Shown here in pieces: positions 1-64,000 of a DNA stretch of 64,000 nt. Each line of letters begins with the position of its first letter. Positions within the stretch are counted from its first letter, which is position 1. The position numbers and the translations under genes are program-made. Below the pieces are notes generated by a model, which did not search any database, was not told the origin of the DNA, and was given only the letters and a program-made list of their open reading frames with translations. Origin of the DNA: Psococerastis gibbosa (Eukaryota > Arthropoda > Insecta > Psocodea > Psocidae); contig OZ020492.1 of assembly GCA_963971405.1 (NCBI GenBank), positions 18,940,204 to 19,004,203 of the forward strand, in the 5' to 3' direction.

Positions 1-159
1 CAGATAAGGTATACAGATATAAGTTAGCTACTGCTTTTGCTATTTACACGTAAGCATAATGAATTCTCATGTGTGATGGTTGAAATGTTCTAGATATAAC
101 GAAATTTTAGTGTAGGACCCAAAACATTGTTTTTTTTTTTACGATAGGACTGTATTACG
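1..159. other. AT-rich left edge, nothing recognised
   Basis: AT-rich sequence with no open frame, splice-like exon or repeat I recognise. If the cyclin-like gene on the minus strand continues past 1131, its later exons most likely lie beyond this edge. Confidence 0.4.
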
Positions 160-500
160 ATTTGCGGCCAAACTACTCGATGGACTTTTATGAAATTCCG
201 CACGTAACAAATTATTAAACATATTTTTTTATGTCTTAGGCATTCATTTTAACTCCCAAAACCCCCCAAAAAACTACGATTTCTTTCTCAGATGACATCT
301 CTTTAATCCACATAGGTTTGCCTATATTATAGCCCTTATACCTACTTATATTAAAAACCACTAGTTTGCATACTCCTTACTAAAAATATAATAAATAAAT
401 AATAAAACTAAAAAAAATACTGAAAAATGACAAATATTAATAATTCTAACGAACATACTTCATGTATGTTTTAGGTGTTAATATAGTGTCCCGAAAACGA
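160..500 (+). repeat. Family R repeat, degenerate copy
   Basis: Matches the long dispersed family labelled R here, described fully at 14916. The shared phrases are CAAACTACTCG followed by a TTTTATGAAATTC-like block, and later ATGTTTTAGGTGTTAA. The CTGT microsatellite is absent from this copy. Confidence 0.5.
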
Positions 501-569
501 ATCGTTTGCCTTCCTAAGGAAGGTTCTGGTTTCATTGAAGACATAAAAATTAAAAAAAAAAAAAGTGAA

Positions 570-785
570 TACGGTGGGATCCCACGATCTATGCCTTATC
601 GGGCCATTGTATTTACCACTTTCACCGTTTTCAGTTTTTACTCCCTTTGATGCGAACTTGTCGATGAGTATCAAAATATGAAGCGTCAGGTCAAAGCTTA
701 ACTCGGTGGAATCCGTAGTGTAGTGGTAAACACGATGCCCCGGTAAGGAGTAGATCGTGGGTTCGAATCCCGCCGGATTCATTTT
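570..785 (+). repeat. SINE-2 (tRNA-derived), two head copies
   Basis: At about 711-783 there is a tRNA-like head. GAATCCG and CGGATTC could pair as a 7-bp acceptor stem, an A box lies near GTGTAGTGGTAAAC, and a perfect B box GGTTCGAATCC sits in a T arm. The anticodon arm does not fold, so this is a SINE head or tRNA fossil rather than a tRNA gene. An opposite-strand partial copy lies at about 575-640. Other pieces are at 20785, 21027 and 33295. Confidence 0.6.
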
Positions 786-792
786 AGTCTTG

Positions 793-946
793 ATTATAAT
801 AAAAGTTGGCTTGATAAAATATTACACAAAAAAACATAAAAAATAATTTAATTAATTAATTATTTAATTCAATAAAAATAAAAAATGCATTTTATATGCC
901 TATGTTTTTTTGTGTAATATTACATCAAGTCAACTTTTATTATAAT
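793..946. repeat. Inverted-repeat element, 46-bp arms
   Basis: The left arm 793-838 and right arm 901-946 are almost perfect reverse complements, separated by an AT-only spacer of about 60 bp. This has MITE or fold-back form, but no clear target duplication fixes the superfamily. Confidence 0.7.
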
Positions 947-1130
947 GTGTTAGAAATATTACTAAGTTACAAAGGAGACGATTTTACATATTTAGCCTTG
1001 ATACTCTATTACAGGTGGTAAAATAACAATAATGGCCAAGAAATCAGTGGGATCGTTGACATTGAGCTAGGTGTAATGCCTGGCCACTGCATAAAAATGG
1101 CCTTCATAATGATACATATAGTTAACTTAC

Positions 1131-1245
1131 GTCCGATGAAATGACAGGCCCTTATAACATGGCAATGGGGTGGCTTAATGTTGAAATCAAACTCCAGCGT
1201 AGTTTGCAAGGCGCTGATCGAGTCTTTGACACGCAATAGTCGGTT
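1131..1245 (-). CDS. Cyclin T-like gene, exon 4 (partial gene)
   Basis: Fourth recognised exon of the cyclin T-like gene that begins at 11535. It follows a TTTTCAG acceptor and ends at a GTAAGTTA donor. It opens in phase 0, matching the previous exon, and leaves one base of the next codon. The 38 codons include a segment ALQTTLEFDFNIKPPHCHVI. That corresponds to the last helix of the first cyclin box and the linker of cyclin T, where the family has ILQTLGFE, DHPH and VVK. The second cyclin box is not seen and probably lies beyond the left edge. Confidence 0.72.
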
Positions 1246-2263
1246 CTGAAAATATATACTGTAAAGTTAAAAACTTGTTAATTTGAGGTTAAAAAGTCGA
1301 AGGGGCAACCTCTTCGTTAAACGAAAATAGTGAATAAAGAAAAATCTGGGCTTGGCGGGATTCGTTTTTGTATAGTAAGAGTACCTTGCTTACTCTTGCA
1401 GAGTGCCCCCATGCCAGAATATCATAATTTATATGGGTATGAAACAGACCATGGTAGGCCATCAAAAGATACTGCTCCGACACCAGTCTACAGAACTTAC
1501 GTAGCAGGAAAGCAACTTTAGCAAGTTTATTAAATCTGTTATTGACAAAAGATGGGAAAGTTCTATAACATTCCGCCTTTCCTCTGTCTACCCCAAAAAG
1601 ACAAGGAAATTACTACTTGGCAGATTTCATAGCACAATTTAAACTAGACAATTGTGACGTACCGTTGTTAAATGACTAAGACAAGAGTATCATATCTTGA
1701 AGTTGGATTGAGCTGAGATGTGTCGCGAAAAAGGTAAGTAAATATTAAATTTAAAATACTGTCTAAAAGTTTCTTCGATTCTTGGCTGGCGCTGGACGGC
1801 CATATTGGTATTTTCAATTTTGTTGTCAAAATGTCAAAAAAGGTATTTTACTACATAATCCAAGTTTATTGTTATAATAATCATTGGTTTACATGGATTT
1901 CTACCACGGCACCTAGCCCACGCTGAACAAACGTCATCACTTTTGGTCACGTGACAAAAAGGGTTATTATGGCAAGAAGTGGTTGACTCCATTGCGTTCA
2001 ATGCGATTTAGACGTATTTCATTGCCTGTTATTTAATCTATTTACCCATTTATTGAGTTTTTCTTTGGTTTGACATAATTGTCATATCTTGCTCTGCTTA
2101 TAAATGCACTAATAGGTTCAAGATATGTCGAGAAACGGGGGAAAATATTACTTTTTACTAGTAAGTGTTCCCATGGTTTGGTCATTAGTTGAGGCAACAT
2201 TTATGGGTTTATTTCAGTTTTCTTAATCATAATGTTAACAAATTGCACACTTTCAATTGTCCT
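1246..2263. other. Intron of the cyclin-like gene, unique-looking
   Basis: Intronic sequence with short open frames only. I see no repeat that recurs elsewhere and no second strand gene here. Confidence 0.4.
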
Positions 2264-2554
2264 TAAGGCCGTAGCAAAGGGGGGGATCATTGGCGGTCCC
2301 CCCCCCCCCCCCCCCGAGAGAAATAGCATTATTCTAGTTAGAATGGACTTTTGAAGGAAATTAAGAGAAATAATTACTCAAGTAAGGGAAACGCGATATT
2401 TTTTGGGCCCCCCCCCCTCTGAAACCGTCCCTGCCCCGAAATGAAATGGCTTGACACTAGATAGGATCGGATTTTGAGAGGAAACATAAAAACCACTATG
2501 TAATACCCAATGAAATTCCCCCCCCCCCCCGAAAAAATCCTGGCTACGGCCTTG
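2264..2554. mobile_element. hAT-type MITE with perfect 8-bp TSD
   Basis: Flanked on both sides by ATTGTCCT (2256-2263 and 2555-2562). The ends are TAAGGCCGTAGC and GCTACGGCCTTG, an inverted pair with one change. No coding capacity; long C runs occur inside. The 8-bp duplication and short G+C-rich ends point to a hAT-mobilised MITE. Another copy lies at 27072. Confidence 0.88.
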
Positions 2555-2578
2555 ATTGTCCTGCATAATTTTAATACT

Positions 2579-2579
2579 A

Positions 2580-2630
<51 letters not shown>
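2579..2630. repeat. (ATT)n microsatellite
   Basis: About 17 uninterrupted ATT units, directly after the MITE's target duplication and a short AT-rich spacer. Confidence 0.95.
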
Positions 2631-2631
<1 letters not shown>

Positions 2632-3074
2632 GCTGGGGGTACCGACTGGGGAAAAAAAAGAAAAAAAAATTATTATTATTGTTTCAACCTCAAGGCATTT
2701 TTTAGTTAGTCAAGTTTAAAATTCTTTTAGGAAGCTGAAAATTCCTGCAGCCTAAGTAGGCCTAGTCCTGCAGAACCTAAGCTAAGTTTTGATAGTGAAT
2801 AAAAATAGCGAAACACTATAAGGCAAATTTACAGAGGAAAAAAGTGTTTTTATTTCCCATTTGGGCGAATTTCGTGGCTTTCTTGCAAATCACACGTACT
2901 GCAAAATGTCTAGAAATTATTAGGCTTATTGATATTGACATCTCTAAATCAACAGCATTGGCCTACTACACTGCAATATTTTTTCATCGATGATAGCACA
3001 CAGAATATTCACATCGTGTAAGCATAATAAGTAGGCTATGAGATTTAAAAATTCGAATGCAGGTGTGGGTGGAT

Positions 3075-3498
3075 CAGGGACGGATCCAGCTCATGGGGGG
3101 GGGGGGTAGCTGTGGGTCAAAATAGGAAAAACCTATGTAGTATCGATTAAATCAGGGCGTTATAAAAATTAACTTATAAAATAGATTTACTGAATTTTTT
3201 TTTGGGATATCCGCCCCCTGTCTCCAACCATGGGGTGGATCCAGGGGGTGGGAACCTGCCTCCCTGTATCCGGCCATGGGGTCTAGCCAGAGTGACTACT
3301 TATTCCTTTTATATTCTGCTTATTCTAGTTGAAGTGTAGTCAAGGACAGATGAAGGGGGGAGCTGCCCCCAAAATCTTATAAGCTTACATGTTGCCTAAC
3401 TTATTACGTTGTAATGTAAAGGATACTACATATGTTTATTATATGTAGAGCCAAATTACCTCTTAGCCCCCCCCCCCAATGGGCTGGATCTACTCCTG
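3075..3498. mobile_element. hAT-like MITE (CAGGGACGGATCCAGC family)
   Basis: The ends are CAGGGACGGATCCAGC and GCTGGATCTACTCCTG, an imperfect inverted pair. Flanking octamers match poorly, so the insertion is old or the boundary is off by a base. The interior repeats the same end motifs near 3190-3300, suggesting a nested or tandem copy. G runs follow the left end and C runs precede the right end. Confidence 0.6.
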
Positions 3499-3934
3499 GT
3501 ATAGGTAGGAGCCTAAATTTAGGAAGTTGAACACTTCAAATTTAGTCCCAATGCAATTGAATAGACGAACATGGTTAGATTGGACTAAATAGTTTGACTA
3601 TCTTCTGTTAAATTGCTGCTTGACACAATTTTTCTTAGTAACATATTCCTAGCTAAACATTAATAAATCTTCATAAATGCCGGTGTGTGACCATAGAATA
3701 TTGTTCTATAATAAATAAAAAATATTACAAAAGCAGAAAATGTCAATTAATCGTATTAAAAAAATTATTGAAATACATCAAATTTACACATAAGTGTGTG
3801 TATATGGCATGGAACGCTTCTGCCATAATATCCAAGATATCAGGTTTTGTCCGTTGCCGACAGCCCTAGCGCTTCTGGTGTATTTCCAGTGTATATATAT
3901 ATACATAGTTCTGGTTATAATGCATGTCAATATT

Positions 3935-4438
3935 AGGGGTCTTCACAGTGTTCGTGTTATCGAGTTATACCTAGTTAAGTGTGTTATATCAAGCTAAGTT
4001 AACACACCGATAACCTGATAACCAGCTAACCAGCGTGGTATCCTAAACCCACTTCCAAGTTGGTTAACGTGTTATTTACCTTGCTATAGCTCATGCTTGA
4101 CTGCCGCCATCTTTGTTTTTGTCGATTGATTTGAAACACGCGTTTAAAATGTTGTAGTATTTAAATTTATTTGTATAATCTATTATCACAAGCAATTACC
4201 GTAAATACTTAAAATTATAATAACCAAAATGAACAAAAAATAGAAACAAATGTGGCACTAGAATAGAGTTCTGCCACTTTCTTTAAACCCGTGCCACGAA
4301 CGTCTGACTACTACCACGTTGTTTACTCTGTCGATATAGCATGATAACTCACTCCCGAGGTCCACTCACGATTGTGTGTTAACTTGAATAGCACATCTAA
4401 CTCGGTAACTCGATAACACGAACACTGTGAAGACCCCT
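3935..4438. mobile_element. Non-coding DNA transposon, 33-bp TIRs
   Basis: Perfect or near-perfect 33-bp inverted ends (3935-3967 and 4406-4438), beginning AGGGGTCTTCACAGTG. The flanks share ATT on both sides, possibly a 3-bp target duplication. There is no transposase frame inside the roughly 500 bp. The superfamily is unclear; a PIF/Harbinger-like origin would fit a 3-bp duplication. Confidence 0.75.
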
Positions 4439-4679
4439 ATTGTGAGCCATATAATATTTGTATTATAAATCTCAATTTGAAATTGTTAAATATTTATTTT
4501 CTTAAATTTTGTTTATCTATTATTAAACTTTGTTAAAAAAGAGAGTAGTCATTAATAATTTTATTCACTTGAAGACCGTTCATTGACTATGTCTTGGCGG
4601 GGAAAGGCGTCTCGAAAGAACGCTTACTTTAGCTTACCTTTAGAAACAAAATAATGGATATTTATGATATTTAAGATTT

Positions 4680-4993
4680 GGCTCATTTAAGTTGTAGAAG
4701 ACTACCTACTTCATGGATCATATAGTGTAGCCTATTTTAAATTTTGTTTTGTAGTTTTTTCATAGTCGGCCCTATCTATTTTACGTGAAATTTTATTGTT
4801 ATATCATTATTTTATAATAGGGTAGCCTATTTTAAATTTTGGCTTTGTAGTTTTTTCATAGTTTCTATTTTACGTGAAATTTTGTTGTTTTTAAATTATT
4901 ATAATTTTAATGAAAAAGCTTAGGTACCAAAAATTAAAAATGCCCTATTATATGATGCATGAAGTAGTCTTCTACAACTTCATTGAGTGAGCC
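4680..4993. mobile_element. MITE with about 33-bp TIRs and internal duplication
   Basis: The left end GGCTCATTTAAGTTGTAGAA and the right end (reverse complement) pair over about 33 bp with an indel. Inside, a block starting GTAGCCTATTTTAAATTTTG occurs twice in direct orientation. AGATTT and AGATCT flank it. Confidence 0.7.
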
Positions 4994-5271
4994 AGATCTT
5001 TAATAACTTTCTCAGTTAATAAAAAAAACATAAGAAGTATTAAATTTCGTTCTGCCAATTTCCTACGAGACGTGACGTACACTCTTAATTGTTGCGATGA
5101 AGGTGTAAATTTAATAATGTCCTTTTCCTTAACCTTTTCCAAATTTTATTTAATAGGAAAACGGTGTACCTACCGTAAGTAGGTTTTATAACTCTTAAAT
5201 ATGTTTCAGCTCAGTAACTATTCTATTCTTTTTATAACTATCCCATCGATTTTCTGACATAAATGGTACTG

Positions 5272-5420
5272 TGTACTGAATGAATTCCTCACCGTTGGAA
5301 CACTGGTTCACGCCTCGATGTCAACCCACACCGACTACAAGCGCAAGTAGACATGCTTACCACTAGCATTGTAATAAGGGTTAGCTCGACTTAACCGAGT
5401 ATGAGAACGAGTCATAAAAA
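5272..5420 (-). repeat. Family E repeat, partial
   Basis: Matches on the minus strand the 5' part of dispersed family E (best copies at 45885 and 62735). The matching features are a gene-flank-like GGTAAGC block, then GTAGTCGGTGTGG and GTTGACATCGA. Confidence 0.55.
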
Positions 5421-5461
5421 CCCCTAAAATAAATAAATACATACTGGAGTACGGTACTTAC

Positions 5462-5670
5462 TTCGTCATTCTTCACTTCAGGGTGCCAATCCCAGGCTTT
5501 GATTTCACCCAAAAACTCGATGGTCTTTGTAACCAACTCGTCGATGAGAACGGGTTTTTTTTCGTTGTACATGGCGGCCACAGCTACTGCTGCCATGGCT
5601 ACGTCAGCTTGCTCGAACTTTATGAATGAGTGGGAGACGTAGAACCTTTGCATATAATAGATCGCGATGA
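5462..5670 (-). CDS. Cyclin T-like gene, exon 3 (core of first cyclin box)
   Basis: The acceptor ACGACAG precedes the exon and a GTAAGTAC donor follows it. The exon holds two bases that complete the codon left by the 14-nt exon at 11175, then 69 codons. The segment IAIYYMQRFYVSHSFIKF lines up with cyclin T IVYMHRFYM-SFTRF, the MRAIL-helix region of the cyclin box. It continues with AMAAVAVAAMYNEKKP, where the family has PAALFLAAKVEEQP. The family-invariant K-V-E-E is thus changed to M-Y-N-E. Exon end phase 0 fits the next exon. The frame has no stop, so it looks like a functional but divergent paralogue. Confidence 0.78.
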
Positions 5671-5699
5671 CTGTCGTCTGATAGTCACTGAATTAAGGA

Positions 5700-6726
5700 A
5701 TGGATTAAGGAAAAAGTCATTTCTAAAACTATAATAGAAAAATCAATGTAGGCCAGCTATTATTTTGATTTTATTTCAACTTCAATGCACATTCTCTCCC
5801 TCTTACTGCCATTCTGCCCTAACTCAAGAACAAAACATAAGTTCGGGATTTTTTAATTTTTTAAAAGGTTTAAATATTAAATAAATGTATCCGATTGACC
5901 TCTGCTGTTGTCTCAGCAAGCAACCTAATACTTTTGTCACTAGATACTAGTCTCACACAAATACAAGCCGTGCAGGATTTAGAGGTGTGGGAGTCTAGCG
6001 GGCAGAATCATGTAGAATCTTATGGGGGCCTGTTCATTTAGTAAGTTAAGCCGATCCATAAGGATTTGTTTTGGAGGGGGGGGGGGGGCGGCTGTCGCAA
6101 GTCTATGCCTATCTAGTGTAAAATTTTGTATTGAGAACTCATGAAATTGTATCTAGTGTTATTTAGAAGTTATGTATGATATTATTATATGAGAGCCTAG
6201 ACACGTTAAAAGTTAATTACACTGAATGGATTCAGTGCCGGACTTTGATGTTGACATAGGCAGATAACAGTAGTAAAGTTTAGGTTTTACCAAGTTGACA
6301 TAAGAAGGTTCAATGATATTACTGCATGTGGGGGGGGGGGGAGGGGGGGGGGTTAGGGAAGGGGTCGCTCCGAAAAAAATGTTTGAAAAAATAGGCGCGA
6401 AATATAGTGGCATTTTACGCACTTTAACACCAGCAACGTTTAGAACTAACACTACTAGATTAAAGACTTTTTAATATTACTGGTACTCGATTTATTTAAT
6501 TCTCAATTGATAATTTTTACCCAGTTATTCTCCCCTTGGCTACGCCTGGGACCAATCCACCCCCTTGAAAATTAAAGCCTATGTATGCTTCATATAACGT
6601 TGTTGGTTACATTCGTGCATATAGATCGAATTTGAACCAACTTAAATAAGACTAGCCTAGGCCATGAAATATGTTAATATGAAATAAATAAGAATAAGTT
6701 CCTCTTCCTTCATCAATGTAATTTTT
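5700..6726. other. Cyclin-like intron: repeats and G/C runs
   Basis: Part of the 5.5 kb intron between exons 2 and 3. It holds a fragment of SINE-4 near 5880-5960 and G runs at about 6077 and 6331-6351. A block at 6360-6430 resembles the interior of the MITE at 25737 (it contains TTTTACGCA). I could not pair ends for a complete element. Confidence 0.4.
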
Positions 6727-6733
6727 TTAAATT

Positions 6734-6782
6734 TCTTCTTCTTCTTCTTCTTCTTCTCCTTTTCCCTCCTCCTCCTCTTCCC
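6734..6782. repeat. (TTC)n / (CCT)n pyrimidine tract
   Basis: Perfect TTC repeats followed by CCTCCT units; on the minus strand this reads as a run of Glu codons. Confidence 0.9.
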
Positions 6783-6947
6783 TCTTAGTGCCGCGTGCGT
6801 CCGCCTCCGCGTCCGCAGCGCAGGGGGTCATCCCGTACTCATTTCTTGAACTCGCCTCAGTCGGATGATAGCGCCTCCCCCTAATTTTATTTCTCCTTTT
6901 TAAAATGTTTTGTGTGGGCATTTGTTTTGTGGGTGCTTACGGCTTAC

Positions 6948-7316
6948 ATAGGTAAATCCACCACTGAGTAGTGAGTACGAACCACGTTGCCACAGAAGCC
7001 GATACATTGGAACGCCTTGAAGCTAAAGAGTGCACGTTCAAGACCATCCTCTTCTTCTTCGTCAGCATCCCCTTCAACATGACCATCATCATCTTCTTCA
7101 TCATCACCATCCTCTTCTTCATTACCATTCTTTTCTTCTTCGTCAGCACCCCCTTCTTCATGACCATCCTCTTTTTATTTGTCAGCATTCTCTTCTTCTT
7201 GACCATCCTCTTCTTCTTCGCCTGCATCCCCCTCTTCATGAGCATTATCTTCTTCTTCATCAGCCTCTCCTTGTACATGAGCATCCTCTTCAAATTCCAC
7301 TGGCTCAGCCGGCTCT
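6948..7316 (-). other. Acidic-repeat frame, possible decayed exon
   Basis: On the minus strand one frame reads as runs of Glu and Asp in a repeating unit of the form EEEDG-HEEGDADEEE, broken by one stop near 7155. It then reads into non-repetitive residues ending DLPM and a stop at 6948. The unit recurs every 36-48 bases. It may be an eroded acidic-repeat protein exon or simply an expanded TTC/CAT microsatellite. No start codon or convincing splice pair defines a gene. Confidence 0.3.
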
Positions 7317-7736
7317 TCAATACTTTTCCCAGTTTTTTATAAGTTTCATGAGCACTATGCGGAATGATTCGTTTTTCAGCTTTTTTGATGATTAGTCCGT
7401 TTTACTGTTTAGTGTGAGTATTTGACAAGGTTTGGAATGAGATCCACGTTTTCTGTTATTGTGGAAAGTCGAAGGAACTGTACAACATGGAGTTTGAAAA
7501 TTTTATTTTGGTGCTAATCTTGCTGCAAACCAATTTTTACAATATCTAGGTACATATTGGATTATTGTTTTCATAATATTTAGATGTCCCTTAGTTTGAA
7601 AAAAAAAATGAAAGTTTTACATTTAAATGCGATTTATTGATTATTTCGAAAAACTAAAACAGGACTTTTGGAAAACCATTTTTTAGGTACTCAATATTTA
7701 AAAAAAAGTTTTTTTATGTATCCCTTACTTCAAAGT

Positions 7737-7922
7737 CAGGACCTGTAGAGTAGTGGTACAGACTCCTACTCGTCGTTGGTTCGAGTCCCACACTGGCTAC
7801 ATTTTCTGGCCATGCTTCGGAAGGCATGTAAAGCAGGCGGTCCCGGGTCATCCTAGTTGAGTGTAAGAGAGGGCGTTATAGCCCTAACTCCGCTAGGTTA
7901 GCTTAGTAATAGGACAACAAAA
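7737..7922 (+). repeat. SINE-1 (tRNA-derived), copy 1
   Basis: Defines family SINE-1. The head GTAGAGTAGTGGTA is A-box-like and GGTTCGAGTCC is a canonical B box; full copies carry TTTCACCCGAAAGG, like a tRNA-Glu anticodon arm. The body contains GCCATGCTTCGG and AAAGCAGGCGGTCCCGGG. The 3' end is TAGCCCTAACTCCGCTAGG, then TTAGTAATAGAACAAAA and an AT-rich tail. The anticodon-arm region is shortened in this copy. Confidence 0.85.
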
Positions 7923-7929
7923 AGTCAAG

Positions 7930-8230
7930 ATTTATTTATAAAAAAAAACACTTTCTTTCCCTCTTTCCGCCTTCCTGCATCCGCCTCTTGCTTCCGTTGA
8001 GTTATTGACAAGCATGGGTATCCCCTTATGCATTCCTCGCATGTACGCTAGTCGCACGCAACGAAAAATTTGGTGCGCTCGATCTTCGCGCTTGCGCAAA
8101 TCGCTTGTAATCCATTCGTCGGATTTGGTTCGGCCATTTCGTCGGCCATGGTAATAGCTATCGTCGATTGAGCCGACCCTTAACCCTTTGAATGAAGTCA
8201 TAGCGGGCATGGCCAAATTTCAATATTCCA
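7930..8230 (-). other. Unrecognised GC-richer open frame
   Basis: A 94-codon minus-strand frame starting at 8216 stands out by its CpG content. Its residues include DEWITSDLRKREDRAHQIF. I do not recognise it, and no splice signals or start context decide whether it is a gene fragment or transposase debris. Confidence 0.2.
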
Positions 8231-8829
8231 AATTCGAAATCAAAACAAAAATACAACAAATATCGAGGTAGGCCTATCTGAAAAAAACAATCCAATTGGT
8301 CCCATAAGATTATCATAATAAACTACTGAAAAGTATAATGCTATATAACAGGGGGTCTCCCCTAAAAAAAGATTAAACATTAGGGAGGAGTGATGTATCA
8401 TTTATAATGTGAGGTACGTGTTGCAGGATAATGAGTCAGCTGGGAACTAAACTAAAAATAATATGTAAATATATAATTATAGGCTACGCTACTGCAAATT
8501 TGACCAAATTCATGATTTAACATATTTTTTAATTTATTTTCCTGATTTACTTGAGATTCAAATCCCTTTGGAAACTATTGTATGATTTTATAACGTAGTA
8601 AAAGGGGAATGAGTTGCAAGTGATTTGTTAATTATTGTAAGTGCCTGGCATGCGCACTGCGCACTTCCATGTCTATACTGTGTACATAACAGTTCAGGCT
8701 CATATTTGCGACACAAAATTAAAGGCCTTAAATACAGATGTAACTATGGATATAGTGAAGACGGCAATCCTCATATATTAACGTTCTTAGAATAAAAGAA
8801 AAAAATATCAATTATTGCCACGTAATGTA

Positions 8830-9035
8830 ACAGCAAAGGCTTTCACGGTCGGCGTCGAATGAAGAACCAGTAGAATCCGAGTCGCTGATGAGCCTCCGAG
8901 ATTCAATCTTAGAAGCCACGCAGTTCCACTGAAGATGTCGACCGCAGATGTTGACGAAACCCTTTGGAAGTTCGCTCTCATTTCGACCACGGTCCATCAG
9001 CCCGGATTCTAATGGTCCTTCAATTATTGCCACCA
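8830..9035 (+). repeat. HH-family fold-back repeat, hammerhead-like motif 8922-8972
   Basis: Defines family HH. On the plus strand, TTCCA is followed by CTGAAGAT, a GTCGAC/GTTGAC stem closed by CGCAGAT, GAAAC, and then TGGAA, which pairs back to TTCCA. That is the order of a type I hammerhead ribozyme (stem I, CUGANGA, stem II, GAAA, a tiny stem III, cleavage triplet, stem I). An outer block CACGGTCGG-like to the left and CCACGGTCC to the right form the inverted arms. Confidence 0.6.
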
Positions 9036-9044
9036 TTTAAATAA

Positions 9045-9290
9045 GAAGGGATGGGCATATTCTGAGACATGAAGGACTCCTCTAAAACATCATCGAGGGT
9101 ATAAACGAAGGTACCAATCCAGGAGGACAACGGAGGAAGGAGTACCTGGATGACATCAAGAAGGACATAGGATGCGACTCCTACCCTGCACTAAAAATAA
9201 CCGCACAAGATAGACAAGAGGGGAGAAGGAGACTTAAACATTTGCTGCAAACCAATCGATAGATCGAAACTCCAGAACTGGGTTGTTAAT
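9045..9290 (+). mobile_element. LINE 3' tail (reverse transcriptase C-terminus)
   Basis: The conceptual frame gives GHILRHEGLL, NIIEG, NEGTNPGGQRRKEYLDDI and LLQTNR, the conserved C-terminal end of a non-LTR reverse transcriptase. It has an in-frame stop and is 5' truncated. The same family lies inverted at 42690-43140. A (AAAT)n tail follows at 9363-9385. Confidence 0.75.
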
Positions 9291-9388
9291 AATCAAAACT
9301 ATGAATTTTCCAAGGCCTTTAGGCAATTATTTAATGAATTTGTGATATGTTGACCACGGTTCATTAAATAAATAAATAAATAAATACG

Positions 9389-9577
9389 GACTTTTTATTG
9401 TTTCTATTACTTAGCCAACCTAGCGGAGTTAGGGAGTTAAAGCCCTCTCTTACACTCAACTAGGAGGCCCAGGCCCGCCTGCTTTACATGCCCTCCGAAG
9501 CATGGCCAGAAAATGCAGCCAGTGTGGGACTAGAACCAACAACCTTCCGGGTGAGAGTCAGAGTCCGTGCCAGTATG
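9389..9577 (-). repeat. SINE-1 copy 2
   Basis: Full-length minus-strand copy with tail to the left and tRNA-like head to the right; the B box reads GGTTCTAGTCC on the minus strand. Confidence 0.85.
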
Positions 9578-10125
9578 TCTTTATTGTGTGATGTGTTAGT
9601 TATAGTGTCTAGTGGCAAACTAACAGAGGCGTATACAACATCGTCTAAAACAGTTTTCCTACACCCGTTGCCCGTAGCAAAAGGAACGTTTTCAAATGGG
9701 CTTTTTCGTTAGATATGCACCTCAACACATGCTTACATTTGAAAATTCTCCCATTTGCAGTATATCAATGCATTATTAAATCAAACCACATAAAATTGTT
9801 AACATAATAACTACAATAACTTGACACACACAGCGCCAGTTCCCACAAAACAAACTACAACAGGAGGGATATATATATATATATTTATACAATATATAAA
9901 TAAATATGTAATTTAATAATTATTATTATTACCGGTATTATAAAATGGAATCATAATTTTTTAATATATTCTATAGCACCAAGAAAATTCGCATGAAAAA
10001 TTTCTTCAAAGACATGTTTTTCAAAATTGAAGTCAGCAAACAGTTTAAATGATAATAGAGTTGTAACTTGTAACTAACAGGAAAGGATTTCCGGTTTGTT
10101 GGCTAACCAATTATCCTTAACAACA

Positions 10126-10957
10126 GAGGAACTTTCATTGATGACGTCACTGCTGCATAACTGGATGACAAGCATGGCGGCCGCCTTCCCAGGGATTCAG
10201 CCCATTGGGGGGGTAGTTGTGAGTCAAAATGAAGAAAACCTATGTAGTATTAATTAAATATTGGGAAGGGGGCAGCTACTCCCCTGCCCCCATGGATTGA
10301 TACAGGGGGGCAGAGGGGTAACTGCCCCCCCCCCCCCGAAATTGAGTAAATCTATTCTTATTTTTTTAAATTTATTCTAAATATTACAAACTTAAAACGA
10401 TTTTAATAATTAATCTATTGTTAGATAATTTATTACCCTCCAATTTAATATTTAATCGATACTACATAATTATGTTTGTTTGGCCCAGAACACCCCCAAA
10501 TGGGCTGGATCCACCCCTGCCTGCCCCCCCCCTCCCCCTGTATCCGTTCATGCGCCTTACGCATATCTTCATAGATTTATATTAACCTAGGTGGGAATAA
10601 GGCAGTTATCAATATGGCCGCCTCAGGCGTCTCTATGCGTATTGCGCATCTGCGGAGGTCAAGTCTACGTCGGCTTGGCTTGGCGGATGCGCAAGAAGAA
10701 AAGTTGCGCTGTACAACTGCGCGCGGGCTCGACTACGCGGAAACTCTATACAAGTAAAAAATGGAATCTGCAAATTTTTGGCGTTATTAGACTGTAAAGT
10801 GTAAACAAAGCATAATATATTGGCATTTTGAAGGAGTAATGGCCGCTCCATAACTAGGTATCAGAACGGGATTTCCACTCGATGCCTATCCTTCTTTCGG
10901 TAGAAGGCGGCCATTTTTAGTAAACAATGCTGCCGTGACGTCATCAATGGTTCTCTT
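10126..10957. mobile_element. Fold-back/TIR element interrupted by a MITE
   Basis: The two ends are inverted copies: CATTGATGACGTCAC at 10136-10150 and its complement at 10935-10949. Similarity extends inward through GGCGGCC for about 55 bp. A hAT-like MITE (10190-10519) sits just inside the left arm. The 10590-10760 interior is CpG-rich with GCGCAT-like blocks. Confidence 0.6.
10190..10519. mobile_element. hAT-like MITE nested in the 10126-10957 element
   Basis: The ends are CAGGGATTCAGCCCATTGG and GCTGGATCCACCCCTG, members of the family at 3075. Flanking octamers match at only about half the positions. C and G homopolymer runs occur inside, as in sister copies. Confidence 0.6.
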
Positions 10958-11174
10958 TTAGGCAATTTATATGAAAATTAGTGACTCTTTGTTTTTTATA
11001 TAAACATACGATACATATTTGGATATAAGTTTACATTTTAAGCTTTGAGAGTATCCTTTATTTTCATGGAGAATCCATTTCAACTATAAAATTTTCTTTG
11101 GCTTTGGCGTACTTAAAATTTGTACTTGAGTTTCTTAAGATATGTTTTTCAGCTAATACTAAATATGTACTTAC

Positions 11175-11188
11175 CACCGCTAGACAAC
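11175..11188 (-). CDS. Cyclin T-like gene, exon 2 (14-nt micro-exon)
   Basis: ATTTCAG acceptor, fourteen bases GTTGTCTAGCGGTG, then a GTAAGTAC donor. Exon 1 leaves GT and exon 3 begins TC. Inserting these 14 bases gives codons for V-L-S-S-G-V, so the product reads LKVLSSGVIAIYYM. This aligns with cyclin T LNVSQLTINTAIVYM, one residue shorter. Without this micro-exon the frame between exons 1 and 3 cannot be kept with the donor seen. Confidence 0.66.
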
Positions 11189-11395
11189 CTGAAATAATTA
11201 ATGAAAAAATACTAAAATAACTTAAGCCGATTACAATACAGATTTTCTTCTTCAAATAAATCAAGAGGCTATGCCAGTAAATAAGAATAAATTCTTAAAA
11301 TCAAAAAGACTTGAGAAGTTTTCATGAAACAAAACCGGCTTGAAATCTAATGATAACAATAATAATAATAATATAAATCAACAAGAAAAGGATAC

Positions 11396-11535
11396 ACTTT
11401 CAGTTTCCCTGCGATGTTAACGATGTAAAATACCGTACCGTAACGAAGTTTCCATTCTTTTTCAATAGAAATGCCGCGGCGAATGCTTGGCGTTCTCGCC
11501 AACCTTTCGAAAGTAAAACACCACCGATCTGTCAT
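11396..11535 (-). CDS. Cyclin T-like gene, exon 1 (start)
   Basis: Start of a cyclin of the T/K type, the regulatory partner of CDK9 or CDK12/13 in transcription elongation (family knowledge). The exon encodes 46 codons plus GT. MTDRWCFTFERLARTPSIRR matches cyclin T RW-FT-E-L--SPS-RR, and KEWKLR matches KELSYR. The ATG at 11535 was chosen because the family starts a few residues before R-W; an in-frame upstream ATG exists at 11604. The donor is GTATCC. Exons at 11175, 5462 and 1131 follow in matching phase. Sequence is far from canonical cyclin T, so a fast-evolving paralogue is likely. The gene is incomplete in the window. Confidence 0.74.
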
Positions 11536-11604
11536 AGGGAAAATCGAAGAATTCACTGCAAAAACCACTTTTTCACTATTAAATTCCACTCGGAGCGGAG
11601 ACAC

Positions 11605-12129
11605 GACCTACCCTTACGACGGACCACGAAGCAATCGCAACCTACCTGATCTAATCGATTTTGCTGCCTGTCTGGGGTCATGCGCACTTGAGCTCATCCC
11701 ATGGGTGTTTGTTCTTGAATTAAAAATTTGTGCCAAATTATTTAATTATTCATTATTTCCTCAATTTTAAAGCCAATTTACGGCACTCCTGACTTAATTC
11801 ATTCGCAGAATAAACAGTTAGAGATTTTTTGGTTTTCTAGATGCATATAGAAACTATTTAATAATTTTAGTCGCGCATTTCGTTAATGCGTAATAAAGCT
11901 CCATCCGGGCTGCAGGGGTATGAGCTACTTGTTGAATTTCCGGGGGGGGGGGGAGTCAGCAGGCTGTCGTCCCGGGAATATACCTGGGGCGGAGACTCCA
12001 AAAATAATTTCAGCTCATTCACTGCATTTATTGATCGGACTGGGGTGAGCTGGGTATAGGTGAACTAGGCCTATACAGGTTCTTAGGTTCGGTTAGAGTT
12101 GAAAATTTTTACCATCTGCTGTGGCGTTT
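11605..12129. other. Upstream flank of the cyclin-like gene
   Basis: 11560-11660 is richer in CpG than its surroundings and lies just 5' of the cyclin-like start, so it may hold the promoter or 5' UTR. A G run lies at 11941-11952. No defined element was recognised. Confidence 0.35.
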
Positions 12130-12330
12130 TATTATCCTTATAAGAATTGTTTTATTATTATGAGATTGAAGGGAGCCTGCCACTTGAATGAGTATTTTTA
12201 TTTGAAGGACCCATAGGTTCCTTGTCCAATGGATTTCGGACATTATTTGTATTGTTTCCGTATGAATTTTTGGCCATTGGCAAACCGGTATACGTTCTCG
12301 GGTCAACCTACACCGGGTACAAGTGATAAC
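12130..12330 (-). repeat. Family E repeat
   Basis: Minus-strand copy with the conserved blocks GGTGTAGGTTGACCC, GTATACCGGTTTGCCAATGG and GGAAACAATACAAATAATGTCCGAAATCCAT (only its core motifs are relied on), ending at a GGACAAGG block. Confidence 0.75.
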
Positions 12331-12419
12331 AGACAAGCAAGAACATCCGAAATAGGTCGGCAATCGGTTTGAAACATGATGATTTCGAATAGGGTGTTTT
12401 TTTTTAATGTATAAAAGGT

Positions 12420-12600
12420 TAAATCGCATACAAACAATTTAATACATGTATCTGATTAACCTCTTCAAACGGCTCACTAAGTCACTTAAAAAGTACTTGT
12501 GTCGAGTTACGACACGTCTCCGACCGCAAGGTGTGTAGATACTCCTGCAAGTACAAGCACGCTACAACCTTGCCACCGAAGTCACTATATCATCTTCTCT
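12420..12600 (-). repeat. SINE-4 copy
   Basis: Minus-strand copy of a family with the blocks GGTGGCAAGGTTGTAGCGTG, CTTGTACTTG, CACACCTTGCGGTCGGAGAC and GTAACTCGACAC, then GAGGTTAATCAGATAC and GTATGCGATTTAAC. The head is A-box-like, so a tRNA origin is plausible. Other copies: 36150 and 53745. Confidence 0.65.
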
Positions 12601-13162
12601 TATCACCCTCGCACTCTTCAGGATTATCAGATATCGTAGGCTAGCTACAAGAGCGTTAAAAACTTCTAGTACTGGTAAATATTTTGAGTATTTTCTTTTG
12701 TCAACCCTAAAGGCAGTTCAAAGGGTTCTGAAAAGGGGTTGATTTTATTACGTCCATGAGGGGGTGACCCTCATAGTATTAACAACCGGGTGATGGGATT
12801 TGTTGGAAGGGAAGGGACACTATTCACACTAAGCCTATATTAATTCTTCTATTTTAGTAAATATATTACGTTTCCGGCTGAAGTTTACACTTTCTTTAGT
12901 TCATTTTATTGCGTTCGCCCCTTACTGGCCTACAAGGAAGCCAGTTGAGCATTGCAGGGAATTGAATTTGCATAGGCTTCTCCGTAAGTGATAAAAGACT
13001 TGTAACCAGGCCCGTGTTTTTCTACAATTTTTTTGACTAGGTCAAGAGACGAATTTGCGCCCCTCTCCCAACTAGGCCTATATACCTTTCTCACTCTACT
13101 ACACTGGTAGGTAATTTTTAGCCTAAAATAGGTAGCAGAGGTTCAAATCTCAGTGGCTTGTA

Positions 13163-13323
13163 CAAGAACGGATACAGGGTGGCTGCCCCCAAAATTTTGT
13201 TAAGTCTGTTATAAGTCAATGCTGGCTATTACGCTGTAATTTAATCTATACTAAATTCGTTTATTCTATGTTGGCCCTCTCTCTCTCCCCCCCCCCCCCC
13301 CCAATGGGATGGATCTGTCTCTG
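13163..13323. mobile_element. hAT-like MITE, short copy
   Basis: Short relative of the 3075 family: GGATACAGGGTGGCTGCCCCC at the left, a long C run, then CAATGGGATGGATCTGTCTC at the right. Ends are degenerate and no target duplication is clear. Confidence 0.5.
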
Positions 13324-13597
13324 GCTGGGTTAGTTGTAGATAATGTAAAAAAAATTATTAGGCTAATTGACTATTATTCAAATGATCAATAAATAATATT
13401 GAGTAATATTGAACATGATAAGGGCATTTTATTTACATTTTCTCTTAAAATTCCGCCGTTTTGAAGATTCGGACCAGTCCCTAGGTCATGACCATGGTTG
13501 TTCTTATGGGAAATCCGTATCGGCTTGTAACAGCGATTTAGAGGCATTCTCAGATAATTGGCGGGCAGTCTTCGGGCAGTTCGGAGACAACATACAT

Positions 13598-14014
13598 GAA
13601 GGAGAGACCGAGAGAGAATGAAAGAGAGAATGAAAGAGAGATAATGAAAGAGAGAATGAAAGAGAGATAATGAAAGAGAAAATGAGAGAGAGAATGAAAG
13701 AGAGAATGAAAGAGAGACAGAATGAAAGAGAGAGCTAATGAAAGAGACAGAGAGAATGAAAGGGAGGAAATGAAAGAGAGAGAGAATGACAGAGATGGAG
13801 AGTGAAAGAGACAGAATGAAAGAGAGAATGAAAGAGAGGTTTTTAATTAATTGGGGTACAGATGTTACCTGTGTGCACTTAAGCCTATTGGGCCTATTGT
13901 GCCCCCTACAACAAAGTATCTACATCACTTCCTCGAGGCCTATTTCCCTCAGGAGAGCCAGGACCTTGATTTTTTTTAATAAAAAAAAGAGATTGAATGA
14001 AAGAGAGAGAGAAT

Positions 14015-14045
<31 letters not shown>
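13598..14045 (+). repeat. (GAATGAAAGAGA)n purine minisatellite, interrupted
   Basis: Repeats of AATGAAAGAGAG-type units run from about 13610 to 13840 and resume at 13985-14045, ending in (GA)n. Non-repetitive sequence between them shows an insertion or a second expansion. One strand is almost pure purine. Confidence 0.9.
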
Positions 14046-14046
<1 letters not shown>

Positions 14047-14159
14047 CTATTACGTATTGTAGGGTATAAAGTAGCCTACCTTGGGTGAAAGACTATGTCA
14101 AATTTCCCCTTAACCCGGGATCGAGTTATAAAAACTTCTTTGAATCAGACCGCAGTACC

Positions 14160-14240
14160 GCTACCTTGAGATGATAATTTTTATTATAAATATAATATAT
14201 ATTTATAAATATAAATATAAATATAATATAATAATAATTT
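14160..14240. repeat. (TATAAA)n AT-rich tract
   Basis: Alternating TATAAATA units forming a simple AT repeat. Confidence 0.8.
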
Positions 14241-14915
14241 CTAATTTTTCTTGTACATTTACCCAATAATAATTACTAATAACATGTAGGCTACATAGTA
14301 CATCATAATTTTCAAGCGACCTTGGAGGTGTTCTTAATCGTGTGAATATAGCACACACGCACGGGTCGTACAATTCCGTTAATAACACTACCAGATTATT
14401 AATATTAAAAATATTTAATTAAATACGAAATATTAATTAATTGCAATGATTGTATTAATCAATAAATAAATTTATTCAATAACTAAATAAACACCGACTG
14501 TTAACTACAGAAATAGGTGCTCATTTTACAAGAATTGTTCACCTTGTAAAGTTCTCAACGCTTCTAAAACGTAGTTCTACCTCCTAATAGAGTGCAATAT
14601 ATATAACAATACATCGTTTCCAGGTTGCCAGGTACGATTTAACAGGTTCTAGATTATTTCGCCAGGGGCACTAATTTTCAGACAGTTGCCCAAACACCTG
14701 CACCATAATTGATATAATAGCGCTATATATGTATTGTTTTCATGGGAACCCCCTCATTTGTGTGTTTCAAGTCTGTCGAGTGTGGGTGAAGTGCGAAATA
14801 TTTTGAATATGTCTTGTTGTTAACTTTGACTCAATTAAGGTAAATAAAAACATGTTTTTCTCGGTTTTGTGTGGGTGCGGACAAAAAAGGAAATTTTCTT
14901 TCTTTCTTTGTTTTT

Positions 14916-16322
14916 GTTTTCCAATTTATACGTAGTATAAGGAAAGCTTTGTGATGGTCAAAATTTTCGATTCCGAGATTTCAACGGATTTACACGTTTT
15001 GAGGAACCCAAAAAAGGGGTTTTTACGTTGTCTGTCTGTCTGTTGCTCTGTCTGTCGCTCTGTCTGTTCATCGATTTCTGGGCAAACTACTCGGTCGATT
15101 TTTATGAAATTCGACATATAGGTTCACAAAAATCATGCCTCGGAATAGTTTTTCTATTTTGGCTAACTCACTTTGGGGTGGTTTTATTCTAAAAAAACTA
15201 AAAAAAAAGTCTAAAAAAAATTATTTCTAAAAAACCAACGATTTTATTTAAATTCACATAATTATATTGTAGTCGTTATTAATGTTAATAAAACGCAGGG
15301 GGTCGCTTGCCCCTTGATAGTATGCTTCTGGGGGTAAAAATAAATAAAAATAACTAAATTTTAATGAAAAATGACTAAAAAATAATTTTTCTGCGAAACC
15401 TTTCTATCGATGATTTCTACCTTCAGGTATGTTTTAGGTGTTAAATTGAGTAACGAAACCGAACAGGTTGTTTTTTTTTTTTTTTTTTTTTTTAATGATG
15501 AAAATTCACGCTCAAATGCATTTGCGTACCCTGCGATTATTACTAGCTGCGTAGTAATGTGTGGGTTAGAATATGCAATGCCATCGACTAATTTAGTGGT
15601 TTGGGTTAGGTGATATCCTAGGCCGTTGCCAGAGGGGGTCCGGACCCCCCCCCCTTCCCAAATGGTTGCAGCGTACACTGGATAGTTCTAATGGAGTTTT
15701 AAAGACTTTTAAATTTATTGAGGATACCTCACCTCCGGTGACGTCAGGTGGTCGAAATTTTTCATTTTTTAATTTCAACGGATTTACACGTTTGGAGGTC
15801 CCAGGAACCAGAAACCGTGTTTTTTGTAAAATATTTGTGTGTTTGTCGATTTGAGGGAGAAATACTGAGTGGATTTTGAGGAGATTTGGCATGTAGTTTT
15901 ATTAAACTGCATGATATCTCCAGACCATGATTTCTATTTTGTGCCTACTTAATTTCAAAATTTGCAAAAAAGCAGCTAAAAAATGATGTTTCGAAAACGG
16001 CTCCAATGTTGTTGTTTTTTTTTTTTAATAAAATTTATCTATTAATGAAAAAAACCACTAGGTCACTTTCTCTTTTATAGTTTGGTTCAGGATGCTAAAT
16101 AATGTAAAAAAGGTTTTTCGAAGGAGCCTATTGATGCTTTCTAACTTCAGGTATGTTTTAGTTGTTAAATAGAGTACAACCCCGAACAGGTTAATTGTTA
16201 GAGTGCGCCGCTAATTCGAAAATTCGCCCATATGGAAAATAATGACCATTTTCTTTCTTTCTTCTTTTTTTCCCAAGCAAAGCTTTGTAATTTAATAAAA
16301 AAATATTTATTGAATATTCATA

Positions 16323-16367
<45 letters not shown>

Positions 16368-16615
16368 ATATCATATTTATGAATATTCATAATTTCCGCA
16401 ATACATTGCATACCCCGCTATTATTTTTCTGTTGTACTATATATATCATGCAAATACTTTGAAATTCTATCGATCAATGCTTTGGGATAGGGATAGTCGA
16501 GGCAACCGAAGTTTAACTGGAGTAAAATTATTTACCAGGGAACTACTCATATTATCTATCCCTATACTAATTAATAAATTGGAAAGTATGTACGAGTTCA
16601 CTCGTACCGATTAAT
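14916..16615 (+). repeat. Family R, composite long copy
   Basis: Defines family R, seen at least eight times. It starts CCAATTTATACGTAGTATAA and GGAAAGCTTTGTGATGG, then has GATTTACACGTTTTGAGG and a (CTGT)n stretch near 15029-15070. These are followed by GGGCAAACTACTCGG, GTAGTCGTTATTAATG and CGCAGGGGGTCGCTTGCCCC. The far end is AATAAATTGGAAAGTATGTACGAG. The first and last blocks form a short inverted pair (TTTCCAATTTA/TAAATTGGAAA). In this interval two copies are joined (a second start-like block near 15770). No protein is encoded; the element type is unknown. Confidence 0.75.
16324..16372. repeat. (TA)n microsatellite
   Basis: Uninterrupted TA run inside the family R interval, flanked by short inverted AATATTCATAATATAAT blocks. 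Confidence 0.9.
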
Positions 16616-16679
16616 TTAGAGGATCTATTCCATAAAGGAAACATTGTTGTATTTATTGTATTAAATTGTAATTGCTTTT

Positions 16680-17064
16680 GGCGCCCATTCCACCGACCGG
16701 CTAGGGCTATTTACAAAAACGGCGACGTGGTAGCAGACATTCAAGACTTAGGTGGTGTTTCCACCGATCTCGCATTGCAGAATGCAAATGACATTGACGG
16801 AAATTAGATTTTTTCTTTTTTATAGAAATCAATTAAAATATTTGTACTTAACATATCCCATGACGCCATTTTTTAATTTTAGTTTGTTTTTTTGTGATTT
16901 TACTGTATGATCATTGATCAATTTTAACTATGGCATAGAGGAAAATAAACATTTCCGTCAATTCTGCAATGCGAGGTCGGTAGAAACCCCGCCTACGTCT
17001 TGAATGTCTGCTACCACGTCACTGTTTTTGTAAGTAGCCCTAGCCGGTCGGTGGAATGGGCGCC
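16680..17064. mobile_element. Fold-back MITE upstream of the CPAP1-like gene
   Basis: Arms of about 125 bp (16680-16805 and about 16943-17064) are reverse complements with few changes. Each begins GGCGCCCATTCCACCGACCG outward. TTTT lies on both sides. A half copy lies in intron 2 of the same gene (19129-19320). The right end is only 47 bp from the start codon at 17112. Confidence 0.85.
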
Positions 17065-17111
17065 TTTTGGTATCAATATAATATAGTAAGGCTTATTATT
17101 TTTAGCTAGAA

Positions 17112-17183
17112 ATGGGTCTTTTGGGAGCAGTTGGAGAAATTTTTCTGGTTGGCCTACTTCTTTTCGATTTATTTTGTTATGCG
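17112..17183 (+). CDS. CPAP1-like chitin-binding protein, exon 1 (signal peptide)
   Basis: Secreted protein with one chitin-binding type-2 (CBM14, peritrophin) domain, of the CPAP1 type. These proteins bind chitin in cuticle (family knowledge). Exon 1 encodes 24 residues, MGLLGAVGEIFLVGLLLFDL then FCYA, a good signal peptide with cleavage likely near the exon end. A TTATTTTTAG acceptor-like sequence lies 6 bases upstream of the ATG, so a separate 5' UTR exon is likely. The GTAAGTA donor leaves phase 0. The full model (exons at 17112, 18090 and 21172) gives 120 residues. Confidence 0.8.
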
Positions 17184-18089
17184 GTAAGTATTCTTTTCAT
17201 GTACAATAGTATCAAAGTTTCCCAAACATTTTGTATTAATTAAGGGGAATGTTTCCATAGTTTTGGAAAACAACATGGTGGGGTTCTAATTAATTAATTT
17301 ATTGGCCTCCCGAAATAAGTATTGTACAACCTTAGATAACCTTGCATATAACCTTAGATAATACACATTTTACTTCTATTCATTTTTTTTATCTTTATAG
17401 TATAGTTGGCACCAACGTCTTAGTTAAGGCTGTGCCATTTCACTGAATATTCTTAATGAAATTATGGATTTTACTTTGATGCACATGTACGAGAACCTGA
17501 CTTGAATATAAAAAAACATGACTTGTCACACATGGAAGCCGTCGATATTGTATACCATTTGACATATACCAATCATTAGCAAACGTCATAAGCTTCGGCA
17601 GAAAAAATTTCAAAGGCTTCCATTTGATGTGGAACATGTCATGTTTTTTCCAAAGCCGGAAACTTCAATAATACCTTGCACGTGTAGCTTTTAAGTCAGG
17701 TTCGAGGAAATATCACAAAAAATTGCTAATTTATTTTACATCAACCAAATTTAATAATAATTTCATTAAAATACCTGCAGTGAAAGGGCACAACCTTAAT
17801 TAAGACGTTTGTGCCAATTGAACCGGGGGGTCTGGCTCACCCTGTATTATTAATATATTGAAAACCACTTTAAGGTGTTTTGCGACCAATTTTAAATTGG
17901 CTAGCAATATTGGATAATAAAAAATTGAATTATGTTTATCCGAATCACATACGAAAGTGATATGTCACCATGAAGATAATTAATGGCTCCATATATGGGA
18001 AACGACCAGCCATTCACTGAGTTCGGAGTTTATCTTAATGTAATGGTCGCTATTGAAAAGTTATATTTCAATTGTTAATTTTTTTTCAG
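17184..18089 (+). other. CPAP1-like intron 1 with a TIR element at about 17405-17818
   Basis: A short DNA-transposon-like element occupies the intron. The left end GTTGGCACCAACGTCTTAG and the right end pair over about 33 bp with a few mismatches. No transposase is left. The remaining sequence is unremarkable. Confidence 0.65.
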
Positions 18090-18280
18090 CAAGAAAACGA
18101 CGCGGAAGCTCCTGCCTACAGTGAGGTACCTAGAGGTTTAAGTTTTTCTTGCGAAAACCGCATTCCCGGTTATTATGCTGACGTCGAGACGAGGTGCCAA
18201 GTTTGGCATTGGTGCCTTCCCAGTCGGGTCAAATACAGCTTTCTGTGTCCCAGTGGAACCGTTTTCAACCAAAACTACAG
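18090..18280 (+). CDS. CPAP1-like chitin-binding protein, exon 2
   Basis: Begins after TTTTTTTTCAG and ends at TACAG before GTAGGC, covering 63 codons plus AG. It carries the first four cysteines of the CBM14 fold: LSFSC, then TRC, WHWC and SFLC. The aromatic CQVWHWC signature is typical of CPAP1. Cysteine spacing over the full domain is C-14-C-5-C-10-C-12-C-7-C, close to the CPAP1 pattern. The donor GTAGG is immediately followed by a MITE, and the first 8 intron bases form that MITE's left target duplication. Confidence 0.88.
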
Positions 18281-18288
18281 GTAGGCAT

Positions 18289-18460
18289 GGACGCATATGG
18301 GGGGGGGGGCAGCTACCCCCCCCTGCCCCCCCCCCCAGCATTTAGTAAATCTATTGGAAATTAATTTATTACGCTCTAATTTAATCGATATTACATATGT
18401 TTCTTCTATTTTACCCCCAACTACCCCCCCCCCCCTCCAAATGGGCTAGATCCGTCCCAG
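18289..18460. mobile_element. hAT-like MITE 8 bp into CPAP1 intron 2
   Basis: Flanked by GTAGGCAT (18281-18288) and GTAGGTCT (18461-18468), matching at six of eight bases. The right end GGGCTAGATCCGTCCCAG belongs to the 3075 family; the left end is shortened. G and C runs lie near the ends. The target duplication preserves the splice donor. Confidence 0.7.
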
Positions 18461-18573
18461 GTAGGTCTGGAGTGCCATATATGTAGTGTTATATTTTTTT
18501 AAGAGTAAAAAAAGTACTGTAAAGTGCTTGTAAAAAAACTAATTAGGTAAGTGTTTACATCTTTTTGGAGTTT

Positions 18574-18870
18574 TTGCTTCCCTATTTATACGTGATTTTG
18601 AGGAAAGCTTTGTGATATTCGAAATTTTTGGTTTCGAGATTACAACCGATTTAAGTGTTTTGAGGCCCCATGATTCCACAAAAGTTTTTTTTCGAAATGT
18701 CTGTCTGTCCATGGATTTTGATGAAATATGGCATGTAGGTTAACCAAAATCATATTTTGGAACAATTTTTACTATTTTGGGGTGTTTCCAAGGTAAGTTT
18801 TTGTTTTAAAGAAAAACATTCTTTTTTTAAAACCTTATAGATAATCCGTGCCTAAATGCATTGCATGGCA
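18574..18870 (+). repeat. Family R, degenerate copy
   Basis: Blocks TATTTATACGTGATTTTGAGG, GGAAAGCTTTGTGATATTCG and a short TGTCTGTCTGTCC stretch identify the family; the rest is eroded. Confidence 0.65.
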
Positions 18871-19128
18871 TACCATGCTTTTTTATTGTAACCTGTAGTA
18901 TAAAATTAAAGTAGTTATTTATTTATTTATAGTATTATATTGTACTGTCCATTCTGGGCTATGTAATCGTCTCATCAATCAATACAGCCGAGGCAACCGA
19001 CCTTTCGCACTATGGGGCATTTATAATGGAACTAATGTACATTATGCCTTCAATGGCATAGTGGTAGCTTGTTCATACTATAAACATCATGCGATCGGTG
19101 TCCAGTCGTAACTCAACACAGGTATTAG

Positions 19129-19320
19129 GCGCCCATTCCATTGACCGGCTAGGGCTATTTCCAAAAACAGTGACGTGGTAGCAGACATTCAAGACTTAGG
19201 TTGCGTTTCCACCGATCTCGCATTGCAGAATGCAAATGACATTGACAGAAATTAGAATTTTTCTTTTTATAGAAATCTTTTTAAATGTTTGTACTTAACA
19301 TATCCCATGACGCCATTTTT
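19129..19320 (+). repeat. Half copy of the 16680 fold-back element
   Basis: Left arm and loop of the element upstream of the same gene, starting GGCGCCCATTCCATTGACCG and stopping at CCCATGACGCCATTTTT, where an HH-family repeat takes over. The right arm is missing. A SINE-4 fragment precedes it at about 19040-19125. Confidence 0.8.
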
Positions 19321-19329
19321 ATAGCCCTA

Positions 19330-19585
19330 ATTCTGCTAGGCTGAAGGATGAAGAACCAGTAGAATCCGGGCTGATGGGCCATGGTCGAAATGAAAGTGAA
19401 CTTCCAAACGTTTTGTCAACATCTGCGGTCGACATATTCAGTGGCACTGCGTGGAACTTCGAAGGTTGTACCTCAGCGGCTCCGTATCGAGTGACTGGGT
19501 AGAGTTTCCAGGCGTCGAATTTGGTGACGAACTTCCTCCCCGTAGAGGCGAACAATGCAGCTAGGTTGGCTTCGCAATAGAACAC
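19330..19585 (-). repeat. HH-family repeat, hammerhead-like motif 19400-19447
   Basis: Minus-strand copy of the HH family. The core reads CACTGAATATGTCGACCGC, then AGATGTTGACAAAACG, then TTTGGAAG. The GAAA box is changed to AAAA, so this copy is unlikely to cleave. SINE-1-like AGCCCTAATTCTGCTAGG abuts its left end. Confidence 0.6.
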
Positions 19586-19771
19586 AAAAAAGTGAATATT
19601 TATATCCTGGATCCTATACTACATGAAATCCCCTACCTTCGAAAACTCCCAAGTGAATTGAGAGTGGCAAGAAATTTACTTCCCTAAATTGCTTAGAGAC
19701 CATCCTGACCATCTCTTATAGAGAAAGCTTTCTACACTGTCACTAAAGTAAAAGTAAATTCGTGTCGGGGT

Positions 19772-20008
19772 GGTACTACTCGTGGTACAGGAGTTTTCAG
19801 GTTGCATCAACAGCCTCCTGTTTAACCTATCGACAGTCAGGGAAGACTGCCGGGACCGCCGGCTTTACATGCCCTCCGAAGCACGGTAGTCAGAAGATAA
19901 ATAATTGTACCACTAGAAAATTTTGGCATTCGGGTGGGACTCGAACCAGTCACCTTCTGGATGATAGTCCGAGTCGTTACCTCTACGCCATTCTGACTAC
20001 TACACTGT
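19772..20008 (-). repeat. SINE-1-related element, divergent
   Basis: The minus-strand head GGCGTAGAGGTAACGACTCGG is A-box-like and GGTTCGAGTCCCACCCG is a B box. The body shares CATGCCCTCCGAAGCA and GGGACCGCCGGC-like blocks with SINE-1 but has extra sequence, so it is a subfamily or composite. Confidence 0.65.
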
Positions 20009-20149
20009 CACTGAGGCACTATTACAATGTCAACGACAGAAGTACCTGTTTTTGAAGATATCTTGACGATGTTTCTATAAACTTTCTTGTTGATTACCTC
20101 TATAAGAATCAGTCTTACAATATTAAAACGAAATTGTCTGAGCTAGTTT

Positions 20150-20425
20150 TGAGAAAACATACTTTTAGTCGTTTTTTGGGGTGTTTGGGTACAAAATGAA
20201 GTTATCCAAAAATGGAAAAATCACCTCTGGGCAATTGTTTTGTCAATCTGCATGCCAAATTTCATTCTACCAAGTAGTTTGGCCCCAAATCGAGTTACAG
20301 ACAGACCTACAGACAGGTAGGCAGGCACTCAGACATAAAATCCACTTTTTAGGGCATGGGACCTTAGAACGTGTAAATCCGTTGGAATCTAGAAATTTAT
20401 GATATCGACTTTCACAAAGTTTTCT
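20150..20425 (-). repeat. Family R, minus-strand copy
   Basis: Contains ATGCCAAATTTCATTCTACC, an (ACAG)n-like stretch, and ACGTGTAAATCCGTTGGAAT, all in reverse orientation to the copy at 14916. Confidence 0.65.
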
Positions 20426-20452
20426 CAATACGAACGTGGCAATAGGGACGCA

Positions 20453-20693
20453 CAGTGGCGGCGCCCGGGGGGGCCTGGCCCCCCTGGGCCCTCCCACTTG
20501 TGAGACATTTTACATGTTATGAATTTTTGTAATTCAAAAACGTCAGAATTAAAACTTGTTACATTTTACTTACTTTCATTATACCTACTCCCAATGAAAA
20601 ATGTTTTGTTTTTCATTGCCTGCCCCCCCCCCCCCCAGATAGAAGTCATGCCCCTCATGGCCCCCCACCTTAAAATTTATAGCGCCGCCACTG
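20453..20693. mobile_element. hAT-type MITE (CAGTGGCGGCGC ends)
   Basis: Perfect 12-bp inverted ends CAGTGGCGGCGC and GCGCCGCCACTG. The flanking octamers GGGACGCA and GTAAAGCA agree at five positions. It is 241 bp, non-coding, with G and C runs. Confidence 0.75.
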
Positions 20694-20922
20694 GTAAAGC
20701 AACAATTCCTCGTAGTAGTATACTGTATATGAAATACCCCTCAACCAATTGATGAGACCAAACCTTTACAACTTGTGTATTGTATGCATTGATCGTGGGT
20801 TCGAATCCCGCCCAGTCCAGATTTTTTACTCTCAAATTTCGGTTTTAATGTGGAGGATGTCTCTCCAACCTAAACCAATTGAATGAATTGGCATTGAAGT
20901 GTGTTTATTCCTATTTTTCCAG

Positions 20923-21037
20923 AGTATGTGACTGGTGGTTCAATGTTGACTGCTCCAAAGCTGTTGAACGATACAAAAAATACAACGATACAATAAATAC
21001 AACCAAATCTTTACAACTTGTGTATTGTATGCATTGA
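20923..21037 (+). CDS. CPAP1-like alternative terminal exon (copy 3a)
   Basis: First copy of the duplicated terminal exon. It keeps the acceptor TTTTTCCAG and the codons for VCDWWFNVDCSKAVERY with the last two domain cysteines. It then leaves the ancestral sequence and reads 20 further residues (KKYNDTIN...) to a TGA at 21035. No donor is visible. If used instead of the exon at 21172 it would give a complete chitin-binding domain with a different tail. It could also be a silent copy. Confidence 0.45.
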
Positions 21038-21171
21038 TCGTGGGTTCAAATCTCGCCCAGTCCAGATTTTTGTACTCCCTAATTTCGGTTTTAATGAGGA
21101 GGAGGATGTCTCTTCAACCTAAGCCAATTGAATGAATTGACATTGAAGTGTGTTTATTCTTATTTTTCCAG

Positions 21172-21271
21172 AGTATGTGACTGGTGGTTCAATGTAGACT
21201 GCTCCAAAGCTGTTGAACGATACAATATCAACCAAGATCTGTACAAAACTCCAGACGGTAGGGAAATTTGA
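21172..21271 (+). CDS. CPAP1-like chitin-binding protein, exon 3 (terminal)
   Basis: Acceptor TTTTTCCAG, one base completing Arg, then 32 codons: VCDWWFNVDCSKAVERYNIN followed by QDLYKTPDGREI and TGA. This supplies cysteines five and six. The total of 120 residues plus stop fits the three exons exactly (363 nt). GTAGGG inside GACGGTAGG could act as a donor to a longer form, as in family members with longer tails, but no later exon was recognised. Confidence 0.8.
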
Positions 21272-22480
21272 AAGTGTTGCAATGTTTGTATTTAGTTCGA
21301 ATTTGATACAGTCAACTAGCTATGCAAGCATTGTGATTGGAGGAATATGAGGATGATGTAGGCGAACCAATTGGCGAGGAGATGGTGATATCGAATGAGT
21401 ATTCAGGGAATACAAAAAAAGTTCTACAACTATATTTATTGTTCGGGGTCATGTCACCAGTTTGTGGGGAACAATGGGCTATGTGAATTTGGGGGAACAT
21501 AACGCTAATTAGTGGGGAAAATAAGTTAATTTGTAGGGAACATAATATGTTAATTTATGGCGAGCTTATGTTAATTTATGGCGAGGTTATGTTAATTTAT
21601 GGTGAACATGTTTTAATTTGTGGGGAACATAATATGTTAACTTGCGTGTTGGGCCATTTCGGGCCAGTTGGACAACCTGTGGCCCACAGGCTGTGGGCCT
21701 ACTATGGCGATTATTTTTTATCTTAACATGGGATTAAAAATGTAAACAAGAAAATTTTACAATGAAAAGTGCTATTAGAAAGAGTTTTGTCTTCATTTTT
21801 AACCCCAAGAATTAATTATTCCAAACGGCACAGTAGGCCCACTGAAGCTGACCTTACAGTTACTACTAAATACCCATATATATAGTGTATTTACGCATTC
21901 TGTGAACATTTCTAGATTTGAAAATTCCCCTGTTGCATGCACACGGTTGATGGAGGGAATCCAATTTTCTCTCGTAATTTAATTTAAATCTAGTTAATTT
22001 TTTCATTTTGTTTTTCTATGCGGTAACTAATTTTTATACCAACGATAATTGATGCTATAAATTTAGCTATTGCGACATTTTTACATTTAGTAATACCGTA
22101 TGCTTACTATTATTATTATTAGTAAATAGCATTGATGTTAAACCAGAAGCATAGTATTAATTTATTAATACGTTTTTGTATTTTTTTATATTTGGGCTTT
22201 GCAATGTGACTGTATAGCCCTAACTTAGTTAGGTTAGCTCGATTATACAACAAGTCACTATTTGTTTTCTTTTTTTTTTAACCATGAAAGGGGTAGAAAG
22301 TTTTTTTTCAACGAGTAAATTTCATATGAAACAGGCTGAAAAAAATCTCCGTACCTTTCCATACTTAATAGAATTTCAAGTTTTAATAAAAACAACTGAC
22401 TAACAAAGTAAAACATTAATTAATTTTAAACATTAATAATGGAGCGTTCATTTACCATGGATAAATTTAGAATTTACTCT
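21272..22480. other. Intergenic, AT-rich, with a short tandem tract
   Basis: At about 21490-21640 a unit like TTAATTTATGGCGAGC-TTATG recurs several times with TTAATTTGTGGGGAACAT variants. A SINE-1 3' scrap (TAGCCCTAACTTAGTTAGG) lies at about 22214-22250. Otherwise nothing recognised. Confidence 0.5.
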
Positions 22481-22874
22481 TTAATGGCAAACCGGAGTCG
22501 CCGATATTCCATTTCTGTGCAAACTATAATTTCTCATGAAATATGGAACGCAGAACAATGAAAAAATGCTGAATGGAAAGAAGAATTGTTTTCTCCTAAT
22601 TTTGATACATAGTATGATGCAATCATCAATACCGATCGGCTATAGTTAGTGAACTTGATACGCAAAAAAATAACGGTCACTCAGGAGTTCAAGCTGAAGG
22701 AGTTCATCAACTGTGCCGAATTGGGGTTAGTTAAGGCCACATACTATGCATCAAAATTAGGAGAAAAAATTCTTCTTGCCATTCAGCATTTTTTATTGTT
22801 CAGCGTTCCATATTTCATGAGAAATTGAAGTTTGAACAGAAAATGGAATATCGGTGACTCCGGTTTGCCCTTAA
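22481..22874. mobile_element. Fold-back element, about 140-bp arms
   Basis: The arms 22481-22620 and about 22735-22874 are reverse complements with scattered differences, each starting GGCAAACCGGAGTC outward. The central spacer is about 110 bp. No coding sequence. Confidence 0.8.
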
Positions 22875-23121
22875 TCTTTACTCAGCCACCATTAATAAAT
22901 GGCTATTTTCTACAGAACCTTATCTTTTATCTTCTGAATTTTAGCTGATATATATATGATGGTAGGTTCTAGATAAAGTATACTAATTCGTTTAGAATTA
23001 TTATAGTGAATCATATACGATATACAGGTTTTGATAGGTAACTGTACTGCGATAACTCATGAAACCTTGCAAACTACTTAAAAGCGATATTTCTGAATCA
23101 TATAATATACCAATTAGCCTA

Positions 23122-23172
23122 CTGATAGATAGATAGATAGGTAGATAGATTGATAATTTATATAGATAGATC
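23122..23172. repeat. (GATA)n microsatellite
   Basis: Imperfect GATA run with one GGTA and one TTGA interruption. Confidence 0.85.
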
Positions 23173-23604
23173 GGAAGAAAGAAAGAAAATAACAGCCATT
23201 AGTATCTGAGACAATTCGTCGCCCTAATGTCAGAGGGACGTACCATCAAAAACAGCATTTCGGAATAATTACGTTTCTGTTTTTGTATAGTTGGCAAAAG
23301 TCAGATACGCCCTTCTAATCCAAAATGTAAGTCTTATTTTTCAAGATTGAATTTTATTCGGTAGCCTATGGCAATCCTGACACAACTGATCACAACTCAA
23401 ATTTGCCAAAAATGTTGGTTACACCCTTCTAACTTGAGGGTGACGAATTATTCTATTGGCTATATCCCACAAAATCATTGTAATAAGGAAAAATTGAAAA
23501 CAAATTATATTAATATATTCATTGCAACACATAAGCATACAACGCGTAAGCCCCAAAGGGCGTTGCGTTATGATTAAAAAAAAAAATTAATATAAGCCCA
23601 TAGG

Positions 23605-23740
23605 CGTTGAACTATAGGGGGGCGCACGAAGTCTAGCTGGTAGAGTATACTGGCACATACTACCAACTTAATTTCGTAGGTAGTCTCTACAGGCAGGGGA
23701 AGGGTGGAGGCTCGAGTTTGAATCCCGTTTCGTCCATTTT
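23605..23740 (+). repeat. tRNA-derived SINE-like element
   Basis: A-box-like TAGCTGGTAGAGTA and B-box-like GAGTTTGAATCCCG lie about 85 bp apart, because a block with CGTAGGTAGTCTCTACAGGC is inserted between. This looks like a tRNA-related SINE head with an insertion. Confidence 0.45.
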
Positions 23741-23917
23741 TTAATATCTTTCTTTCCCTAATCCACCTGCTTGTAGAGCCTCTCTGCGAAGCAAAATTAT
23801 GGCTTGCATCTGCGGTGAAGTGACCTCGGGCCACCACTGCTGCGAAGCTAATAATATGTACTCGAAGCTACTAATTGTTGTTATGTATGATAACCAACGA
23901 TATTGTCGATGATCAGG

Positions 23918-24062
23918 AATAGTCCAGTCGGTAGTGAACTATAAAGCGAAAGGACGAGGTTTAGGTCCCCCAACCTTCTTCAGTAGGGGGAAAACGCAGC
24001 TGCAAGCATGTGGCTGACCCTAAAGTCTCAAATTCAGCAGAGACCAAGAGAGAATACCATTT
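23918..24062 (+). repeat. SINE-like family D copy
   Basis: Shares GGAATAGTCC, a GGTCC block, AAAACGCAGCTGC and GACC...TCAGTCCTCAG with a second copy at 62250-62460, which is better preserved. Confidence 0.5.
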
Positions 24063-24079
24063 ATCAGTCCTCAGCCTAA

Positions 24080-24300
24080 TTGGGTTTCATAATTACAAAG
24101 GCTTTACGTGCAGTAGAATCCGGGATGATAGGCCGTGGTCGTTCTGAAAGCGTACTTTCAAACGTTTCGTCATCATCTGCCGTCGACATCATCAGTGGAA
24201 CTGCGTAGACTTCTAAGTTTGTATCTCGGAGGCTCAGCTGCTGAGCTTTCAGAACGACCACGGCCCATCATCCCGGATTGGGTTGTCGTTCTTTGGCTTC
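24080..24300 (-). repeat. HH-family repeat, best hammerhead core 24153-24202
   Basis: On the minus strand the core reads TTCCACTGATGATGTCGAC, then GGCAGATGATGACGAAACG, then TTTGAAAG. It carries the canonical CTGATGA and GAAA boxes. Stem II can form as GTC/GAC with further pairs, and stem I is TTCCA/TGAAA with one mismatch. Outer arms GCCGTGGTCGTTCTGAAAG and its complement at 24245-24268 make the copy a short fold-back. Confidence 0.65.
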
Positions 24301-25017
24301 TTTTTCTTCGATTAACATACGTAAATAAAAACTTTACCTGAAAATAGCCGAGTCTCTAAGGAATGTTAACCAGTAGAAATATTCTTAACCAGAAGTGTAA
24401 CATAGATACATTCCATGAATCGATCAGTTAATAGCGTTAGGACATGCAACATAGTACCAAATGCGTTATAAGACCATGTGCACCTTTAGCCTATTATTCC
24501 ACTTGTAGCAACTTTGTCGAAATTGGAGTGTTTCCGTCCATTATGATATTAATTAATGTTTATTTTGAAAATTTTCCTGCCATATAATGTCTGCAAACAT
24601 CGATCCCTTCATATATAACAAAAGGGGGCAAGCTTCTTGCCCACGCGCTTGGGACATCCAACCAGCTGTCTGGCGAAAGAAACTAACCAGACGGTTTTTT
24701 CAATTGGGGATGACATGCTGACAAGTTAATGTTCCTCCAATTTGATTTGCTTCAGCATGTGTGGTTCGTCCGTCCTCACAATAACCAAATGCTACTGAGA
24801 ATAATTGTAGAATAAGAAAGACGGGGCTGTCACTTGTCACTTAAAGCCCCGCTTACCCCAGGTAGGTTCCAGGAAAACTATCCTACGGAAACTAAAAATA
24901 TTAATTTTCCTGAAAATCTCTATTTTGAGTATGGCCTTAACCTTTTTCGAGGGGAGGGGGGATTGAACCTACTTCCACAACAAGTTCAAATTATTAATTT
25001 AGCCACCCACAGGTTAC

Positions 25018-25112
25018 GAATAAACAAAAAATAACAAAAACTTTTTAGAGAGTTTTAGAAAAACTTGTTTTTCTTATTTTTTGTTTATTAAAATGAAATA
25101 CCACGAAGTCGC
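25018..25112. repeat. Short inverted repeat plus a shared scrap
   Basis: AATAAACAAAAAATAACAAAAAC and its near-complement face each other. The next block, AATGAAATACCACGAAGTC, recurs inverted at about 31990-32015 beside the element at 32041. Confidence 0.6.
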
Positions 25113-25135
25113 AAGTTATCTAATTATTTACACAG

Positions 25136-25640
25136 GTTACGAAGGTTCCCCCGAGGTAATTTTCAGAAAATATAGTCGAAAAATAATGGGTTTTTACGCA
25201 TTTTGACAGCAGTAAAGCTTAGATTTATTTATTTATTTAAGACAAACACATATTGATATTGTTGCAAACAAGGGGAGACCCTGGATTTTTTTTTTTTTAA
25301 TATTGAGAAATGAACTTATATTTATTCGTATTTATATAATTCTGTTAAAGTTAAGATTTTACGGGCGAAGGTTAATCGATATTGCTGCAAAAAAGGATGG
25401 GTCCGGGGGCTCGCCCCATAGATTCTCTTTAGAAAATCTATGGGGATTAAGGCCAGAGCCCAACAAGGGAAGAGGAAGAAGAAGAAAAAGAAGAAGAAGT
25501 AGTAGAAGGGGTTTTATCAAATAGCGGGGTTTTACGCATCGAGAATCGTAAATGATCATATTGGATTGCCCTATGAATTTTTCGTGTTTGAAATTTGGGG
25601 GGGGGGGAGGGTTTGAACACCCAAACCAAACTATGACGTT
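25136..25640. repeat. Pieces of MITE family B
   Basis: Two degenerate blocks carry the family B interior (TTTACGCATTTTGACAGC-GTAAAG and GATATTGTTGCAAACAAGG, then GATATTGCTGCAAAAAAGG). A 15-bp hairpin CATAGATT...AATCTATG lies at about 25417-25443. Clear outer ends could not be paired. G run at 25601. Confidence 0.5.
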
Positions 25641-25736
25641 ATGTCGTTATGACGGATGCTTAAGTAAAAAGGAATTCATAATGGTTTAGTGGCTTGGGAG
25701 AAATTCTGCTCCAAGCGTAATCCGGACTCTCCCATA

Positions 25737-26044
25737 CAGAGGCGTAAAGTTTTAGAATGATGGCGGGGGCCAAACTAGGTAGCCCTTATGACGTCATCAG
25801 GCAGGATTTAAGGAAAAATTGAAAATATAAAAGCAAAATAGTAGGGTTTTACGCATTTTAATAGTTGTAAAGTATAACTGTAGATTTTACAAAGCTAAAA
25901 ATGGAATGCTTACATTGATATTGCTGCAAACGGGACCATGAAGTATGAACCACGTCTTACAATGCTCGAGGCTGGGGGCTTTGCCCCCCCCCCCCCAAAT
26001 GAGCTAGGGGGGAAGTTGAACCGTGCCCCCCCTTTACGCCCCTG
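25737..26044. mobile_element. hAT-type MITE (family B) with 8-bp TSD
   Basis: Ends CAGAGGCGTAAAG and CTTTACGCCCCTG (12 of 13 paired). Flanks CTCCCATA (25729-25736) and CTCCCTTA (26045-26052) match at seven of eight. A reverse-oriented relative lies at about 27478-27737. Confidence 0.85.
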
Positions 26045-26521
26045 CTCCCTTATATTTGCAGTATACCTATACAGTAGTCTATGTATAGATTTGTGAATGA
26101 AAGGGAAGATGTACAGGTATGGTACCGGTAAAGAAAAAAAAATAATTATTGTCCTAGTACTTGATTTTTTCTTTCTCAATATAGAAAAGCCAGAAATTCA
26201 AAAATTATGTGCCCGCGGTATTGGCTCACCTTCGTAGAAAGATGAAATTGTGCCGGTCAGGTACGGTACTAATCTCTTTATTAGAGGTTTTTAAATATAC
26301 TATACAATATCCTGTAATGGACATTACTACAGCTAAAGTGCCTTAAATCTGTGATTTGACATTTTTTTTTTAAATTTTGACATTTCTTACAAGGTTCAAG
26401 CACCTACAACAGGTAAGCATAAAGTTTTCCTTCGAGTTAAGGAACCGCTACCGACTCCCTTGTTATAGGCTACTATCAACAGTAACAAAAAATTGAAAAA
26501 CCTCCAAAATAATTTCTTGTG

Positions 26522-26531
26522 AGAAAAACGC
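26522..26531 (-). terminator. Pol III terminator of tRNA-Ser
   Basis: A run of five T on the minus strand (26524-26528) begins four bases after the tRNA 3' end, as expected for RNA polymerase III termination. Confidence 0.75.
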
Positions 26532-26613
26532 CGACGAGGATGGGATTCGAACCCACGCGTGCAGAGCACATTGGATTAGCAGTCCAACGCCTTAACCACT
26601 CGGCCACCTCGTC
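26532..26613 (-). tRNA. tRNA-Ser (GCU anticodon)
   Basis: Cloverleaf of 82 nt on the minus strand. The acceptor GACGAGG pairs perfectly with CCTCGTC, and the discriminator is G. A box TGGCCGAGTGG, anticodon loop CTGCTAA (anticodon at 26578-26580), and a class II long variable arm GTGCTCTGCAC follow. The T arm contains GGTTCGAATCC. It decodes AGC/AGU serine codons. There is no intron and no mismatch in the stems I checked, so it looks functional, unlike the many tRNA-derived SINE heads nearby. Confidence 0.97.
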
Positions 26614-27063
26614 CTTGCGACGCTGCCAACTAAAAGCCCGTCTTGTGTATAGTAGTCGTTCACTAAATGACCGGTCTGCATAGCAAACTGCGATAGCGCT
26701 ACATCTGGCAACTTGATTACTTGAACAACTCTGGCCGTTTAGTTTAGGCTCAGATATAGCCTATAAACTGAACTTACCAGATTTTTTGGGGCTACTGCTT
26801 TTCAGGTTTCACAGAAAATAGCAGGATTGTATAAAAGATAAAAGATGGCATGCAGAATAGAGCTTAACAGAAAATTAGAAACCCGAAGAAATTATAAATC
26901 ATAAACATAAAAAATATTGAATGGGAGGCGTTCTGAAATCTACAAGGAACAATCAATATAGGCTATACAGTTTCTTGTAAACATTAGGCTAGATTCTATC
27001 TCTGCCTACTTCTTGTAAAGTTTATTCTGAATTATTTTTTGTCAAAGGACGTCATTAACAGTA
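26614..27063. other. Intergenic, nothing recognised
   Basis: AT-rich single-copy-looking sequence upstream of the tRNA gene, without open frames or repeats I recognise. Confidence 0.4.
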
Positions 27064-27071
27064 GTCAGAAT

Positions 27072-27251
27072 CAAGGCCGTAGCCAAGGGGGGTTCATGGG
27101 GGTTCAAACCCCCCCCCCCCCCCCGAAATAAAATGGCTCAATACTACATAGAATTGGATTTTGAGAGGAAAAATAAAAACCACTACGTAATATCCAATAA
27201 AATTTCTATAACCCCCCCCCCCCCCCGAAAAAAATCCTGGGTACGACCTTG
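27072..27251. mobile_element. hAT-type MITE, sister of the 2264 copy
   Basis: Ends CAAGGCCGTAGCCAAGG and CCTGGGTACGACCTTG. Flanks GTCAGAAT and GTCCGAAT match at seven of eight. The interior matches the copy at 2264 but is 111 bp shorter. Confidence 0.85.
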
Positions 27252-27477
27252 GTCCGAATTATGAATTTTGAACATTCAGCGACTACAGTACCGGTATGCT
27301 AAACTACTCTTTGGTGAGTTGTAGCTGTTTATGCTTAGGCTATGGAAAATTGAGTTACGTTTAGGCGTTTAAACAAATTTTACCCTAATAAACAGACTTA
27401 CAGGCTAACTTTACCCCTTCCAACAACCCTAAACGACGCCCTTGGATGGTTTATCCAGACTGATAAAGTTGACGGTC

Positions 27478-27737
27478 CAACTTGCCCCCCCCCCCCCCAG
27501 CCTCGAGTAATGTAAGACGTGGTTCAAACTTCATGGTCCCCTTTGCAGCAATATGAATATAAACACTCATTTTTTACCGTAGCTTTGTAAATTCTACAGC
27601 TATACTTTACTACTATTAAAATGCGTAAAACCATACTATTATGCACTTATATCTTCAATTTTTCCTTATCCTGCCTGATGACGTCATATGGTATACTTAG
27701 TTCCCCCCCGCCATCATTCTAAAACTTTACGCCGCTG
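27478..27737. mobile_element. Family B MITE, reverse orientation, left end unclear
   Basis: The right end CTTTACGCCGCTG and the interior CAGCAATATGAATATAAAC, ATGCGTAAAACC and CCTGATGACGTCAT match 25737 in reverse orientation. A C run of 15 lies near the left end. Confidence 0.6.
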
Positions 27738-27747
27738 CGGTTAGTAG

Positions 27748-28928
27748 CAGGGGAGTAACTATAGGGGGGGGGGGGGTAGCTATAGGGGGGAGGGGGAGCG
27801 CCCCCCCCAATAATTGGTAAATTTGCCTTTGCTCAGTTGGCAAAAACAGAGTTCCATACAAAGAAAAAAACTAAATAAAGTTAGTTTGAAATAAGATTGT
27901 ACTAGTTTTTTATTCTTATGTAACCAACTTGCCAACCCGGTGTGTCAAACTTAGTAGAAGGCGCGAGAAATTCAAATTTTAATTGGCACAAGTATCCAAC
28001 TCATACAGCTGCGTAAATTGAAAAAATAATCAAGGGCTTCGTTGGCAAACGACAAACACATGGACAATCTTCTGCAGTCAGCATCTATTGTCTATGGTCA
28101 GCATCAGCAATGAAAGAACGTTTGGCCAGTGAAAAATTGTAAAAAGCGATCTAAGAACGACAATGACAGAGTCACGCTTGGGAAATCTTATGCTTATGAA
28201 ATGCGAAAAAGAACTTGCTTCTGACTTAAATTTGGGCAACATAGTTAAGTTGTGGGCTGATTTAAAAGAACGGCGTGTAAAAACCAGTGGCGGGTCTCTA
28301 AAGGGGGGAGGGGGTAGCGTAAAAAGATAAAATAGGACATTCTAAACAAAAACCTTACATGAATAACTTATGTCTTAAATTATAAATTTTACTGCTGTAA
28401 AAATCGAAAAACTTCACTATACTTTGAACTTAAATTTTCAATTTTTTCACCCGGGGGAGACCCCCGGGCCCCCCTGTTTCCAGCAATATGAATTTGTATT
28501 TAAGCGTTCGTCTGTAAGCTTTAACAAAATCTATACTTTACTACTGTTAAAATGCGTACAACCCTACTATTTTGAACTTAAATTTTCATCGGCACCTATG
28601 TGCTTTGGGCTTTTCAAACAGTGTATTGTAAATTAATGTGCCTCGTTTCGCTAACAAACACACCAATTGCATAATCGCTAAGAATTAATTTGGCTTGGTA
28701 GGCTACACCCACTTTTCCCGGAATGGCCCTCTCCAAAAATCTGTCCTGGAGCCGCCCTAGGTAAAAAACATGAATTTGCCCACACATGTAATAATGTAAT
28801 TGTAATACAACGCTTACCTAATCATGCCAGTTATTATTTTGGTAGGTCTATTTTAAGTTTTTAGAGTTGGCAAAATAGACACACCTCCCCCCCCCCCCCC
28901 TAAAACATGCCTTGGCTATACTCCCCTG
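27748..28928 (+). mobile_element. Decayed hAT element with transposase C-terminus, nested insertion
   Basis: Ends CAGGGGAGTAACTATAGG and CTATACTCCCCTG pair. Flanks GTTAGTAG (27740-27747) and GTTATTAG (28929-28936) match at seven of eight. Around 28085-28275 the plus frame reads SISNERTFGQ, a stop in place of Leu-like residue, KIVKSDLRTTMTESRLGNLM and DLKERRVK. This is the C-terminal dimerisation region of hAT transposases. Most of the transposase is missing, so this is an internally deleted copy. A second hAT-like element (28285-28760) is inserted in it. Confidence 0.8.
28285..28760. mobile_element. hAT-like non-autonomous element nested in 27748-28928
   Basis: Flanks GTAAAAAC (28277-28284) and GTAAAAAA (28761-28768) match at seven of eight. 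Ends CAGTGGCGGGTCTC and GGAGCCGCCCTAG pair only loosely. The interior repeats family B phrases (AGCAATATGAATTTGTATTT, AAATGCGTACAACC). Confidence 0.65.
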
Positions 28929-29099
28929 GTTATTAGCAGCAACATTCCTGTTTGACTCTGATGACAAGGACTTGAGAATCCCTCACATTCAAAATTGGAC
29001 CGTGTTCAAATTATGTAAGCCATTGCATTTTCGTATTTTTCCCTAAAATAGCAATAGGATACAGTACCAAATCTTAATTTATAACATAAGAATTATCTA

Positions 29100-29300
29100 A
29101 TCAAACTATTTTGGTTGGACCCCAATCAGAAATGAAGACATTTCCTCAATGGTAAGATGTGACTGCGGGGAGGTCCAAACTGCTGATCACCTTCTCGTAT
29201 GCAGAGACATGGGCACTGTTTGCAGTGTAGCTGACCTTTTTGTATGCAACGACAACGCCATCAAGGCCGCAAAGTTTTGGAAAATGATCTGACGGTCCGG
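29100..29300 (+). mobile_element. LINE fragment (C-terminal CCHC-like end)
   Basis: The plus frame from about 29152 reads MVRCDCGEVQTADHLLVCRD, then LFVCNDNAIKAAKFWKMI and a stop. This is the typical Cys/His end of a Jockey/I-type non-LTR polymerase. It is heavily 5' truncated. Confidence 0.7.
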
Positions 29301-29324
29301 ACACGGAAAGTAAAGTAAGTAATG

Positions 29325-29525
29325 GTAAGATTGTCTCAGCTTCCCTATTATCGCCTGTAGCCGGCGTAGGTTGACATCGTATACCAGTTTGCCAATGGCA
29401 AAAATTGCATACAGAAACAATATAAATAGTGGCCGAAATCCATGGGGTCGTTGGCATTGGACAAGGGATCAATAGGCCCCTTTAAGTAGCCCTAGGTTCA
29501 TAAAATGTCCTTCAGGACATTGATG
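29325..29525 (+). repeat. Family E repeat
   Basis: Copy with TAGCCGGCGTAGGTTGACAT, GTATACCAGTTTGCCAATGG, CCGAAATCCATGGGGTCGTT and the 3' block GTCCTTCAGGACATT, which is itself palindromic. Confidence 0.8.
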
Positions 29526-29803
29526 TATAACCCCAAGTTAGTATAAAACAATACCAAACGGCATGTAGTAGGCCAGCAGGTTTTCAATTCAGAGTGATGT
29601 AGCCTAGTGACCTGACCTTAACGTTTCCTAATTCCAGCTATTCTATTTCAATTGTAAGAAAATCGGAGCTAACGAGTGGTATTGGAAGTAAAATAGAAGA
29701 AAGAAGAAATCCGAGTTTTAGGTTCTAACGAGGTATAGAACTTGACAACCGTATCATATGTAGACATCTACTGCGCACTCTCACTCCTTCTTCACCGCCC
29801 ACC

Positions 29804-29892
29804 ATGTCCTATGAGGTTTATATGAAGGGTGCACTTTCGAAAAAGCTCCATTGCCCCTTTGCTAATCTTTGTGGTCTTGTGTTGTGTGACAG
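29804..29892 (+). CDS. Candidate first exon with strong start and donor
   Basis: GCCCACCATG is an excellent eukaryotic start context. The frame reads MSYEVYMKGALSKKLHCPFA, then NLCGLVLCD plus AG, ending at a perfect CAG/GTAAGT donor. No family recognised. Spliced to the acceptor at 33019 it would stop after eight codons (TGA at 33040-33042), before the signal-peptide ATG at 33078. It could therefore be a 5' leader exon with an upstream reading frame for the EFLamide-like gene, or an unrelated gene. Confidence 0.35.
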
Positions 29893-30021
29893 GTAAGTGT
29901 ATAAACAAAAATTAATTAGGTACTGGACCAAAGCTAGAACAACTACGGTACCTACATTTTTCTAAATTAAATAAAGAAAGAAATATTGAATTTTTTTGAT
30001 TTATTACTAAAATTACTAAAA
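29893..30021. other. AT-rich spacer
   Basis: Short AT-rich stretch after the candidate donor; nothing recognised. Confidence 0.4.
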
Positions 30022-30148
30022 CTTACACTCAACTAGGAAGACTCGGGACCGCCTGCTTGACATGCCCCCCAAAGCATGGCCAGAGACTCGAACCAACAAC
30101 CTTTCGGGTGAAAGTTGGAGTCTGTACCACTACCCTCCATGTCCTACA
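30022..30148 (-). repeat. SINE-1 copy 3, tail truncated
   Basis: Minus-strand copy that keeps the head (B box GGTTCGAGTC) and part of the body, with the 3' third missing. Confidence 0.8.
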
Positions 30149-30224
30149 TGTGTTAAAGAGAAACTTCTTAATCTAGGCTCTTGATATTGTGATTGGCAAC
30201 CTATTTGTGTGACGGGTCATTTTT

Positions 30225-30960
30225 TCTGTTTTGAACATTACTTCCTAAATTCTAGAAAATACGGCTTAAAAAATATTTCTCAAAAAGTCCTCAAAGTATT
30301 ATTATTTATATATATATATATATTGTGGTCGTTATTAGCATGATGTAAGCCCACTAGATTGAGTTTCCCCTGAAAATAAAAAAGAATGAAAAATTATTTT
30401 AAAAAATTATATCTCGGGACCAATTTTCGAAGTGTACCTTCTTAATGGAGGTTTTATCCTTTTTGCTGTGTGACGCAAACTGTGGGCAAACTACTCTATG
30501 AAATTCGGCTTGTATGGGTTCATAAAAAATTTCGAGAATTACTTTGCTATTTTGGGCTAACCCAATTTTGGGGGTTTTATTGCCCCATACATTTCGATAA
30601 ATGGCTAATAAAATAGTTAGTAAAAAATGGCTTCAGCCATTTCTTTTAAATTGACAATTAATATTGTAGTCGTTATTATCGATAGTGTTATTCAAACCCA
30701 CTAGGTCGCTTTCCCCTTATAGCTAACTCAATTTTGAGGGGTTGCATTTCTATATCATGCTTAAAACCGCCTTCTTCGACAGAACCCGTCAAATATATGT
30801 TTAGGGTGGAGTATATAACACCTTCTTCCATGATAATATCTAGGGGTTTTGAAAATGCGAATTAACCCCGTCGTCCATAAGGCCCTTCTAGTGATTGTTG
30901 AAGTTTCACTTCTATCTGTGGTCAAAAGCGCACATCCTTTTTTAAATCGCATGTAAAACT
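30225..30960 (+). repeat. Family R, degenerate copy without the CTGT run
   Basis: TGGGCAAACTACTC, GGTTCATAAAAAATTTCG, TTGTAGTCGTTATTATCGAT and CACTAGGTCGCTTTCCCCTT follow the family order. A second partial unit seems to precede it at 30310-30420. Confidence 0.65.
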
Positions 30961-31699
30961 ATTTAATAAATGCACTTAAATCACTTCTGCGGTCGCTGTT
31001 GTAGGTAAAAGCCGAGACGGACTCTTCCACGAGCCTGGTTAAACCTGGCGCACGCCTGTTACAATGTGTTTATAATAATTTTCAGCTTTTTCAACAATCT
31101 TTGTCTTCTGGGGGGGGGGGGGATTTCTCTGTTTTATTCTAACTTATTCTAAATTTTAACCAGGAACTCGGGGTTTAGAAACTAGAAAGTTGGCTTTTCA
31201 TTCACAGACTCATTGCTTGTACGCTGGATCGTGATTCCCTCTGGAATAGGCTGCCATTGTATGAATTGTTTAGATACTATTGCATTTGTTCGTTAGTTTG
31301 AAAAAAATCGTACAAGCCATAATTGTAATAACTAAAATATGTTGCATTAATAATTCTTAACAGTTCAATCTGTTCCGCTAATTTAGCTTCCCTTGATAAA
31401 GGCATTTGTTTTTTTAAACTAAAGTCACATTTTAGTAGATTCCTTCCTTAAATTGAGTGAAGGGACTATAAATGATACAAAGGCTTGCAATTTTAGATGT
31501 TCTGCCTAAACATGCGTCTTAGTTAAGGTCGATGTTATTAACGTTTTGAAAATTACGAAAATTGAGACTAATTTAACTAGTTCTCAAGGTGAAATATACT
31601 AAGAAAAATTAACAAAGTAATTAATCAAAATGCACCGTAACAGATATGTAGGCCTACATAAAATTAATAGGATACGGAACGATTTGCTTCACTTTGGAT
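30961..31699. other. Intergenic, nothing recognised
   Basis: AT-rich, no exon-like frame; a G run of 13 at about 31110. The left 100 bases contain GCGGTCGCTG, loosely like SINE-4. Confidence 0.35.
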
Positions 31700-31815
31700 T
31701 ATAAGTACTATTTATTGTTTCTATTACTAAGCCAACCTAGCGGTGTTAGGGCTATAAAGCCCTCTCTTACACTCAACTAGGAAGGCCCGGGACCGCCTGC
31801 TTTACATGCCCTCCT
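31700..31815 (-). repeat. SINE-1 copy 4, 5' truncated
   Basis: Only the 3' half is present (TTAGTAATAGAAACAAT tail, CTAACACCGCTAGG, GGCGGTCCCGGG), ending at CATGCCCTCC. The tRNA-like head is absent. Confidence 0.85.
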
Positions 31816-32040
31816 GTAAAATAAGTTAACTATTCCATTGTGTTTTGAGCATACGGTCCTCGATAGCGCTACAATAGAGAACAGTAAGCTTCCAATCATA
31901 GTTCGCGAAGCTTGCCTGCTTAACTAAATGGAACAATGTAAACTAATAGATCTAATAGTGCTTAAAGAATGAATAGAAAAAATTATATTACTCGTGACTT
32001 CGTGGTATTTCATTTTAATAAACAGACAAAAACTAAAACT

Positions 32041-32278
32041 TAGTGTTATAGCAAAGCTTGTTATAACTAGGCTACTATAACTAGAATCAGTAAAACCCAA
32101 ATAATCGTTAAAAAATTAACTTTATCTAAGATACCCACTGGTGTTAGTATAAAACCCTCTACTAGCACTACTAACACCAGTGGCTTTCTTTGATAAAGTT
32201 AATTTTTTAACGATTATTTGGGTTTTACTAATTCTAGTTATAGTAGCCTAGTTATAACAAGCTTTGCTATATAATACT
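32041..32278. mobile_element. Fold-back element, about 108-bp arms
   Basis: The arms 32041-32148 and 32169-32278 are near-perfect reverse complements (blocks GCAAAGCTTGTTATAACTAG and CAAATAATCGTTAAAAAATT in each). They are separated by only about 20 bp. Arm identity is high, so it is young or maintained by gene conversion. Confidence 0.85.
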
Positions 32279-33018
32279 TAGTTATATTGTTTGTTTGTTT
32301 AAAATAATTAAATAAATCGACAGATGTCAATTCGCTGCTAAAAGGGCCTAGTGGGGCCTATGTCTGCTAATTAGTTATAAATCACTTCCCTTCACTTTTT
32401 CCCTTGTCCAGTAACCCCGGACAAGGTGCAATACTTTGAATTTTTTTGTTATATATGCCGTATATAATTATCACGCTCAAGCTTCCGCTTATCGAGTGAT
32501 CGAATATATAATTTTAATTAATAATAATAAAACATTATAGTCTCCTGGCAAATGAATGAGATTCCTTTGAAAGATTTGATAATCAGGCGTAAAATGGCTA
32601 ATATAGTAAGTTTGTCTGTATTTGAAATTAAGTATGTTTTATTTCTTGTTTATTTTCCCTATCTTATTCAATTCTTTCAATTTAAGTGGCAATTTGTTAA
32701 ATATCTTATATTTTATATATACATACAATAATAACTACTGTATGATACAACAACAAATATAACCATGTATTTTTCCTAAAACAATTTTTAACCAAATACA
32801 AAATACAGTTGAAGTGCCCCCTCATGCCAGCGGCGTGCGAGGGTAGCACTCACTACCTAACTATAGCCTACCTAATTCATTACTGTAATTTTTTGAGTTC
32901 GTCCCTGGTCTATAGTCTTATAATTGTCCTGTATGTTGCTGTTCTTGTGTTACTGTTGTCTAAAGGTACTTGTGATAATATTAATATCACCACTACACGA
33001 AATTTTCTGAAATTCCAG

Positions 33019-33243
33019 GTTGGTTAATGAAATATCTAGGTGATGCTTCTTTATCGCTAATCAAAAAAATCCAAAGAATGGTCTTGTTCGTTACCTTTTT
33101 GAGCACACTCTGCATCTTTGTCTTTGAGAAATCGTCCACAACCGAGGCGCGCACATTGGCATGCGGCCACTCCGGTAATTGTCCGTCACAAATGTCCCTG
33201 TGCAGAGAGTTTCCGTGCACTGACGAGGAAGAAGCTGAAACAG
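33019..33243 (+). CDS. EFLamide-like neuropeptide precursor, exon 1 (signal peptide)
   Basis: Secreted neuropeptide precursor. Two in-frame ATGs exist, 33027 and 33078. I prefer 33078 because MVLFVTFLSTLCIFVFEKSS then gives a compact signal peptide. After it come RTLACGHSGNCPSQMSLCRE and FPCTDEEEAET, a Cys-rich then acidic spacer. TTCCAG at 33013-33018 looks like an acceptor, so a 5' leader exon is likely. The 3' end is ACAG followed by GCAAGT, a perfect-consensus GC-type donor, leaving one base (phase 1). The next exon (34396) starts in matching phase. A TAA eight bases past the exon end would otherwise end the frame as a short Cys-rich peptide, which is the main alternative. Confidence 0.65.
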
Positions 33244-33294
33244 GCAAGTAAAAAGGATCCGAAGGAGGAAATTAAAAAAAAAACTGTTCAGAGC

Positions 33295-33370
33295 AGGGCT
33301 CGACCCCACGATCTATACCTTGCCGGGGAATCATGTTAACCATCGTTTACGCATTCTACGGTCCTTTCAA
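33295..33370 (-). repeat. SINE-2 head
   Basis: Minus-strand GATCGTGGGGTCGAGCCC B-box block and CCCCGGCAAGGTATA relate it to the copy at 711. Confidence 0.55.
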
Positions 33371-33659
33371 GCAACAAACGCCCTGCATGCACATGGAGAA
33401 TAGAATGAAATTCGCTTTTCCATGCTCAATTAAATATTGAATGATCTACTCTTACCCCACACAAGCACCTGTCATCTAAAGGATAATGAGAAAGACCGTG
33501 CACTTGCTAGCCCCTTCTAGTAGTGAGGGTTCAACTTATAATGAGTCTTTTCCTCAATTTACTCTGCTCCGGCTGTGCGCGAATTCGAAGAGCATGAATG
33601 TACATAACATAATGTTTAAAAAACCTTCAAGGAATGACTGCACAATAAATGTTATTTGT

Positions 33660-33815
33660 AATAACAAAGGCCTTCACGGCTGGAGTTACGTGATGAAGCA
33701 GTCGAATCTGGGATGATAGGCCATGGCCGTTCTGAAAGCGTACTTCCAAACGATTCTTCAGCATCTGCGGTCAACGAAAAGTTTGGAAGTACGCTTTCAG
33801 AAGGACCAAGGCAAC
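33660..33815. repeat. HH-family repeat, compact hairpin
   Basis: CGTTCTGAAAGCGTACTTCC, then CAAAC at 33730-33752 faces GTTTGGAAGTACGCTTTCAG at 33781-33800, with GCATCTGCGGTCAACG between. The CTGAAGA box is still readable on the minus strand but the second half is lost, so it folds as a hairpin and cannot form the ribozyme core. Confidence 0.7.
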
Positions 33816-33973
33816 TCAAGGCAAACTTGACTTTAATGCTTTGTAAATACGCCCATACTTTTAGAAAAAAAGCACATTGATGGTTGAACTATCACTAGAA
33901 GAAGGCATTGGCATTATGAAGACTTTTCTGTATGCCAGAGTCCTCAGTGTGCTCTTGTATATTAAGTGAACAG

Positions 33974-34254
33974 CAGGCGCGGATCTAGAATGAGATCAAG
34001 GACTGAGTGGGCTAAGATTAAATTTCGATTTTTTTTAAAAATAGGTCTGAAATATTGGAATTTTACGCATCTTCAGAGCAATAAGGGCACTATATTGTAG
34101 GTAATTAATACAATCAAACACGAGGGGGGCCCGGGTCTCCCCCAGGAGAAAAATTGTGAAAAATAGGACTTAGGACTGAAATAGTGAGGACCCTAATGGG
34201 GGGGGGGGGCTATAGCCCCCATAGCCGCCCCCCCCCCCCGTAGATCCGCACCTG
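33974..34254. mobile_element. hAT-type MITE with perfect 8-bp TSD
   Basis: GTGAACAG on both sides (33966-33973 and 34255-34262). Ends CAGGCGCGGATCTA and TAGATCCGCACCTG (13 of 14 paired). Interior has GGGGGGGCCCGGGTCTCCCC-type G/C runs and family B phrases. It lies in intron 1 of the EFLamide-like gene. Confidence 0.92.
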
Positions 34255-34395
34255 GTGAACAGTAAGAAAACAGAGTACGTATGGGTTAGCTTACGCTGTT
34301 TGAGATGAGTTTTTTTAAGTTTTCATGCGAACCCGAAATACGATCTCAAAATTCACACAGAAAGTTAATTTATAAAGGTCATATTATTATTTCAG

Positions 34396-34600
34396 AACTT
34401 ATTGTCAAAAGGGGTATAGCACGTCTGTTTTATACACTGCATCCCAGGCCCTCCAGGGCCAAAATGGCCCCCAATAGGGCTCGCCGAATCACGGGCGACG
34501 AATTTTTAGGAAAACGATCCCATAAGGACCCATGTATTAATAAAAGAAGTGATGGCAATGAACTACTGGGCAAAAGAGATGAATCTCAACTACAGGACAG
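34396..34600 (+). CDS. EFLamide-like neuropeptide precursor, exon 2 (two peptides)
   Basis: Acceptor TATTATTTCAG, then 67 codons framed by split codons, and a GTATGT donor. After ELIVKRGIARLFY comes RARR, then ITGDEFLGKR, SHKDPCINKR and SDGNELLGKR. GKR is the classic amidation plus dibasic cleavage signal, so mature ITGDEFL-amide and SDGNELL-amide are expected. Arthropod EFLamides (GSEFLamide type, related to TRH and annelid EFLGamide) have this form, and their precursors repeat it. A closer acceptor at 34448 is in the same frame. It gives a shorter exon but would not fit the phase of exon 1. Confidence 0.82.
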
Positions 34601-34997
34601 GTATGTAATAAAATCGCAATGCGGCTGTCTTAAATATAGGTGTACCCGATGGGGGGGGGGGAGAAAAATTTAAGATACCCCGACATAACACAGCTTTATA
34701 TGGTAGTTCTTTTTTTTTTTTTTGCAAATGTCTGCTGCCAGTGGATTTCCCTAGGTAAGGATCACAGCCAAAGATTTGTGGGTTTAGAAGCCTGTTACTT
34801 AACAATTGCTAGGTCGAAATCATTAATCATTACAAATTTCAGTTGTTTCCTGCATGCTCTCAGTTTTTAGATTACAATTTATAAGTCTACTGGTATTTAT
34901 GTCTGTATTTTTAAAAAATACTTTTAGAATAAGATTATTTCTGTTAAACTAACTGTTGTTTTCTTGTTCTGTTGACTATGTGCTGTGTGTTGGAAAT

Positions 34998-35240
34998 TGT
35001 ATTGATTTTTACTTTCCTATTTATACGTTGGTATAAGGACAGCTTTGTGGAGGTAGAAATGTTTGAAAACGAGATTTCAGTAGGTTTGCGCGATTGGAGG
35101 AACCAGGAACTAAAAAATGTGGTTTTTACGAAATTTCTTTCGGTCTATTTTGTTCGTTGATTTGAGGGCAAACTACTCGGAGGATCTGATAAAAGGTTGA
35201 TAGGTTCTCAAAAATCATATTTCGGGACTATTTATCACTT
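34998..35240 (+). repeat. Family R, 5' part only
   Basis: CCTATTTATACGTTGGTATAAGG, AGCTTTGTGGAGG, GGGCAAACTACTCGGAGG and GGTTCTCAAAAATCATATTTCGGGAC-type blocks match the start of the family; the CTGT run is reduced and the rest is missing. Confidence 0.7.
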
Positions 35241-35917
35241 ATTATGACTGAAATCAAGACAAGCTCCTTACACTAAAAACTTTTATTTTTTTAATTTTCT
35301 AAGCATGAGGCTATTTTTGTCATAATAATAGCCTAGGCCTCCCCATATGCGGTCTGTCTGGAAGGAAGATACACTTATTCATGACAGTAAATGATGGGCA
35401 GTAAAGCACCTGAATGCACGTTAAGTAATTCAAATACGAGTGGGCTACCTGCCACAAAGTGTAAATAAAGAAATGAAGAAATAAAAGTACCATTGTAGTA
35501 AATAAAACCGGTACTTATATATATTAAAAATATACATATTATACAGTAAATAGAAACATAATCACCACTACACATACAGACATGCGAAGCTCTTGACGGC
35601 TCAACTCGAAGCTTACACAAACACTAAGGGTGCTATTTAGCGTAAATTGTGCTTTGATGGATTATAATAAAGAGTACAATCCAATTAACCCTCATATTTC
35701 ATCATATTTCTATTTAAAAACAGTTCTTTGCCCGGTGTTGATAAATTTTCAATCACCGGCGTCCATTGTTTGTTGGATTTTTGGAATGTTGCAGTCTTTT
35801 TGCATAGTTAGAGCTCTATTCACTGGGCATTTTTTTATTTATTATAAATGGCCGAAAATAGTAAGTTGATAAGCTCTACGCTTACTGATTTTAATATTTA
35901 TGTTGGTTTCTTTACTA

Positions 35918-35950
<33 letters not shown>

Positions 35951-36149
35951 ATATATTGTATGATTTTAACTTTGCTGAGGGACATAGGAAGATGATTATT
36001 TATAGTGAACTTTATTGGGGGCAAGAAGCCCTCATATGTAGATCAGTGTGTAGTACTTTATCAGTCGTGTTGTAGATTATTTTGACACATGTGACAGGAC
36101 TTAATCAACAGACGGGCAGACAGACAAATTTATTGAGTTAACATCTTCT
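35240..36149. other. EFLamide-like intron 2, left part
   Basis: Mostly AT-rich single-copy-looking sequence with a (TA)n/(TATG) microsatellite at 35918-35952. No exon candidate stood out. Confidence 0.45.
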
Positions 36150-36325
36150 TCGGTGGCAAAGAGGTAGCGTGCTTGTACTTGTGCGAGTTTCTACACAACA
36201 TGCGATCGGAGACTAATCGTAACTCAAGACAATTGTTAAGTTACTTAGTGAGGCGGCTGAACAGGTCAATCGGATGCATTCATTAAATTGTTTGTATGCG
36301 ATTAACTCTTTTAAAACCATTTATA
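36150..36325 (+). repeat. SINE-4 copy
   Basis: Plus-strand copy with GGTGGCAAAGAGGTAGCGTG, CTTGTACTTGTGCGAG, CATGCGATCGGAGAC and GTAACTCAAGAC, ending GTTTGTATGCGATTAACTC. Confidence 0.75.
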
Positions 36326-36345
36326 TAAATAAATAATACTTAATT

Positions 36346-36567
36346 TTACTGCGCCTTATTCTCATGGAGGGTAGGCGGCACGCCAACACAGTCCTGTTTT
36401 GGGCGTTTTGGGTTGAGAGCCCCAAATTTCTCATATCTCAGGCTGTCTTTCTTCCTAATGTAACTTTCGACCTCCCTGGTGGTTTTCCTCCTTGTATCTC
36501 CCTGCTCATTAAATACAGTAATAATTCCCAGGTTATAGAATAATTTGTAAGTACCGACTGACTGACT
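36346..36567 (-). other. Unrecognised 73-codon open frame without ATG
   Basis: A minus-strand frame opens after a stop and runs through TYKLFYNLGIITVFNEQGDT and LRYEKFGALNPKRPKQ to TAA at 36346. It has protein-like composition with many charged residues. An AG at a CCCAG in its first codons could be an acceptor. It lies inside the EFLamide-like intron on the other strand, so it is a nested gene remnant, a terminal exon of an unknown gene, or transposon debris. I do not recognise the family. Confidence 0.3.
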
Positions 36568-36839
36568 GGGTTAATTGTATGAGTGGGTCGAAAGGCCGAA
36601 AATAAAGAAAATTTTCTATCCTTCTTTCTTTCATATATTAATCCTCGTTAAAAACCATTTGGTTCATAGTGAAACTTGCTTGCATCTGACATAATTTGCT
36701 TTAAATCGATAAAATAGGACTTCGTTGTCCCGCGAATCGACAGTATCGACCTGTCAGTAAAAGATGCTGCATGATGTTGACAACCCAGCCCAGCTTTCTT
36801 GATCGATGTACAAGCAGATGATGTCAGATCCAATAAAAA

Positions 36840-37712
36840 GAACCGGTCCGAGTTCACTCGAACATGCTTTCCAATTTATCAAAATTATTAGATAGAGAAA
36901 ATTAGTAATTTTATTTTATGGCAAATATTTTTCCTATGGTTAAATTTCCGATAGCTCGGGGGGGGGGGGGCGGTTGTCCACCTGACGTCACTGGAAGTGA
37001 GGTAAATTCTCGATAGGTCAAACAAACACATTAATTACCACACAGCAATAATGGCAGGGCATGCAATGCATTTGAGCGCGAATTTTCTATCATTTTTTTC
37101 AAAAAATAATTTTTTGGGCAAAACCAAATATTTTTTTGGGAAAGCAACCTATCCGGTTTCGTTACTCAATTTAACATCTAAAACATGCTGGAAGGTAGAA
37201 ATCATCGATAGAAAGGTTTCGCATTTTTTAGTCATTTTTTCATTAAAATTTAGTTATTTTTATTTTTTTACCCCCCAGAAGCAAACTATCAAGGGGCGGG
37301 CAAGCGACCCCCCGCATTTTGTCAACATTAATAACGACTACAATCTACGAGAATTTAAAAGAAATCGTTGGAGCCGTTTTTGAGAAATAATTTTTTTAGA
37401 CGTTTTTTTGGAGTTTTTTTAAAATAAAACCCCCCAAATTGAGTTATGCCAAAAAAAAAATGGTCCCGAGGTATGATTTTTGTGAACCTACATGCCAAAT
37501 TTCACTCAAATCCACCGAGTAGTTTGCCCGGAAATAGACGAACAGACAGACCGACCGACAGACCGACAGACCGACCGACAGACAGACATTTTGTAAAAAC
37601 CACTTTTTTGGGTTCCTGGGACCTCAAAACGTGTAAATCCGTTGAAATCTCGGAATCGAAAATTTCGACCATCACAAAGCTTTCCTTATACTACGTATAA
37701 ATTGGAAAGCAA
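36840..37712 (-). repeat. Family R, well-preserved full copy
   Basis: Ends are GCTTTCCAATTTAT (from 36869) and ATAAATTGGAAAGC (to about 37711), an inverted pair. The GACAGACCGACC microsatellite at 37541-37588 is the CTGT run on the other strand. This copy gives the best view of the element's length, near 850 bp. Confidence 0.8.
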
Positions 37713-38059
37713 ACTAGTTCCACTATAATTTGTTCTAGCAGCTGCGAGAAGAGCAGGTAATGAAGTCGCAGATTCGCACACAAGGGACGGGGGTCGGGGG
37801 GGGGGGGGGGGGGCTACCCTGGCCCTGGGGCATAACGCTCTGCTGACAGTGCTTGTCTAATATCATCTCTTATACATCTTTTCAATCTGAATCAGCTTCT
37901 TCTGGAACTTTTCATATAAGACATCCCTGGTGGACAGTCTGATGATGAGCCGTTGTGGTCTAGTTTTATTCAGAGGGAGGATGAGGGGGGGGGGTCATCC
38001 TACACAATTTTTGCAATTTTTAGTGACTAGAGAAATAGTGTTTTTCTTCTGGTAAGATA
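37713..38059. other. Intron remainder with G run
   Basis: A G run of about 17 at 37797-37813 and another at 37984-37993; no ends could be paired to define a MITE. Confidence 0.35.
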
Positions 38060-38335
38060 GGGGTTTCGTGACGAAGCAGTCGAATCCGGGATGATTGGCC
38101 GTGGTCGTTATGAAAGCATACTTCCAAACGTTTCGTCAGCATCTGCCGTTAACATCTTCAGTGGAACTGCGTAGACTTCTAAGATTGTATCTCAGAGGCT
38201 CAGCAGCAAGTAGATGTCGACCGCAGATGTTGACGAAACGTTTGGAAATGTGCTTTCAGAACGACCACGGCCTATATCATCCCCTATTCTATTGCTTCGT
38301 CACGTAACTCCGACCGTGAAAGCTTTTGTAATTAT
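38060..38335. repeat. HH-family element, complete fold-back with two cores
   Basis: Most complete copy. Left arm 38066-38155 and right arm about 38214-38325 are inverted: each has GTGACGAAGCA, GGCCGTGGTCGTT, TTCCAAACGTTTCGTC in opposite orientation. The minus-strand core at 38112-38165 reads CACTGAAGATGTTAACGGC, AGATGCTGACGAAACG, TTTGGAAG. The right arm carries the second core's stem II and GAAAC but lacks CTGA. The outer tips are CGTGACGAAGCA and its complement beside CTCCGACCGTGAAAGC. Confidence 0.75.
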
Positions 38336-38404
38336 ATTGGGTGGTTTCTTTTCCAAACATTTTCTTTTTCCTAATATTTAATGGTATTTTTAAACTTCTT
38401 CCAG

Positions 38405-38558
38405 ATGTGAAAATCCTTATGAAGAGGAGCGTCCAAAAAGGGGACCACACCAAGGTAACGAGTTTCTTGGCAAGCGGGGCAACGAAATATCACTGCACGA
38501 TAAAATCGAAGACGAAGGCCATCCTGAGAAGCTTTTTTACATATATAGCGTTCCGTAA
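38405..38558 (+). CDS. EFLamide-like neuropeptide precursor, exon 3 (third peptide, stop)
   Basis: Acceptor CTTCTTCCAG; its first base completes Arg with AG from exon 2, then 50 codons to TAA at 38556. ENPYEEERPKR precedes GPHQGNEFLGKR, giving an expected amidated GPHQGNEFL. The C-terminal spacer is GNEISLHDKIEDEGHPEKLF, then YIYSVP. With exons 1 and 2 the precursor is 174 residues from ATG 33078. A misleading second frame (with GTAACG as a donor) exists but loses the peptide. Confidence 0.82.
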
Positions 38559-38702
38559 CGTGTGGAAATTTTAAAATTATTAGGCTTTCGTTTGGTTTTA
38601 TTTAGAGTAGGCTATCGTAAATTATAGTAATTTTATTGCAACTCTATGTGTGTTTATTTATAATTTTGTCAACAATGGAAAGGCTACGTTCAAGTAACAT
38701 CC

Positions 38703-39043
38703 AATGAGGTTCTGTAGGGACAGTTTTGGTCACTAGGTTCGCTGACGACAAACCGATATCCATATTATTCAAAATGGCCGCCTTTTGCATGTGAAAACTA
38801 AGCTCTTAGCATCTAATTAATTCTTTTACTATTTTATATATTATTTTTACTATGCCTGGACCTTATTTCGCTCCATATAATTTAATATATATATTCTCAA
38901 TGATTTATAGAAAAATATCACTTTAAAATAATGTATTTAAAAATCATTTTAAAATAGTATTGAGGCTTATGGAAAAATCAACGCTTGATATCATTGCAAC
39001 TGGTGCTGCCATCTACAAAATGACGTCACAAATGAACCTCATT
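38703..39043. mobile_element. Small TIR element
   Basis: AATGAGGTTC at 38703-38712 and GAACCTCATT at 39034-39043 are a perfect inverted pair. AATGGCCGCC and ATGACGTCAC inside recall the arms of the 10126-10957 element, so it may be a derivative. Confidence 0.5.
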
Positions 39044-39138
39044 ACTCCATTATAGTCCATTATTCAGTTTATGAGATATTGATCAAGATCGTGAAAAAGG
39101 GGACACTATATGGTAGAGGCGTTAATTTGGTGTCACAT

Positions 39139-39335
39139 CAGGACATGTAGAGTAGTGGTACAGACTCCGACTTTCACCCGAATGGTTGTTGGTTCGAGTC
39201 CCACACTTGCTACATTTTCTGGCCATGCTTCGGAGGGCATGTAAAGCAGGCGGTCCCGGGCTTTCCTAATTGAGTTTAAGAGAGGGCTTATAGCCCTAAC
39301 TCCGCTAGGTTGGCTTAGTAATAGAACAAAAAAAA
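39139..39335 (+). repeat. SINE-1 copy 5
   Basis: Near-consensus full-length copy: GGACATGTAGAGTAGTGG, GACTTTCACCCGAATGG, GGTTCGAGTCC, through to TTAGTAATAGAACAAAAAAAA. Confidence 0.92.
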
Positions 39336-39500
39336 TATCTTTTTTATTTTTTATTTACACCTGCCATAGCAGAGGTGGCACATGGGAGGCAATTGCAGCC
39401 CCAATTTCATCCGACTCCAAATTATGCCACCACAAAATTTCGAAGAAAACTCAATATTCAATATTTAAACAGTTGGAGACTACGTGAAAATTCAAATTCA

Positions 39501-39660
39501 GGACATTTAATGTATGTAGGCAGGGGCTCCTTCACTCAAAGGTTGTAGGATCGAGTCCCACACTGGCTCTGTCAAAGGACATGTAAAGCAGGCGGTCCCG
39601 GGACTTCCGAGTTACGTGTAAGAGAAAGCTCCACTAGGTTGGCTTAGTAATAGAATACAA
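39501..39660 (+). repeat. SINE-1 copy 6, rearranged
   Basis: Head partly lost, but GGATCGAGTCCCACACTGGC, GTAAAGCAGGCGGTCCCGGG and TAGGTTGGCTTAGTAATAG remain with deletions between. Confidence 0.8.
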
Positions 39661-39935
39661 CTCAATGTTTATTTATTTCTACATTGTTAATCATTTTGCG
39701 AGTAAACCATTCATTCATTGTATGAATGCCTGCTTAGAGATCCTATGACCCCTCCAAGTTCTAGGTATTGGAGGAAATTATATTAGATTGATAACAAAGG
39801 GAAATATTTTGTGAAATTTGCCATCCCAATGAAGGGGTTGAAATTGTGCTCTCTACCGTGACAGACGTCTTGCCCCAATTTTGGGATAGATTCAAATGTA
39901 AAGCTATCGTCATCTTCCTCGCTTGATAAGCTTAC

Positions 39936-40036
39936 CACAACAGTAGTTAGCTTATAAACTTGTAAATATTTCAGCATTTCCTCAGCGTGCACGGAATCGT
40001 GGTGATGGTATCGGTAGGTTAAACAAGCAGTAATCT
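39936..40036 (-). CDS. Candidate internal exon, unrecognised
   Basis: A pyrimidine-rich CCATGCCTTCATAG acceptor and a GTAAGC donor bound AG plus 33 stop-free codons: ITACLTYRYHHHDSVHAEEM and LKYLQVYKLTTVV. Composition is protein-like but the size is small and no neighbour exon was found, so it may be chance. Confidence 0.22.
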
Positions 40037-40171
40037 CTATGAAGGCATGGGAGCCCTAATTGCATTTTGATCTATATTTGTATTTATTGGAAATAAAGAA
40101 TTTTTATTATTATTATTATTATCTTTCACAGGTTTCCTTTGGACAATATGACCCTCCAGCTTACATAAATA

Positions 40172-40385
40172 AATAAATAAATAAGGACTTTTTATTGTTT
40201 CTATTACTAAGCCAACCTAGCGGAGTTAGGGCTATAAAGCCCTCTCTTACACTCAACTAGGTAGGCCCGGGACCGCCTGCTTTAGACGCCCTCCGAAGCA
40301 TGGCCAGAAAATGTAGCCAGTGTGGGACTCGAACCAACAACCTTTCGGGTGAAAGTCAGAGTCCGTACCAGTAAGCTACATATCT
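40172..40385 (-). repeat. SINE-1 copy 7
   Basis: Full-length minus-strand copy with (AAAT)n tail at its left and GGTTCGAGTCC B box on the minus strand near 40330. Confidence 0.92.
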
Positions 40386-40639
40386 TGACTTACATATCGC
40401 TTATGCCACAGGAGGCCAGGGACAGACAGATGGATTTAGAGGATGTGTATAGTGATGAAACGTTAATGGAGCCCAGCAGGTCAAGCAGTAGCTAGGGCTT
40501 TTAGGTTCTTTACTTGTAACTAGTCAAATTATTGCTGGTTTCTACTTATGCTGACTGCAGTCATGCCCCTGGATAATACCAAAATAGGCTGGTTCACCAT
40601 TATCACCATCATCACCATTATTGTAGATAATGTTGTTTC

Positions 40640-40990
40640 TAACGCCTGCTTTCAGCATTTCTGCTTGAAGCAACCCTGTTAGCCTGGCGGGGGATGTGAG
40701 TCTGTTTATTAACTTGAGGCACCCTAAGGGCAGACTCTTTCACCTCGGGGAAATGGGACTTGACTGACAGGGTGGACCTCCTGATTAAAGTGGGTTCCGA
40801 TCCACTTGGGGAACATGGTAAAGTCACACGATTAAATCGGAGGTGACCAGGACTCGACTTATGCTGCCTAAGCGCGTTATCATGTCCCACCATGTTCCCC
40901 TGCCAACGCTGTGCACACTGCCAAGTTTGCCGCAGTTTGAAACATGCTCTGCTCTAATGGATTCAACATGGTAAGGCCGTTGGCGCTATT
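40640..40990 (+). repeat. Dispersed repeat, pair with 58745-58920
   Basis: ACGCCTGCTTTCAGCATTTC, TTAACTTGAGGCACCCTAAG, GACAGGGTGGACCTCCTGAT and CCGATCCACTTGGGGAAC recur inverted at 58745-58920. No coding frame; GC content is above the local average. Confidence 0.75.
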
Positions 40991-41229
40991 GTAGATAATA
41001 ATAAGTGCTTTCAGTCAGATTTTAATTCATTCCTCTGCGGCCAATATAAACTCAGATATGAATTATATAAGGTTTCAATCGGCCGCCATCTTGTAACTAA
41101 ATAGTGGATCTAGCTGGTTAACGAACTCGATCAAGGCATTTGTATGATCAACTTTTGTGCCAAGTTTCATCAAAATCAGATAATATTTACGGAAGTTAGA
41201 GTGTTTCCTAAAATCTAGGGCTCTATATA

Positions 41230-41487
41230 GGTATTGTCATCCGCCATTTTCTATCCATTATAAGTCTGGTGTATAGGCCAAGTATTGGGTGTTTACCTAT
41301 TTATTATTAGAAATTTATCGTTGTTCATTTATTTTTATTTAAAAAACGTTCTACCAATTAGGGAAGTGTTTAATAAAAAAAGACTGAAACGTGTTTTCGT
41401 TTTTTTCAATCTTTTACTTTTCTTAAAAATAATTACAATACTTACCATATAGGAAATATAGGATAGAAAATGGCGGATGACAATACC
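41230..41487. mobile_element. MITE with perfect 27-bp TIRs
   Basis: 41230-41256 and 41461-41487 are exact reverse complements starting GGTATTGTCATCCGCC. Similarity extends outward through TATATA-CC. The interior is AT-rich and non-coding. Confidence 0.85.
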
Positions 41488-41510
41488 CGGGTATATAGTG
41501 CCTTACTAAA

Positions 41511-41514
41511 ATAC

Positions 41515-41554
<40 letters not shown>

Positions 41555-41600
41555 CATATAAAGAAAAACATATATATATGTAAATATATGTATATATAAT
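41511..41600. repeat. (TA)n/(ACAT) microsatellite
   Basis: Long TA run with CATACATATA interruptions. Confidence 0.9.
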
Positions 41601-42689
41601 TTTGAACGGAGGGGGGTTTTAGGCTCAGGGGGTCATGAAATGAAAAGTTTTGAAGAAATTTTCCGAAAGTCGAACATTGGTCGCCATCTCAGTAAGTAGA
41701 TGAATCTCCCTAAAACGGATATTGCTACGGCATGCTATTCCCCCTCAAATTTAACCCCATAGAGAAGAGGAAAATTCTCCTAACTCAGTGTTCAATTAAA
41801 AAGGTTGGGTAGGCCCTGTAGTTCCAGATATAAATGTCTCCGATACGGTAGTTTTCTTATTTCTGAAAAAAAAATGCTTGAAACCAGTCATTTATTATGT
41901 ATTATAAGACAAACGAAACACTTTTTAAGCTTGTAATTTCCCGAGAGTTTGAAGGTGGAGCTTTATAAAAGGTGTTTTCCACGAACGAAGTCTGTAATTT
42001 AACTTTTGTAAGTTTTGACGTCTTCACTTTGTGCGTCAGGCCGAGACAGGAATAGTTATTTAATAATTTAATAGGCGCTTCAGTCATAACGGGGGGGGGG
42101 GGTAGTCTGAAAGATCACCAATTAAGGAATTAATTAAGAGCTGGAACATGTATTTAGGCTATCGTGTATTTATTATTAGTTATTATGTTTCATTATTTGT
42201 TAAGGTAATTAAAAACTTGACCAATTGGTGAATATTTAATAAAATCAATTTTCAATGAAAAAATAGATCGTAGAGCCATTCTTTTGATGCCGAAAAGTAG
42301 AAGAAATGTTCTCCAAAATTTTGATAAATAGTATGTGTAAATTAACTAAAAGTAAAGTTTTGGAACTCTTTTGACGTGAAAATAGTCAGTGTCCGTTACT
42401 TTTTAACAAATTAAATTCTGAAAATGTCGCCAATGGAGTTAGTGGCGGCGAATATAATAATAATGTTCTGAATTACTTTTTATGAACGTAATCCAGTAGA
42501 CCTACTTTTAGTGCCCCAACGATTCCATGGATTTGGGACAGTGGCAAATTGGTATGCGTTCTCGTTGTCAACCTTCACCGACACAATTCGAAAGGCAGCG
42601 CCGGCGTCAAAAACTTCGGAAGTGCGTTCAGATATTGACAGTTTTTTGTACTAACCAATCACACACCAATTTTTTCCTATGACAAATCG
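41601..42689. other. Intergenic, mostly unrecognised
   Basis: Includes a G run at 42089 and a degenerate minus-strand family E scrap at 42515-42600 (GGTGAAGGTTGACAACGAGA, GCATACCAATTTGCCACTG on the minus strand). Otherwise nothing recognised. Confidence 0.4.
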
Positions 42690-43140
42690 TCCGTAAAGCT
42701 TCTTCTTGAGTTCCAATCTAGGAATTGGTTTGCAGCGAATGTTGTATTTTTCTCCTCCACTCTTGTCTGTTTTGTGTGGTCCTTTTCAGTTCTTTTTAGG
42801 CGTCGCACTCTAGGTCCTTCATGACATCCTCTTGGTACTCTTTCCTCTGTCGTCCTCTTGAGTTGGTGCCTTCAACCATACCCTCAATTATGTTCTTGAG
42901 GAGCCCTTTGTATCTCAGAATATGCCCCATCCATTTGACTCTTCTTGTTGAAATGATGGTTATAACAGATCTATTTTCATTTATTCTATGGATCATTGGT
43001 TATCGTTGGTTATGTGGTCTCTCCATGGGATTTTCAAGATTCCTCTGTAGCACCAGAACTCAAAGGCTTCCAGTTTTTTTTTTGTCATGTTCGTAAATGC
43101 ACCGTGTTTCACTTCTGTACAAGAGCACACTCCACACTAG
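42690..43140 (-). mobile_element. LINE 3' fragment (same family as 9045)
   Basis: Minus-strand frames read KLEAFEFWCYRGILKIPWRD then HITND, and after a frame break NENRSVITIISTRRVKWMGH, ILRYKGLLKNIIEG, GRQRKEYQEDVMKDL. These are the thumb/C-terminal signature of an endonuclease plus reverse transcriptase LINE. It is 5' truncated and broken. Confidence 0.8.
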
Positions 43141-43529
43141 AATAAGTATTGAGAAGTCTTTTCCTTATAATTATTATCCAAGTCAATGTTGTTAGATTAG
43201 AATATCATTGACTTTATGTTAAAAGCTAGTCTGGCTAAGTGTATTCGACTGGATATTTCCTGGGATGAATTTACTTCTTGTGTGAATAACTGGATTCAAA
43301 TCGCCCGTGTGTAACGGGCCAATGGATTGGCCGGTCGTCTCTTATTACGAATAACCTGGTTATGACACAAATGCATATTCACGATTTTGCAGTGTTGTTA
43401 GTAATTGCACCTAATATAAATATAAACAAATCCTATCTCATTCAGATGTTAAAAGCAAATCGGATAATAATCCACTCTGAACAAAATTAAATTTCAAAGC
43501 GTCAACAGGAACTTTCAGACCCCACAGAA
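43141..43529. other. Intergenic, nothing recognised
   Basis: AT-rich, no exon or repeat recognised. Confidence 0.35.
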
Positions 43530-44480
43530 AGAACCGGTCCGAGTTTACTAGAACATGCTTTCCTATTTGTCAATTAGTAGATAGATAATATGAGTAATTT
43601 CAAAGCAAATATTTTACCTATTGTTAAATTTCGGATCCCTCGATATCCCCTAACCCAAAGCACTGAATTTATCGATGAAATTGCATATTCTAGAACGGGT
43701 AGACCAATACATTACAACACAGTAATAATGGCAGGGTACGGTACGCAATGTAATGGAGCGTCACTCGCGTTCGATTTTGTTAGTCTACCCTACACCTAAA
43801 ACATACGTGAAGGTAGAAATCATCGATAGAAAGGTTCCGCAGAAAAATTCTTTTTTAGTCATTTTTTTATGTAAATTGTGTTATTATAATTCCCCCCCCC
43901 CCCCCAGTAGGCAACAACCAAGGAGCAAACGACCCACCGCGTTTTGTTAGAATTAATAACGACTACAATACATGTGAATTCAAAAGAAATCGATGGAGCC
44001 ATTGTGAGAAATAAATTTTTTATACATTTTTAAAATTGAGTTAGCCAAAAAAAAATTGTCCCGAGCTATGATTTTTATAAACCTACATGCGAAATTTTAT
44101 CCAAATTCACCGAGTAGTTTGCCCTCAAATCGATGAACAGACAGACATTTCATAAAAACCACTTTTTTGGGTTCCTGGTACCCCAAAACGTGTAAATCCG
44201 TTGAAATCTCGGAACCAGATTATTTTTTAAAATAAAATATAAAGAATAATCCCAATACACTCCAATAATTGCCATTATTACTGTGTAGCATTGCATTACA
44301 ATAGCCCGTTCTAGACTATGCATTCGTCCCAACAATAAATTCAGTGCTTTATGATAGGCAATTACATAACATGGAACTCCTAATATTATCTATTGCAATA
44401 CCTATACTAAATGGTGCCTATATTATAATTGACAAATTGGTAAGCAAGTACAAGTTCACTCGTACAGGTTCTTTAATAGA
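43530..44480 (-). repeat. Family R, minus-strand copy, interrupted
   Basis: Starts like 36840 (AAGAACCGGTCCGAGTTTAC, ATGCTTTCCTATTTGTCAAT) and keeps GTCGTTATTAATTC, ACCGAGTAGTTTGCCC, ACAGACAGAC and CGTGTAAATCCGTTG. A second partial end lies at 44220-44480 (GACAAATTGGTAAGC, GTTCACTCGTAC). Confidence 0.75.
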
Positions 44481-44641
44481 TGTGACAGATTTTTTTTGAT
44501 ATACTGCAGCTTGATGGGCTACTGGTAGTCTGCATTATTCAGATACTCTACCCTAGCCCCCCCCCCCCCGCTTTAGTCTGTAAGAATGGTCTCAGTAGCA
44601 TTAATACCATTCTACTATGTTTTTAAACACTACATACAGTC

Positions 44642-44835
44642 AGGAGATGTAGAGTAGTGGTAGAGACTCCAACTTTCACCCGAAAGGTTTTTGGTTCGAA
44701 TCCCACGCTTGCTAAATTTTCTGGCCATGCTTCGGAGGGCATGTAAAGTAGGCGGTCCCGGGCCTTCCTAGTTGAGTGGAAGAGAGGGCTTTATAGCCCT
44801 AACTCCGCTAGGTTGGCTTAGTAATAGAACAAAAA
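44642..44835 (+). repeat. SINE-1 copy 8
   Basis: Full-length copy; B box GGTTCGAATCC. It ends 58 bp before the acceptor of the exon at 44894. Confidence 0.92.
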
Positions 44836-44893
44836 AATTCAATATTTATTTATATTTATTTATTTACATACTAATTACACATTTTATTTACAG

Positions 44894-45440
44894 TCGCTGC
44901 TTTCGGTCAGTTTTAAGCAAGTACGATATAACTTCTCTCTCCAAACCACTAAGACTACAATATTGTATATTTAACAACAATTGTAGAGGTGCTAAGTACC
45001 TATTTAACTTCGTAGAAAACCTCTTGACGCAGAAGAAAGACATGAAAAAATGGACGGAAACCCGACTCTCCGCCCCGTTTGAAAGGCTTCTTTTCTCTAA
45101 CCCCATGACTATGTGCAGAGAGCTTACACCAGCAGCTAAAGGCACAGCAAGACCTCCTTCGGGATGTGAGTGGTGTTTAATGAGTAAGAACCTGACACTA
45201 CCTATCCGTCCGAGCAGGTGGGCTAGGAAACAGCAGAGGAGGTCGAAAGGTGGAGGAGGAGGAGGTCGAAAGATTCCCCGGGGTGAAAAAAGACGATGGG
45301 GCTCCACGTTGCTTCACATGATATTTGATTTTGTACACCTGCAATTCTTTCTTTACTCTGCAAAATATCAAAGCTGTCAAAGCGAAATTGATAGAATTGA
45401 AACGTTGCAATTCTCCTCTAATACACAGTCAAAACGGTAA
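44894..45440 (+). CDS. Unrecognised terminal exon, 181 codons
   Basis: TTTTATTTACAG acceptor, then a stop-free frame of 181 codons to TAA at 45438. AATAAA lies about 100 bp later (45540). It opens RCFRSVLSKYDITSLSKPLR and has a small Cys pair YCIFNNNCRGAK. Next are an amphipathic FNFVENLLTQKKDMKKW, further cysteines MTMCREL and GCEWCLMSK, and a basic tail with RRSKGGGGGGRK and RGEKRRWG. The basic pairs and paired cysteines suggest a secreted protein or prohormone, but I cannot name one. The preceding exon was not found. The alternative is a long chance frame beside a SINE. Confidence 0.42.
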
Positions 45441-45539
45441 CGTATATCTTTGAAATCTGACATGCCCCTTGTTCAGAGCGAGAAATTTATAAAAGGGGTT
45501 TCTAATACGTGCAGCTAAGTATGTATTGCGAGGGAAAGG

Positions 45540-45545
45540 AATAAA
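45540..45545 (+). promoter_or_regulatory. Poly(A) signal AATAAA
   Basis: Canonical hexamer 100 bp after the stop of the 44894 exon; suggestive but AT-rich surroundings make chance hits common. Confidence 0.35.
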
Positions 45546-45884
45546 ATATATCTAAAGTGGCTCCAATGGCAGTTACATGCCCCAGACATGTCAGTTTCCT
45601 TCTGCCAATCCCTTTTTATTTGTTCCGACGTCTCCTTTTGTTAAAATTACGTTTGGTCTGCAAACCTTTCTGTAGATTGAGCCCTCACCTTATTTCCTTT
45701 CTACCTTTACACACTTCCTAATGAACAAATATACGACATAACGGCTCGGCGCCGTGTTCTTTACAGTTCTTTATAAAATCTGTTCGTCTGTCTTTGTATT
45801 CTGTTCCTACAGTACTTGTATAGCCTCACTGTTGAGAATTAAGCCAATATGACTCATAGTATTATGTTTTATTAGGTTAATAAA

Positions 45885-46070
45885 TTCCACTTGTTACACT
45901 GCGCCAATGGTGAGCTTGTCACGGCTTGTCCATTATCGCTTATAGCTGGTGCAGGTTTACATCGAGGACGTATACCAGTTTGCCAATGGCCCAAAATTCT
46001 TACAGAAACAATAAAGATAATGTCCGAAATCCATGGGGTCATTGGACAAGGGATCAGTGGGTCGCTTTAC
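45885..46070 (+). repeat. Family E repeat, near full length
   Basis: GCCAATGGTGAGCTTGTC, TTGTCCATTATCGCTTATAG, GTATACCAGTTTGCCAATGG, AATGTCCGAAATCCATGGGG and GGACAAGGGATC in order. Confidence 0.85.
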
Positions 46071-46194
46071 GTAAGTAGGCCTATATCGTTCTTCAGTATA
46101 TTATTATTATTACTATTTTTTATCTTTAAAACTTACTTTACTTTACTATAATTACTTTTTACTCTAATTAATCATTTAAAATGGTATGAAACTG

Positions 46195-46345
46195 ATTAGA
46201 AATTAAAAATATGTTCTTTGCTAACACAAAGGCGTGAAATAGAAAACATGTTGCATCATCTACAGCGTTTATTGTCCAAGCCCCCGACACGTTTATGCAC
46301 ATGGGGGCCGGAGAAACAGAAGAAGAAGAAGAAATTATTAGGTTA
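46195..46345 (+). repeat. SINE-5 (GAAGAAGAA-tailed) copy
   Basis: Shares CTAACACAAAGGCGTGAAAT, ACATGTTG and the (GAA)n tail with a second copy at 60270-60465. Confidence 0.7.
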
Positions 46346-46947
46346 ATAAAATTGTCTTTATTTTGCATTATCTGGTGGTTAAAAATGCGGGCGTAAAAAT
46401 TGGAATTTCACAGGAATTGTTAATCGTATGGCAATGAGATGTCATAAAGTAAGAAGAAATGTTCTTCTACAATTTGTTGCGCATTATGTATAGCTGTTTA
46501 TACCACTGATTGGCCTCCATTATTGAACTTTATTTGTAAGAAGGATGTTGAGGATGTTAACTCAAAGGAGTTCCAAAACTGGTATTTGGGAATAATTTTG
46601 GGGATGTGCGGAAACTTGGCTTGTTGATTTCAAAATGTAAAGGAACATGTATATGTTCTTCTAATATATGACATTTTATTTATTATAGCTCTACGAGCGA
46701 AATGTACTCTGGAATTCAATCAGCTTGGGTCTTGCAGGAGTTGAGAATTTTTCATGTAACTCTATTGTTGGCTCAGTTAGATAAGCTAAGCCCTAATATG
46801 GTCTGGGTAAGCCTTAACAAAGCGAAGCAACTCAGCAACCGCCTCACACAATTGCCTACTCCCATCAGAACAGCAGAGTGTTTTTCTGTCTGTCAGGTTT
46901 TTGCAATCTCCAACATGTAAACCATTGAGACCATTAGCCTAAGGCGG
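46346..46947. other. Intergenic, nothing recognised
   Basis: A 72-codon plus frame at 46702 follows a TATTATAG but has no donor or family resemblance; I do not call it a gene. Confidence 0.35.
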
Positions 46948-47084
46948 GGTTTCCATTGACCTCGTTTTTGAACGTGAGCGTGACATTGACTTGGTAGCAG
47001 AGAGCAGACATTAAAGACAGTCTGAAAATGTCTGCTACCACGTCAATGTCACGCTCACGTTCAAAAACGAGGTCAATAGAAACC
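46948..47084. mobile_element. Fold-back element, 54-bp arms
   Basis: GGTTTCCATTGACCTCGTTT and its complement bound arms of 54 bp with about two differences, spacer about 29 bp. The inner block CTGCTACCACGTCAATG resembles arm sequence of the 16680 element, so the two are probably related. Confidence 0.85.
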
Positions 47085-48083
47085 CTTAGTAGAATTAGGG
47101 TGAACAGCGTTCAAATAGCTTGGACTACAAGTCAATATTTCCAAAAAGAAGCACGGTGACTTCACAATCTATGCCAACGGTTATTTATCCTATGAAAACG
47201 AAGCCAGGTAACAAATAACTCAACCATGTCAGTATTAAATTTGTACAAAACAGGCTATATTTATATTACAAAAACTATGTATGCACAAAATTTACAATGA
47301 ATGATACGAAGGTATAGTGATGTAAGGTACCGGTATTAACAATAGGTAATTTCAAGGATTGCACGATAACTTGTTTGATAATTTTGAGACACCTGAGCGT
47401 GTAGACTGTATAGTAGATAAAATTGAATGCCCTTTCTATCTGTTTATTGGACCGTGCCAAAAATTGCAAGCCCGACGTTCTATATTCCATCAAAAAGGCC
47501 TTACATTTAGATGAATGGAAAATGATGACAAATTAAAAGCCATTCAATGTTCTTCTGGACTTCTACTCGCTAAGTAAAACAAAGCAAAAGGTCCATTACC
47601 ACTATTTTATGTTTTTCATGTGTAACTACAAAGAGTTGAAAGCCTGCAGTATTCTATAGTACAGTTCAACAGCCCAGGTCATATTTATATACTGCTAGCA
47701 GTTTAATTTTTACTATAGTACAGGCTAGTATTTGAAAATAAAATGCTGCAAAGAAGAAATTGAGGAGATTTAACATTATTTAAGTTAGGCCTAGTCCTGC
47801 TTGGGCCTTGTTATATGTACAAGTATATGAAACATGGGACATGTTCGACTAGAAAACTGGCCGAAATTTCAAATAGTGGCTGAAGACTTGGTGCCACAAA
47901 CATTGCAAGTATCACGTCATATTCATTTCCCCCTCATGACTTTCGTTCTAATGGGTCTACTAACTTTTGAAAGTTCACATATGCTGTACAGTTGTTCATA
48001 AATGTTCAACAATTATTACCATAGCACTCCTTTCCGTATAAGATGTCTCAGAATTGCCTCAGAATATCGTCCAAATTCTTGAA
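47085..48083. other. 3' flank of the P/A-rich gene
   Basis: No repeat or exon recognised. This interval should hold the 3' UTR of the minus-strand gene ending at 48084; I did not find a convincing poly(A) signal close to the stop. Confidence 0.35.
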
Positions 48084-49528
48084 TTAATAAAGGTATCCAC
48101 CGCTACTGTCCGTTCGCTGGGGAATTGTTTCAGGCACCCTGGCGGGTTGTTGCTGAACAGGTGCTGTGAAAACAGGTCGCGGAGCTGGGGCTGGAGCATT
48201 AAAAGTAGGTCTAGGAACTGGTGCTGGTCCAGCGGGAACACCGTACGAGGTGCTAGGAGCTGAAAAGACAGGCGTCGGGGCTGGGGCGTTGAAAACAGGT
48301 CGAGGGGCAGGTGCTGGAGCGGGGGCGTTAAAAACTGGTCGAGGGGCAGGTGCCGGAGCATTAAAAACTGGGCGAGGGGCAGGAGCCGGAGCATTAAAAA
48401 CTGGGCGAGGGGCAGGTGCGGGAGCATTGAAAACGGGAGCACCATACTGAGGGCTTGGCCTCGGGGCTGGGGCGGGTTGAAACTGTACAGGACGAGGCGC
48501 TGGGGCGGGTGCATTAAAAACTGGCCGAGGAGCAGGAGCAGGAGCAGTAAAAACTGGTCGAGGAGCTGGGGCGGGTGCTGAAATTTGAGGTGGTCCGTAC
48601 TGGATGTTAGGTCTAGGCGCTGGAGCTGGGAAACTGATTTGTTGCTGGGGTTGAGGAGCTGGGGCCGGCTGTGAATATGTAATTTGAGGGGCAGGCTGGC
48701 TGATCTGTATTTGAGGAGCGGGTTGAGGAGCTGGTTGAGGGGCTGGCTGAGGAGCTGGTACAGGGTAGGAATATCCACTGCTTACTGGGGCTGGCCGAGG
48801 AGCAGGGGCCGGCTGTGTATATGTGACTTGGGGAGCTGGGGCTGGCCGAGGAGCAGGGGCTGGCTGTGTGTATGTAACCTGGGGAGCTGGGGCCGGCCGA
48901 GGAGCAGGGGCCGGTTGTGTGTATGTGACTTGAGGAGCTGGGGCTGGCTGGGTGTACGTCTGCACGGGGGCGGGAGCGGGCCTAGGGGCTGGGGCAGGCT
49001 GTGTATACGTTACCACTGGGCGTGGGGGAGGAGCAGGTGCTGAAATTTGAGGAGGTCCGTACTGAGGCCTGGGTGCGGGCGCTGGGATACTGATTTGAGG
49101 CTGGGGCGCAGGGGCTGGTTGCGTGTACTGAATTTGAGGCTGGGGAGCTGGTTGCGTGTATTGTATTTGAGGCTGTGGAGCTGGTTGAGTGTATTGAATT
49201 TGAGGCTGGGGAGCTGGTTGGGTGTATTGTACTTGAGGCTGGGGTGCTGGTTGCGTATATTGTATTTGAGGCTGGGGTGCCGGCTGGCTGATTTGTATCT
49301 GAGGTTGAGGAGCTGGGACTGGGTAGGAATAACCGCTGCTTACTGGTGCAGGAGCTGGTTGAGGCTGAGGGGCGGGCTGTGGGGCGGGCTGTGGGGCGGG
49401 CTGTGGGGCGGGCTGTGTGTACGTTATCTGAGGAGCTGGTTGCGGGGCTGGCTGAGTATAGGTTATCTGCGGTGCTGGTTGTGGAGCAAGCTGAGGTTGC
49501 TGAGCAGGAACTGGGTAGTCATAGCCCG
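48084..49528 (-). CDS. Pro/Ala/Gln-rich secreted cuticle-like protein, main exon
   Basis: Follows a TTTTATTTCAG acceptor and is open for 480 codons to TAA at 48084. It opens GYDYPVPAQQPQ, then has repeats of three kinds: ITYTQPAPQPAP, IQYTQPAPQPQ and, towards the C-terminus, VFNAPAPAPRP. Spacers read SSGYSYPVPAPQP, and the end is RTDSSGGYLY. There are no cysteines and few charged residues, as in extensin-like or structural cuticle proteins. The mature function is inferred, not shown. DNA repeats of 30-45 bp match the protein repeats, so length probably varies between individuals. GC content is far above the window average, as expected for GCN/CCN codons. Tyr-rich spacers could take part in cross-linking (inference). 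Confidence 0.85.
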
Positions 49529-49949
49529 CTGAAATAAAATAAAAAAATACATAAGAGACAGAGAGAAGACATAAAATATGGATTAGAGAATTTCATGGAT
49601 GGACTATAATTTCTGGATAAATTTTTTAATGGACGCAACAGGAATCCACCCATTAATATATTATCATTTAAAAATGCGCTCAACCTTATTTTTTTTATTT
49701 AAGGGCGCTAGGCCACGTCTGTGACATATGCGCCAAGACTGTAAATAATCATAGGAATTACGCTATTTTTATAAGTTCAGTGTGTTGGAGAAAGGCTGAA
49801 AGTGAGATGACATTGCTAGCGTCGTCTCCCTGGATTAAGGGGAGTGTCGATTTTATGTTGTACCTTGTCATCCATATATTGTAGTTTAATAACCGACTAA
49901 AACACAGGCCCGGCCCGTCCTATGGGCAAGTGGAGCGGCCGCACCAGGC

Positions 49950-49993
49950 GCCGAGTCCAAGGGGGCGCCGCGAGACGCCCCCTTGGACTCGGC
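49950..49993. repeat. Subterminal perfect 18-bp hairpin in the hAT element
   Basis: GCCGAGTCCAAGGGGGCG (49950-49967) and its exact complement (49976-49993) are separated by CCGCGAGA. It lies 32 bp inside the left end and is nearly all G+C in an AT-rich setting. A transposase-binding or extrusion-prone site is possible. Confidence 0.85.
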
Positions 49994-50501
49994 TTTGTGT
50001 TTTCAAGCGGGATAATTTAAAAAAAATAAAAATAAAATAATTTTTATAGAAGACTTGTTTTAAATCTGGCGCCAACCGGTTTAACGTGGTGGAACGTTAA
50101 CTCCTTCCACGACAACTCCGAGTGGTTATGTTGGCCACCCTAACTAAAATGGCAGATCATAGCATTGTTATTGGTTACTAATTTCAGCTTCACTCGTATC
50201 TCTTGTGAGATTTTTATAAATAATTGCAATTGGCAACAAAAAAATTTTAAGGTAAGCAGACGCAGATGCTTTATAGCGGTATTTGTATTAAGTTGTTGTT
50301 ATAATAAATAAGAGAGTTACAAAGCAGATTAAGAAGTGGCTCGGCTTGCAATTCTGCGAATGGTTTGTGTTTGTTATTAATATCAAATAAGAGAATTTAT
50401 GTCTACTGTATGTCCAACTTATTGTATATTTATTTATTTTGGACTTTATTTAGACTTAAGGTAATTTATGTGTCTTTTATTTTAGCAACTTTGCAAAGGC
50501 A

Positions 50502-52940
50502 ATGTGGAAAAAATTGTCAGGCGCCGGAAATGAGAGGAAAAGAAGAGCTAGGGAAGCTGAGAATGAAAAGCAAGCGGCGCAAATGGCCAAATTTCTAAAA
50601 CGGCCAGGTCCACATCCAGACCCAACCCAGCCCCCTAGTACAAGCAAGGAAAGTACGGTTGAGAGTGAGGCCCAGGCGGTTGCGCTGGACGAGGCCATTT
50701 TTGAGAACTTGCCTTGCAGTGAAGAAGAAAGAAGTTTTTCTATGGACATAGCCAAGTGGCCCTCTTACTTGTCTTCACAAGTTATTGACATGATCGTTGA
50801 AGAGGGGCCGCAAAACGGGAAACTCGATGATGATAAATACCCAAAAAATGAGAAAGGCCGGCATTTTTCCAACAGCCATTTCAAAAAAAGCATGCCCAAC
50901 GGAGAAGTATATGAGCGGCAGTGGCTTGTTTATTCCAATTCAACAAAGAAAGTATACTGCTTTTGTTGTCACATCTTCAAGCGCACAAGTCGTTGCCATC
51001 TTTCCAATGTTGGCTCTGACAACTGGCATCATTTGTCTCGTTTACTAACGAGCCATGAGTTTTCTGACGACCACCAGCAAGCCTTATTAACGTGGCTTGA
51101 AACGGCTAAAAGGTTAAAAAAATGTTGTGGCATAGATAAAGGGCTTCAGAAGCAATTGGAGGATGAAAAAGCAAGGTGGTCTTCTGTTATGGAACGAATG
51201 ATCGCCATCACGCTGTTTTTGGCTGAACACAATTTGCCTTTTCGTGGTAGCAAGGACACTTTATACACTCCAAGAAATGGGAATTTCTTAGGCCTTGTAC
51301 AATTACTTGGCCAATTCGACCCCGTCATGATGGAGCACTTGCGAAGAGTGATGCAGAAGGAATCCAAGCATTTTTATTTTAGCAAAAATATTCAAAACGA
51401 AGTAATTAAATTATTAGCTGACGAAGTAAGAGGCCAAATATTATCTAAAATAAGAAGTGCCAAGTATTTTTCTATAATTTTAGACTGTACTCCTGACATC
51501 AGCCACACTGAGCAAATGAGTGTCACCTTCAGATTTTTCGACGTCGATGAAGCGCGTGTGCGTGAGTGTTTTTTGACATATAAGCCAGTGGCTGACTCAA
51601 CTGGAGCCGGCCTGACGGGCTTATTTTTGGACGAAATAATTGATAAATATGGTATTGACATGAATGACTGCAGGGGCCAAGGATATGATAATGGTGCTAA
51701 TATGGTTGGACACATTAAAGGAGTTCAGAGTCGCATTGCTAAAACCTATCCACGAGCCTTTTTTAACCCTTGCGGCTGTCATAGTCTCAACCTTGTGGTT
51801 GCCGATGCAGCAAAAACTTCTATCAAATCAGTGTCTCTTTTTGGTGTGCTGCAACGGCTGTTTGTGTATTTCTCAAATTCAACAAAGCGGTGGAAGGTGG
51901 TCTCAGAGCATCTGCAAAATTTAAGCCTGAAAAAGGTTTGTGACACACGCTGGGAAAGCAGGATCAACAGCTTGAAAGCAGTGCGGTATCAGTATGCTGA
52001 AGTTAAAAGGGCTCTGGAGGATGAATATGAACAATCAACGGACCCTGTTGCAAGCTCAGAGGCTGAATCGCTTCTTGTAAATTTGGAAAAGTTCGAGTTC
52101 TTAATGGCGTTAGTCATATGGTACGATGTTTTATTCCAGGTTAATCTAGTAAGCAAAACAATGCAATCTGAAACCATGGATTTGTCCGAAGCTACAAAAA
52201 TTATGAATAAATGCTTGAAATTTTTAAAAGAATACAGAAGTACAGGTTTCACTTCTGCACTCATCACTGCCAAAGAAATCGCTGAAGAAGCACAAATCAC
52301 TCAGGAGTTTGAAACTGTCCGTCTGCGAAGGAAAAAGAAGATGTTTTCTTATGAAAATCAAGACGAATCTCCTACTGACCCAGAAACAGCGTTTCGCACC
52401 TCTGTCTTCTATCCAATGATTGACACAGCCATTAATTCATTGCAGTTGCGCTTTTCCCAATTAAGTGACATTAATAGTACATGGCAATTTATGTACGATT
52501 TGAAAAAGATCGACCATAATGGTTTGAATGCGGCCTGCTCAGATTTAGAATCTGTCTTAACCCATGGCGCTCTCAGTGATATTTCGGGTACCGAGCTAGC
52601 CCAAGAAATAAGGAGCCTTAGTGCGTTCTTAGGCGGCGACGATGGGCATCCAAAGGGGGTTCTTGAGTTTTTGGCAAAGCATTGTTGGAAAGATATGTTT
52701 CCAAACGTTTGGACAGCTCTCCGCATTTTCATTACTATACCGGTCACTGTTGCTAAGGGAGAAAGGAGCTTCAGCAAGCTAAAATTGATAAAGACCTACC
52801 TAAGGTCTGTTTTAGCTGATGAGAAATTGTCGGACTTAGCCATATTATCCATAGAAAATGAGATCGCCAACAATCTCTCCTATGATCATTTGATTAAAAA
52901 ATTTGCTAGCATCAAAGCTAGGAAGGAGAAATTTCAATAA
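50502..52940 (+). CDS. hAT transposase, ZMYM/TTF-finger type (812 aa)
   Basis: Cut-and-paste transposase of the hAT superfamily. N-terminal basic stretch ERKRRAREAENEK (about 11-23) could act in nuclear entry. A TTF/BED-like zinc finger is centred on C153, C155, C156, H157 (YCFCCHIFKR). The RNase H-like core has D328 in ILDCTPD, D396 in GYDNGANMVG, C424/C426/H427 in CGCHSLNLVV, and CDTRWES near 480. The third acidic residue is E754 in KGERSFSKLKLIK, leading into the C-terminal dimerisation region (LAILSIENEIA). Length and order match animal ZMYM1/DUF4371-like hAT proteins. The first ATG of the frame is used; no splice is needed. All three catalytic positions are present, so activity is plausible. 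Confidence 0.96.
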   Translation: MWKKLSGAGNERKRRAREAENEKQAAQMAKFLKRPGPHPDPTQPPSTSKESTVESEAQAVALDEAIFENLPCSEEERSFSMDIAKWPSYLSSQVIDMIVEEGPQNGKLDDDKYPKNEKGRHFSNSHFKKSMPNGEVYERQWLVYSNSTKKVYCFCCHIFKRTSRCHLSNVGSDNWHHLSRLLTSHEFSDDHQQALLTWLETAKRLKKCCGIDKGLQKQLEDEKARWSSVMERMIAITLFLAEHNLPFRGSKDTLYTPRNGNFLGLVQLLGQFDPVMMEHLRRVMQKESKHFYFSKNIQNEVIKLLADEVRGQILSKIRSAKYFSIILDCTPDISHTEQMSVTFRFFDVDEARVRECFLTYKPVADSTGAGLTGLFLDEIIDKYGIDMNDCRGQGYDNGANMVGHIKGVQSRIAKTYPRAFFNPCGCHSLNLVVADAAKTSIKSVSLFGVLQRLFVYFSNSTKRWKVVSEHLQNLSLKKVCDTRWESRINSLKAVRYQYAEVKRALEDEYEQSTDPVASSEAESLLVNLEKFEFLMALVIWYDVLFQVNLVSKTMQSETMDLSEATKIMNKCLKFLKEYRSTGFTSALITAKEIAEEAQITQEFETVRLRRKKKMFSYENQDESPTDPETAFRTSVFYPMIDTAINSLQLRFSQLSDINSTWQFMYDLKKIDHNGLNAACSDLESVLTHGALSDISGTELAQEIRSLSAFLGGDDGHPKGVLEFLAKHCWKDMFPNVWTALRIFITIPVTVAKGERSFSKLKLIKTYLRSVLADEKLSDLAILSIENEIANNLSYDHLIKKFASIKARKEKFQ

Positions 52941-53128
52941 TTTTACATTTAGTTATTAGTTACAGTTGCCTAATACAATCCCTTTATAAGAAGCATGCAC
53001 AATTTTTTAATGTCTCCCATACTCAAGCGTTCATGAATAATTTACGGTCTCTGGGAGGGGGGGGGGGGGCGCTAAAATGTAAACTCGCACCACTCAAGAA
53101 AATACCTCGGGCCGGGCCTGCTAAAACA

Positions 53129-53744
53129 TTTCACTTCTTCGAACACGTAATAAAGACAAATTTAATTACAAATGAGTTCAAGACCTGTGTAACCTAATCC
53201 AAATAATGTTTCCAGTTTTCAACACGTTTGGAGCCATTTCAGCTGCCTCAACTGAGACATGGCGATTTTATCATTTCACGTAATTAGGCTACCCATGTAC
53301 GCGTAGCTTATAACTATCAGGTTCTGAGGTTGTCTAATTATAAGTTTATCTACTTATGAGATTGCATAAAGGCTTTATGGAATGATTTTTTATTGTTTTT
53401 TGATTTAGCAATAAGAAAATCCTTCCTTTCATTTAAATGAAAATTTTGTGAATAAAATGGGAGAAAAGTATTTTAAAAACACACGGAAAAACATTTGTTG
53501 TAATCGTTGTTAGTGTTAACATAGCGCATTAGGTCGCACTAGGTCGCTTCCCACTTAACTTCACCACAACAATGAAAGAAATAGAAACGACTAAAATAAG
53601 GTATTTATTGGCGAATAACGCCTTCACTGGTAATTTTTAACTCCAAGCATGATTAAGATATTGAATAGAGTAAGAAACCCCTTCAGGTTGCTTTCTCAAA
53701 CAAGTTTTTGTTGCTTACGTATATATATATATATTTTTATAAAA
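53129..53744. other. Intron sequence right of the hAT element
   Basis: A degenerate family R scrap (TTGTAATCGTTGTTAGTG, GCATTAGGTCGC) lies at about 53490-53560. Otherwise AT-rich and unremarkable. Confidence 0.45.
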
Positions 53745-53915
53745 AGATTAATCGCATCATACAAAAAATTTAATGAATTTATCCGATTGACCTCGTCAGT
53801 CGCCTTTGTAGGTTAGTACCCGTGTTGAGTCACGACACGTCTCCGATCACATGGCGTGTAAAGACTCGCACAAGTGCAAGCACGTTACCACCTGGCCATC
53901 GAAGTCGATATACTT
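53745..53915 (-). repeat. SINE-4 copy
   Basis: Minus-strand copy with GGCCAGGTGGTAACGTGCTTG, CACTTGTGCGAG, CGCCATGTGATCGGAGAC and GTCGTGACTCAACACGG. Confidence 0.75.
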
Positions 53916-53999
53916 TTATTCATTTATTTTATTGACCTTATGTAAACATACACAATGAAAACATGAAAAATAGTTAAATTAAATTTATACAATATAATT

Positions 54000-54112
54000 A
54001 CAAACGCTTTCACGGAATTACGTGAGACTCCGGTATGATAGGCCGTAAAAGTGTACTTCCAAACATTTCGTCAACAGCTGCGGTCAACATGTTCAGTGTA
54101 AACATTGCCATA
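54000..54112 (-). repeat. HH-family repeat, single arm, motif 54055-54100
   Basis: The minus-strand core reads CACTGAACATGTTGACCGC, AGCTGTTGACGAAATG, TTTGGAAG. The CTGA and GAAA boxes are kept but neighbouring core bases have changed. The left flank CTTTCACGGAATTACGTGA matches the outer tip of the 38060 element. Confidence 0.65.
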
Positions 54113-54780
54113 AGTTAAGGATAGGGTGGAATAACCCAACCTAATGAGCTATAAATTATCTAGATCCACAAAAACACTGTTAATATAATGTATTAAGGTT
54201 CAGATACAGGGTTAGCTATAATGCAGTAAAAGTATAAGGCAATCAATAAGCGGTTATTCCACTTAAATTAAAATAGATCTTGCATGGTGCAAAGTATACA
54301 TTTTTTAAGCTGTCAAAAATACCATTTTCTAGGCTTCGCCTATTTCCGAAAACATCCAAATGGACTGAGAGCGGAGGGAAATGCCAATAGCTTCCCAAAA
54401 TTGCTTAGAGACCATATCAGAGGGAAAGCTTTCTACACTATTCACATAAGCATTACCATGACATGACCTAAAACGGTTTATTAGAAGAACTTAAATTATT
54501 CTTTCGTATAAGTACCGATTGTATAATCTAAGAAATATATATATTGATTTACTGAAGCCTATTATTTAAACGCATAAAAAATAATATTCGCTTTAATAGC
54601 ATAGGTAACATTTGTGCTGCCTTTTAGCAATGGATAAGCACCAGTATTTTGAGGCCGCAACAACGATATTGTACCTTGTGAATTTTTGGATCAAGAGTTA
54701 TTTATGACTCTTCTTCGCGGTATTTTTTTTCTTTTAGATTTTTCATTTTTTTAGTTAGCTTACATTTGTTAATGCAAAGC

Positions 54781-55782
54781 ACATACTTCTTCTTCAATCT
54801 ATTTACTTTCAAATTTATTGCCTTCCAGCCCCAGAAAGGTTCAGAACATTGGTTCTATTCCCGCTCTTCCCAGATTTTTCTCGATTCCCTTTTCCAGATA
54901 TATTATCCAGAAGAGGTTGCTTTCTCCACCTAATTTAATTTAATAACTACCATATAATACTACATACTTCTTTAATCTATTTAATTTTAAAATTAAGTGA
55001 GGCTCTGCCTTATTTGCCTCCCAGCCCCAGAAAGGTTCAGAACGTTGGTTCTATTCCCGCTCTTCCCAGATTTTCTCAGTTCCCTTTTCCAGATATATTA
55101 TCCAGAGGAGGTTGCTTTCTCCACCTAATTTAATTTAATAACTGTATTATTCGAGTCTACCATATAATACTACATACTTCTTTAATCTATTTAATTTTAA
55201 AATTAAGTGAGGCTCTGCCTTATTTGCCTCCCAGCCCCAGAAAGGTTCAGAACGTTGGTTTTATTCCCGCTCTTCCCAGATTTTCTCGGTTCCCTTTTCC
55301 AGATATATTATCCAGAGGAGGTTGCTTTCTCCACCTAATTAATTTAATAACTGTATTATTCGAGTCTACCATATAATACTACATACTTCTTTAATCTATT
55401 TAATTTTAAAATTAAGTGAGGCTCTGCCTTATTTGCCTCCCAGCCCCAGAAAGGTTCAGAACGTTGGTTCTATTCCCGCTCTTCCCAGATTTTCTCGGTT
55501 CCCTTTTCCAGATATATTATCCAGAGTAGGTTGCTTTCTCCACCTAATTTAATTTAATAACTGTATTATACGAGTCTACCATATAATACTACATACTTCT
55601 TTAATCTATTTTATTTTAAAATTAAGTGAGGCTCTGCCTTATTTGCCTCCCAGCCCCAGAAAGGTTCAGAACGTTGGTTTTATTCCCGCTCTTCCCAGAT
55701 TTTCTCGATTCCCTTTTCAGATATATTATCCAGTGGAGGTTGCTTTCTCCACCTAAGTTAATTTAATAACTGTATTATACCA
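54781..55782. repeat. Minisatellite, five units of about 209 bp
   Basis: Unit starts (TACATACTTCTTTAATCT) lie at 54961, 55171, 55380 and 55590, giving periods of 210, 209 and 210. A first unit from about 54781 is shorter because it lacks a block containing TTATTCGAGTCTACC. Each unit carries GCCCCAGAAAGGTTCAGAAC and CCAGATATATTATCCAGAGG. Units are nearly identical, pointing to recent amplification. Confidence 0.93.
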
Positions 55783-56079
55783 TTATATCATGTGATACCG
55801 TAATAAAAATTGATAACTCAGTTGCATATGAAATCACTTCCACGTTAACTGGACTTATTTTGGCAACCATTATGGGATAGGCTGACTACCTAGGCATATT
55901 ATAATAAGTTACATCACATTTATAATGGAACTAGATTCTGTACCTTAGTCACGAATTGTGTGACTGATGAACCAACGATAAGTCCCATGCTCTGTTTCCT
56001 ATGGTACCTTAAAATTATTATAAGGATGTGTCGAAAAACGGCGTGTATTCATTAATAATTTCAGTACACTGACATAAAA

Positions 56080-56300
56080 CAAGACATGTAGAGTAGTGGG
56101 ACGGACTCAGACTTTCACCCGAAAGGTTGTTGGTTCGAGTCCTACACTTCCTACATTTTCTGGCCATTCAGGCGGTCCCGGGCCTTCCTAGTTGACTCTA
56201 AGAGAGGGCTTTATAGCCCTAGTTGTATGGTTGGACACAGTCCCAGGCTACGGTGTGGGCCCATAGGACATGAATTATAGCCCTAACTCCGCTAGGGAAG
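56080..56300 (+). repeat. SINE-1 copy 9, with internal changes
   Basis: Normal head, a deletion of the CATGCTTCGGAGGG block, and an insertion of about 65 bp (GGTTGGACACAGTCCCAGG...) that duplicates ATAGCCCTA at its borders. Confidence 0.85.
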
Positions 56301-56397
56301 TTGCCGCCTCACACATACATGGATGTGCTCCAGGAATTGGATGGAGACGTGTTAACAGAGGTGGTCCGATTCCTTGAGGGTATCGGTCAGAAGTGGT

Positions 56398-56419
56398 AGG
56401 TAGGTAGGTAGGTAGGTAG
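56398..56419. repeat. (TAGG)n microsatellite
   Basis: Five perfect TAGG units followed by TAGA. Confidence 0.9.
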
Positions 56420-56859
56420 ATGTAGTTGGAAATGGTTGTATAACATTAAGCAAAAAAAAAAACTATAATAATAATAATAAAAGCTGAATAAAAAGTGCAC
56501 AGAAAAGCAAAAGGAGTGAAAACAATTTGGGCTTCCAAATAAATTAAAGCAAAGGTTATTTTAGTAAAACCTAGGCTAAGTTCCTCAAAACGGCTTGTTT
56601 CTAAAATCGTCTGAAGCCAGCCTAGAGCTCTACAAAAAGTAAAATCAAAGATAGTTGGGCCTGTAATAATTTTGATGATTTTTTTGATGCATTTCATGTA
56701 GACTTTGCCCTTCCAAGCAGGACGGCTTCGCGCCTCACATTCCTTGCGTAGGCTTCTGCAACTTAGGAGATCCAAAGGCTAATTTTGTATTATTTGTTTT
56801 TATATACCGTACCGAAATTAAAGAACCTCTTTGCATTACACTAGCGGTGTTCTGGTTGG

Positions 56860-57310
56860 CTTAGGTGATTAGGCACTGCCTGAAAATGAGCATTGACTTC
56901 CCTATGCTTTACCTTATGGAGAACTGTCATGCCCAGAAATGGGTGTTCCACTTAGGGTATGTCCCATCATCGCTTGAAATGTCTCGGTAGGAAATACTGC
57001 ACGGCACTGTTGTGAATTGGTAGATGGAGGTGCCTTTCTGTATTCCTTACGGATACTTTACAAGTGAAGGTGGGGTCGGGCGTTAGGGTGGGTCCCAAAT
57101 TGTATGAAAGGTCTCGGCAAGGAATGCTGCATGGCACCGTTGTGAATTGATAGATAGAGATGCCTTTCTATTTTCCATACGGATACGTTACATGTGATGG
57201 TAGGACCGAGAGTTAGGGTGGGTCCCACAATCGTATGAAAATTATGTGTCAGGAGTACAGCGCGGCACCACCTTGCATTATAACATGGCGGTGCCGTCCA
57301 GTATTCCTTA
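56860..57310. repeat. Tandem block, three units of about 130 bp
   Basis: TTAGGGTGGGTCCCA..TCGTATGAAA, TGCACGGCACTGTTGTGAATTG and GCCTTTCTGTATTCCTTACGG recur with divergence at about 56955, 57088 and 57215. Confidence 0.7.
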
Positions 57311-57511
57311 CCGAGACTTTACAACACCTTTAATACCGAATGACAGTGGCAGACTATCTGTTACCCTGTTTTTGCAAGTTAAACTGGCAATTTTATGGCG
57401 GGTTTATCCCTTAGAGCCCTTACCATGAAAAAATGTAATAATTGTAAAAATGTATTGTATTGAAGGAAATAAATAAATATTGTATTGTATTGTATTGTAA
57501 TTTAGCCATAA

Positions 57512-57716
57512 AAAGGACTTTTTATGGTTTCTGTTACTGAGCCAACCTAGCGGAGTTAGGGCTATAAAGCCCTCTATTACACTCCACTAGGAAGGCCCGG
57601 GGCCGCCTGCTTTACATGCACTCCGAGGCATGGCCAGAAAATGTGGCCAGTGTGGGACTCGAACCAACAACCTTTCGGGTGAAAGTCAGAGTCCGTACCA
57701 CTACGCTACATGTCCT
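57512..57716 (-). repeat. SINE-1 copy 10
   Basis: Full-length minus-strand copy ending with ACATGTAGCGTAGTGGTACG at its head, about 105 bp from the signal-peptide exon at 57821. Confidence 0.92.
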
Positions 57717-57820
57717 AAATAGTGCATCACGTACCACGCTATGCAGGTAGGAGTGAAAGTGCCCATTTCCGTTTTTCATTGGCAAAATAACGAATGCGAA
57801 TTTTAGGTGCTGATACTTAC

Positions 57821-57878
57821 ATTGCGGAAACCCGTATGCAGGTTGTCCTAGAATAATGCAGACTAGTGGTCCTAATAC
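57821..57878 (-). CDS. P/A-rich secreted protein, signal-peptide exon
   Basis: TTTTTTATTTCAG acceptor, 19 codons plus T, then GTAAGTAT donor on the minus strand. It reads VLGPLVCIILGQPAYGFPQ, the hydrophobic core and cleavage region of a signal peptide. The split codon T/CG joins it in frame to GYDYPVP of the exon at 49528. The start codon must lie on a further upstream exon, as is usual for arthropod cuticle genes with a tiny first coding exon. I could not find that exon. Confidence 0.72.
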
Positions 57879-57959
57879 CTGAAATAAAAAATAAAAAATT
57901 ATAGTACCGTAGGTAATAATGATAATGAAGCCGGTAAAATAACTTTATTGTATGTCCAA

Positions 57960-58185
57960 TAAAATCAGTGGGGCGGCCTTTCGAAAGGAAGAGAAGATAG
58001 ACACCTGCTGCAAGGTGTGAGGGACTGTACGGTGGAGGGCACAAGACCTATAGGACGACCGAGGATGTCCCTGAAAACGAAAGTGAGGGAGGACCTCAGC
58101 ACCGGATGATACCCAAGACCGGAACCACTGGAAGATCCGTGCCCCCGACCCTGTGGGAGGGATAGGGCCCCGTTGAAGTAAGTAA
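57960..58185 (+). mobile_element. LINE 3' tail, second family
   Basis: The plus frame reads VEGTRPIGRPRMSLKTKVRE then DLSTG and stops. The remaining 3' end includes GGACCTCAGCACCGGATG. This resembles the R-G-R-P-R end of non-LTR polymerases, from a different family to 9045. Confidence 0.55.
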
Positions 58186-58744
58186 TAAAATCATTAGGGT
58201 ACGGTTAATTTTATAGACTCGTTCCCGTAATTGGATAAGTCAAGCTTTTTTACAGGGTTTTACTGCGAATTATTCGCACTGGTCCATTTAGTGACCAGCC
58301 TTCTCAAGCTACGATAGTGACTTAATTCTGATTCAGAAGTGGTTGACTCGATTGCATAATTAGCATTAAACTCTTCCTTAATACAGTAGGGCAGTGGGAA
58401 AAGCACAGTAGATATAGTGTGTAGGTGCGGTATTGTAACGTACAGTTAATAGGTTTATCTTGAGAAGAATGTCGCCACTTGACACGACCTATTCCTTCTA
58501 ACAAGCGAGTACCAACACTTAGCCTTTAATCGGAGAATCGTGTAGGAAATGTTACCGGAAGATAAAAGTTCATTCATAATACGAGTCTTCAGTAAACATT
58601 TTAACACTAGAACGAAAATTGTTTTTAACATGCTCCAGTTACGAGTTCGTCATCAGAGAGTACCTTCTTTGATACCTACTTCAAAAAAAAAATTAAATTA
58701 AATTAAGAGACAGCTTTCAAAATAACTTGTTGACTATTAATCCC
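58186..58744. other. Upstream flank of the P/A-rich gene
   Basis: No repeat or exon recognised; promoter and first exon of the minus-strand gene could lie here or further right. Confidence 0.3.
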
Positions 58745-58920
58745 CAAGTGGTTCGGAATCCACTATAATCAGGAGACCCACCCTGTCAGGCAACTCCCCT
58801 CCTCCCCGGGGTGAAGGATTCTGCCCTTAGGGTGCCTCAAGTTAATAATCAGACTCACTCCCCCCGCCAGGCTGACGGGGTTGCTTAAAGCAGAAATGCT
58901 GAAAGCAGGCGTTGGAAAGG
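58745..58920 (-). repeat. Dispersed repeat, partner of 40640
   Basis: Inverted copy with TTAGGGTGCCTCAAGTTAAT, ACCCTGTCAGG and GCAGAAATGCTGAAAGCAGG. Confidence 0.75.
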
Positions 58921-59509
58921 ATACAAACAAACTTTATTGAAATACCAAAAGGTGAATAATAAGTCTTGTTTTGTTATCATGATGCTAACCCTAATAAATA
59001 TTTAATTATTATTCAGTACTTAAAATTAAATCGAGAAGAAAAAAAGCGACACATGCCGAATTAATGAGCCAAGTAATTTATCGGAGACTACAGCCCATAA
59101 CCATAGACTTTTTAAAAAATAAAGTTGATGTGTTTTTGTGAAAAAAAGGTAAGCGCAGTAGGTAGCAATGTAAAAAAAGGTAAAGGCGGGGGAAGCTGAC
59201 AAGTGCAATGAAGTTTACCTCAGCGCGCCCTCCCTGTCAGCCCCCCCCCCTCCTAAATTATAATGCGGCTCCTGTGCTATTGATTCATTGTTTTCATTTT
59301 AGAACAGAAGCGAATCCAGTCTAGCTAATTTCTTAAACCTGGTTTATTCAATTTTCCATCCACTGGGCCCAGGAAGAAAATACTCTTCATCTTGAGATAC
59401 TTTTAATGTATTTTTAGTAATGAAATTCCAGTTAGGAGTGGGCAGTTTTATATAATCTTTGCAAACATCCCATTCTTTACGAGCTTGTCCTTAACTAATT
59501 CGATTTTGA

Positions 59510-59700
59510 TACAGTAAAAGCCGAGCTGTTCGGTCGTGGTCTATCTGAAAGACTTCCAATCGTTTCATCAACATCTGCGGTCGACATCTTCAGTTGCACT
59601 AACATGACGTCCATGATTTTATCTTGGAGGCTCAGTAGCAACCAGCAACCACGGCCAGCCCGAATTATACTGTATCATAATCAGGTCTCCACCCGTAAAA
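59510..59700 (-). repeat. HH-family repeat, fold-back, motif 59550-59600
   Basis: Minus-strand core: CAACTGAAGATGTCGACCGC, AGATGTTGATGAAACG, ATTGGAAG. The outer arms are CCGAGCTGTTCGGTCGTGG and CCACGGCCAGCCCG. CTGAAGA and GAAA boxes are intact; stem II has one changed closing pair (G to U opposite). Confidence 0.65.
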
Positions 59701-60040
59701 ACCTAAAATATTGAAGTAAAGATGAATTAATTTTTTTCATAAATAATGAAATTTCTCTCTTTTTAAATTCCCAATTGCAGACAAACAAGGTTATTATGAT
59801 TAATAGTATTGCTATTATTATAAATAGAGCATTAGGCCTACACCTTAAAAAATTAACGAAAATAGAAGAAGAAAAAAATTAAAATAAAAAATGACTTTTT
59901 AATTAAAATACTGCTTCCCTTTTAAATTAAAATTCAATGTATCGTAATGCAACTAATATCTTTTAAATTTTTATTTATCTTTTTATTTTTATATTGTCTA
60001 TGTTTAAGTAATGTTAAGCTTGTGAGGCTGTAGCCTACCA
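59701..60040. other. AT-rich intergenic sequence
   Basis: Very AT-rich with oligo-A/T runs, nothing recognised. Confidence 0.35.
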
Positions 60041-60046
60041 CTTAGA

Positions 60047-60092
60047 TTGGGCGGCTATTACACTGAGCATTGTCAGTGTAATAGCCGCCCAA
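60047..60092. repeat. Perfect 20-bp hairpin
   Basis: TTGGGCGGCTATTACACTGA (60047-60066) faces its exact complement (60073-60092) around GCATTG. The stem is G+C-richer than the surroundings. It is not part of any family recognised here and no T run marks it as a terminator. Confidence 0.9.
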
Positions 60093-60269
60093 AATAATGC
60101 GTGACCCTCACTGACGCCTCACTGTACGAGAGAGCGCAACCAGTACCTATTAAAAAATTGTATAAACTTTAGATCTTGTAAATACACGTTTATCTTATCT
60201 TGTCTTACCTATCTTAAATATTTTACGTGTTTGTTAATTTTAAATAGTATGATATTGATATGAGTTGAA

Positions 60270-60465
60270 AAATAGATTCTTGGCTAACACAGGCGTGAAA
60301 TAGACAACATGTAAAATCTATAGCGCTAACTGTGTGACCCCCCAATATGTTTATTAACTTGGGCCCCCAGAATTTTTGTATTACTATAGTATAATTGTTT
60401 GTAAATATATTCCTTCGGGGCAGTGGAGTACCGGCCGAAAAAGAAGAAGAAGAAATATTGTTATC
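60270..60465 (+). repeat. SINE-5 copy
   Basis: TTGGCTAACACAGGCGTGAA, CCGGCCGAAAAAGAAGAAGA tail, partner of 46195. Confidence 0.7.
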
Positions 60466-60639
60466 TGATTAGATAACGATACGCATCAAATACTGACACA
60501 AATGGAAGCTTACTAGCATAAGTTAATTATAAGGTTATACTCTTATATCCTATAAAATATCAACTTATTATCTTTTTTGATGGGCTTTTTACATGTTTAT
60601 AGGCCTACTTGAAATGTAGCCTGTTGAACCTCACCAACG

Positions 60640-60800
60640 ACTCCATCGGTTTTCAGTCATTACTGGTACTGTTTCCGTGTGAATATCGATGTCACCCCAC
60701 ACCGACTACAAATGCCAATGAACAAGCTTAGACATGCTTACCATTGACATTGTAACAGGAGCTAGCTGGACTTACCCAAGTATGGGAACGAGCCACTAAC
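60640..60800 (-). repeat. Family E repeat, 5' part
   Basis: Minus-strand copy resembling 5272 (GGTAAGCATGTC, GTAGTCGGTGTGGGGTGACA, GGAAACAGTACC). Confidence 0.6.
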
Positions 60801-61434
60801 AAGGTTAGTAGGCTATGTCAAATACCTAACAGGCAGAACCGAAATAATTGTCACATGTAAATGGTTATCTTCTGAAACTATGCCTAATTTCTTTACAAAA
60901 GACTCGTATCTTTGCGCACGCACGTTCAATTAAGATGTTTCAATTTTGAAGGTGTATTTTATAACACCAAAAGTGAAACTTATGGGTGTAACTGAGCTCT
61001 GACATAATTCCGGCCATCTTTATGCAATGCTTTGTTGTTCTTTTGACTTTTAAACAATACAAAATTACGCCTGTAGGTGCCAGTTAGTTTGGTCATGCGA
61101 ACTATTGACCCGCTATAGATGATAAAAGAAAACGGTAGGTATTCTATGGGTTTGTTCACGACATCCTTTTAGAGAAAAATGATGCAATGATTTGCTAGAT
61201 CTGTCTTCACTATGAAAATGATTAATGAACTGATATTATATTTCCTGGTGTCTTCGATTGTAGGCTACTTATTAAAAGGTTTGCTGGCGATTTGACGCCA
61301 AAGAATTAAATAACTATTTTTAATGCTATGCATAATTTGGTTCTCTGCAACTTTCCCAGATTATTAATTTCAAATCTGACTAGTTTATTAAAACAAAATT
61401 AAGATTCAGCGACTACCAAATTCGACGGTCAGTT
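60801..61434. other. Intergenic, nothing recognised
   Basis: AT-rich, no exon candidate or shared repeat recognised. Confidence 0.35.
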
Positions 61435-61690
61435 TGCTCTTAAGGTGTCTTGTATCTTTACTTGGTTAAGTTATGCTTTCGCCGGTTTCAGTGTATTTCA
61501 GTTAATGGTAAGTTTGTCTCAACTCTCAGCTTGTCCATTATCGCAGGTAGCCAGTGTAGGTTCATATCAAGAAAGCATACCAGTTTTCCGATGGCGATGG
61601 AAATGCTTACGGAAACAATACAAATAATGTCCGAAATCTATGGAGTTGTTGGCATTGGACAAGGGACCTGGATCCATAAAAAGACCTTTA
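61435..61690 (+). repeat. Family E repeat, full length
   Basis: TTACTTGGTTAAGTTATGC, TTGTCCATTATCGCAGGTAG, CATACCAGTTTTCCGATGG, ATGTCCGAAATCTATGGAGT and GGACAAGGGACC. Confidence 0.85.
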
Positions 61691-61899
61691 AAAAAATAAC
61701 CTCTTGCTCTTAAGGTAGAAAATGAAGGGACTCTTTTAGCATTAGAATTTTCCTAATTCGACCTGAAACTCCCCAAAATATCCCCAAATAGGCCTACTGG
61801 AATTAATATGACACACATTTTTCTTATATGACTAATTTAAACAGACTTAAAATGATAATAAGATATGGAAAAATTTAACAAAAATGTAGGCTGCGAGAA

Positions 61900-62180
61900 A
61901 TAGAGCAATGAACAAATGCAAAGTTTTGGGGGAGGGGGATAATCAAATTTACTGCAAGCCGCCAGTAGAGAAACCTCCCCCGAAGAAAAAAATTATTATT
62001 CTGAAGTAAAAAACCACCTGAATTAAGTAAAAAAATATCTGGGCGGACCATCCAACTGAAGAAAAAAATCCGAAATTGTCGGAAAGAACTCCCTGCACCC
62101 CCGCTGTCTACGGGCTTGCTTGATAGTTCTAACTCCGCTTAGGCTTACATTAGTAATAGAACAAAAAGTCATTATTTATT
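61900..62180. repeat. Degenerate mobile-element debris with SINE-1 tail
   Basis: G- and A-rich blocks (GGGGGAGGGGGATAATC, CCCCCGCTGTCTACGGGC) recall hAT-type MITE ends. A SINE-1 3' end (CTAACTCCGCTTAGGC, AGTAATAGAACAAAAAG, TTATTTATTTATTT) finishes the stretch at 62130-62190. Confidence 0.45.
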
Positions 62181-62249
62181 TATTTATTTATAATGCTATG
62201 AAATATCTTCTGATGCAATTAATTTTAATTAATTAGACATATTAGAAAA

Positions 62250-62465
62250 ATTGGAATAGTCCTGTTGGTGAAGAACCGGACAATGGGCCGTATGACCTGG
62301 GTCCACCCAACCCGAACGGATAACTAACCCTCACGGGTATGAGAAAAACGCGGCTGCCGGGTATGTTTCTGACCACATAATCCCATAGTCAGCAGTGGTA
62401 AAGAAAGAAAGCCCCTAGTAGTCCTCAGAACTAGACTCTCAGTGGGTTGTAGTGCCAAGCACGTA
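62250..62465 (+). repeat. SINE-like family D copy
   Basis: GGAATAGTCCTGTTGGTGAA, GGGTCCACCC, AAAACGCGGCTGCCGGG and CCCTAGTAGTCCTCAGAACT in order; partner of 23918. Confidence 0.6.
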
Positions 62466-62734
62466 AGTTCTTTCATTCTTTTCTTTTTTAAATGAAAATA
62501 TACATTTTACTCGTGTTGTTGCATCACTTTTCAAAATTATTCAAGTGCAAGTTTTGAAAAACCTCGTATATCTCACGGCTATATTGCGTTAGGATCTGCG
62601 ATTGTAGAATAGATGAATATAAAGTGACTACGTCAGATACACTCCCTAAACAGGACAACGAAAACAATTTACAATGAGAATGGTGGACCATAAATTGTGG
62701 CCGCCTTACTTTATAACGTTTGCCTTAGACATGG

Positions 62735-62965
62735 TCAGACACGTATCTGTACTTGGTTAAGTCATGCTTTCGCCTGTTTCATTGCGTCAATGGTAAGCTT
62801 GTCTCAGATTGTCCATTATCGCGTGTAGCCGGTGTAGGTTGACATCGAGGACGTTCACCAGCTTGTCAACGGCCAAAATTGCATGCGGGAACAGTCCATA
62901 GGGGCATTGGACAAGGGACCTATGGACCAGCCTGGGTCCATAAAATATTCCTCAGGACATTATTA
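62735..62965 (+). repeat. Family E repeat, full length
   Basis: TTGGTTAAGTCATGCTTTCG, TTGTCCATTATCGCGTGTAG, GGTGTAGGTTGACATCGAGG, CATTGGACAAGGGACC and CTCAGGACATT. Confidence 0.85.
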
Positions 62966-63004
62966 CTGATTACTACGGGACATGGTCACCTTAAGTTCGT
63001 CAGG

Positions 63005-63200
63005 TCAGGACATGTAGAGTAGTGGTAGAGACTCCGACTATCACCCGGAAGGTGGTTAGTTCGAGTCCCACACTTGTTACATTTTCTGGCCATGCTTCGG
63101 AGGGCATGTAAAGCAGGTGGTCCCGGGCCTTCCTAGTTAAGTGTAAGAGAGGGCTTTATAGCCCTAGCTTCGCTAGATTGGCTTAGTAATAAAACAAAAA
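63005..63200 (+). repeat. SINE-1 copy 11
   Basis: Full-length copy: GGACATGTAGAGTAGTGG, AGTTCGAGTCCCACACTTG, GGTCCCGGGCCTTCC and TTAGTAATAAAACAAAAAAA. Confidence 0.92.
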
Positions 63201-64000
63201 AAGCCAATATTTATTTTAAGTTCATCCCATTGTTACATTATTTAAACAAGCTATATATTAAAACAACGACAAGCCCTTCCAGTGTTTCCTTTCACCTGGA
63301 GGTCATTAAGGAGTCTGAAATGCATTTCCTTCGCCTATCAAGATATCAAGTTCAATGCCTTTGTCGTGTCAGAAGAATCGTGCGGGGCTTCACCTCAGCC
63401 CGTCCATCTTGTACACTTCTTTCTACGGCCTTGCCTTTGTCAAAGCAGGGATTACGGAGCAAGGCTGTACTCGTCCGATGACCTTTCACCTATCACCTTT
63501 CTCTAGAAATGGACTGCCGCCAAAAAAATTGCATGAAAGCGAGGTTTCTTAGACATGATGGGTACCAGAGTTTCTTTCCATGGGGGGGGGGCTGTTTGAG
63601 TGGTCCGAGCCGACCTTACTTCAGGGGGGGGAGGGCAGCTTTTCCATCATTATATTACACTTAGTTGGAAACCAGGTTTTTAGGCATAAAGAGTGAAGTT
63701 TACGTTATTAGGTCGCAATATGAAACACCTAATGTGCAAATGCGGTTTGGCTGTTCGACTGTGCGAATTATACCAAATGTGCTGTGAGGCCATTGGCTAG
63801 TGAAGGTTGGGATTTTGGAAAAAAATTCCCCCGGGGGGGGGGGAAATTTTGGGTTTGGGGGGTTCCCCCCCCCCCCCCCCGTGCCCGAAAGAAACACTGA
63901 TGCGGACTGCTAGATGATCCTCTTTCCTGCCCACCATTCTATTTGGGATATTCCACGTTATAAATCTTATATACACGCCTGGCAGCCCTTACTTTTCAAG
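63201..64000. other. Right edge, G/C runs, nothing recognised
   Basis: Open frames of 60-80 codons at 63230-63550 overlap in three phases and show no family or splice support. G and C runs at 63580-63630 and 63830-63885 include a palindromic CCCCCGGGGG core, as in MITE interiors here. Confidence 0.4.

What the first reader, a model, noticed from the sequence alone, without database searches (positions are those of the whole stretch)
33019..38558. EFLamide (TRH-like) neuropeptide precursor assembled from three exons
Seen: three exons whose phases fit exactly (1, then 2) join a signal peptide to ITGDEFLGKR, SDGNELLGKR and GPHQGNEFLGKR, each set off by basic cleavage sites. Established: GKR marks C-terminal amidation and cleavage. 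Arthropod EFLamides, related to TRH and annelid EFLGamide, share the EFL-amide end. Inference: this is the EFLamide gene of this animal, with an unusual ELL variant and only three copies.
Basis: partly seen in the sequence, partly recalled or inferred. Interest (0 to 1): 0.8.

Follow-up and report, generated by a model that had tools for sequence, protein, structure and literature searches.

The report
Barkfly EFLamide (TRH-like) neuropeptide gene
This is the gene for a small set of signalling peptides (EFLamides, the insect counterparts of TRH) in a barkfly, found together with a likely receptor gene; it is a sound new example of a known family, with the small twist that one of its three peptides ends in ELL instead of EFL.

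Summary
Three exons (33078 or 33027-33243, 34396-34600, 38405-38558) join in frame through a phase-1 GC-AG intron and a phase-2 GT-AG intron. They give a 174- or 191-residue precursor with a hydrophobic leader and ITGDEFLGKR, SDGNELLGKR and GPHQGNEFLGKR behind dibasic sites. A codon-level pattern for G-x-E-[F/L]-L-G-K-R matches three times in the 409-Mb genome, all here, with no match for the reversed-pattern control; a protein search finds no second locus. The genome also holds a TRH-receptor-like gene on contig C3 that scores 217 bits to the human TRH receptor against 120 for the next receptor family. A phase-2 intron before the last peptide exon is also reported in mantis and cockroach orthologs. 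ELLamide is already known from mantises; a precursor carrying both EFL and ELL is the mild novelty among what I could read. Expression, processing and receptor activation are untested. This is a new member of a known kind.

The parts
33019..33243 (+). Exon 1 of the EFLamide precursor gene: ATG at 33027 or 33078, hydrophobic leader (MVLFVTFLSTLCIFVF...), cysteine-bearing acidic spacer; GC donor CAG|GCAAGT, phase 1. 33019 follows an AG and may be the acceptor of a 5' UTR exon
34396..34600 (+). Exon 2: spacer, then ITGDEFLGKR and SDGNELLGKR; donor CAG|GTATGT, phase 2
   Evidence: only match in genome
34488..34517 (+). ITGDEFL-amide peptide with GKR (predicted [M+H]+ 793.4090)
34548..34577 (+). 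SDGNELL-amide peptide with GKR (predicted [M+H]+ 746.3679)
38405..38558 (+). Exon 3 (last coding exon, entered by a phase-2 intron): spacer, GPHQGNEFLGKR, C-terminal tail, stop TAA
38442..38477 (+). GPHQGNEFL-amide peptide with GKR (predicted [M+H]+ 997.4850)

Best explanation
The locus is the EFLamide (arthropod TRH-type) neuropeptide precursor gene of the barkfly Psococerastis gibbosa. The precursor enters the secretory pathway through its N-terminal signal peptide. Prohormone convertases cut at the dibasic sites, a carboxypeptidase trims KR, and the exposed glycine is turned into a C-terminal amide, giving ITGDEFLamide, SDGNELLamide and GPHQGNEFLamide. These most likely act through the TRH-receptor-type G-protein-coupled receptor encoded on contig C3 at 37.99-38.13 Mb. 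Shown here: the gene structure, motif, uniqueness and presence of the receptor gene. Inferred: expression in neurons, processing and the ligand-receptor pairing.
For: Exons join in frame at good splice sites. Three G-x-E-[F/L]-L-GKR units occur; 0 of 200 simulations reached three E[FL]LGKR, and they are the only three matches in 409 Mb, with 0 control matches. A precursor search of the genome at E up to 10 finds only these three exons. The strongest hydrophobic stretch, residues 18-33 of the 191-residue form, fits a signal peptide. The phase-2 intron before the last peptide exon is as reported for mantis and Blattella orthologs. The motif fits decapod AMGSEFLamide/AVGSEFLamide and mantis SLGSELLamide. 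A TRH-receptor-like gene is present: collinear exons with consensus splice sites on C3, best solved-structure match the TRH receptor at 216.8 bits against 119.7 for neuromedin-U receptor 2. [quoted passage not shown]
Against: There is no transcript or peptide evidence. Intron 1 uses a GC donor, which is legitimate but rarer. The precursor has no Pfam match at E up to 1, and no precursor from another species could be aligned, so homology rests on the short motif, gene structure and receptor. One of three peptides departs from EFL. A TM6-TM7 exon of another gene, 2 Mb away on C3, also has the TRH receptor as best solved match (51.5 against 40.9 bits), so 'TRH receptor best' alone does not single out the partner.
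Confidence: 0.95

Rival explanations
1. The gene is a real EFLamide gene, but the exon model is partly wrong (a different first exon, or an extra small exon in the introns).
For: Exon 1 rests on a GC donor and has no database match; the introns are 1.15 and 3.8 kb and carry repeats; a possible 5' UTR acceptor lies just before 33019.
Against: Phases fit exactly, splice sites are strong, and exon 1 supplies the hydrophobic leader that the gene needs. The nearest GT donor (exon end 33247) gives a product full of stops. No other E[FL]LGKR lies in the window.
Confidence: 0.15
2. An unrelated amidated-peptide gene has converged on the EFL-amide ending.
For: The shared motif is short and the precursor matches no Pfam family.
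Against: Three G-x-E-F/L-L copies, the phase-2 intron, the absence of any other match to the GxE[FL]LGKR codon pattern in the genome and the TRH-receptor-like gene all fit EFLamide.
Confidence: 0.03
3. Pseudogene or chance open frames.
For: No expression data could be examined.
Against: Open frames, consensus splice sites, intact cleavage sites, and 0 of 200 simulations reaching the motif count.
Confidence: 0.02

Closest known systems
Mantis and Blattella ELLamide (EFLamide orthologs; PMC11874938, passages seen)
   Same: G-x-E-L-L-amide end (mantis SLGSELLamide), basic cleavage sites, phase-2 intron before the last peptide exon, EFLamide-receptor ortholog in the genome.
   Different: Only the last coding exon is known there and its peptide ends ELL; here the whole precursor is predicted and carries both EFL and ELL.
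Decapod GSEFLamides (PMC4696782, PMC7212414, PMC4655400, passages seen)
   Same: x-G-S-E-F-L-amide paracopies in a precursor with a signal peptide.
   Different: The residue before E is S in decapods, N or D here; the incomplete Scylla and Lysmata precursors are each reported with five such peptides.
EFLa of wingless hexapods (PMC4770511, passages seen)
   Same: Multi-copy EFLamide precursors in hexapods.
   Different: On average 4.5 (Collembola) to 18 or more (Protura, partial) copies there, three here.
Annelid EFLGamide and vertebrate TRH (PMC11039832 passage; peptide structures recalled)
   Same: An EFLGa peptide is the ligand of the Platynereis TRH receptor.
   Different: The annelid peptide keeps a glycine before the amide; TRH is a tripeptide (recalled).

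Membership tests
Arthropod EFLamide precursors | Amidated peptides ending G-x-E-F-L, flanked by basic cleavage sites | tested here: met
   2 of 3 peptides end EFL, 1 of 3 ends ELL, an ending known from mantises
Arthropod EFLamide precursors | N-terminal signal peptide | tested here: inconclusive
   Hydropathy peak 2.4 over residues 22-32 of the 191-residue form; no dedicated signal-peptide predictor was available
Arthropod EFLamide precursors | Last peptide exon preceded by a phase-2 intron (reported for mantises and Blattella) | tested here: met
   Donor at 34600 and acceptor at 38405 are phase 2
Arthropod EFLamide precursors | TRH/EFLamide-receptor ortholog in the same genome | tested here: met
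   C3:37991712 to beyond 38132844; TRH receptor best at 216.8 bits, next family 119.7. No family tree was built; the top hit by E-value, on C13, is instead neuromedin-U-receptor-like (143.5 bits against 88.5 for TRH receptor)
Arthropod EFLamide precursors | Sequence alignment with precursors of other species | not tested
   No full precursor of another species was seen in the passages read; the hemipteran EFLa paper was not held
Arthropod EFLamide precursors | Neuronal expression and mature amidated peptides that activate the receptor | not testable with these tools
   Needs RNA, mass spectrometry and a receptor assay

The most novel reading that the evidence does not exclude
A mixed EFL/ELL precursor acts on a receptor gene that has two tandem candidate last exons (TM7 plus C-tail). 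The two peptide types and the two receptor forms may have become functionally distinct, making this insect a snapshot of how an EFLamide system can move towards ELLamide.
Probability: 0.1. Interest if true: 0.5.

Novelty: new member of a known kind. Interest (0 to 1): 0.3.

Why it matters
EFLamide genes are hard to find because the conserved part is so short (stated in PMC6585902, passage), and the listings of searches showed me no report of one from Psocodea. A complete predicted ligand gene plus a likely receptor gene in a barkfly gives the order a tractable TRH-type system, and the EFL/ELL mixture suggests that the ELL ending seen in mantises can arise copy by copy.

Tried and rejected
Considered the GT donor just downstream (exon end 33247, GGCAA|GTAAAA): it gives phase 2 and a product with many stops, so the GC donor CAG|GCAAGT was preferred. 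Looked for further peptide copies (two looser patterns) in 30000-42000 on both strands: besides the three, one hit at 34803 in a frame broken by stops. Pfam gave no family for the precursor. ARAGORN gave 26 mitochondrial tRNA calls; I dropped four that lie inside nad4 (two), the rRNA region and cox2 as spurious. Early guesses about the animal (crustacean, springtail) were dropped after the mitochondrial gene order. Two searches for the receptor's last exon in the first 110 kb found nothing; four more stretches were fetched and two candidates appeared. The best hit by E-value of the TRH-receptor search (C13) was set aside first by eye and then by test: it is neuromedin-U-receptor-like. Most of the other 29 hits were not classified.

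Full report
What is in the sequence. A script re-derived the gene from the raw bases. Coding exon 1 runs from the ATG at 33078 (or an upstream in-frame ATG at 33027) to 33243 and ends CAG|GCAAGT, a GC donor with an otherwise excellent consensus. Exon 2 is 34396-34600 and ends CAG|GTATGT. Exon 3 is 38405-38558 and ends in TAA. The product is 174 or 191 residues. Its most hydrophobic stretch is at the N-terminus (11-residue hydropathy mean up to 2.4), as expected for a signal peptide, though no dedicated predictor was available. Seven cysteines are present in the 191-residue form, four of them in the spacer after the leader. The peptides are RR-ITGDEFL-GKR, KR-SDGNELL-GKR and KR-GPHQGNEFL-GKR.

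Is it more than chance? In the window, E[FL]LGKR occurs three times in six frames; 200 first-order Markov copies averaged 0.01 with a maximum of 1, and 0 of 200 reached three; G[NDS]E[FL]LGKR was 3 against 0 in all 200 runs. GKR alone is not enriched (24 against a mean of 21.4). A degenerate codon pattern for G-x-E-[F/L]-L-G-K-R, with x limited to codons RRY, searched over the 409,210,807 bases held, gave three matches, all in this gene, and none for the reversed-pattern control. A protein search of the genome with the precursor gave three matches at E up to 10, the three exons themselves. So the gene is single-copy at this sensitivity.

Which animal. The window lies at G000:C20:18940204-19004203 in a 409.21-Mb assembly. 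The mitochondrial contig C68 is 17,084 bases. It reads with the invertebrate code, has trnL(UUR) between cox1 and cox2, and its order includes cox3-G-A-R-F-nad5-nad3-N-S1-E-H-nad4 and M-C-I-Q-nad2-W-Y-cox1 (protein genes; tRNAs from 26 ARAGORN calls, of which four inside other genes were dropped). [quoted passage not shown]). The genome note for Psococerastis gibbosa reports 409.21 Mb and a 17.08-kb mitochondrial genome (PMC12559846, abstract and passages); it lists 69 scaffolds where 68 contigs are held here. I take the animal to be P. gibbosa.

The receptor. A search with the human TRH receptor (typed from recall; a 108-residue part verified against PDB) found 29 matches at E up to 1e-6. The best by E-value, on C13, proved neuromedin-U-receptor-like (143.5 bits against 88.5 for the TRH receptor). 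The most TRH-receptor-like pieces by identity lay on C3, and the stretch around two of them was read. Four exons with consensus splice sites, C3:37991712-37991921, 38010368-38010622, 38025375-38025752 and 38083513-38083673, join in frame through phase-0 introns; the fourth ends in phase 2. Two candidate last exons, beginning at 38124263 and 38132844, both fit and give 379- and 392-residue receptors. Against solved structures the joined protein (359 residues, first candidate last exon, cut short) scores 216.8 bits to the TRH receptor, aligned in two blocks over its residues 21-163 and 175-337, and 119.7 to the next family, neuromedin-U receptor 2. The single exon with TM2-TM4 also has the TRH receptor first and neurotensin receptor 1 second (62.2 against 55.1 bits). 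One caution: a TM6-TM7 exon of another gene, about 2 Mb away on C3, likewise has the TRH receptor as best match (51.5 against 40.9); its tandem exon pair recalls the ecdysis-triggering hormone receptor (recalled). No tree was built, and most of the 29 matches were not classified.

Comparison with what is known. Decapod relatives include AMGSEFLamide and AVGSEFLamide (PMC4696782, passages). In mantises the peptide is SLGSELLamide, and the last coding exon of mantises and Blattella follows a phase-2 intron (PMC11874938, passages), as here; their complete precursors are not known, so whether EFL copies remain there is open. A Gryllus fragment ends LGEFLGK (PMC9960350, passage). Wingless hexapods average 4.5 (Collembola) to 18 or more (Protura, partial) copies (PMC4770511, passages). 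Insects with an EFLamide gene have the receptor ortholog (PMC6585902, passage). An EFLGa peptide is the ligand of the Platynereis TRH receptor (PMC11039832, passage). The hemipteran EFLa paper was not held, and the locust paper was seen only as a citation, so their precursors were not compared.

Verdict. The ELL copy is less unusual than thought, since ELLamide is known in mantises, but I saw no precursor with both endings in what I read. The search listings (15 of 15, 12 of 204 and 12 of 12 matching papers listed) showed no report of a psocodean EFLamide; I saw titles and abstract starts, and passages of some, not whole papers. Expression, processing and receptor pairing are inferred.

Noticed in passing
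G000:C3:38124263 (L038) and 38132844 (L039): The TRH-receptor-like gene has two tandem candidate last exons, each encoding TM7 and a different C-terminal tail, which suggests two receptor forms by alternative splicing.
   Followed up: partly
G000:C3:35979860-35980126 and 35983651-35983917 (L015, L014): Two tandem TM6-TM7 exons of another TRH-receptor-like gene; for the first, the TRH receptor is the best solved match (51.5 bits). The layout recalls the A/B exons of the ecdysis-triggering hormone receptor (recalled).
   Followed up: partly
window 50460-52940 +: A long open frame for a hAT-family transposase (DUF4371 and hAT dimerisation domain).
   Followed up: partly
window 48084-49592 -: A 502-residue open frame of proline/alanine/glutamine-rich repeats (QPAPQ, APAPRPVF), with no Pfam match; possibly a cuticle-type protein.
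   Followed up: no
window 33682-33775 and 38060-38311: Related copies of a palindromic repeat lie in both introns of the EFLamide gene (direct 86% identity; inverted arms of 57-64 nt among those listed), probably a small inverted-repeat mobile element.
   Followed up: no
G000:C14:11085363-11086704 and many small matches: Nuclear copies of mitochondrial cox1, including one nearly complete copy in two pieces on C14.
   Followed up: no
window 709-781 + and 26532-26613 -: Two tRNA genes by Rfam.
   Followed up: no
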